Virus record (IMG/VR): IMGVR_UViG_3300035224_000325
Coordinates: 1-23,177 of that record
Length of the DNA: 23,177 nt
Strand: one strand, 5' to 3'
From: a virus
Under the pieces are notes generated by a model. That model was not told where the DNA came from. It did no database searches and worked only from the letters and a program-made list of their open reading frames with translations. Both the position numbers and the translations under genes were made by a program. Positions 1 to 23,177 of the stretch are shown piece after piece (positions within the stretch are counted from its first letter, which is position 1; the number at the start of each line of letters is the position of its first letter).

Positions 1-21
1 AACCTTTACCTTTAATACGAC

Positions 22-267
22 ATGATTAAATCACTCTTCACTTTTATGTTTGCTGCAGTGATGTGGGTGCAAGTCCCACAGTGGCAGGATGATTGGTCTA
101 AGTGTGCTGTTGATGTGCCTGACGTTCAATGTCATTGGTATATCACAGCACCCGATAGCACCATGGGTGAAGGATTTAGTTGGGCGAATGCCCCTTGGTT
201 CAGTGCTGAAGGTCTCCTAGACATTGGAGAACTTCACAACACAGTTCAATCTTTACAGGAGGCATGA
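22..267 (+). CDS. Small probable exported protein, unknown function
   Basis: 81 codons starting at ATG 22. The first ~17 residues (MIKSLFTFMFAAVMWVQ) are hydrophobic after one lysine and look like a signal peptide or N-terminal anchor. The rest is short, Trp-rich (WQDDW, CHWY, SWANAPWF) and has two Cys (about 28 and 37) that could form a disulfide outside the cytoplasm. The stop overlaps the next start (ATGA), so the two genes are probably translated together, and both products are likely envelope-associated. No family is recognised. Confidence that it is a gene is good because of the tight coupling; function is unknown. Confidence 0.7.
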   Translation: MIKSLFTFMFAAVMWVQVPQWQDDWSKCAVDVPDVQCHWYITAPDSTMGEGFSWANAPWFSAEGLLDIGELHNTVQSLQEA

Positions 268-482
268 TGAATAGTTTTGAAGTCACATTATACTTCATAT
301 GCTTCGCTCTCATTGCTGGTGGTGCCTTCGCTATGATGTGGGCTAACATTCAATCTATTAACATAGAGATGAGGACTCCTCCCAAACCAAAGCATCCTGA
401 AGCACCACAAGCAGGTGAAGAGTTGATGTATGTAGATCTATCCAGAGAAAAACTGGAAGATCTTTACAAAAAAACTGAATAG
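264..482 (+). CDS. Small single-pass membrane protein, unknown function
   Basis: 72 codons from ATG 264. A second in-frame ATG at 267 is better spaced from the AGGAGG Shine-Dalgarno at 257-262 (1 nt to the first ATG, 4 nt to the second), so the true product may be one residue shorter. Residues ~6-28 form one membrane helix (VTLYFICFALIAGGAFAMMW), followed by a Pro-rich linker (PPKPKHPEAP) and an acidic/basic C-terminal tail ending in DLYKKTE, probably cytoplasmic. It is coupled to the upstream exported protein and is the last gene before a strong terminator at 494-517. Function not recognised. Confidence 0.75.
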   Translation: MMNSFEVTLYFICFALIAGGAFAMMWANIQSINIEMRTPPKPKHPEAPQAGEELMYVDLSREKLEDLYKKTE

Positions 483-493
483 TGGTATAGTAT

Positions 494-517
494 GAGGGTT
501 AACTACCCTCTTTTTTT
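494..517 (+). terminator. Rho-independent terminator
   Basis: GAGGGT (494-499), loop TAACT, ACCCTC (505-510), then seven T. It ends the first two-gene unit. The T-run touches the ATG at 518 of the next gene, leaving no room for a normal ribosome binding site there. Confidence 0.9.
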
Positions 518-1162
518 ATGCTTGAACAAATATACGGTTTTAATAAAGACGGTGATACTCCATTTGCTCCTTCTTGGAAATATTATATTGGTGAAGGTCA
601 ATCTGAGTTTGATTTGTATCTTATACAAAAAGAAGTGATGTCTAAAGAAGAAGAAATCATTGACAAGTATGAATTTGTTAGTGATTGGGGTACTAAACTA
701 GGAAAGGATAGTTTAACTGCACGTTCTGGAAATTACAATCTTCTCGAATTTGATAATGCAAAACCACTTAGGAAAGTTATTCGTAAAGTTCATGATCAGT
801 TTGTAGAATCCTTAGAGTATCCACCTTTAGATGAAATCTATGTACAGGCATGGGCAAATGTGATGAGAAAAAATCAAAAGATCTTCCCTCACACACATAA
901 CCCAACACCTGCTTGTTACTTAAGTGGTCATGTATGTGTGCAAGTTAATCAAACGTCAACGTATTATGTAAATCCTTTTACTGAAGAGAACTGGGAATCA
1001 AAAAACTTGGATGGTAAGATTACTATTTTCCCCAGTTGGATAAAGCATTATACAGATTCTGTAAAAGATAATAAAATCCGAATGACATTTGCGTTTGATA
1101 TTATACGAAAAGAAGAGTGGGTAAAACATGTTGCCAATCAAAACCATTGGGTTGAACTATAA
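518..1162 (+). CDS. 2OG-Fe(II) oxygenase-like protein
   Basis: 214 codons. The C-terminal half matches the phage 2-oxoglutarate/Fe(II) dioxygenase pattern (2OG-FeII_Oxy_5 type): FPHTHN with H125 and H127, then YLSGHVCVQV, then GKITIFPSWIKHY with the distal His H177, and R188 in IRMTFAFD as the likely 2-oxoglutarate-binding Arg. Cyanophages carry several such enzymes; substrates are mostly unknown, with protein, nucleotide or small-molecule hydroxylation all possible. The start is awkward: ATG 518 directly follows the T-run of the terminator at 494-517 and has no Shine-Dalgarno. ATG 638 (residue 41) is an alternative but also lacks a clear site. The domain is complete either way. Confidence 0.75.
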   Translation: MLEQIYGFNKDGDTPFAPSWKYYIGEGQSEFDLYLIQKEVMSKEEEIIDKYEFVSDWGTKLGKDSLTARSGNYNLLEFDNAKPLRKVIRKVHDQFVESLEYPPLDEIYVQAWANVMRKNQKIFPHTHNPTPACYLSGHVCVQVNQTSTYYVNPFTEENWESKNLDGKITIFPSWIKHYTDSVKDNKIRMTFAFDIIRKEEWVKHVANQNHWVEL

Positions 1163-1176
1163 TAAAAAATCTATAT

Positions 1177-1184
1177 AATAAATA
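1177..1184 (+). promoter_or_regulatory. Late promoter motif (AATAAATA)
   Basis: AATAAATA matches the T4-like late -10 motif NATAAATA and ends 19 nt before the ATG at 1204, leaving room for a start point about 6 nt downstream and a short leader. Confidence 0.6.
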
Positions 1185-1203
1185 AAACAAATCTAAAATT
1201 ATT

Positions 1204-1425
1204 ATGTCTTGTAATCTTCGCGTTAAAATGTTAGATGCTCTACTTGCTGATGCTGGTGGCAACATTGCCAAAGCAAAAGCAAACGTAGAAGTATACCTAC
1301 ACAATCCTGTAGGTATTGGTGAGCACCCTGATGTGCTTGCTGCTATTCAGAGTCAATTAGATATCATCGCTCATGAAGAAGAACGTATCGAAGTTATCGG
1401 TAAGCACTTCACTGAACCTTTCTAG
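1204..1425 (+). CDS. Small conserved-looking helical protein, unknown
   Basis: 73 codons from ATG 1204, the first ATG after the late-type motif at 1177. The sequence is soluble, Ala-rich and predicted helical (LADAGGNIAKAKANVEVYL, then DVLAAIQSQLDIIAHEEERIEVI). It may be a small virion or regulatory protein, but no family is recognised. The end is unusual: a second Cys-rich reading frame (1373-1495) overlaps its last 18 codons. Codon use resembles neighbouring phage genes. Confidence 0.7.
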   Translation: MSCNLRVKMLDALLADAGGNIAKAKANVEVYLHNPVGIGEHPDVLAAIQSQLDIIAHEEERIEVIGKHFTEPF

Positions 1426-1495
1426 AGGATGTTGTGGTGCTGGATGTCCAGACTGTCCATTCAGACCACCTCCTAGACCGTCTAGCACTCCTTGA
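1373..1495 (+). CDS. Possible Cys-rich 40-aa ORF overlapping the previous gene
   Basis: An open frame in +1 relative to the 73-aa gene runs from ATG 1373 to TGA 1493-1495 and encodes 40 residues with the dense motif CCGAGCPDCPF. This resembles the CCGxGCxxCP[YF] signature of small DUF5522-type Cys-rich proteins. There is no Shine-Dalgarno at 1373. The Cys-rich part (about 1427-1464) lies beyond the stop of the 73-aa gene, so it could also be reached by a +1 frameshift at TTC TAG A, or be a decayed gene. Its stop overlaps the -35 box of the promoter at 1492. The motif is seen directly; expression is inference. Confidence 0.3.
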   Translation: MKKNVSKLSVSTSLNLSRGCCGAGCPDCPFRPPPRPSSTP

Positions 1496-1510
1496 CAGGG
1501 GTGCTTTTTT
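1484..1510 (+). terminator. Terminator whose loop is the -35 box of the next promoter
   Basis: AGCACTCC (1484-1491), loop TTGACA (1492-1497), GGGGTGCT (1498-1505), then a T-run to 1510. The stem is eight pairs with one T-G wobble. The six-base loop is exactly the consensus -35 hexamer of the sigma70 promoter, giving a compact terminator-promoter cassette. It would stop read-through from upstream and restart transcription for glutaredoxin. Confidence 0.85.
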
Positions 1511-1520
1511 ATTATATAAT
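1492..1520 (+). promoter_or_regulatory. Consensus sigma70 (early) promoter
   Basis: TTGACA 1492-1497, 17-nt spacer, TATAAT 1515-1520: both hexamers are perfect. The start point is expected near 1527, 18 nt before the glutaredoxin ATG at 1545. Because it needs no phage factor, the unit should be transcribed early by host RNA polymerase. Confidence 0.9.
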
Positions 1521-1544
1521 ACATATGTTAGTCACTTGCTTTTT

Positions 1545-1787
1545 ATGGAAATTAAATTTTATTCCACGCCTGGATGTCGTTACTGTGAAAAGTTAAAGGA
1601 ACTTTTTGAACGTGCTAATATCAATGACTACGAAGATATTCAAGCAACGTCAACAGAAATGAAAAAAGATTATCCTAATGCAACATCTTTTCCATATGTT
1701 GTTATCGATGGAAAAGAAATTGGTGGTCTAGTAGAGACTGCTAAATTTTTATTGGAAATTGGATTAGTCTCTGCACCAAAAAAGTGA
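1545..1787 (+). CDS. Glutaredoxin
   Basis: 80 residues, the usual size for a monothiol/dithiol glutaredoxin. The fold markers are beta strand IKFYSTPGC, active site C11-R-Y-C14 (CxxC, dithiol type), the cis-Pro loop TSFPYVVIDG and the GG glutathione-binding turn (EIGGLVET). It reduces disulfides with glutathione in the cytoplasm; in T4-like phages it can serve ribonucleotide reductase, and cyanophages commonly carry one. ATG 1545 is chosen over an upstream open extension because the family starts at this strand and the promoter at 1492-1520 puts the RNA start near 1527. The stop overlaps the next gene's GTG (GTGA). Confidence 0.92.
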   Translation: MEIKFYSTPGCRYCEKLKELFERANINDYEDIQATSTEMKKDYPNATSFPYVVIDGKEIGGLVETAKFLLEIGLVSAPKK

Positions 1788-1957
1788 AAGATCTTAAAAT
1801 AAATAAAGGCATAGAACTAATGCTTCGGGGGGCGAAGGCAGAAAAGGAAGAAGCGAAACCCCCACCAAAAGGTATCGCTATCACTAGGTTTTTTACCCTA
1901 CTAAAGCGAAGAGTCTATTTTAACTTTGAACTTTCGTGGGACAGCAAGCAAACTTAA
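1784..1957 (+). CDS. Small basic protein, unknown function
   Basis: 57 codons from GTG 1784, which overlaps the glutaredoxin stop (GTGA), implying coupled translation. An internal ATG at 1820 would give 45 residues. The protein is rich in Lys/Arg with a PPPK turn, then ITRFFTLLKRR and an aromatic end VYFNFELSWDSKQT that looks like beta structure. A late-type AATAAATA (1798-1805) lies inside it; a transcript from there would favour the ATG at 1820. No family is recognised. The open frame and coupling support a real gene. Confidence 0.55.
   Translation: MKDLKINKGIELMLRGAKAEKEEAKPPPKGIAITRFFTLLKRRVYFNFELSWDSKQT
1798..1805 (+). promoter_or_regulatory. Late promoter motif (AATAAATA), inside a gene
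   Basis: Matches NATAAATA. A start about 6 nt downstream would precede the internal ATG at 1820 and the next gene at 1973. It could be chance in AT-rich coding sequence. Confidence 0.35.
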
Positions 1958-1972
1958 ATTGGAGTTGAACCA

Positions 1973-2197
1973 ATGACGCAAGCAACCATAGTTTATTTCT
2001 CAGCAACTGTTTCCTTTATATTTTTATGTGTAGGTGTGATTGCTGGGTGGACGGCAAACGAAAAACTCCATGAATACATGTATCGTATGCAAGAAGAAAA
2101 CATTCATCCAGAAATGTTAGACGGAGACGGTCAATGGATCAACGAAGAACTATTATCAGTTCGCTTCATCGATGAAGAGGAATCTGATGATGAATAA
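1973..2197 (+). CDS. Small membrane protein with acidic tail
   Basis: 74 codons from ATG 1973 with a GGAG Shine-Dalgarno near 1961. Residues ~8-26 (YFSATVSFIFLCVGVIAGW) form one membrane helix. The remaining ~48 residues are hydrophilic and increasingly acidic, ending EEESDDE, and are probably cytoplasmic. The layout (short N-terminus, one helix, acidic tail) resembles the small membrane protein at 264-482. Function is not recognised. The late motif at 2193 overlaps its end. Confidence 0.75.
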   Translation: MTQATIVYFSATVSFIFLCVGVIAGWTANEKLHEYMYRMQEENIHPEMLDGDGQWINEELLSVRFIDEEESDDE

Positions 2198-2200
2198 ATA
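2193..2200 (+). promoter_or_regulatory. Late promoter motif (AATAAATA)
   Basis: Overlaps the stop of the preceding gene and ends 22 nt before the ATG at 2223, the same spacing as other late-type sites in this window. Confidence 0.55.
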
Positions 2201-2222
2201 TACTTATGATATTAACTAGGTC

Positions 2223-2654
2223 ATGCAATTATTACTGAATGAAGTGCTGCAAAAAATAAGCAACGCTAAAACTAAGACTCAAAAAATTAAACTTCTACAG
2301 GAGCATAATTCTCCGGCACTCAGGCAAATTCTAATTGCCAACTTTGATGAGAGCATTATCTCTATGCTTCCACCAGGTGATGTTCCGTATGAAAAGAATG
2401 AAGCACCAGAAGATACAGAGCATACGAAACTAGTTCACGAGTATCGTAAACTCTATCTTTTCTTTAAAGGTGGAGCGAATGTATCCCAAAGCCGTCGCGA
2501 AACCTTATTCATTCAACTCCTGGAGGGTCTCCACAAGGGAGAAGCAGAGGTGTTGTGTCTTATGAAGGATAAGAAACTTGGAAAGCGTTGGAAGATCACC
2601 AAGCAGTGTGTGGAAGAAGCATATCCTCAGATTCAATGGGGAGGTCGCTCTTGA
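2223..2654 (+). CDS. DUF6433-like cyanophage protein
   Basis: 143 residues, soluble. The N-terminus is a helical stretch (LLNEVLQKISNAKTKTQKIKLL); the centre has the conspicuous SMLPPGDVPYEKNEAPEDTEH; then KLYLFFKGG and FIQLLEGLHKGEAEVLCLMKDKKL, ending in QIQWGGRS. This layout matches a conserved T4-like cyanophage family I recall as DUF6433, of unknown role; the name is from memory. It is the first gene after the late-type motif at 2193, so late expression is likely. Its last codons supply the GGGGAGG Shine-Dalgarno for the next gene, whose TTG start overlaps its stop (TTGA). Confidence 0.75.
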   Translation: MQLLLNEVLQKISNAKTKTQKIKLLQEHNSPALRQILIANFDESIISMLPPGDVPYEKNEAPEDTEHTKLVHEYRKLYLFFKGGANVSQSRRETLFIQLLEGLHKGEAEVLCLMKDKKLGKRWKITKQCVEEAYPQIQWGGRS

Positions 2655-2893
2655 ATTTACTTCATGAAAATTGTGATCCTAAATTAGCAGAGGATACATC
2701 ACTACCATGCACTGCTTATATTATTGAGTATAATACTGAAGGTGGTGTTCAACATGACATTGTTATATCTGCCAAACAATCAGAAATATTTGATCACTAT
2801 TGGGATAAGTATCATAGTGTAATTAGTATGAACCAAACAGAGGGTAGAGCTAATCCTAAACTCTGGCAAAATCCTAACAAGAAAAGCAAATGA
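2651..2893 (+). CDS. Small conserved-looking protein, TTG start
   Basis: 80 codons read from TTG 2651, which overlaps the upstream stop and sits 6 nt after GGGGAGG (2638-2644). ATG 2638 is in frame but would place that same Shine-Dalgarno inside the gene. The sequence begins LNLLHENCDPKLAEDTSLPC and continues TAYIIEYNTEGGVQHDIVI, a probable beta hairpin, then IFDHYWDKYHSVISMNQTEGR. It is small, soluble and compact. Function unknown. The ATGA at its end couples it to the next gene. Confidence 0.7.
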   Translation: MNLLHENCDPKLAEDTSLPCTAYIIEYNTEGGVQHDIVISAKQSEIFDHYWDKYHSVISMNQTEGRANPKLWQNPNKKSK

Positions 2894-3159
2894 GTGCAAA
2901 TCAAAAAGGTAACTGGTGTATTTTCTATCGCAAATTATCTGAACCTACTGTCTGGCATACGATGAAGACATGGAGGAAGGATGGTGTTCTTGTGTCTGCT
3001 AAAACTTATGACGATGTGTACAAGTTTTATCGTTACAGAGAAGCATGGGAATTTGCTAAGAACTTAATCACTGGTGCTGGAACAGTTCCTGTTTATGATG
3101 CAGAAGTTCGTCGAGTATGCAAGGCGAAAGAATCTTCTTTTTACTTATCTGGAAATTGA
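2890..3159 (+). CDS. Small protein of unknown function
   Basis: 89 codons from ATG 2890, overlapping the upstream stop by 4 nt (ATGA). It is basic and aromatic-rich (NWCIFYRKL, TVWHTMKTWRKDG, YKFYRYREAWEFAKNLI), ending in a Ser-rich tail SSFYLSGN. The alternating aromatic and charged residues suggest a small alpha/beta domain, but no family is recognised. It is the last gene before a regulatory stretch at 3161-3254. Confidence 0.65.
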   Translation: MSANQKGNWCIFYRKLSEPTVWHTMKTWRKDGVLVSAKTYDDVYKFYRYREAWEFAKNLITGAGTVPVYDAEVRRVCKAKESSFYLSGN

Positions 3160-3160
3160 T

Positions 3161-3197
3161 TTGCGTCCATAAATAAAGTATGGTATAATTACCATAC
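3161..3197 (+). promoter_or_regulatory. Overlapping early and late promoter with palindrome
   Basis: TTGCGT (3161-3166), a 17-nt spacer and TATAAT (3184-3189) form a sigma70-type promoter with a weak -35. The spacer contains CATAAATA (3168-3175), a full late motif. The -10 box is centred in a perfect 8+8 inverted repeat, GTATGGTA-TAAT-TACCATAC (3178-3197), which could be an operator or the first hairpin of a late transcript. It drives the 53-aa gene at 3255. Confidence 0.6.
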
Positions 3198-3256
3198 GTT
3201 CATCCCACTCTTGGGTGGGACGCAAGTAAGTCGCGGAACGGAGCCGTTCATCCCAT
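3198..3256 (+). promoter_or_regulatory. Structured leader with competing hairpins at a start codon
   Basis: The leader holds a hairpin TCCCAC (3203-3208)/GTGGGA (3215-3220) and a second, GAACGG (3236-3241)/CCGTTC (3244-3249), whose apex presents the GGAG Shine-Dalgarno (3240-3243). The 11-mer CGTTCATCCCA occurs at 3197-3207 and again at 3245-3255, so GTGGGA can alternatively pair with TCCCAT (3251-3256), which includes the ATG at 3255. This could be a translational switch; pairing is read by eye and unproven. Confidence 0.45.
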
Positions 3257-3416
3257 GCTAGAACTATTATTCTATTCATCACTCACCTGCCAACAAGCTG
3301 ACGCAATCATGCTGAGGATGAAAGCAAACGAGAATATCTCTAATGTTTTCAAAGTAGAGTTGGTAGAGGTAGTAAAGGAATCTACACCCGAGTGTATCTG
3401 GGACGCACACGACTGA
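3255..3416 (+). CDS. Small 53-aa protein with two Cys
   Basis: ATG 3255 to TGA 3414-3416. Sequence features are a hydrophobic start (MLELLFYSSLTCQQAD), an amphipathic helix (AIMLRMKANENIS), a beta-like segment (VFKVELVEVV) and the end STPECIWDAHD. Cys12 and Cys47 could pair. I recall similar short proteins in cyanophages but no function. The gene follows a sigma70/late composite promoter and a structured leader, suggesting tight control. Confidence 0.65.
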   Translation: MLELLFYSSLTCQQADAIMLRMKANENISNVFKVELVEVVKESTPECIWDAHD

Positions 3417-3449
3417 AGGAACGGGGATTAAAAACCCTAACTTCAGGAG
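3413..3449 (+). promoter_or_regulatory. Intercistronic hairpin covering the next Shine-Dalgarno
   Basis: CTGAAG (3413-3418) pairs with CTTCAG (3441-3446), with inner GGG/CCC (3424-3426/3435-3437). The 3' arm overlaps AGGAG (3445-3449), the ribosome binding site of the ATG at 3458, and the 5' arm overlaps the stop of the 53-aa gene. Ribosomes finishing the first gene would open the stem, a simple coupling device. Confidence 0.5.
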
Positions 3450-3457
3450 ACTGACAA

Positions 3458-3625
3458 ATGAACACACTAAACATGATCAAGAAGCAGATCAACAAAGCAT
3501 CTGCTCTTCACAACGCACAGATTAATCACACCTCATATCGTGGTGTTGAATATACTACACGTTGTGTCGAATTAAAGGAACCCCATGGTACATTCTGTTA
3601 TCGTGGTCGTACTTACAGTAAGTGA
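3458..3625 (+). CDS. DUF4278-like small protein
   Basis: 55 codons, ATG 3458 to TGA 3623-3625, with AGGAG at 3445-3449. The N-terminal half is a basic helix (LNMIKKQINKASALHNAQINH). The C-terminal half has paired tyrosine-arginine-glycine motifs, SYRGVEYTTRC and FCYRGRTYSK, the hallmark YRG-x-x-Y repeat of the cyanobacterial DUF4278 family. Two Cys (36 and 47) flank the second strand. Function of the family is unknown. It is the last gene before the terminator at 3647 and is probably co-transcribed with the 53-aa gene. Confidence 0.75.
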   Translation: MNTLNMIKKQINKASALHNAQINHTSYRGVEYTTRCVELKEPHGTFCYRGRTYSK

Positions 3626-3646
3626 GTTACTTGTAAACTTGTAGAT

Positions 3647-3671
3647 GAAGGGTTAACACCCTTCTTTTTTT
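3647..3671 (+). terminator. Rho-independent terminator
   Basis: GAAGGGT (3647-3653), loop TAAC, ACCCTTC (3658-3664), seven T. It ends the two-gene unit starting at 3255. Confidence 0.92.
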
Positions 3672-3702
3672 GTGCTTATTTATTTTTGAGCATATTTACG
3701 GA

Positions 3703-3730
3703 TGCTAAAATGTTAGCAAACCCTTATAAT
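3703..3730 (+). promoter_or_regulatory. Possible promoter with inverted repeat in place of -35
   Basis: TATAAT at 3725-3730 has no good -35. At that position is a perfect inverted repeat TGCTAA-AATG-TTAGCA (3703-3718). It could be an activator- or repressor-dependent promoter for the 56-aa gene at 3814, giving a leader of about 75 nt. The next 80 nt (3731-3800) show only AT-rich sequence. Confidence 0.4.
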
Positions 3731-3813
3731 TAGATATAGAAATGGGGACTAGTGATGTAAGAAATAAATCTTAGTTATGATTTAGTTTTTAATCTATACC
3801 AAGGAGGTGTATC

Positions 3814-3984
3814 ATGCATAATCTAATTTCTAGAAATCAATTGGACGCATGGAAAAATTTTGAATGTTCAGTAAATCAATCACAGGAGGAACTGGATACA
3901 ATTAATGAATACTATGAGTGCATAATTGAATGTCGAGAAGATCAGTCATTATGTAAACGTATTTGTAGGAGGATCTTAGCATAA
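3814..3984 (+). CDS. 56-aa protein with twin CX3C motif
   Basis: ATG 3814 to TAA 3982-3984, preceded by the very strong Shine-Dalgarno AAGGAGGTG (3801-3809). The C-terminal half is YYECIIECREDQSLCKRIC, with C36-x3-C40 and C47-x3-C51; Cys18 is extra. Paired CX3C motifs on two helices are typical of disulfide-linked helical hairpins, though the six-residue gap here is short. There is no signal peptide, so metal binding or redox regulation is also possible. The gene stands alone between a possible promoter at 3703 and the terminator at 3994. Confidence 0.75.
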   Translation: MHNLISRNQLDAWKNFECSVNQSQEELDTINEYYECIIECREDQSLCKRICRRILA

Positions 3985-3993
3985 GATCATCAC

Positions 3994-4018
3994 GGAGGGT
4001 TGCGACCCTCCTTTTTTT
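3994..4018 (+). terminator. Rho-independent terminator
   Basis: GGAGGGT (3994-4000), loop TGCG, ACCCTCC (4005-4011), seven T: a strong seven-pair stem ending the 56-aa gene. Confidence 0.95.
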
Positions 4019-4042
4019 GTGCTATGATGTGTTGATACTACC

Positions 4043-4050
4043 CATAAATA
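4043..4050 (+). promoter_or_regulatory. Late promoter motif (CATAAATA)
   Basis: Perfect NATAAATA, but it ends 1 nt before ATG 4052. A late start point (~6 nt downstream) would fall inside the annotated coding region, favouring ATG 4091 for late transcripts. Confidence 0.6.
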
Positions 4051-4051
4051 T

Positions 4052-4255
4052 ATGGATATTGAATCTGATTGGAGATACAGCGATGAACGTATGGTTCTTC
4101 GTGCTGATGTGTTTATTAAATTGAAACACTACTTGAAATTAAAAACAGGAAAGCATCTGTATGAATTCTGTCATCATTGGGTATCCCAGGGCAATAAATC
4201 AACCGAGGGTGCTGAAGAAGCATTCCTTCAATACTTAGAAGAGGTAATCAATTGA
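4052..4255 (+). CDS. Small protein of unknown function
   Basis: 67 codons from ATG 4052, soluble and helical (VFIKLKHYLKLKTGKHLYEFCHHW, then AEEAFLQYLEEVIN). The start is uncertain: ATG 4052 abuts the late motif CATAAATA and has no Shine-Dalgarno, whereas ATG 4091 (residue 14, MVLRADVF) has GGAG at 4071-4074, about 16 nt upstream, also poor. If the late motif is used, only 4091 is in the RNA. The stop overlaps a TTG start (TTGA), so it leads the operon that continues into thyX. No family recognised. Confidence 0.65.
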   Translation: MDIESDWRYSDERMVLRADVFIKLKHYLKLKTGKHLYEFCHHWVSQGNKSTEGAEEAFLQYLEEVIN

Positions 4256-4545
4256 GGTTTAAAGACACAATTAAAGTAGCAAAGAAAGCGATTAAGCTTG
4301 CGGATAAGAATCCGATGATGTATACTGATGAAGAGATCCATTACATGCGACTGCAGTTACGTGCTGCGAAGTTAGGTCTCAAGAAAAAACGTGAAATGAT
4401 GAGCAAAGGATTCAAGAATGAAGCAACAACATGGGTCAGTCCGTCTAGTCTCTATAACTCCAGAAGCGGAGAAGATGATGGGGTACGTAGCGAGGGTGAG
4501 CAACCCGAACAATCAGGACAACCCGAAAGTATCGGGACTCCTTAG
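4252..4545 (+). CDS. Small basic protein overlapping thyX
   Basis: 97 codons from TTG 4252 (TTGA overlap with the upstream stop). The first ~55 residues are a convincing basic helical protein (FKDTIKVAKKAIKLADKNP, EIHYMRLQLRAAKLGLKKKREMM). From ATG 4418 on, thyX is read in another frame, and the tail of this ORF (~42 residues, Ser/Glu/Pro-rich and low in complexity) looks like a by-product of the thyX sequence. The gene is probably real with a dispensable tail; a lost stop codon or a frameshift near 4418 would also explain the 128-nt overlap. No function recognised. Confidence 0.55.
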   Translation: MRFKDTIKVAKKAIKLADKNPMMYTDEEIHYMRLQLRAAKLGLKKKREMMSKGFKNEATTWVSPSSLYNSRSGEDDGVRSEGEQPEQSGQPESIGTP

Positions 4546-5068
4546 TTATTGTATCAAACATAATCACTGGTCTGTATTTGAACAAGCGTTCATGACACTA
4601 GAGATTGAAACGAATCGCGGAATCGCAGCTCAAATTTTGAGGCATAGGAGTTTCACATTCCAGGAGTTTTCTCAACGGTATGCTGATAGTTCTATGTTGA
4701 CTGATAAGATTCCTCTACCTGATTTGCGTCGTCAAGATACAAAGAACCGTCAGAATAGTATTGATGATGTAGATCCTTTTGTTAAGCAGGAACTTGAGAT
4801 TGCTATCGAGCGTCATTTTGATTCTGCTATGGATCTTTATCAGCATATGCTTTCTGTAGGAATTGCAAAGGAATGTTCGCGTTTTGTGCTTCCTTTAGCA
4901 ATTCCCACCAAAATTTACATGAGCGGATCAGTTCGATCATGGATGCATTATATCGATCTGCGTTCTGCTCATGGAACACAGAAAGAACACATGGATATCG
5001 CTCAACAATGTCGCGATGTATTTGTAAATGAATTACCTATTTGTGCTGAAGCACTGGAGTGGACATGA
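4418..5068 (+). CDS. thyX: Flavin-dependent thymidylate synthase ThyX
   Basis: 216 residues, the usual ThyX size. It makes dTMP from dUMP using FAD, NADPH and methylene-tetrahydrofolate. The ThyX signature RHR-x7-S is exact: R75-H76-R77 to S85 (RHRSFTFQEFSQRY). The N-terminal VRLVSITPEAEK and YVARVSN, the HNHWSVFEQ substrate-binding block and the C-terminal SVRSWMHYIDLRSAHGTQKEH motif are all present, so the enzyme looks intact. The start ATG 4418 keeps the whole N-terminal strand and has AAAGGA at ~4405. Cyanophages use ThyX to supply thymidine for genome replication. It overlaps the preceding ORF by 128 nt and the next gene by 4 nt. Confidence 0.96.
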   Translation: MKQQHGSVRLVSITPEAEKMMGYVARVSNPNNQDNPKVSGLLSYCIKHNHWSVFEQAFMTLEIETNRGIAAQILRHRSFTFQEFSQRYADSSMLTDKIPLPDLRRQDTKNRQNSIDDVDPFVKQELEIAIERHFDSAMDLYQHMLSVGIAKECSRFVLPLAIPTKIYMSGSVRSWMHYIDLRSAHGTQKEHMDIAQQCRDVFVNELPICAEALEWT

Positions 5069-5295
5069 AACTATTAACGTTAGAAGATTATGAATTAGCA
5101 GGTCAAACATTTTGGCCTAAGTATTGGTACGTTGCCAAAGAACTTGGTGAGGATGCCAAACCTGAGCAAGTCATTAAAGTTATGGAAGCAATTGGTGGTG
5201 TTGCACTGAAGCTAGCACTCGAAGAAAAGGGAGCAGGTCCATTTGGATTTAATAAAGTAAAGGAGGGAGACGATGGCGACTTACCCAGTGATTAA
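5065..5295 (+). CDS. Small acidic protein of unknown function
   Basis: 76 codons from ATG 5065 (ATGA overlap with thyX), with GGAG at 5056-5059; a GTG at 5059 would add two residues but hides the Shine-Dalgarno. Features are MKLLTLEDYELAG, a Trp/Tyr cluster (FWPKYWYVAKEL), an amphipathic helix (EQVIKVMEAIGGVALKLALEEKG) and an acidic end. It overlaps the next gene by 23 nt. No family is recognised; the position between thyX and phoH suggests a role in nucleic acid metabolism only by association. Confidence 0.75.
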   Translation: MKLLTLEDYELAGQTFWPKYWYVAKELGEDAKPEQVIKVMEAIGGVALKLALEEKGAGPFGFNKVKEGDDGDLPSD

Positions 5296-5536
5296 TAAAG
5301 AGACTGGTGAACAAAAGGATCTTGTGGTCAGTGTTCATGAGTGGACACAATGGTGTGAAGATAATCCTGATTGGAAAAGAGATTGGAGTGATCCATCTAC
5401 GTGTCCTGGATCAGGTGAAGTTGGTGAATGGAGAGACAAGATGAGTAGAACACATCCTGGTTTTCATGATATAATGAAGAATAAGATTGCTCCTAAGGCA
5501 CCAAGAAACAGAACCATCACACAAAAGTATAACTGA
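5273..5536 (+). CDS. Small Trp-rich protein of unknown function
   Basis: 87 codons from ATG 5273 behind a strong GGAGGGAG. The protein has an N-terminal strand (YPVINKETGEQKDLVVSVHEW), a Trp-rich core (QWCEDNPDWKRDWSD, STCPGSGEVGEWRDK) and a basic tail (NKIAPKAPRNRTITQKYN). Two Cys (28 and 44) are too few for a clear zinc finger. I recall a similar small protein beside phoH in other T4-like cyanophages but know no function. phoH starts 2 nt after its stop codon. Confidence 0.75.
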   Translation: MATYPVINKETGEQKDLVVSVHEWTQWCEDNPDWKRDWSDPSTCPGSGEVGEWRDKMSRTHPGFHDIMKNKIAPKAPRNRTITQKYN

Positions 5537-5537
5537 C

Positions 5538-6290
5538 ATGCCAGCTAGAAAGAAGACTACTAAAGCACCTGGACAAGGTATGAATGCGAAGCAGAGGAAG
5601 CGTCGTAAACCCATTGATGAAGCATACATGGTTCCAATCGAACCTCTCACTCACAATCAACAAATCATGTTTGATGAGTGGGACAAAGGTAAGATGGTCT
5701 ATGCCTACGGTGTCGCAGGCACAGGCAAAACATATGTTGCTCTTTACAAAGCACTCAAGGATGTACTCAATGAGTATACACCTTTTGAAAAGATCTATAT
5801 TGTCCGCTCTCTTGTCGCTACTAGGGAGATTGGTTTCCTTCCTGGAGACCACGAGGATAAGTCTTCTCTCTATCAGATACCATATAAGAATATGGTTCAA
5901 TCTATGTTCGAGATGCCAGACGATGCATCATATGAAATGCTCTACGATAACCTGAAGGCACAGGAAACTATCTCCTTCTGGTCTACTAGTTTCATACGTG
6001 GTACTACACTAGACAATGCTATCGTTATCATTGATGAGTGCCAGAACCTAAACTTCCATGAACTGGATAGTATCATCACTCGTGTGGGACAAGACAGTAA
6101 GATCATTTTCTGTGGAGACGCAGCACAAACTGACCTTCAAAAGATCTCTGAACGCTCAGGTATCCTAGACTTCCAACGCATCCTACAAAACATGGATGAG
6201 TTCTCACTGGTTGAGTTTGGTGTGGATGATATTGTTCGCTCTGGTCTCGTCAAATCTTACATCATTAACAAAATTAATCTAGGTCTATGA
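5538..6290 (+). CDS. phoH: PhoH-like ATPase
   Basis: 250 residues from ATG 5538; an in-frame upstream extension lies inside the previous gene and is rejected. A short basic, Lys/Arg-rich N-terminus (residues 1-25) is followed by the P-loop NTPase domain: Walker A GVAGTGKT at 58-65, Walker B AIVIIDECQN at about 160-169, and the sensor-like IIFCGDAAQTDL. PhoH is a RecA-like ATPase related to the N-terminal half of UvrD-like helicases; it is very common in marine phages, with a suspected RNA or stress-related role that is not settled. Named for the E. coli phosphate regulon, but no phosphate-box is seen here. Its end overlaps the nuclease gene by 4 nt. Confidence 0.94.
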   Translation: MPARKKTTKAPGQGMNAKQRKRRKPIDEAYMVPIEPLTHNQQIMFDEWDKGKMVYAYGVAGTGKTYVALYKALKDVLNEYTPFEKIYIVRSLVATREIGFLPGDHEDKSSLYQIPYKNMVQSMFEMPDDASYEMLYDNLKAQETISFWSTSFIRGTTLDNAIVIIDECQNLNFHELDSIITRVGQDSKIIFCGDAAQTDLQKISERSGILDFQRILQNMDEFSLVEFGVDDIVRSGLVKSYIINKINLGL

Positions 6291-6985
6291 AACTGTTCAA
6301 TCATGTGGGACTAGTAGATCCTATTGAAATGTATGCTGAAATGGTTGAAGGCAAACGTGTCTATCTTACACCAACAGGACATCACTATCCATCTGTCACC
6401 ACTGTGATTGGCAACAACGCAGCAAAGAAAGCAGGTCTTGCTAAGTGGCGAGCTCGTGTTGGCGAGAAGGCAGCGAATGCTAAGACAACTCGTGCTACTG
6501 GTCGTGGCACAAAGTATCACTCTATTGCTGAAGACTACTTTAATAATAATCTAGACCTGAAGAAGTATAAATCGCACCCACTTCCTGTCCTTATGTTCCA
6601 TCATAGTCGCCCTACTTTGGACCGTATAAATAATATTTACTTACAAGAAGCGGCGCTCTACTCTAAACATTTAGAGATTGCAGGGCGAGTAGATTGTATC
6701 GCTGAGTTCGACGGTGTGCTGTCTATCATTGACTTCAAGACTGCTGCTGAACCAAAGCGTGAGAAATATCTTTACGATTACTTCGTTCAAGAAACTGCAT
6801 ACGCATGTATGCTTCAAGAAAACTACGGGTTGAGTGTCAAACAACTCGTTACTATTGTTGCTTGTGAAAACGGAGAGACTCAAGTTAAGGTGCTTCCACC
6901 TAAGAAAGAATTCTTTATGAAACTAATGAGTTATATCTCGGAGTATCAAGAACAACATGGACAAAAAACAATTATTAGAGGATAA
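6287..6985 (+). CDS. PD-(D/E)XK exonuclease (RecB/Cas4-like)
   Basis: 232 residues from ATG 6287 (ATGA overlap with phoH). The RecB-type nuclease core is visible: GRGTKYHSIAEDY with H78 (the GxxxH motif), AGRVDCIAEFDG with D136, and SIIDFKTA with D149-F-K151, followed by YFVQETAYACMLQENYG (the QxxxY motif IV). These metal-binding residues suggest an active DNA exonuclease for processing ends in recombination or degrading host DNA. T4 has no direct counterpart at this place. It overlaps gp33 by 29 nt. An exact late-type TATAAATA lies inside at 6625. Confidence 0.85.
   Translation: MKLFNHVGLVDPIEMYAEMVEGKRVYLTPTGHHYPSVTTVIGNNAAKKAGLAKWRARVGEKAANAKTTRATGRGTKYHSIAEDYFNNNLDLKKYKSHPLPVLMFHHSRPTLDRINNIYLQEAALYSKHLEIAGRVDCIAEFDGVLSIIDFKTAAEPKREKYLYDYFVQETAYACMLQENYGLSVKQLVTIVACENGETQVKVLPPKKEFFMKLMSYISEYQEQHGQKTIIRG
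6625..6632 (+). promoter_or_regulatory. Internal late promoter motif (TATAAATA)
   Basis: Exact T4 late consensus within the exonuclease gene, about 325 nt before gp33. It could give late transcripts of gp33 and the DUF1825 gene, or be chance. Confidence 0.4.
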
Positions 6986-7211
6986 ATTTATGACTGCTGC
7001 GAGATTCTCGCAGGAGGTGGAGAAGATTGCTTTACACAATCCCGACATGAACTATATTGATTCTGTTATCCACTACTGTGAAGTGAATGAGATTGAAGTA
7101 GATACTATTAATAAATTAATTAGTAAGCCACTCAAAGAAAAGTTGCGTCATGACGCACAGCAACTTAACTTTATGAAAAAAACCAGTCGTGCCAAACTAA
7201 CGTTAGTATGA
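6957..7211 (+). CDS. 33: Late transcription coactivator gp33-like
   Basis: 84 residues (T4 gp33 is about 112). In T4, gp33 binds the RNA polymerase beta flap and the sliding clamp, joining gp55-directed late transcription to replication. The core NYIDSVIHYCEVNEIEVDTINKLISKPLKEKLRHDAQQLN reads as the helical region I recall from cyanophage gp33. The C-terminal KKTSRAKLTLV ends in hydrophobic residues, as expected for a clamp-binding tail. ATG 6957 overlaps the nuclease gene by 29 nt; ATG 6990 (residue 12) has a better GAGGA Shine-Dalgarno and is a fair alternative. The ATGA at its end couples it to the next gene. Confidence 0.75.
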   Translation: MDKKQLLEDKFMTAARFSQEVEKIALHNPDMNYIDSVIHYCEVNEIEVDTINKLISKPLKEKLRHDAQQLNFMKKTSRAKLTLV

Positions 7212-7555
7212 GCTTCTTTAAATCTGACATCATCAGAGGAGATATCCAAGAGATGATGGAACTCCAGCAGTATTGTTTTAGATCTGCTATGAACTTTGCT
7301 CTTCTTAACGAAGAACGTAAACTAGAATACTTTGATACTCTATCAACTCTTATTGAAAAGCAAAAGATTTTTCATGCTCGTATCAAGTTAAGTGACGATC
7401 CTGAAGCTGTCTCTGTCCTTGAGACAATGAAGCAAGGGGTTGTTATGCTGGGTGCTACACCTGGTACACCTATCGAGCAGATGTTTGATGAGTTGTTGGA
7501 GAAAGTTCAAATTCTCAAGACTCGTTTTGAAAATGGTGAGGGACCATCGGGTTGA
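7208..7555 (+). CDS. DUF1825 family protein
   Basis: 115 residues. The opening MSFFKSDIIRGDIQEMMELQ, the central TLIEKQKIFHARIKLSDDPEA and the following helix closely follow the cyanobacterial DUF1825 pattern (MSFF-S-I, LLEKQ-I-R-LSDDPEA), a small helical protein of unknown function found in cyanobacteria and their phages. It is therefore probably of host origin. It starts at the ATGA overlap with gp33. Its TGA stop lies inside the -35 box of the gp32 promoter. The Gly/Pro tail (ENGEGPSG) is encoded by sequence shared with the promoter region. Confidence 0.85.
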   Translation: MSFFKSDIIRGDIQEMMELQQYCFRSAMNFALLNEERKLEYFDTLSTLIEKQKIFHARIKLSDDPEAVSVLETMKQGVVMLGATPGTPIEQMFDELLEKVQILKTRFENGEGPSG

Positions 7556-7580
7556 CACCCACTCCACCACCTGCTATAAT
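7549..7580 (+). promoter_or_regulatory. Consensus sigma70 promoter for gp32
   Basis: TTGACA 7552-7557, 17-nt spacer, TATAAT 7575-7580, both perfect. The -35 sits in a small hairpin GGGT-TGAC-ACCC (7549-7560). The predicted start is near 7587, giving a leader of about 69 nt. The stop codon of the DUF1825 gene lies within the -35. Confidence 0.9.
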
Positions 7581-7586
7581 AACTTC

Positions 7587-7655
7587 GTTGGGCTGCACAG
7601 TATTGAGCGTAAGACCCAACACGTAAACCAAATCCAATTTAATCCAAAAGAATCT
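7587..7655 (+). promoter_or_regulatory. gp32 mRNA leader with 5'-terminal stem
   Basis: GTTGGG (7587-7592) and CCCAAC (7615-7620) can form a six-pair stem beginning at the predicted RNA start. The next 35 nt are A-rich, C-poor in pairing and unstructured up to the ATG, with no strong Shine-Dalgarno. In T4, gp32 represses its own mRNA by binding a leader with a 5' pseudoknot followed by an unstructured stretch; this layout is similar, but no clear pseudoknot pairing was found. Confidence 0.5.
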
Positions 7656-8576
7656 ATGTCTTTTTCAGACCTTAAGCGTAAATCCCAGACCAACTTTGAC
7701 TTCCTGCAGAAGGAATTAGAGAAATCATCCAGCGGTAAGAACGTTGATGAACGTTTCTGGAAACCAGAGGTTGACGCTTCTGGAAATGGATACGCTGTTA
7801 TCCGTTTCCTCCCTGCCCCTGATGGAGAGACACTCCCTTGGGCAAAACTATACTCCCACGCCTTCCAAGGTATTGGTGGTTGGTATATTGAAAACTCTTT
7901 GACTACACTCAACGAAAACGATCCTGTTGGTGAAGTAAACCGCCGTCTCTGGAATAGCGGTGCTGATGAAGACAAAGAGACTGCTCGTAAGCAGAAGCGT
8001 AAGCTTCAATACTACAGCAACATCTATGTTGTGAAGGATCCTAAGCACCCTGAGAACGAAGGTAAAGTCTTCCTCTATAAGTATGGCAAGAAGATCCATG
8101 ACAAGATCCTCGCTGCGATGCAACCTGAGTTCCAAGATGAAGAGAAAGTAAACGTCTTTGATCTGTGGGAAGGTGCTAACTTCAAACTGAAGATCAAGAA
8201 GGTCGCAGGATACTGGAACTACGACAGTTCTGAGTTTGATAATGTCTCTGCTCTGTCATCTGATGATGATCAACTAGAAGCAATCTGGAAGCAAGAGAAT
8301 TCCCTTGAAGCATTCACTCACAAGGATCAGTTCAAATCATATGCTGACCTTGAGAAGCGTCTGAACATGGTGCTTGGTATCACTCAACGTGCTGCTGTTC
8401 CTACAGTAGACAGCGAAGAGTATGAACCAGTTGCTGTTGGTGGTTTCAATGACTCTGACATCACTAGCGGATCTTCTTTCCGTCAGCAGATGAGTGCTCC
8501 CTCTCCCGTCAAGGAAGAGTCAATCGTTGAGGATGACGACGCACTGTCATACTTCGCACGTCTTGCTGAGGAGTGA
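7656..8576 (+). CDS. 32: gp32 single-stranded DNA-binding protein
   Basis: 306 residues (T4 gp32 is 301). It binds ssDNA cooperatively in replication, recombination and repair. The N-terminus has the basic LKRKSQTNF, like the T4 LAST motif for cooperative binding. The OB-fold core is recognisable: GYAVIRFLPAP, WYIENS, YYSNIYVVKDPKHPENEGKVFLYKYGKKIHDKI (seen in pieces), and DLWEGANFKLKIKKVAGYWNYDSSEF. The C-terminus is acidic (EESIVEDDDALSYF), the usual protein-interaction tail. The zinc-binding cysteines of T4 gp32 are absent; the matching loop reads SLTTLNENDPVGEV. ATG 7656 is the first ATG after the promoter at 7552. Confidence 0.95.
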   Translation: MSFSDLKRKSQTNFDFLQKELEKSSSGKNVDERFWKPEVDASGNGYAVIRFLPAPDGETLPWAKLYSHAFQGIGGWYIENSLTTLNENDPVGEVNRRLWNSGADEDKETARKQKRKLQYYSNIYVVKDPKHPENEGKVFLYKYGKKIHDKILAAMQPEFQDEEKVNVFDLWEGANFKLKIKKVAGYWNYDSSEFDNVSALSSDDDQLEAIWKQENSLEAFTHKDQFKSYADLEKRLNMVLGITQRAAVPTVDSEEYEPVAVGGFNDSDITSGSSFRQQMSAPSPVKEESIVEDDDALSYFARLAEE

Positions 8577-8782
8577 TTAAATCTTTCACAAAGATTTTGG
8601 GTCATCCAGTAACTATGTTCAACCTTACCTTGGTTGGTATGTTACTGCTGATCCAAGTCGTTCATACTAAAGCACACCTTACTTTAGAGACAGACGTTCA
8701 CGGTCATGCTCACAGAGTATTGAAAAAGAATCCAAAACTAGCAACATCTTCTTGCTACAAAATGGGTTTTTCAAAACGGTAA
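8573..8782 (+). CDS. Small membrane protein after gp32
   Basis: 69 codons from GTG 8573, overlapping the gp32 stop (GTGA); GAGGAG lies directly before it. ATG 8615 (residue 15) is an alternative start giving MFNLTLVGMLLL. Residues ~15-31 form one membrane helix, followed by a His-rich stretch (HTKAHLTLETDVHGHAH) and a basic tail (LKKNPKLATSSCYKMGFSKR). Function is unknown. The His cluster could bind metal but is not diagnostic. It ends at the edge of an inverted-repeat element facing gp53. Confidence 0.6.
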   Translation: MIKSFTKILGHPVTMFNLTLVGMLLLIQVVHTKAHLTLETDVHGHAHRVLKKNPKLATSSCYKMGFSKR

Positions 8783-8824
8783 AACTGGGAAAAAATTTCG
8801 GGCAAAATTTTGCCTAGAAAAGTC
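8781..8824. repeat. 44-nt repeated element, copy A, convergent gene boundary
   Basis: Lies between the convergent ends of the gp32 operon and gp53. It contains a perfect 14-bp palindrome GGCAAAATTTTGCC (8801-8814), enclosed by AAAACTGG (8781-8788)/CCAGTTTT (8827-8834). It aligns without gaps to 12372-12415 at 32 of 44 positions. A bidirectional terminator or RNA-processing site is likely, but there is no classic GC stem plus T-run. Confidence 0.55.
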
Positions 8825-9452
8825 AACCAGTTTTCTTTAGACGCTGACTAATATAGTTGGCGTCTTTTTTGTATAAATTTTTCTTTCTAAAATCATCTAC
8901 AAATTGCTGGAAGAATGCAGGTTTTAATAAGTAAATAGAACGCTTCTTTTCATTCTCAGCAGTGTAGTGTTCAGCAATGGTAACGGGACGACAAATCTCG
9001 TTGCCATTTTTTATTGTGATAGCGCCATTGATGTTCATTTTATGTGTTGTATTGTAGAAAGTCTCATCTACACGAACACCAGCAGGATACTGACCAATCT
9101 CATAGGTTTCGTAGTGATTAATTTCACCGTATGGATCATTAAATTCTGACTCTAGCACACTAGTTAACTCATAGTTTGTCATTGGCCAATCATACTGAGC
9201 GTTAACCATATTGTTTGTCATTAGAATTACCCAATCAAAAAATGGATTTCCATACATTCTATCAGCAAGAGTATCTGGTCTATCAAGATCTTCAATTGTA
9301 TACTTGTTAAAAATTACTGCGTATGATAATACATCATCATTAATTTTGTATCTACGAAAGAAATTTTTCGCAGTTATAAAATCAGATTCTGAGAAAGGAT
9401 AACTGATCGGTTTCTCGTCGTATTCTATGTTCGGGATTAGTGAGAAGTACAT
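8823..9452 (-). CDS. 53: gp53 baseplate wedge protein
   Basis: 209 residues (T4 gp53 is 196). It completes the baseplate wedges and links them around the hub. The family hallmark is present: DTLADRMYGNPFFDWVILM followed by YDWPMTNYEL, matching ELANAIYGNPQLYWVLLM in T4. The N-terminus (MYFSLIPNIEYD) also follows the T4 opening (MLFTFFDPIEY). The C-terminal helix includes NEKKRSIYLLKPAFFQQFVDDF. It is the last gene of the minus-strand block, overlaps gp48 by 1 nt (TGATG), and ends opposite the gp32 operon. Confidence 0.92.
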   Translation of the reverse strand: MYFSLIPNIEYDEKPISYPFSESDFITAKNFFRRYKINDDVLSYAVIFNKYTIEDLDRPDTLADRMYGNPFFDWVILMTNNMVNAQYDWPMTNYELTSVLESEFNDPYGEINHYETYEIGQYPAGVRVDETFYNTTHKMNINGAITIKNGNEICRPVTIAEHYTAENEKKRSIYLLKPAFFQQFVDDFRKKNLYKKDANYISQRLKKTG

Positions 9453-10561
9453 CAGTATTTGTCTGCCTCTTCTGAGAAAATAAGTTTTGTTTCTTGGAAT
9501 GATAATGATAAACCAACAGCAACCATACTGCCATCATCATATGTAGCATACGTTCCATCAGGAGTGTAATTAATTTCTACATTTGTCATAGCACACATTT
9601 TATACTGTGCTACGTCTGGATTTGGACCATTGCCACGCATAAATGTTAATCGACAGACGTTTGGAACTTTAATAAAGTTGTTTGCAGCATTTTGTCCTTT
9701 TGAAAAATTTAATTCTGTTCCTTTTGAAAACTTAGGTAGCATCGAACGTTTAAATATTTTACAAATTTCTTTAATCTCTGTTGCTTCTAGTGCATTTCTT
9801 GGAACAAGTTTATAATTTAAGGAAATATTCCTGAGATCTGTTCCAGTAAATAACAGTTCAACGTTAGGGTTGAGGATAACACCACGAGTTGCACCAAAAA
9901 CATCATTCTGACTTAAAGATTCGCCAGTAATTTTTGATATAACATCTCTAATAACTTTATTGCCTAAATTTGGAACAGCAGTTGAAAATGCAGTTCCTGC
10001 ATTGTTTAAAGCATTTTGCATCCCTTGACCAAAATCACCAGATCCTGCTGTAGTTAGGGCATCTCTGCCAATATTACTGAATGCTTTACCACTCCAGTTC
10101 GCTTTGTATCCAGTAGAAACATCTTCTGGCATGTATAAGATAATTGATTGCTCTGTCTCAGATCCTTTATATAATCTTTCTGACATAACGCTTTCGTTAT
10201 ATGTTGCAAGAGGTGTGCTGCTATCTTTAGTCGCACCTTTGTTTATGTTTTGAAATGGTGGTTGATATTCAAAAAATTCAAATAATACATAATCAGAATT
10301 CGCTGTCATCGCTGCATCTCTTGGATATCTACGAGAACCAGTGGCACTTGAAAGAGTTGGAGCTGCTACTGTTTTATAAGAGAATGTTCCAGTTTCTGTA
10401 GACTCTAAGTATTTTGCTTTGGTGATACTATTCCACCCAGAACCATCCCATTGATAAAAAACTTGATACTTACTTCCTCGTGCTCCTGCTGCTTCAGTCT
10501 TTACAGTTTGACCTATTTTAGTGCCATTAGCAGTTGGTTTACCGCCAGTATTTGTTTTCAT
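9452..10561 (-). CDS. 48: gp48 baseplate tail-tube cap
   Basis: 369 residues (T4 gp48 is 364). It sits on top of the hub and, with gp54, starts tail-tube polymerisation. The C-terminal half carries the tube-like fold: RGVILNPNVELLFTGTDL near residue 225-240, then ISLNYKLVPRNALEATEIKEI and the final strand VGLSLSFQETKLIF, as in other cyanophage gp48 proteins. The N-terminal part is Gly/Ser/Thr-rich with a Gln/Trp patch (KYQVFYQWDGSGWNSI) and a helical Ala-rich middle. Its neighbours gp53 and the unknown 229-aa gene overlap it by 1 nt each, indicating one translation-coupled operon. Confidence 0.82.
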   Translation of the reverse strand: MKTNTGGKPTANGTKIGQTVKTEAAGARGSKYQVFYQWDGSGWNSITKAKYLESTETGTFSYKTVAAPTLSSATGSRRYPRDAAMTANSDYVLFEFFEYQPPFQNINKGATKDSSTPLATYNESVMSERLYKGSETEQSIILYMPEDVSTGYKANWSGKAFSNIGRDALTTAGSGDFGQGMQNALNNAGTAFSTAVPNLGNKVIRDVISKITGESLSQNDVFGATRGVILNPNVELLFTGTDLRNISLNYKLVPRNALEATEIKEICKIFKRSMLPKFSKGTELNFSKGQNAANNFIKVPNVCRLTFMRGNGPNPDVAQYKMCAMTNVEINYTPDGTYATYDDGSMVAVGLSLSFQETKLIFSEEADKY

Positions 10562-11250
10562 TACTTAGACATCTCCTTTGACTGCTTAGTTCCATATCCT
10601 TTAATCATTCTTTGACCTGAGATTTTATCGTAGAATTTGTCATCGGTCTCTTCCCACACAATCTTTTTATCGATAGGGAAAGTCCTTCCATTAACATCTT
10701 TCACAAAATCCTCGGTCGGCAAAAGAATAGAGGTGTCCCATTCTGTTGACGCAAGGTCAAGATATAATCCGTCTACATGACTACTCAAATATTTATGAAA
10801 ACATACCTTAGGTATATCAACTCTGCCTTGCATTAATTTCTTTGTAACAATCAATCTTTTCTTTGGGGAGAGGTAGTGTAAGTTAGCACCCCAAAATTCA
10901 TTCTTCCCTGGTGCTTTAAAACAATAGAGCAAAGGAAATCTATCATAGTAAGGCAGATGCTTCATCTTTGCCTTATACTCAAACATATACAGATGACCTG
11001 CTACTGCATATCTACGCAGTTCATTCTTGTCTTGTTCTTTGACAGCACCAGCACGATCTTTACGTTCGTCTAGAATATATTTACTAAAATTCTTTTTGTA
11101 TTTACTTGCTTCTGCTTTTACTGCAGATCTATACCAAGAAAGAGATTTCTTTTCTCCTCCTGTAGCAGCACTCACTCTTTCAAATAATGTTTTGTATCCA
11201 GGGTCCTTGTTTGTAATATTACGTTGGACTGACGCAAATCCGGTTGCCAT
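10561..11250 (-). CDS. Virion-assembly protein, family uncertain
   Basis: 229 residues. The distinctive centre is AGHLYMFEYKAKMKHLPYYDRFPLLYCF followed by NEFWGANLHYLSPKKRLIV (residues ~84-132). This motif (LPYYDxFPL plus GxNLHYL) recurs in a conserved protein of many T4-like phages. The N-terminal third is basic and helical (KSLSWYRSAVKAEASKYKK). Position between gp4 and gp48 suggests head or tail completion; a gp2-like DNA-end protector role is possible by synteny with T4 (3-2-4-53) but not supported by a motif I can name. Start ATG has AGGAG in the last codons of gp4. Confidence 0.7.
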   Translation of the reverse strand: MATGFASVQRNITNKDPGYKTLFERVSAATGGEKKSLSWYRSAVKAEASKYKKNFSKYILDERKDRAGAVKEQDKNELRRYAVAGHLYMFEYKAKMKHLPYYDRFPLLYCFKAPGKNEFWGANLHYLSPKKRLIVTKKLMQGRVDIPKVCFHKYLSSHVDGLYLDLASTEWDTSILLPTEDFVKDVNGRTFPIDKKIVWEETDDKFYDKISGQRMIKGYGTKQSKEMSK

Positions 11251-11251
11251 T

Positions 11252-11683
11252 TTAGACTCCTAAGTGATCTTCGGTTAGTATTAAGAAGTTCATCTGCCTG
11301 TCTTCACAATACTCTCTCGCAGCGGACCATTTAGTTTGGTTCTTTACATAAGTCAGTGCGGCATTACGATAGGCAGCAGTTTTTTTGTTTTTCTCATTCG
11401 GTGGTTGAGTTTGCTTTTTGGGTTTGATCTCAATAATATACTTAGTAAGTTTGCCACTCTTTTCTTTTACTTTAATGTAAAAGTCAGGGAAATATCGTCT
11501 TACCTTACCATCGGGTGCGCGATAGGGAATAATTATCTCTTCGCTACCCCATTCAATTATTGAGGGATTACTATCACAGAACACCATGAACTTACGTTCC
11601 CAAAGTGATCTATAAACTATGTTTGTCGGATTGCCACGATACTTAGTAGGATTTTTAGGTTTGTAAAATCCAGAGTATGCCAT
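11252..11683 (-). CDS. 4: gp4 head completion protein
   Basis: 143 residues (T4 gp4 is 150). It finishes the filled head before tail joining. Motifs: FYKPKNPTKYRGNPTNIVYRSLWER at the N-terminus (read in parts), then a nuclease-like core with E48/E49 in WGSEE, D67 in YFPDFYIKV and E85-I-K87 in YIIEIKPK. This is the TnsA-like PD-(D/E)XK pattern seen in gp4 homologues, and all acidic/Lys positions are kept, so a metal-dependent nuclease activity on packaged DNA ends is plausible. ATG 11683 is chosen; a longer frame to 11806 crosses the divergent gene and its promoters. The minus-strand late-type motif at 11707-11714 is 23 nt upstream. Confidence 0.88.
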   Translation of the reverse strand: MAYSGFYKPKNPTKYRGNPTNIVYRSLWERKFMVFCDSNPSIIEWGSEEIIIPYRAPDGKVRRYFPDFYIKVKEKSGKLTKYIIEIKPKKQTQPPNEKNKKTAAYRNAALTYVKNQTKWSAAREYCEDRQMNFLILTEDHLGV

Positions 11684-11688
11684 AAATA
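11681..11688 (+). promoter_or_regulatory. Late promoter motif (CATAAATA), plus strand
   Basis: Perfect motif 53 nt before ATG 11742. Its first three bases are the complement of the gp4 start codon. It faces the minus-strand motif at 11707-11714. Confidence 0.6.
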
Positions 11689-11706
11689 TAGAGAGACCAA
11701 CATAGG

Positions 11707-11714
11707 TATTTAGT
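11707..11714 (-). promoter_or_regulatory. Variant late promoter (ACTAAATA), minus strand
   Basis: On the minus strand reads CACTAAATA; it ends 23 nt before the gp4 ATG at 11683. It would drive gp4, the 229-aa gene, gp48 and gp53. The same variant precedes three plus-strand genes at similar spacing. Confidence 0.5.
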
Positions 11715-11741
11715 GTGTCGATAAATCGTCTATTAACGACA

Positions 11742-12350
11742 ATGGCAGCAAACGGCGGAATGTCGTTCAGTAATAACTTTGTTGTGAAATTTATCAACCC
11801 ACCCATTACTCCTCCGGGTGGACAATCATCTGACTACTTTGAAATGTTTTGCACTGAAGCACAATTGCCGAACACTAATACGGCACAAGGTCAAATGAAT
11901 GGCACATATGTTGGTAGTGGATCTGTAAACTACCCTCACACAAGAGTATTTACTGAAATTCAATTGGGATTTATGTGTGATGCTAATATGACATCACTTA
12001 AATTTCTACAAGATTGGACTGATTCTATTTTTAATGAAGGGGGTGACGATGTTGTTGGTAAATCAAAATCAGCAATGGAATCTTCTGCCTTCGATGCTGG
12101 CAGACCAGAGGGAAGAAATATCAGATTAAAATATAGGGATGAATATGCATGTAAAATTGCTATTACCAAGACTGAAATTGGACCAAATTCTCCTATAGAA
12201 AGAGCACCTATTACATATATTTTAGAGCAAGCATATCCCTATGCTATTGATGCAATACCTTTACAGTTTGGTAGTAGTCAGTTGACGCAAGTAACAGCAC
12301 AGTTCTCTTACATGAGACACTATGTGATCAAAAATGATATTAGACCGTGA
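11742..12350 (+). CDS. 54: gp19-fold tail-tube protein, probably gp54 initiator
   Basis: 202 residues from ATG 11742; a GTG at 11715 would extend it but lies in the promoter region. The tube-protein fold (T4 gp19 family) is indicated by SFSNNFVVKFINPP, EMFCTEAQLPNTNT, a central HTRVFTEIQLGFMCD and the C-terminal ILEQAYPYAIDAIPL plus LTQVTAQFSYMRHYV. Tail tube (gp19) and tube initiator (gp54) share this fold. Position beside gp48 and the hub genes, away from a sheath gene, favours gp54, although T4 gp54 is longer (320). Late-type promoter at 11681. The gene is followed by repeat copy B. Confidence 0.75.
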   Translation: MAANGGMSFSNNFVVKFINPPITPPGGQSSDYFEMFCTEAQLPNTNTAQGQMNGTYVGSGSVNYPHTRVFTEIQLGFMCDANMTSLKFLQDWTDSIFNEGGDDVVGKSKSAMESSAFDAGRPEGRNIRLKYRDEYACKIAITKTEIGPNSPIERAPITYILEQAYPYAIDAIPLQFGSSQLTQVTAQFSYMRHYVIKNDIRP

Positions 12351-12371
12351 AAACCAACTTTTCAATTCCAT

Positions 12372-12415
12372 GAAAGTGGGAAAATTTTTCCTGCTCATTT
12401 TTGGTTAAAAAAGTC
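12372..12415 (+). repeat. 44-nt repeated element, copy B, before gp26
   Basis: Aligns without gaps to 8781-8824 (32/44 identical), sharing TGGGAAAA, TTTTG and AAAAGTC blocks. It holds a near-palindrome GGGAAAATTTTTCC (12378-12391) and an enclosing AACCAA (12352-12357)/TTGGTT (12401-12406). The variant late motif follows at once, so the unit resembles a stem-loop plus promoter cassette. Confidence 0.5.
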
Positions 12416-12417
12416 GC

Positions 12418-12425
12418 ACTAAATA
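12418..12425 (+). promoter_or_regulatory. Variant late promoter (ACTAAATA)
   Basis: Ends 24 nt before the gp26 ATG at 12450. Preceded by GC, as is the copy at 17643 (GCACTAAATA in both). Confidence 0.5.
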
Positions 12426-12449
12426 TTAATATGATATGATCTAAGTATA

Positions 12450-13160
12450 ATGGCATTACCAAAAGTTGCATTACCAACTTATGAATTGGAAATTCCTTCA
12501 AATGGCAAAAAAATCAAATATCGCCCATTTGTTGTAAAAGAAGAAAAACTACTTTTATTAGCACTTGAATCTCAAGATGATAAGCAGATTGAAGAATCTA
12601 CAAGGACATTACTAAAAAATTGTATTCAATCTCGCGTAAAATTAGAAGATTTAGCAATTTTTGATCTGGAGTACATTTTTCTTCAGATTCGCGCTGTATC
12701 AGTTGGCGAAGTTGTTGAAATGTTGCTGACATGCGAAGATGATGGTGAAACGCAAGTTAAGTACAATCTTAATTTGACAGATGTCCAAGTTATCAAATCA
12801 GAAGATCATAGTAGTAAAATTATGCTATCTGACGAAATGGGACTCATTATGAAGTATCCTTCATTTGAAGAATTTGTAAAAGTATCGATTATCGCAAAAG
12901 ATACTAGCGAACAAGTTATTGAGATTATGGGGAAATGTATCGATCAAATTTTTGATGGTGAAGAAGTTTATGACAGTTCGACCACATCAAAAAAAGAATT
13001 TGTTGAATTTATTGAAGGATTGACAAATAAGCAATTTGAAAAAGTTCAGGAGTTTTTCTCTGAAATGCCAGTTCTTAAACATGAGATTAAGTTAAAAAAC
13101 CCAAATACTGGTGTTGAAAATAGTTTTGTAATTCAAGGATTATCTAATTTTTTCGGATAA
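12450..13160 (+). CDS. 26: gp26-like hub/tail assembly chaperone
   Basis: 236 residues (T4 gp26 is 208; T4_baseplate family). In T4, gp26 is needed for hub assembly; its place just before the tape measure matches the tail assembly chaperones of other long-tailed phages. Recognisable parts are LPTYELEIPSNGKKIKYRPFVVKEEKLLL, the long helix block to LLKNCIQSR, then LEYIFLQIRAVSVGEVVEM and the acidic C-terminal domain (FVEFIEGLTNKQFEKVQEFF). It ends LSNFFG at TAA 13158. The FF codons form a slippery heptamer, T TTT TTC (13148-13154), and a -1 shift would enter a long open downstream frame. Promoted by the variant late site at 12418. Confidence 0.9.
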   Translation: MALPKVALPTYELEIPSNGKKIKYRPFVVKEEKLLLLALESQDDKQIEESTRTLLKNCIQSRVKLEDLAIFDLEYIFLQIRAVSVGEVVEMLLTCEDDGETQVKYNLNLTDVQVIKSEDHSSKIMLSDEMGLIMKYPSFEEFVKVSIIAKDTSEQVIEIMGKCIDQIFDGEEVYDSSTTSKKEFVEFIEGLTNKQFEKVQEFFSEMPVLKHEIKLKNPNTGVENSFVIQGLSNFFG

Positions 13161-13184
13161 GCCTCTTTCACAATACGTTAGAGG
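13148..13184 (+). other. Probable -1 programmed frameshift site
   Basis: T TTT TTC at 13148-13154 fits the X XXY YYZ slippery pattern in the gp26 frame. Seven nt later is a stem CCTCT (13162-13166)/AGAGG (13180-13184), a usual spacing for a stimulator, though it is only five pairs with a 13-nt loop. The zero-frame stop is two codons past the site. Confidence 0.75.
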
Positions 13185-13339
13185 GGTATTACAAGACTAA
13201 TTTTGCCTTGATGCAACACCATAAATATAGTTTGAGTGAAATAGAAGATATGATGCCTTGGGAGAGACAAGTTTACACTAGTCTCCTCATGCAATACCTA
13301 GAACAAGTCAAACAAGAACAAGAAAAAGCAGCAAGGTAA
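13154..13339 (+). CDS. Frameshift extension of gp26 (chaperone T-part), 61 codons
   Basis: After a -1 slip at 13154 the frame is open from CGG 13154 to TAA 13337-13339. It adds 61 residues: RISLFHNTLEGYYKTNFALM, then HHKYSLSEIEDMMPWERQVY and an amphipathic Glu/Gln/Lys helix. Product would be about 296 residues (join 12450..13154 and 13154..13339). The part with HHxYSLSEIEDMxPWER looks like the short second part of frameshifted tail assembly chaperones (lambda G-GT type), which recruit tail tube subunits to the tape measure. An ATG at 13211 could alternatively give a free 42-aa protein. No Shine-Dalgarno precedes 13211, which favours the frameshift. The gene ends 2 nt before the tape measure ATG. 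Confidence 0.75.
   Translation, partial: RISLFHNTLEGYYKTNFALMQHHKYSLSEIEDMMPWERQVYTSLLMQYLEQVKQEQEKAAR
13220..13227 (+). promoter_or_regulatory. Late promoter motif (CATAAATA) inside the chaperone extension
   Basis: Perfect motif that also encodes part of His-His-Lys-Tyr in the frameshift extension. A start near 13233 would give a separate late transcript for the tape measure gene at 13342. Confidence 0.5.
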
Positions 13340-13341
13340 TA

Positions 13342-16239
13342 ATGGCACACGGTTATCTTACACCACAAGCAGTATCAGGAGAAGGACTTGGAATCCCATA
13401 TAAGAAATTATATGATGCATTCAAGAAACTTTTTCGTAAAGATCTCCGTGTCGTTAATGCCAACGTAAAAGAAGTAAGGGACTTGTTACCTGGGGGGAAG
13501 GATAGAGCACAACTTCCACCATCAAGGCAGAAAATGCTTGGTGGTGCTGCAACAAAACTACTAACAGGTGCTGCCTCTAGTGATATTGTTCCTAAAAAAG
13601 CAGGTATTGTAAACACAGAGGCAAAAACTGCTATTGTTGGTAGAAATGCCACTGATATTAATAGAAAAGAACAAAAATACCTAGGAACTACTGATCCTGA
13701 TGTAGCAGGTGGTCCAAAGACCAGAAAAGGTGGAACATTTACTGATTTTGGTTCTACTTCTTCCGCACCAGAAGCAAAACCGCTAAATGCAGAAAATTTC
13801 TTTTCAAAAGCGCAAACTGGTGTTGGTGGTAGTGGGGAATATTTAACCAAATCGCAAAGAGTTGCAGATTTTAGAAAATCGCAGGAAATGCGAACTGCCT
13901 CGGCAAATACTCCTGCAATTTCGCCAGATAGTGGTATTGATATTGTCGCTGCTGTTAATAAGAATACCGCAGCAATTGTTGCTTTATCTAATCTAACAGA
14001 AGAGCAGACAAAATCACAACGCTCGATGCATAACGAGCAACAAGCTCAATCAGATAAACTTGCTTCTAGAGCACTTGCTAGAGGCGAAGAAAAATCATTA
14101 GAAAAAGGTTCTGATCTTTCTGGGTTTACTACACCAGAAAAATTCCAAAAGTTACTACCTGGTGGCGGTGGATCTGGTGGAGGCGGTGGTGCTGGCGGTG
14201 GACCTGGACTTGGTATTGGTGGTAAAGTTGGTGCTAAAAAGGTAGTACAAGCAGTTGGTAAACGTGGTGCAGCACGAGTAGGAACACGATTAGCAGCAAA
14301 ATATGGTGGTAAGGCAGCAGCAAAAGCAGCAGGTAAATATGGCGGCAAAGCAGCTGCTAAACTTGGTGTTAAGGGTGCTGCGAAGATAGGAGCGGGTGCT
14401 GTTGCTAAATCAGTTGGCAAAAAGATACCTTTAGTTGGTTTGGGTCTTGGTGCTGTCTTTGCAGCACAGAGAGCATTACAGGGTGATTTTGTAGGTGCTG
14501 GTCTTGAGTTAGCATCTGGTGCAGCATCAACAGTTCCTGGTATTGGCACAGTTGGATCAGTTGGTATTGACGCTGCTCTTGCTGCCAGAGATATGGGAAT
14601 GACGCCATTCGCTAAGGGTGGTATCATTACACAACCGACTAATGCCCTTATGGGTGAATCTGGAGCAGAAGGTGTTTTTCCACTAGAAGGTAGAAGGGGC
14701 AAAAATACTTTCGAGGCAATGGGAGAAGGTATTCTTGAGGCACAGAAAAAAGGTAAGAAAGAATATGCTGATCTACAGTCAGCAGGTCTTAAATTATATT
14801 TTGAAAACAAGGGTGGATTTAAAGTCTTTGGCGATCTTTTTGGAAATATTATGTCTGGAATATTTGGTCCAATTATAGGCGGATTATCTAAAGGATTGGG
14901 TAATTTTCTGGGTGGTAGTTTAAATAAACTCCTTGGTCTTGGTGGAGATAAAAATTTATCTCCAGTTAATACTGGTGGACTTGCAGACTTTATTGGTGGT
15001 CTTGAGTCTGGAAATGATTACACTAAGATGGTTGGCGGAGCGAAAGATGAATCTGTACTTGGCAAAACTATAGATCAATTAAATACGGAAAAAGGTGGTC
15101 AGTTTGCTATGGGTCGTTATCAAATTCAAATGAGAACTGCCAGTGAAGTCCTTAAAAATGCTGGTATTGATACTTCATCATTTAAATTTGATAAAGCAGG
15201 TCAAGACAAAATCTTTGAATTGCTTTTAAAGAGAAGAGGTGTTGATGACTTTATGTCTGGCGAAATTGACGAAAATCAATTTGCTAAAAATCTTTCTATG
15301 GAATGGGCAGCACTACCTAAAGATGCATCTGGAAAAGGATTTTATGATGGAGTTGGGAGTAATAAGTCTCTAACTAGTTTCTCTTCCGTTAAGGGTCAGT
15401 TATCTGCACTCAAGGCATCCGGATCGCCATTCCAAGCATCTGCTCAAACTGGATCTGGAGGATCTCAAAATCTTGCATCTGCAGCACAGAGTTTGAAAGG
15501 AATGAGCACAGCAGACGGTCCTGATGGTGGTCAGAATGGTTGTGTATATGCTGTGAACAAAGTATTCAGCAAAGCGGGTATCACTCCACCATGGGGATCA
15601 TCACTATATGTTCCTGATGCTGAGAAATCTATGATTGATGCTGGTTGGCAGCAGGTCCCATATGGTCAACAACAACCAGGCGATGTATTTGTTATGAAGG
15701 ATCAGAAGTCTCCACCACAGGCACATATTGGTGTTGCAACCGATAATAAATTTATTTTATCCAATTCATCAGGTAAAGCAGCGATGAGTTGGTCTTCTAC
15801 AGCACAAGGATATAATTCATATTATGGTGGACAGGGAGCATTATACAGAATGCCTGGTCAACAGGCAGTATCCACTGCACAAGCAGGGTCTCCTGGAGCT
15901 CCACCTTCGGGTGCTCCTTTAACAGCAGAACAGAAAGCAAAAATGTTCAAAAAGGTTGGGATGCCTGCATTCGCAGCGTCCGCTTTATCTTCTCCTCCTG
16001 GTCCTGTTGCAGCTTCACCAGCATCACCACAAACTGGAACATCTATCATGGCGACTTCAGCACAGGTAGCATCTGCTTCTAATGTTGGTGCAGCACCTAG
16101 TATTGTTAATAATTACTATGGTTCTGGTGGTGGTAAGCAAAGTAGTGGAGTTAATCCAAATGGAGTATCTGCTGGTATTGATATGAATGCTGCAGGTCTT
16201 GGTGCGTTCCAAGAATTAAAACTTAGATCATTAGCATAA
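13342..16239 (+). CDS. 29: Tape measure/hub protein with two wall-hydrolase domains (gp29-like)
   Basis: 965 residues (T4 gp29 is 590). Order: N-terminal helical region; coiled segment ~205-265; Gly-rich linker ~271-293; Ala/Gly/Lys-rich then hydrophobic segment ~310-420, likely membrane-active; tape-measure motif FAKGGIITQPTNALMGESGAEGVFPL ~422-448; a muramidase-like domain from ~546 with GGLESGNDY (E555 probable acid) and FAMGRYQIQ (588-596); an NlpC/P60- or CHAP-like Cys-His domain with C734 (NGCVYAVNKVF) and H795 (QAHIGVATD); a Pro/Ala/Ser-rich tail. It would set tail length and be released with DNA to open peptidoglycan. It follows the chaperone pair, as tape measures do, and its stop overlaps the next start (TAATG). 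Confidence 0.85.
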   Translation: MAHGYLTPQAVSGEGLGIPYKKLYDAFKKLFRKDLRVVNANVKEVRDLLPGGKDRAQLPPSRQKMLGGAATKLLTGAASSDIVPKKAGIVNTEAKTAIVGRNATDINRKEQKYLGTTDPDVAGGPKTRKGGTFTDFGSTSSAPEAKPLNAENFFSKAQTGVGGSGEYLTKSQRVADFRKSQEMRTASANTPAISPDSGIDIVAAVNKNTAAIVALSNLTEEQTKSQRSMHNEQQAQSDKLASRALARGEEKSLEKGSDLSGFTTPEKFQKLLPGGGGSGGGGGAGGGPGLGIGGKVGAKKVVQAVGKRGAARVGTRLAAKYGGKAAAKAAGKYGGKAAAKLGVKGAAKIGAGAVAKSVGKKIPLVGLGLGAVFAAQRALQGDFVGAGLELASGAASTVPGIGTVGSVGIDAALAARDMGMTPFAKGGIITQPTNALMGESGAEGVFPLEGRRGKNTFEAMGEGILEAQKKGKKEYADLQSAGLKLYFENKGGFKVFGDLFGNIMSGIFGPIIGGLSKGLGNFLGGSLNKLLGLGGDKNLSPVNTGGLADFIGGLESGNDYTKMVGGAKDESVLGKTIDQLNTEKGGQFAMGRYQIQMRTASEVLKNAGIDTSSFKFDKAGQDKIFELLLKRRGVDDFMSGEIDENQFAKNLSMEWAALPKDASGKGFYDGVGSNKSLTSFSSVKGQLSALKASGSPFQASAQTGSGGSQNLASAAQSLKGMSTADGPDGGQNGCVYAVNKVFSKAGITPPWGSSLYVPDAEKSMIDAGWQQVPYGQQQPGDVFVMKDQKSPPQAHIGVATDNKFILSNSSGKAAMSWSSTAQGYNSYYGGQGALYRMPGQQAVSTAQAGSPGAPPSGAPLTAEQKAKMFKKVGMPAFAASALSSPPGPVAASPASPQTGTSIMATSAQVASASNVGAAPSIVNNYYGSGGGKQSSGVNPNGVSAGIDMNAAGLGAFQELKLRSLA

Positions 16240-17651
16240 TGGCACAATCACAACAATTTCAAAATATCACAGATTTCTCTTTAAAGAGTGTTGTTATAGC
16301 AGCACTTGGAGAAACAGAAGGGTATGAAATCAAGCAAATGGTAAGTACATTTTCGTATGTTGAGAATGTTACTAGTCCATTTGTTGCAGGAACTATGAGT
16401 GTTGCTGATAGTGCTGGACTGTTAGCAAATCTTCCTATTCAAGGTGGTGAGACTGTTAAGATAGTTGTGGACACTTCTTCTGCAGATGAACCACAGGAAT
16501 ATGTAATGCAGGTATGGAAAGTAGGTAATAGATATGCTAAAAATCAAGTACAAGCATTTACTTTAGGTCTTGTATCTGTTGAAGCACTTAATAATGAATG
16601 TGTGCGATTAATGAAAAGATTGGAAGGAAAACCAGAAGAAATTATTTCTAAAATTCTTACAGAAGATTTAAACAGTGATAAAGTTCCTTTGGTTACAAAT
16701 CTAAACGGAATGACATCACCAACTCAATTTGCTATAAAAATGCTTCCTACAAATAGGAGACCATTCGATATTATCTCATCATTATGTGTAAAGAGTGTAA
16801 AGATTGATAGTGGTGGATCTGCAGGAAAAAACTCAAAATCTGATGGAGATAGAGATAAAATTAGTGGATCTGCCGGGTATTTCTTCTGGGAAAATAAGAG
16901 AGGATATAATTTCTTCGCTGTTGATGATCTACTAGATGCGAATGAAGAGAACACATGGGGTCCATACATTGAAAAACCAGCTAATCAATCAGATGGTGCA
17001 GATGATAGACTTACAATTTCTCAAGCAGTATTTCAGTCTGAAGTTGATGTTATGTCTGCTATGAGAAAGGGTAAGTATTCTAGTCTCATTGTTTTCTTTA
17101 ATCATTCTACAGGTCAATATCACGAATATGACTATAGTTTAGAAGATGCATATGATAGCATGAAGCATCTTGGAGCACAAAATAAACCATCTGTAATTAA
17201 ATTTGGAGATAAGTCTATTTCCGATTATCCAACTAGAATTGTATCCACCATTTTGGATCATGAATCATGGTACAATGAACCCGGAATTGCATCCTATGAA
17301 GAAGAAGATGAATCGGAAGAACCAAGTGAATTTTGTGATTTTCATAAACATTTTACAGCACAGTCTTTAATGCGATATGAACTATTGAAACATCAAATGG
17401 CAACAGTTGTGGTTCCGGGCAATTCTGAAATTTGTGCAGGTGATAAGATCAACATAAAACTTGTAAATAAAGCTCCTGGTGCTAGAATACAGGATGAACC
17501 ATACGATCAGGAAAGTAGTGGCATTTACCTCATTGAAGAAGTGACACATACTTATAATAGTACGGAATCAACAAATGGAAGGTTTACCACAACTTTAAGA
17601 TTGATGCGAGATTCGTATGGGGATATTGAATCCAATCACGGCACTAAATAA
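16239..17651 (+). CDS. 27: gp27-like baseplate hub protein
   Basis: 470 residues (T4 gp27 is 391). gp27 forms the trimeric hub ring that joins the gp5 spike to the tube. Support: the N-terminal FSLKSVVIAALGETEGYEIKQM, then SPFVAGTMSVADSAGLLANLPIQGGETVKI (read in parts), which matches the hub pattern of a short beta domain with a xLLxNLPIxGxE turn; YVMQVWKVGNR and FTLGLVSVEALNNECVRL follow. The C-terminal half contains KINIKLVN and the strand GIYLIEEVTHTYNSTESTNGRFTTTLRLMRD, typical of hub domain endings. The order tape measure, this gene, gp5-like also supports the call. Likely translated by coupling at TAATG. Confidence 0.72.
   Translation: MAQSQQFQNITDFSLKSVVIAALGETEGYEIKQMVSTFSYVENVTSPFVAGTMSVADSAGLLANLPIQGGETVKIVVDTSSADEPQEYVMQVWKVGNRYAKNQVQAFTLGLVSVEALNNECVRLMKRLEGKPEEIISKILTEDLNSDKVPLVTNLNGMTSPTQFAIKMLPTNRRPFDIISSLCVKSVKIDSGGSAGKNSKSDGDRDKISGSAGYFFWENKRGYNFFAVDDLLDANEENTWGPYIEKPANQSDGADDRLTISQAVFQSEVDVMSAMRKGKYSSLIVFFNHSTGQYHEYDYSLEDAYDSMKHLGAQNKPSVIKFGDKSISDYPTRIVSTILDHESWYNEPGIASYEEEDESEEPSEFCDFHKHFTAQSLMRYELLKHQMATVVVPGNSEICAGDKINIKLVNKAPGARIQDEPYDQESSGIYLIEEVTHTYNSTESTNGRFTTTLRLMRDSYGDIESNHGTK
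17643..17650 (+). promoter_or_regulatory. Variant late promoter (ACTAAATA)
   Basis: Overlaps the gp27-like stop codon and ends 21 nt before the CP12 start at 17672. Confidence 0.45.
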
Positions 17652-17671
17652 AAACGTAGAAGCAATTACTT

Positions 17672-17899
17672 ATGGAAAATATCGAAGCACATATTGCCAA
17701 GGATAAAGAGATCCTTGATAATCCTATGACTTCTCCTAACCAACGTCGTCATATTGAAGGCGAACTTCATGAATTAGAGGATTATGTAGAAAATCATAAA
17801 GAAGAAATTCAAGCAGGAGATCATCACGATCCAACTGCACTCGAACTTTATTGTGATCAAAATCCATCAGAATTAGAATGTTTAATTTACGATGATTAA
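17672..17899 (+). CDS. cp12: CP12-like Calvin-cycle regulator
   Basis: 75 residues. The C-terminus reads LELYCDQNPSELECLIYDD, the CP12 signature C-x2-NP-x3-EC-x2-YDD, with Cys61 and Cys70 (C-x8-C) forming the redox switch that binds GAPDH. The N-terminal Cys pair and the AWD-VEELQ core are not present; instead there is IEGELHELEDYVE. CP12 inhibits phosphoribulokinase and GAPDH; phage CP12 is thought to turn off the host Calvin cycle and shift carbon to NADPH and nucleotide production. It sits alone among structural genes, with its own variant late-type motif 21 nt upstream. The host-derived origin is inferred. Confidence 0.85.
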   Translation: MENIEAHIAKDKEILDNPMTSPNQRRHIEGELHELEDYVENHKEEIQAGDHHDPTALELYCDQNPSELECLIYDD

Positions 17900-17904
17900 T
17901 TAAT

Positions 17905-20826
17905 ATGGATCAATTAGTATCACAGTTGATTCCTACTCAGCGCATCGGAAACGATGGGTTTAATTGGTGGGTGGGTCAAATTGAAGGAACTGCTACTGAT
18001 GAAACAAATAACAAAGGTGGTTATCGTTTCAAAGTTCGTATTGTAGGAGATCATCCTGGTAAAAAGGAACTCCTTGATACAGCAGATTTGCCATGGGCAA
18101 CTGTGATGATGCCTGTTACAGTTCCATTCATTCCTGGTAATAGTGGTGGAGCACACCCACAATTAGAGATTGGTTGTTGGGTTATCGGTTTCTATATGGA
18201 TACCGAGAAACAAAAACCTATTATCATGGGGTCTATTGGACAAACTCCTGGTGCCACTAAGGTATTTGCTGAAAGAACACCAGATACTGCACCATTTACC
18301 ACTGCGATTGGACAAATTAATGAAAAAGCAGATGGTCCACCAAAACAAAAAGGTACAGAAAAAAATACTGCTACTGGTGGACTGTCTGATGGTACAAAAG
18401 ACGGAGAAGGAAATCAAAGAGTCACTACTCCACAAAAGAAAATAGATCCATTAAAAAATAAGAGTGCTGCATCAGAAGACTGGTGTCAATCTAAAGCAGA
18501 AAAATGTGATGAAGATGACATGACATCACAATTGACTGGTATCATGGGAGAATTTCTTGCTGCAGTTCAAAATAGTGGTGGTAATATTGGTACATATGTT
18601 GTCAATCAAGCTAGTGGTGTAATCCAGGATGGTGTTGGCATAGCAAGAGGATACATTAACAAAGCAATGCTGGTTGTTAGTGAGTTTGTTGCTAAAGTAA
18701 AAGGATTTATTATTGAGAAACTTAAGGCTGCTGTTAATGATTTAATCAAAGCATTACTTGTTCCAACAGAAACTGGCAATTCATTGACACCGGTTACAGA
18801 ATTTTTCAATAATTTATTAGCAAACTTAGGATGCTCGATGGCGGATCTTGGAGATCGCTTAGGAAAATTTCTCACAGATTTGTTAATGAGTTATGTTGAA
18901 CAGATTTATAAGTCTGTAGCTTGTCAAATTGATGCTCTAGTTGGTGGTATCATGTCGAAGATTAATTCATTAATGAATGATCTTCTTGGTCAAATTCTTG
19001 GTCCAATTAGTGATATCTTAGGAGCAATTGCGGGACCATTAAACATTCTTGGTGGAGCAATTAATTTTGTATTAAACTTACTCGGAATTTCATGCTCTGG
19101 TCCAGATAGATCATGTAGTAAGAAAAAAGCAGTTTGCACAAATGGTGGAGAAGAAGAGAAAAAAGAAGGAGACTTCTTAGATGATCTACTATCGGACATC
19201 GATAATTTATTTCCAGCAACAGGTGCTGATTACACTCAGTATGTTTGTGATGATGCTTACAAAGGCAATACTTTAGAGTTTACGACTATTGGATTCACTG
19301 GCGGAGTTCCTAGGGGTGGTAGTGGTAGCGGAAATGATGGGGATATTCTCCCTGGGGAAGAACAAGATTCCGATAACAATGGCGTAAAACAAACTAAAAA
19401 GATTACATATACGATTAATGACGTTACTGTAGAAGAAGGAGAGGTTGCTAACTTTGTTGTCAAGAGAAAAGGAAATACATCTATTTCATCTTCTGTTAAA
19501 TATAGAACTCTAAAATATAATGGTAGCGCCACTGAAGGACAAGATTATATTCCAGAAAAAGGAATTCTTGGATTTGCACCTGGGGAACTTGAAAAAGTTA
19601 TTCAAGTTAGAACATTAAATGATTCCATACGAGAAGAAGATGAAGATTTTAAACTTCTCATAAGAAAAAATACTCCTATGAAAGGTAGTGTTGTTCAAAC
19701 ACGATTTATTAAAACTATAGCTACAGGAACAATTACTGAAAAAAATCTAAAAGAACCATATAATCCATATCCAGGAATTGTAAAAGATCCTTCATACGAA
19801 ATTCCTGAATTGTTTCCACCAGAAATTACTAATCCAATTGATGATGGTGGTGGGGATGATGACACTTCAGATATTCCGTTCAGTGATAATGATGGAGATG
19901 GCAGAGATGATAATTCTGGATTTGAACTTTCTAAAACTGTAGTTGTAGAAGCAAATAGAGACTCTTGTCCTGAAGGTGAGTTTATTGTTTACACTGTTGA
20001 GACTACAAATTTTGAGAATGGTGAAATTTTGTACTATACTCTTTCTGGTGATGGAATTACATCAGAAGATATTATTGGTGGGGGTATGGTTGGCGATTTA
20101 ATTATTAATGACAATAAATCTAAAATTACTATTGGTATTGAAGAAGATGGTGTGGTTGAAGACGCAGAGATTCTTAGACTAACAATCAATGGAACTGGTG
20201 CATATGCTGATGTTATAATTCTAACAGAAGACGATCTCTTTGATGAGGGCGAAGGTGAAGGACCAGCAACTGATACTAGAATATTTGTTCCACCTACTAT
20301 TAATACTGGTGATGTTATCACTGATGATAATGGTGGAATTATTGATATTCCGGTGTCTAATCCTGGTTCTCCGTGGGCGGAAGCACCATATGTGTTTGTT
20401 ATTGGCGAAGGCATTGGTGCCACTGCAACTGCTTTATTAGATCGAGATGGTTTTCTTACTGAAATTCGTGTTAAGTCAAATGGATTTGGATATAAGAAAA
20501 ATCTTGCAGATAACAACAATAAGCGATGTATTATTGACTCTTTTACTCTCGTCAGACCAGGTAGTAATTATACAGAAGTACCAACAATTTATGTTGATGG
20601 GAGAACTGATGTAGCAGAAGCAATCATCGATGATCAAGGATTTGTTATTGGTGCTAGAATTCTTGACAGGATAACTACATATAAAAAGTATCCGGAGATT
20701 CTAGTTATTGGTGGTAATGGATATGGTGCTAAATTATTGCCATCTCTAGCATGTCTAGATACAGATGCACTTACCAAAATTGGTTCTACTAAAATTGGAA
20801 CTGGTCGTTACGTTGATTGTCCATAA
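17905..20826 (+). CDS. 5: gp5-like hub spike protein, no lysozyme, Calx-beta domains
   Basis: 973 residues (T4 gp5 is 575). The N-terminal OB-fold (1-~115) follows gp5: NWWVGQIEGTATDE, YRFKVRIVGDHPG, DLPWATVMMPVT, IGCWVIGFYMDTEKQKPIIMGSIGQ. No lysozyme domain follows. Instead there is a linker, then a long hydrophobic helical region (~205-405) with scattered Cys, then two Calx-beta-like domains (~503-600, VEEGEVANFVVKRKG; and ~673-780, EGEFIVYTVETTN), and at the C-terminus two or three copies of a beta repeat (GxGATATALLDRDGFLTEI, GRTDVAEAIIDDQGFVIGA). Starts 5 nt after the CP12 stop with no clear Shine-Dalgarno. The needle beta-helix appears to be supplied by the next gene. Confidence 0.85.
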   Translation: MDQLVSQLIPTQRIGNDGFNWWVGQIEGTATDETNNKGGYRFKVRIVGDHPGKKELLDTADLPWATVMMPVTVPFIPGNSGGAHPQLEIGCWVIGFYMDTEKQKPIIMGSIGQTPGATKVFAERTPDTAPFTTAIGQINEKADGPPKQKGTEKNTATGGLSDGTKDGEGNQRVTTPQKKIDPLKNKSAASEDWCQSKAEKCDEDDMTSQLTGIMGEFLAAVQNSGGNIGTYVVNQASGVIQDGVGIARGYINKAMLVVSEFVAKVKGFIIEKLKAAVNDLIKALLVPTETGNSLTPVTEFFNNLLANLGCSMADLGDRLGKFLTDLLMSYVEQIYKSVACQIDALVGGIMSKINSLMNDLLGQILGPISDILGAIAGPLNILGGAINFVLNLLGISCSGPDRSCSKKKAVCTNGGEEEKKEGDFLDDLLSDIDNLFPATGADYTQYVCDDAYKGNTLEFTTIGFTGGVPRGGSGSGNDGDILPGEEQDSDNNGVKQTKKITYTINDVTVEEGEVANFVVKRKGNTSISSSVKYRTLKYNGSATEGQDYIPEKGILGFAPGELEKVIQVRTLNDSIREEDEDFKLLIRKNTPMKGSVVQTRFIKTIATGTITEKNLKEPYNPYPGIVKDPSYEIPELFPPEITNPIDDGGGDDDTSDIPFSDNDGDGRDDNSGFELSKTVVVEANRDSCPEGEFIVYTVETTNFENGEILYYTLSGDGITSEDIIGGGMVGDLIINDNKSKITIGIEEDGVVEDAEILRLTINGTGAYADVIILTEDDLFDEGEGEGPATDTRIFVPPTINTGDVITDDNGGIIDIPVSNPGSPWAEAPYVFVIGEGIGATATALLDRDGFLTEIRVKSNGFGYKKNLADNNNKRCIIDSFTLVRPGSNYTEVPTIYVDGRTDVAEAIIDDQGFVIGARILDRITTYKKYPEILVIGGNGYGAKLLPSLACLDTDALTKIGSTKIGTGRYVDCP

Positions 20827-21839
20827 TGAATCCACAAGCTGCTTCTACGTATCCTAAAACTATTGCTAAACCCACAACTCCTGATGAATCTCAGGATTTG
20901 GCGGAAAATCCTAGGTTTAGGACTTGGTATAAAGGAACTTTAACTGGGTCTGAAATCTATGAAAGAATGCTGCCAGATAAAACATCTAAAGCATTGCGTA
21001 TCGATGGACCAGAAGATTCTACTATTGTACAGAATAACTTAGGTCAAATTAAACTTATTACTGGAACAAAAGATAAAGAACGCGGTCCTGGTAGTGGAAA
21101 ATTGTGTATTCATAGTTGGGGACAGCAACAAAAGCATGAAAATAGATCTAATTTAGAGTTTAATGTTGGTGACGATACGGACGAGGGTCAAGCATTAAAT
21201 GTGCTATGCTATGGAGATTATGTTGAGAAAACAACTGGTGGTACTAGATACATTAGAGCACAAAAGATTGTCATTGAAGCATCAGAAGAACTACTACTGA
21301 TTGGTAAAACTCAGGTTAATATTCAAGCAGGAACTGCTGGTGGCGGCAAGATCGTCATGAATGCTGGTACTGTAGAAAAAGTTGCGAGTCAAGACAAAGA
21401 AATTATTTTGGGGCAGAAGATGACATTTGGTGCTGGTGAGGAAACACTAGTACAATTTGATCCTAGGGCATCACAGAATGTAATTTCACCGGGTCATGTT
21501 AATTGGAAGATTCTTGGAGATTATTCTCAGTGGGTTGGTGGTGTGTCGCAAACTATCGTTGCTGGTAAACCAGGAACACCCCCACTAGTTAAAGCAAGAG
21601 ATACAACATATAGTGTTAATTCTCTTCTTGGTGGTGCTTCTGTCAAGGCAACAGATGCAATCTTGATTGCTGCTGGAGCTGCTCTTACAGAGACTGCTGG
21701 TGCTGCTGTTACTGTTGCTGCTGGAACATCATTTACGGCAACTGCAGGATTAAATGCAAGTATATTTGCAGGTGGTATTGCAAATATTACCGCAGCAGGT
21801 GCTGTCAATATCAAAGGTTCCATCATTCTACTCAACTGA
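20826..21839 (+). CDS. Spike/needle-like structural protein (gp5 C-terminal type)
   Basis: 337 residues from ATG 20826, overlapping the gp5-like stop by 1 nt (TAATG); an upstream TTG 20817 is less likely. The middle has repeated short strands (IKLITGTKDKE, YIRAQKIVIEASEELLLIGKTQVNIQAG, KIVMNAGTVEKV), and from ~240 an Ala/Gly-rich repeating beta pattern that ends INIKG-like (AGAVNIKGSIILLN). This is the register seen in gp5/VgrG needle beta-helices, so it probably forms the trimeric membrane-piercing spike split off from gp5. No PAAR motif is seen. Last gene of the hub operon. Confidence 0.7.
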   Translation: MNPQAASTYPKTIAKPTTPDESQDLAENPRFRTWYKGTLTGSEIYERMLPDKTSKALRIDGPEDSTIVQNNLGQIKLITGTKDKERGPGSGKLCIHSWGQQQKHENRSNLEFNVGDDTDEGQALNVLCYGDYVEKTTGGTRYIRAQKIVIEASEELLLIGKTQVNIQAGTAGGGKIVMNAGTVEKVASQDKEIILGQKMTFGAGEETLVQFDPRASQNVISPGHVNWKILGDYSQWVGGVSQTIVAGKPGTPPLVKARDTTYSVNSLLGGASVKATDAILIAAGAALTETAGAAVTVAAGTSFTATAGLNASIFAGGIANITAAGAVNIKGSIILLN

Positions 21840-21889
21840 TAAGTCAACATTATCATACCTATTGGATATCCGTATCGTAAACTGGCACA

Positions 21890-21910
21890 AGCCCCATTGC
21901 TTTTGGGGTT
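21890..21910 (+). terminator. Hairpin after the hub operon, no T-run
   Basis: AGCCCCA (21890-21896)/TGGGGTT (21904-21910), seven pairs with one G-T. Without a T-run it may be a weak terminator or RNA-stabilising end. The intergenic stretch 21840-21973 holds nothing else clear. Confidence 0.45.
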
Positions 21911-21973
21911 ATGGTGTGATAAATTACTCTTGTAGGAAATCAGGCGAGTGCCGCAATTACTTGCATAACCTGG

Positions 21974-22002
21974 TTGACGCATCGAGCGTCTTCTGCTATA
22001 AT
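21974..22002 (+). promoter_or_regulatory. Sigma70 (early) promoter for the beta-barrel gene
   Basis: TTGACG 21974-21979, 17-nt spacer, TATAAT 21997-22002. An inverted repeat GACGC-ATCGA-GCGTC (21976-21990) overlaps the -35 and may be an operator. Start expected near 22009. Confidence 0.9.
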
Positions 22003-22012
22003 ATATTCATGC

Positions 22013-22058
22013 GATCGGGAGTCGAACCGATCCATCATCTGCGGGTATAAATTCCGCA
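22013..22058 (+). promoter_or_regulatory. Two-hairpin mRNA leader
   Basis: GATCGG (22013-22018)/CCGATC (22027-22032) and TGCGG (22040-22044)/CCGCA (22054-22058), starting at the predicted RNA 5' end. Likely stabilises the message. No aptamer fold is recognised. Confidence 0.5.
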
Positions 22059-22083
22059 AGTAAACAAAGGTAATTAAACAACA

Positions 22084-22455
22084 ATGATCAAATCTGTATT
22101 CGCAGCAACCGCTGCCCTGTCCGTATCTGCTGGTGCCGCTTTTGCTGGCCCCTACGTTAACGTCGAAGCTAACTCAGGATTCACTGGATCCAGCTACAAC
22201 GGAACCGCCACGGACCTTCACGTAGGTTATGAAGGCGCTATTGGCGAGAGTGCTTCGTACTACGTCCAAGGCGGAGCTACTGTAGTCTCCCCTGACGGCG
22301 GTGAGAGCGACACCGTTCCTTCTGGTAAGGCAGGAGTTGGTATCGGTTTGACCGATGCTCTTGGCGCATACGGCGAAGTCTCCTTCGTTGGTAGTGGCGA
22401 CAGCAACATCGACCGTGGTTATGGAACCAAACTCGGTTTGAAGTACAGCTTCTGA
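22084..22455 (+). CDS. Small outer-membrane beta-barrel protein
   Basis: 123 residues. A clear signal peptide (MIKSVFAATAALSVSAGAAFA, cleavage after AFA) is followed by alternating beta strands: YVNVEANSGFTG, ATDLHVGYEGAIG, ASYYVQGGATVV, KAGVGIGLTDALGAYGEVSFVG, TKLGLKYSF. The C-terminal Phe and strand pattern are those of outer-membrane barrels; ~102 mature residues make a minimal 6-8 stranded barrel. Its codons are richer in C/G at third positions than flanking genes, pointing to a host-derived gene. It has its own strong early promoter, structured leader and terminator. Probable role is to alter the host outer membrane during infection. Confidence 0.8.
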   Translation: MIKSVFAATAALSVSAGAAFAGPYVNVEANSGFTGSSYNGTATDLHVGYEGAIGESASYYVQGGATVVSPDGGESDTVPSGKAGVGIGLTDALGAYGEVSFVGSGDSNIDRGYGTKLGLKYSF

Positions 22456-22461
22456 TAAATA
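22454..22461 (+). promoter_or_regulatory. Late-type motif (GATAAATA) at gene end
   Basis: Matches NATAAATA and overlaps the barrel gene's stop (TGATAAATA). The RNA would meet the terminator at 22508 within 45 nt, so it may be chance. Confidence 0.3.
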
Positions 22462-22466
22462 ACGTT

Positions 22467-22532
22467 GAGACTCCTTTCGTGCGGTCTCTACAAAAGTCGG
22501 AACACCCAAGGGGACCTTCGGGTCCCTTTTTT
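22467..22532 (+). terminator. Terminator pair after the beta-barrel gene
   Basis: First a weak stem GAGAC (22467-22471)/GTCTC (22484-22488), then the strong one: GGGACC-TTCG-GGTCCC (22511-22526) extended by AAG/TTT pairing and ended by six T. The UUCG tetraloop is especially stable. Confidence 0.95.
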
Positions 22533-22538
22533 CATGGT

Positions 22539-22546
22539 TCTAAATA
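22539..22546 (+). promoter_or_regulatory. Variant late promoter (TCTAAATA)
   Basis: Lies just after the terminator and ends 22 nt before ATG 22569. Confidence 0.5.
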
Positions 22547-22568
22547 ATTACGTGGAAATGAGTGGCGT

Positions 22569-22883
22569 ATGTTATCTACACAATACAGACTACGACTGGA
22601 ATTTATTTGCAAATGTATCGCAAACAATGAAGATGTAAAACTTGATGATATGATCTGGGCACAGAAACTTGCTAAAGCAAATACATCTGCCAATGAAATG
22701 TTAAAAATGGCAAGACGCCAAGCATCACAAAATATCCAAGAAGGTAGCACAGACGATTTTCTGAATAGGATGGGTTTAGGAGATCCCGATCCATCCAACC
22801 ATAAAAAGGGATTCACTGATGCTGATGATATTAAGGATTGGTTTCAGCAAGATAAACCTAGTGATTGGAGACAGAGAGACTAA
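22569..22883 (+). CDS. Helical phage protein, unknown
   Basis: 104 residues from ATG 22569, 22 nt after the variant late motif. It is largely helical (YRLRLEFICKCIANNEDVKLDD, MIWAQKLAKANTSANEMLKMARRQASQNI) with an acidic/Trp-rich end (DADDIKDWFQQDKPSDWRQRD). The RMGLGDPDPSNH segment is a likely flexible linker. I recall a similar conserved protein among cyanophages but no function. Its TAA overlaps the next ATG (TAATG), so the small genes after it are coupled. Confidence 0.75.
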   Translation: MLSTQYRLRLEFICKCIANNEDVKLDDMIWAQKLAKANTSANEMLKMARRQASQNIQEGSTDDFLNRMGLGDPDPSNHKKGFTDADDIKDWFQQDKPSDWRQRD

Positions 22884-23059
22884 TGCCACATGAATTTGAT
22901 CCATGCGAAGCACCTGTTGATGGTGAAGTTGACAAATGGGGGTTTACTATTAAACCTACTATTAGTGATAACGAATTAATTCGCAGATGTTTAGGAAATG
23001 CTCCTTGTGGTTGCGACAAGAAGCAAGTTGAACGATTAATTAAACAATACAATGACTAA
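22883..23059 (+). CDS. Small Cys-containing protein
   Basis: 58 codons from ATG 22883 (TAATG overlap with the preceding stop); an upstream in-frame ATG 22865 would lie inside the preceding gene. It begins PHEFDPCEAPVDGEVDKWGF and contains a Cys cluster CLGNAPCGCDKKQ (C-x6-C-x-C) plus an earlier Cys7. Four cysteines could bind a metal. The end is a basic helix (VERLIKQYND). Unknown family. Confidence 0.65.
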   Translation: MPHEFDPCEAPVDGEVDKWGFTIKPTISDNELIRRCLGNAPCGCDKKQVERLIKQYND

Positions 23060-23156
23060 GAAAGAATACAAACAATTACTGTTGGACCACTTTACAGAGC
23101 GGTTGGATAAACTCACAGCGAAGGAACTCAAAGAACTTGCCGCGAGACACACATGA
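23052..23156 (+). CDS. 34-aa helical protein
   Basis: ATG 23052 to TGA 23154-23156, overlapping the previous gene's end by 8 nt. The sequence MTKKEYKQLLLDHFTERLDK then LTAKELKELAARHT is a charged, strongly helical, two-helix peptide. Its stop overlaps another ATG at 23153 (ATGA). The chain of overlaps supports translation; no Shine-Dalgarno is clear. Function unknown. Confidence 0.5.
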   Translation: MTKKEYKQLLLDHFTERLDKLTAKELKELAARHT

Positions 23157-23177
23157 AGGATTATGTCTGTATCCCCA
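23153..23177 (+). CDS. Start of a gene cut by the window edge
   Basis: ATG 23153 overlaps the preceding stop (ATGA) and opens MKDYVCIP before the window ends. Too short to identify; the call rests only on coupling. Confidence 0.35.

Follow-up and report, generated by a model that had tools for sequence, protein, structure and literature searches.

A putative terminator–promoter element with the −35 hexamer in its hairpin loop recurs in T4-like cyanophages

The 1484–1520 element and its surroundings

The window, that is, the whole 23,177-base stretch analysed (virus record IMGVR_UViG_3300035224_000325), belongs to a marine T4-like cyanophage, as its genes for glutaredoxin, PhoH, a single-strand binding protein and the baseplate hub indicate; the nearest records are Synechococcus phages ACG-2014h, i, e and b. 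On the plus strand, a gene of unassigned function, T4-GC_277 (phrog_1811), occupies positions 1204–1425 and a glutaredoxin gene (Pfam PF00462, E = 4.8e-8) positions 1545–1787. Between them lies a 37-base element (1484–1520, plus strand) which, read base for base, has the order AGCACTCC - TTGACA - GGGGTGCT - TTTTT - ATTA - TATAAT. The left arm AGCACTCC (1484–1491) and the right arm GGGGTGCT (1498–1505) form a terminator stem, TTGACA (1492–1497) is both the −35 hexamer and the hairpin loop, the terminator T-run (1505–1510) falls within the promoter spacer and TATAAT (1515–1520) is the −10 hexamer. In the promoter scan of the window both hexamers are perfect consensus and the spacer is exactly 17 nt. 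Thus, the T-run inside a 17-nt spacer, followed by TATAAT, which an earlier note on this DNA had described, is present base for base. The same note equated the loop exactly with the −35 hexamer. Its coordinates are right and the stem does enclose TTGACA, but in the best structure T1492 pairs with A1497, so that the unpaired loop is a TGAC tetraloop closed by the T and A of the hexamer. The stem comprises 8 bp, or 9 bp with T1492-A1497, and includes one G.U pair; the RNA fold of 1476–1514 has an energy of −13.3 kcal/mol (z = −3.58). As in intrinsic terminators, a stable GC-rich RNA hairpin is followed directly by a U-run, and as in sigma-70 promoters, TTGACA and TATAAT are separated by a spacer near 17 nt and are conserved among relatives. 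No T-run follows the stem on the minus strand, which rules out a bidirectional terminator, and no Rfam family matched at gathering score anywhere in the window, which rules out a known structured RNA.

A small Cys-rich frame, RGCCGAGCPDCPFRPPPRPSSTP (1424–1495, also given from 1421; plus strand), is recognised from the sequence and from relatives. It lacks an ATG here; the codon at that place is ATG in some relatives (MSRGCC...) and CTT or ATT in others, so that a different start codon or a frameshift may be involved. The frame (SRGCCGAGCPDCPFRPPPRPSSTP*) is in +1 relative to T4-GC_277, whose end it overlaps, its stop codon TGA sits in the hairpin loop, and its match to DUF5522 is weak (E = 0.08, far below the Pfam cut-off). 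The 5′ portion of the cassette, GACCACCTCCTAGACCGTC (1464–1482, plus strand), is conserved and is retained where upstream genes differ, and the conserved GACCACCTCCTARACCGWC block, which persists even with a different upstream gene, extends the cassette in the 5′ direction. The conserved block at 1464–1482, CCACCTCC, looks like an additional left arm for GGGGTGG and includes CACCTCCT, which is similar to an anti-Shine-Dalgarno sequence; in three sequences (L468, L477 and L485) the stem is formed by this block. On the downstream side, the annotated start of the glutaredoxin of S-MbCM7/ACG-2014h (L123, 1938–2438; KF156338, 181533–182033) lies about 200 nt further upstream and the ORF crosses the terminator–promoter. 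The annotation probably sets this start too far upstream, because both the Pfam match and the window's own gene begin after the element.

Other sites in the window display related arrangements. A second, degenerate copy is located at 3994–4028 on the plus strand (GGAGGG(TTGCGA)CCCTCC T7 GTGC TATGAT), with a spacer of 17 and a TG-extended −10, and ACG-2014i and ACG-2014h have comparable hairpins with a (tgcg) loop, accompanied by either TATGAT or TATAAT. Another composite, TTTACA-17-TATAGT combined with the terminator hairpin GAGGGT TAACT ACCCTC T7, lies at 463–517; its hairpin spans the predicted transcript start (near 498), and the left arm would therefore be missing from the new RNA. The second perfect consensus promoter of the window, TTGACA-17-TATAAT at 7552–7580, is close to the gene for the single-strand binding protein and has no hairpin; a similar site is found in ACG-2014i and e.

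Recurrence in cyanophages and exchange of flanking genes

At the corresponding site, ACG-2014h, i, b and e contain the element with changed stems, the arms being ACCACTCC/GGGGTGGT in ACG-2014i and AGCACTCC/GGAGTGCT in ACG-2014e, compared with AGCACTCC/GGGGTGCT in the window. Across 23 distinct copies of the cassette TTGAC is invariant and 96% of cells pair, with one stem pair being C-G in 14 copies and G-C in nine, a compensatory change; the sixth base of the hexamer varies (A, G, T or C). Four sequences (L251, L470, L472 and L474) keep the hairpin and the TTGAC loop without a recognisable −10. The gene downstream of the cassette is glutaredoxin in ACG-2014h, purC-like in ACG-2014i and e, and purL-like in ACG-2014b, and blastn similarity between the window and ACG-2014b stops exactly at 1520, where the −10 ends. 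In IMG/VR, 50 stretches with the window's cassette were retrieved by a pattern scan. In the T4-GC_277 set, which was gathered by tblastn, only copies followed by the Cys-rich tail were counted as informative, since the T4-GC_277 gene is itself mobile. The 68 cassette copies with both flanks represent 17 upstream and 32 downstream contexts, and a single upstream context meets 14 downstream ones. Judging from these comparisons, the window copy appears to lie at a gene-exchange boundary, and we infer that recombination was the cause of the exchange of flanking genes.

A further element, AGGGTAC(ttgacg)GTACCCT-T-run-TAAACT, is found in ACG-2014h downstream of hsp20 and upstream of gp43. Here, 80 loci were collected by their Hsp20 protein, with no selection for the pattern, and provided 55 distinct usable sequences. 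A terminator with the −35 in its loop and a −10 is present in 50 of the 55; three of the five sequences scored as having no terminator (L556, L583 and L597) visibly possess a hairpin with a TTGACG loop but were left uncounted. When 31 distinct sequences were aligned in one register, three pairs had changed on both sides (22 cells) and 99.3% of cells paired; none of 500 shuffles reached 22 cells, and slid structures gave 0–3. In the same alignment TTGAC does not vary and its spacing stays fixed. The −10 is mostly TAAACT, which departs from consensus at two positions; it keeps the T, A and T of TAnnnT and is preceded by a near-constant TG, forming an extended −10 (TGnTAnnnT). A fixed loop together with a covarying stem implies that neither signal is maintained alone, since a terminator would not fix its loop and a promoter would not covary in its stem.

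The association between loop and −10 extends to whole genomes. Ten cyanophage genomes and the window together contain 145 terminator-like hairpins, loci common to related phages being counted more than once. A −10 at 16–18 nt accompanies all terminators with a TTGAC loop (15/15), 6/11 with a degenerate −35 in the loop and 31/119 with unrelated loops; for TTGAC against unrelated loops Fisher's test gives 2e-8, although this significance is inflated because sequences of related phages are not independent. In PSSM2 and PSSM4, the loops TTCAC, TTAC or ACAC occur with a perfect TATAAT. There are three to four loop-form elements per ACG genome, and at least 20 contigs carry two elements spaced 0.3 to about 7 kb apart, whereas at the threshold used S-PM2 and Syn9 have no loop-form element.

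Viral contigs of IMG/VR were also scanned for the layout hexamer-T5-TATAAT, and a GC stem enclosing the hexamer was scored. Among the matches listed, such a stem surrounds TTGACA in 25 of 120 cases and TTGACG in 44 of 117, as opposed to one of 114 for the permuted hexamer TTCAGA. T4-like cyanophage proteins were found on the pieces carrying 66 of the 70 hairpin sites and 86 of the 168 other sites among the TTGACA and TTGACG viral matches listed. The same scan for TTGACA in bacterial and archaeal genomes returned a single hairpin-enclosed case among the 120 matches listed, ruling out a general bacterial feature. A chance origin is ruled out by the permuted hexamer, by the expectation for the window (0.05 occurrences of consensus TTGACA-15..19-TATAAT) and by simulation: the perfect composite was never found in 1500 first-order Markov windows, and once when up to two promoter mismatches were allowed. 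Indeed, recurrence of the same design in T4-like cyanophages with changing hairpin sequences points to selection and not to coincidence.

Judged by sequence, the element is a recurrent, lineage-wide, though not universal, design of T4-like cyanophages (Kyanoviridae). The search for the same hairpin-with-TTGACA-loop pattern that the earlier note had suggested was successful (15/15 with a −10; 25/120 in IMG/VR among the matches listed), but the coincidence of loop and −35, which it had considered unusually tight, is no peculiarity of this locus, as the 50 of 55 sequences at the hsp20 site illustrate.

Proposed mechanism and competing explanations

We consider it highly probable, on comparative sequence evidence, that the 37 bp constitute a composite of an intrinsic terminator and a sigma-70 promoter, placed where one transcription unit gives way to the next. 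Polymerase arriving from T4-GC_277 would synthesize the RNA hairpin and release its RNA in the U-run, with 3′ ends predicted at about 1508–1513, and host sigma-70 polymerase would bind the same duplex DNA at TTGACA/TATAAT and start near 1527. Since this predicted start lies past the hairpin, the new transcript, which presumably encodes glutaredoxin, could not be terminated by it and would escape. With the −35 as its loop, the hairpin accommodates both signals within 37 bp, since no other part of a terminator is free in sequence, and the element as a whole may act as a movable module boundary. Promoter activity, termination efficiency and early timing are predictions of the same kind. The dual terminator–promoter role put forward in the earlier note is well supported by the comparative data (the hsp20 site, stem covariation and the TTGAC-loop terminators), and its outline was right, although the scope was understated and the uniqueness overstated.

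Several other readings of the same features have to be weighed. If the element were an intrinsic terminator alone, its promoter-like hexamers would be coincidental or decayed; a few relatives have indeed lost the −10 while keeping the hairpin, and unrelated loops, TTCG for example, are frequent in cyanophage terminators. However, TTGAC, the 17-nt spacing and the −10 remain constant while the stem varies, every TTGAC-loop terminator in the genome set has a −10, and the permuted hexamer is hardly ever enclosed among the matches listed, which makes this explanation improbable. The opposite reduction, to a promoter whose inverted repeat is a protein operator over the −35 and serves a repressor instead of termination, can appeal to the position of the repeat, since operators in the form of an inverted repeat are often found over the −35. 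An operator would, however, keep its sequence, whereas the stems differ between loci and display paired substitutions; moreover, the T-run always follows the right arm, on the transcribed side only, which fits RNA. Because the stems covary and differ between loci, we rule out an operator palindrome and assign this reading very little probability. It is just as doubtful that UUGAC in the loop acts as an RNA motif recognised by a phage antiterminator or RNase, with the −10 serving a separate purpose: no part of the hairpin is more constant than the loop, as might be expected of such a motif, but the 17-nt spacing to the −10 and the variable sixth base are as expected of a −35 hexamer, and the TTCAC, TTAC and ACAC loops of PSSM2 and PSSM4, with their TATAAT, fit a degenerate −35 better.

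The remaining explanation builds on the composite instead of replacing it. The overlap itself could be functional if polymerase terminated in the spacer stayed on the DNA and reinitiated at the underlying promoter, upstream transcription thereby feeding the downstream unit. After intrinsic termination, the polymerase of E. coli is retained on the DNA and starts anew at promoters close by (Kang et al. 2020, PMC6978380), and in the present element the terminated active site would, from the sequence, be some 15 nt upstream of where the new transcript is predicted to start. Yet the precedent comes from E. coli and not from cyanobacteria, compact packing suffices to account for the layout, and a polymerase pausing at this point might just as well obstruct the promoter. 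We therefore regard functional overlap as conceivable but rather unlikely, and somewhat less likely still its fuller form, in which termination-coupled reinitiation would cut the mRNA between successive phage gene cassettes and hand polymerase on from each to its neighbour. For the composite terminator–promoter, a conflict between hairpin and promoter at the DNA level is unlikely, since the hairpin is an RNA structure and polymerase recognises the promoter as double-stranded DNA. Any coupling would thus come through occlusion or recycling of polymerase, and such coupling of the two functions is possible.

Relation to known cassettes and significance

Promoter-early stem-loops (PeSLs) were reportedly described in the T4-type phages RB49/phi1 by Arbiol et al. 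in 2010 and in PST and nt-1/KVP40 by Comeau et al. in 2014; excised mini-circles are one of their features. The window element likewise unites an early-type promoter and a terminator stem-loop within one short cassette, and several copies occur per genome. Both join a strong sigma-70 promoter to a terminator stem-loop and are repeated in a T4-like genome, apparently at sites of gene exchange. PeSLs are composite promoter–terminator motifs of T4-type phages held to mediate gene shuffling, and in the S-PM2 region studied they were judged scarce (PMC4503421), in line with which the S-PM2 genome has no loop form at the threshold used here. Nevertheless, the geometry differs. In RB49, 12 of the 13 T-run terminators near promoters have their centre 26–43 nt upstream of the −35, with further hairpins between −35 and −10 or around the −10, and in KVP40 (AY283928) TTGAC forms the inner portion of the left arm in eight copies of GGGTTGAC-loop-GTCARCCC. 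The KVP40 copies (e.g. at 85858 and 121376), with the pattern AAAGGGTTGAC-N4-GTCARCCCTTT, represent a third layout of the same idea. By contrast, in the window element the −35 itself forms the loop and the promoter spacer holds the T-run. T-run hairpins of cyanophages have their main peak on the −35 itself and a second peak at the transcript start, and the geometry scan of T4 found no such hairpin–promoter arrangement at threshold. The measured geometry rules out identity with the RB49-type layout, and the KVP40 arrangement is not matched either. Thus, the element would work like a PeSL but is set apart from the RB49 and KVP40 elements by the geometry measured in their genomes; the PeSL match proposed earlier probably holds for function and for the role at exchange boundaries, and not for layout.

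Two more distant comparisons are instructive. With intrinsic (Rho-independent) terminators the element shares the GC-rich stem, short loop, T-run and stable fold, but their loop is free or a tetraloop such as TTCG, whereas here it holds a fixed promoter hexamer. Lambdoid ‘morons’, ORFs flanked by their own promoter and terminator (PMC1524935), are likewise single genes bracketed by transcription signals; however, the two signals of a moron belong to one inserted gene, while in the window one terminator–promoter is shared between neighbouring genes.

Promoter–terminator fusion of the PeSL type was already known, and the layout with the −35 as loop differs from the RB49 and KVP40 forms measured here. 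The present results extend such cassettes, with a different geometry, to a large marine phage family, and suggest that several layouts solve one problem, namely, ending the upstream RNA, starting a new one and sparing it. The element may also offer a natural, compact substrate for studying polymerase recycling after termination. As a punctuation mark of cyanophages, one short motif would predict both ends and starts of transcription units in Kyanoviridae, for which promoter and terminator maps have so far come mostly from separate predictions, and would mark the exchange boundaries at which auxiliary genes, such as glutaredoxin and the pur genes, are swapped.

Follow-up and report, generated by a model that had tools for sequence, protein, structure and literature searches.

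In bacteriophage lambda, gpG and gpGT are a short protein and a -1 frameshifted long form, both encoded by a single locus that immediately precedes a large tail gene. In E. coli dnaX, an SD-like stimulator, the heptamer A AAA AAG and a downstream hairpin follow one another, and the shift generates the shorter product. Tail assembly chaperone genes were reportedly identified in T4-like phages by Vladimirov, Gautam and Davidson in 2022 (Virology 566:9-15), whose abstract is said to describe frameshifting as conserved in several T4-like groups. As quoted in papers citing that study, poly-T -1 signals occur in the TAC-N genes of T4-like phages (PMC12846349), and other T4-like phages carry separate short and long genes instead (PMC10885494). 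According to the first of these papers, the tail chaperone locus of the Vandenendeviridae phage Adele contains a poly-T -1 signal, GTTTTT, near the end of TAC-N, and its downstream ORF is routinely misannotated as a separate gene (PMC12846349). PMC3004832 counts T4 gp26 and gp51 as hub assembly chaperones and reports gp51 to be required for assembly and absent from the particle. Our literature search, in which the 2022 study was represented by its title and the papers citing it, found no paper on gp26/gp51 frameshifting in cyanophages.

The window analyzed here is a viral DNA stretch of 23,177 nucleotides (IMG/VR record IMGVR_UViG_3300035224_000325). It is 95-96% identical to Synechococcus phages ACG-2014e and ACG-2014i over positions 11715-13900 and represents a T4-like cyanophage near these two. 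The features of the locus are summarized in Table 1. The gp26 protein matches PF12322 (T4_baseplate; E 3e-70, 236.7 bits against a curated cutoff of 24.5 in a profile search) and phrog_150 (baseplate hub; E 1.6e-76 in the PHROG profile search). Its zero frame ends in ...TCT AAT TTT TTC GGA TAA, so that T TTT TTC is in the phase required for simultaneous -1 slippage. A preliminary description of the window had stated that gp26 ends two codons past this heptamer and that a 61-codon open -1 frame stops 2 nt before the next gene; the heptamer is indeed in phase, with one sense codon before the stop, and both figures for the extension hold, its TAA lying 61 codons past the heptamer and 2 nt from the next ATG. 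The 63-residue peptide of the -1 frame matches phrog_634 ("baseplate hub assembly catalyst"; E 3.2e-27) as well as the C-terminal end of phrog_150 in the PHROG search. By tblastn the extension was found in 572 phage records, at least 80% of it being covered in 561, and in annotated cyanophages it goes by the name "gp51". Programmed -1 frameshifting at gp26 has strong comparative support, and the gene very probably yields a short gp26 and, by slippage on T TTT TTC, a minor gp26-gp51 fusion, both of them putative chaperones. The locus resembles that of lambda in its arrangement. With dnaX it shares the order of SD-like element, heptamer and hairpin, whereas the slippery word and the longer shift product differ; the Adele locus is similar in its poly-T signal near the end of TAC-N and in its misannotated downstream ORF, although it belongs to a different phage family and uses another motif.

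Table 1. Features of the gp26/gp51 locus and the following ORF in the window.
Feature	Position	Strand	Remarks
gp26 short form (TAC-N candidate)	12450..13160	+	zero frame; stop TAA 13158-13160
SD-like stretch TCAAGGA	13133..13139	+	core AAGGA 13135-13139; 9-15 nt upstream of heptamer
Slippery heptamer T TTT TTC	13148..13154	+	sequence; in-frame T TTT TTN kept in relatives
-1 frame extension, gp51 (TAC-C candidate)	13148..13339	+	open from 13148; stop 13337-13339 included
Downstream hairpin	13161..13187	+	arms 13161-13168 / 13180-13187; starts 6 nt after heptamer
Downstream ORF, 965 aa, putative tape measure protein	13342..16239	+	ATG at 13342; marginal NlpC/P60 match

By itself the heptamer means little, since in-frame X XXY YYZ words (Y = A/T) occur 27 times in the 6780 codons of the window's main ORFs. 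Its conservation was counted at 352 loci with a confident gp26 match, as T TTT TTN in frame and at most 11 codons from the stop. It is present in 331 of these, which amounts to 331 of 331 outside the Ackermannviridae, Vibrio phage K444 and the T4 group; the 21 heptamer-less loci are those of the Ackermannviridae and K444, and the T4-group loci, fetched via gp51, have no confident gp26 match in that set. The last base of the heptamer is C in 306, T in 19, A in 6 and never G, and the heptamer extends beyond cyanophages to Aeromonas phage phiAS5, Vibrio phage nt-1 and Stenotrophomonas phage BUCT608. Among 135 representatives (gp26 loci below 80% protein identity), T TTT TTN is invariant with no exception seen: T is the last base of every codon ahead of the Phe pair (background 0.38-0.80, depending on the amino acid), and TTT is the first Phe codon throughout (background 0.73). 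The nominal log10 probabilities of -25 and -19, respectively, are overstated, because related sequences are treated as more independent than they are, a caveat that applies equally to the p-values given below. Behind the heptamer, the -1 frame continues for 53-69 codons in every one of the 322 loci that are not truncated at a contig end. Where the heptamer lies, its conservation in 331 of 331 relatives and the frame conserved behind it go far beyond what chance would give. Stop codons between 13154 and 13211 in relatives and loss of the slippery site, both named in the preliminary description as findings that would count against it, were looked for, and the frameshift reading was left standing. 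The heptamer is also kept in five loci (L292, L299, L301, L303, L326) despite a zero-frame stop 7 codons further downstream; there the short form gains a tail from the later stop. Separately, variants with T TTT TTA (L276, L309, L324, L335) have a strong hairpin, for example GGCTCTC/GAGAGCC, that directly follows the stop and may be suited to another slippery word.

Two flanking signals accompany the heptamer. Across the family, the 45 nt starting 5 nt past it form more stable folds than synonymous recodings do (mean z -1.73, p 1e-15), with a folding energy of -7.6 kcal/mol against -5.0 in upstream windows; a local energy minimum sits just past the heptamer at similar G+C. Long hairpins occur at this place in S-PM2 and P-SSM2, and the hairpin of the window itself has a minimum free energy of -10.0 kcal/mol (z -1.8). 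The preliminary description had placed a stem at 13162-13166/13180-13184; the hairpin is real, but this energy belongs to the longer register of Table 1, which is the better one and falls within the distance of about 5-9 nt expected between a -1 site and its stimulatory structure. Among 31 close relatives of the window, 92% of the hairpin cells are paired, against 41-54% once one arm is slid, and covariation beyond shuffling is weak and not convincing, so that the hairpin rests on its energy relative to synonymous recoding. Upstream, affinity for the anti-SD peaks family-wide at -15 to -9 from the heptamer (Wilcoxon p 1e-14 against synonymous recoding), the window's own copy being weak (-5.0 against an expected -4.2 kcal/mol).

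An in-frame counterpart of the long form is found in T4, whose genes 26 and 51 lie on opposite strands. Since plain BLASTP between T4 gp51 and gp26 was uninformative, the two were compared by profiles. Residues 1-201 of T4 gp51 match PF12322 (E 3.9e-52), and the protein matches phrog_150 over residues 3-248 and phrog_634 over 147-246; as judged from these matches, T4 gp51 is more than the extension, comprising a whole gp26 part plus the C-terminal extension. T4-group gp51 aligns with conceptual gp26-gp51 fusions at probability 99.3 (E 8e-21, 226 columns), colinearly and end to end through the junction, where T4 VFKLL stands opposite FFRIS of the window. The end of T4 gene 26, GAG TTC TTT GAG TTA CTA TAA, contains no heptamer and has a stop in the -1 frame. 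Given the colinearity across the junction, T4 has one gene for each form, 26 for the short and 51 for the long. T4 gp26 thus appears, by its sequence, as a PF12322 relative whose long counterpart is likewise short form plus extension, with two genes on opposite strands in T4 and one gene giving both forms by frameshift in the window. As with the heptamer, the conserved frames, the hairpin and the SD-like signal, this homology to T4 gp51 is read directly from the sequences.

Deposited annotations imply another origin for gp51, as a separate small protein made by termination-reinitiation just past the gp26 stop. S-PM2, P-SSM2, MC09, nt-1, BUCT608 and other records list it as its own CDS starting at the gp26 stop or a few nt from it, an ATG occurs within five codons past the heptamer in 39 of the 135 representatives, and a TAATG overlap takes the place of the heptamer in Limestonevirus and Vibrio K444. 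However, in 41 representatives, the window included, the first 18 codons of the -1 frame contain no ATG, GTG or TTG, and the peptide of this start-less stretch is recognisably the same throughout them (window RISLFHNTLEGYYKTNFALMQHHK). In 18 disjoint pairs, differences in the stretch fall 39/41/94 on positions 1/2/3 of the -1 codons (p 5e-8), and 117/102/278 with all representatives. Coding in the -1 frame begins at the shift site and needs no start codon, and a separate gp51 begun downstream would, given this constraint, leave the stretch untranslated. Reinitiation also leaves unexplained the invariant TTTTTT and the heptamer kept where the stop lies 7 codons further away, and we consider it very unlikely. 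In relatives with an ATG right behind the heptamer (e.g. S-PM2, P-SSM2, nt-1, BUCT608), a separate small gp51 product is possible on that account. The same constraint bears on a short independent ORF starting at a TTG or ATG at about 13208-13213, with the heptamer incidental; S-RSM4 and Sf-FP1 annotate gp51 from there and ALMQHHK is strongly conserved, yet with such a start the conserved RI[AS]LFHNTLEGYYKTNFA would go untranslated, and neither the heptamer and the hairpin nor the colinear T4 gp51 would be accounted for; hardly any probability attaches to this reading. An independent ORF from the internal ATG was rejected, as the substitution pattern upstream of that start speaks against it.

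A run of six T can provoke slippage of the polymerase too, and the fusion could arise in this way during transcription with a nearly identical protein outcome. Ribosomal slippage is the better fit to the phase-exact X XXY YYZ word, to a last base that is never G, and to a hairpin and SD-like element spaced as for ribosomes; transcriptional slippage as the source of the fusion is highly improbable. The -1 frameshift joining gp26 to gp51 explains the invariant heptamer, the start-less coding stretch, both flanking signals and the T4 gp51 counterpart together, and on these grounds the preliminary reading, that gp26 continues by -1 frameshift, is supported. In this mechanism, gp26 would be translated to its stop at 13160 to yield the abundant short form, while a fraction of the ribosomes would be paused by the upstream SD-like contact and the downstream hairpin, would slip from TTT-TTC to TTT-TTT on T TTT TTC and would read 61 more codons, yielding a minor gp26-gp51 fusion of about 296 residues. 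If lambda G/GT is taken as the model, both forms may then serve the tape measure protein jointly as tail assembly chaperones, the extension presumably providing the contact required for tube assembly. That slippage occurs, its rate and the chaperone action are what we infer from the locus.

Other lineages may express the homologous small ORF differently. In Limestonevirus (L094, L345-L347) and Vibrio K444, which have no heptamer, the ATG of the TAATG overlaps the gp26 stop and could start this ORF. Kuttervirus-type Ackermannviridae (L092, L348-L362) have a homologous -1 ORF with neither the heptamer nor an ATG just past the gp26 stop, and ATT (I) where Limestonevirus has ATG; a non-AUG start or another slip site are the options for its expression. 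It is conceivable, although we hold it only tentatively and rather doubt it, that the family keeps several routes to a short and a long chaperone, some lineages perhaps combining two: frameshift alone (the window, S-RSM4, phiAS5), frameshift with an ATG just past the heptamer that may add free gp51 (S-PM2, P-SSM2, nt-1), stop-start overlap without heptamer (Limestonevirus, Vibrio K444), and two genes (T4).

The recasting of gp26 as a tail assembly chaperone, already put forward in the preliminary description, agrees with published work on T4-like phages as cited in PMC12846349 and PMC10885494; for gp26/gp51 of the window, chaperone activity is suggested by analogy. Compared with predicted viral proteins, the AlphaFold2 model of gp26 (pLDDT 85) has strong matches, chiefly to gp26 relatives; one matched protein is named baseplate hub assembly chaperone. 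In the PDB, the HK97 tail chaperone 2ob9 ranks second for this model, a match that is not significant (Foldseek E 0.91, probability 0.57). A sequence search against solved structures found no relative, and the NCBIfam search gave no match. The 965-aa ORF behind the extension had been labelled a tape measure gene, which is plausible and not proven: phrog_10093 (tape measure) matches it weakly over residues 416-456 (E 4.6e-7), while its best PHROG match, over the full length, is phrog_34252, "endolysin". NlpC/P60 gave E 0.15, below the cutoff, and relatives' records deposit the ORF as endolysin or late control gene D protein. Its middle is glycine/alanine-rich and hydrophobic. From its sequence, it is probably a tape measure protein with a peptidoglycan-active domain. 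Elsewhere in the window, positions 17905-20826 encode a gp5-like hub protein (Gp5 OB domain) with a Calx-beta domain (PF03160, E 3.8e-15), and 11252-11806 on the minus strand a gp4-type head completion protein that matches the TnsA-like endonuclease N-terminal domain (PF08722, E 3.1e-24).

The preliminary description left in doubt whether frameshifting is described for gp26; since the recast agrees with the published work on T4-like phages, as reflected in its citing papers, the answer is yes for T4-like phages in general, and the gp26/gp51 finding counts as genuine and well supported, though of a kind already known. The probable frameshift is still missed in the database records examined, cyanophage gp51 being entered as a separate gene with differing starts (S-PM2, S-RSM4, P-SSM2, syn9 and others) or left unlisted, as in ACG-2014e; the recent record Sf-FP1 (PV340854) still splits gp26 and gp51. 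With correct annotation, gp26 and gp51 would be joined, and the name of gp26 would change from baseplate hub subunit to tail assembly chaperone. The gp26 loci would thereby supply naturally occurring frameshift signals, ready to use, across many phage lineages, and the family allows frameshift, stop-start overlap and gene duplication to be compared as means of setting protein ratios.
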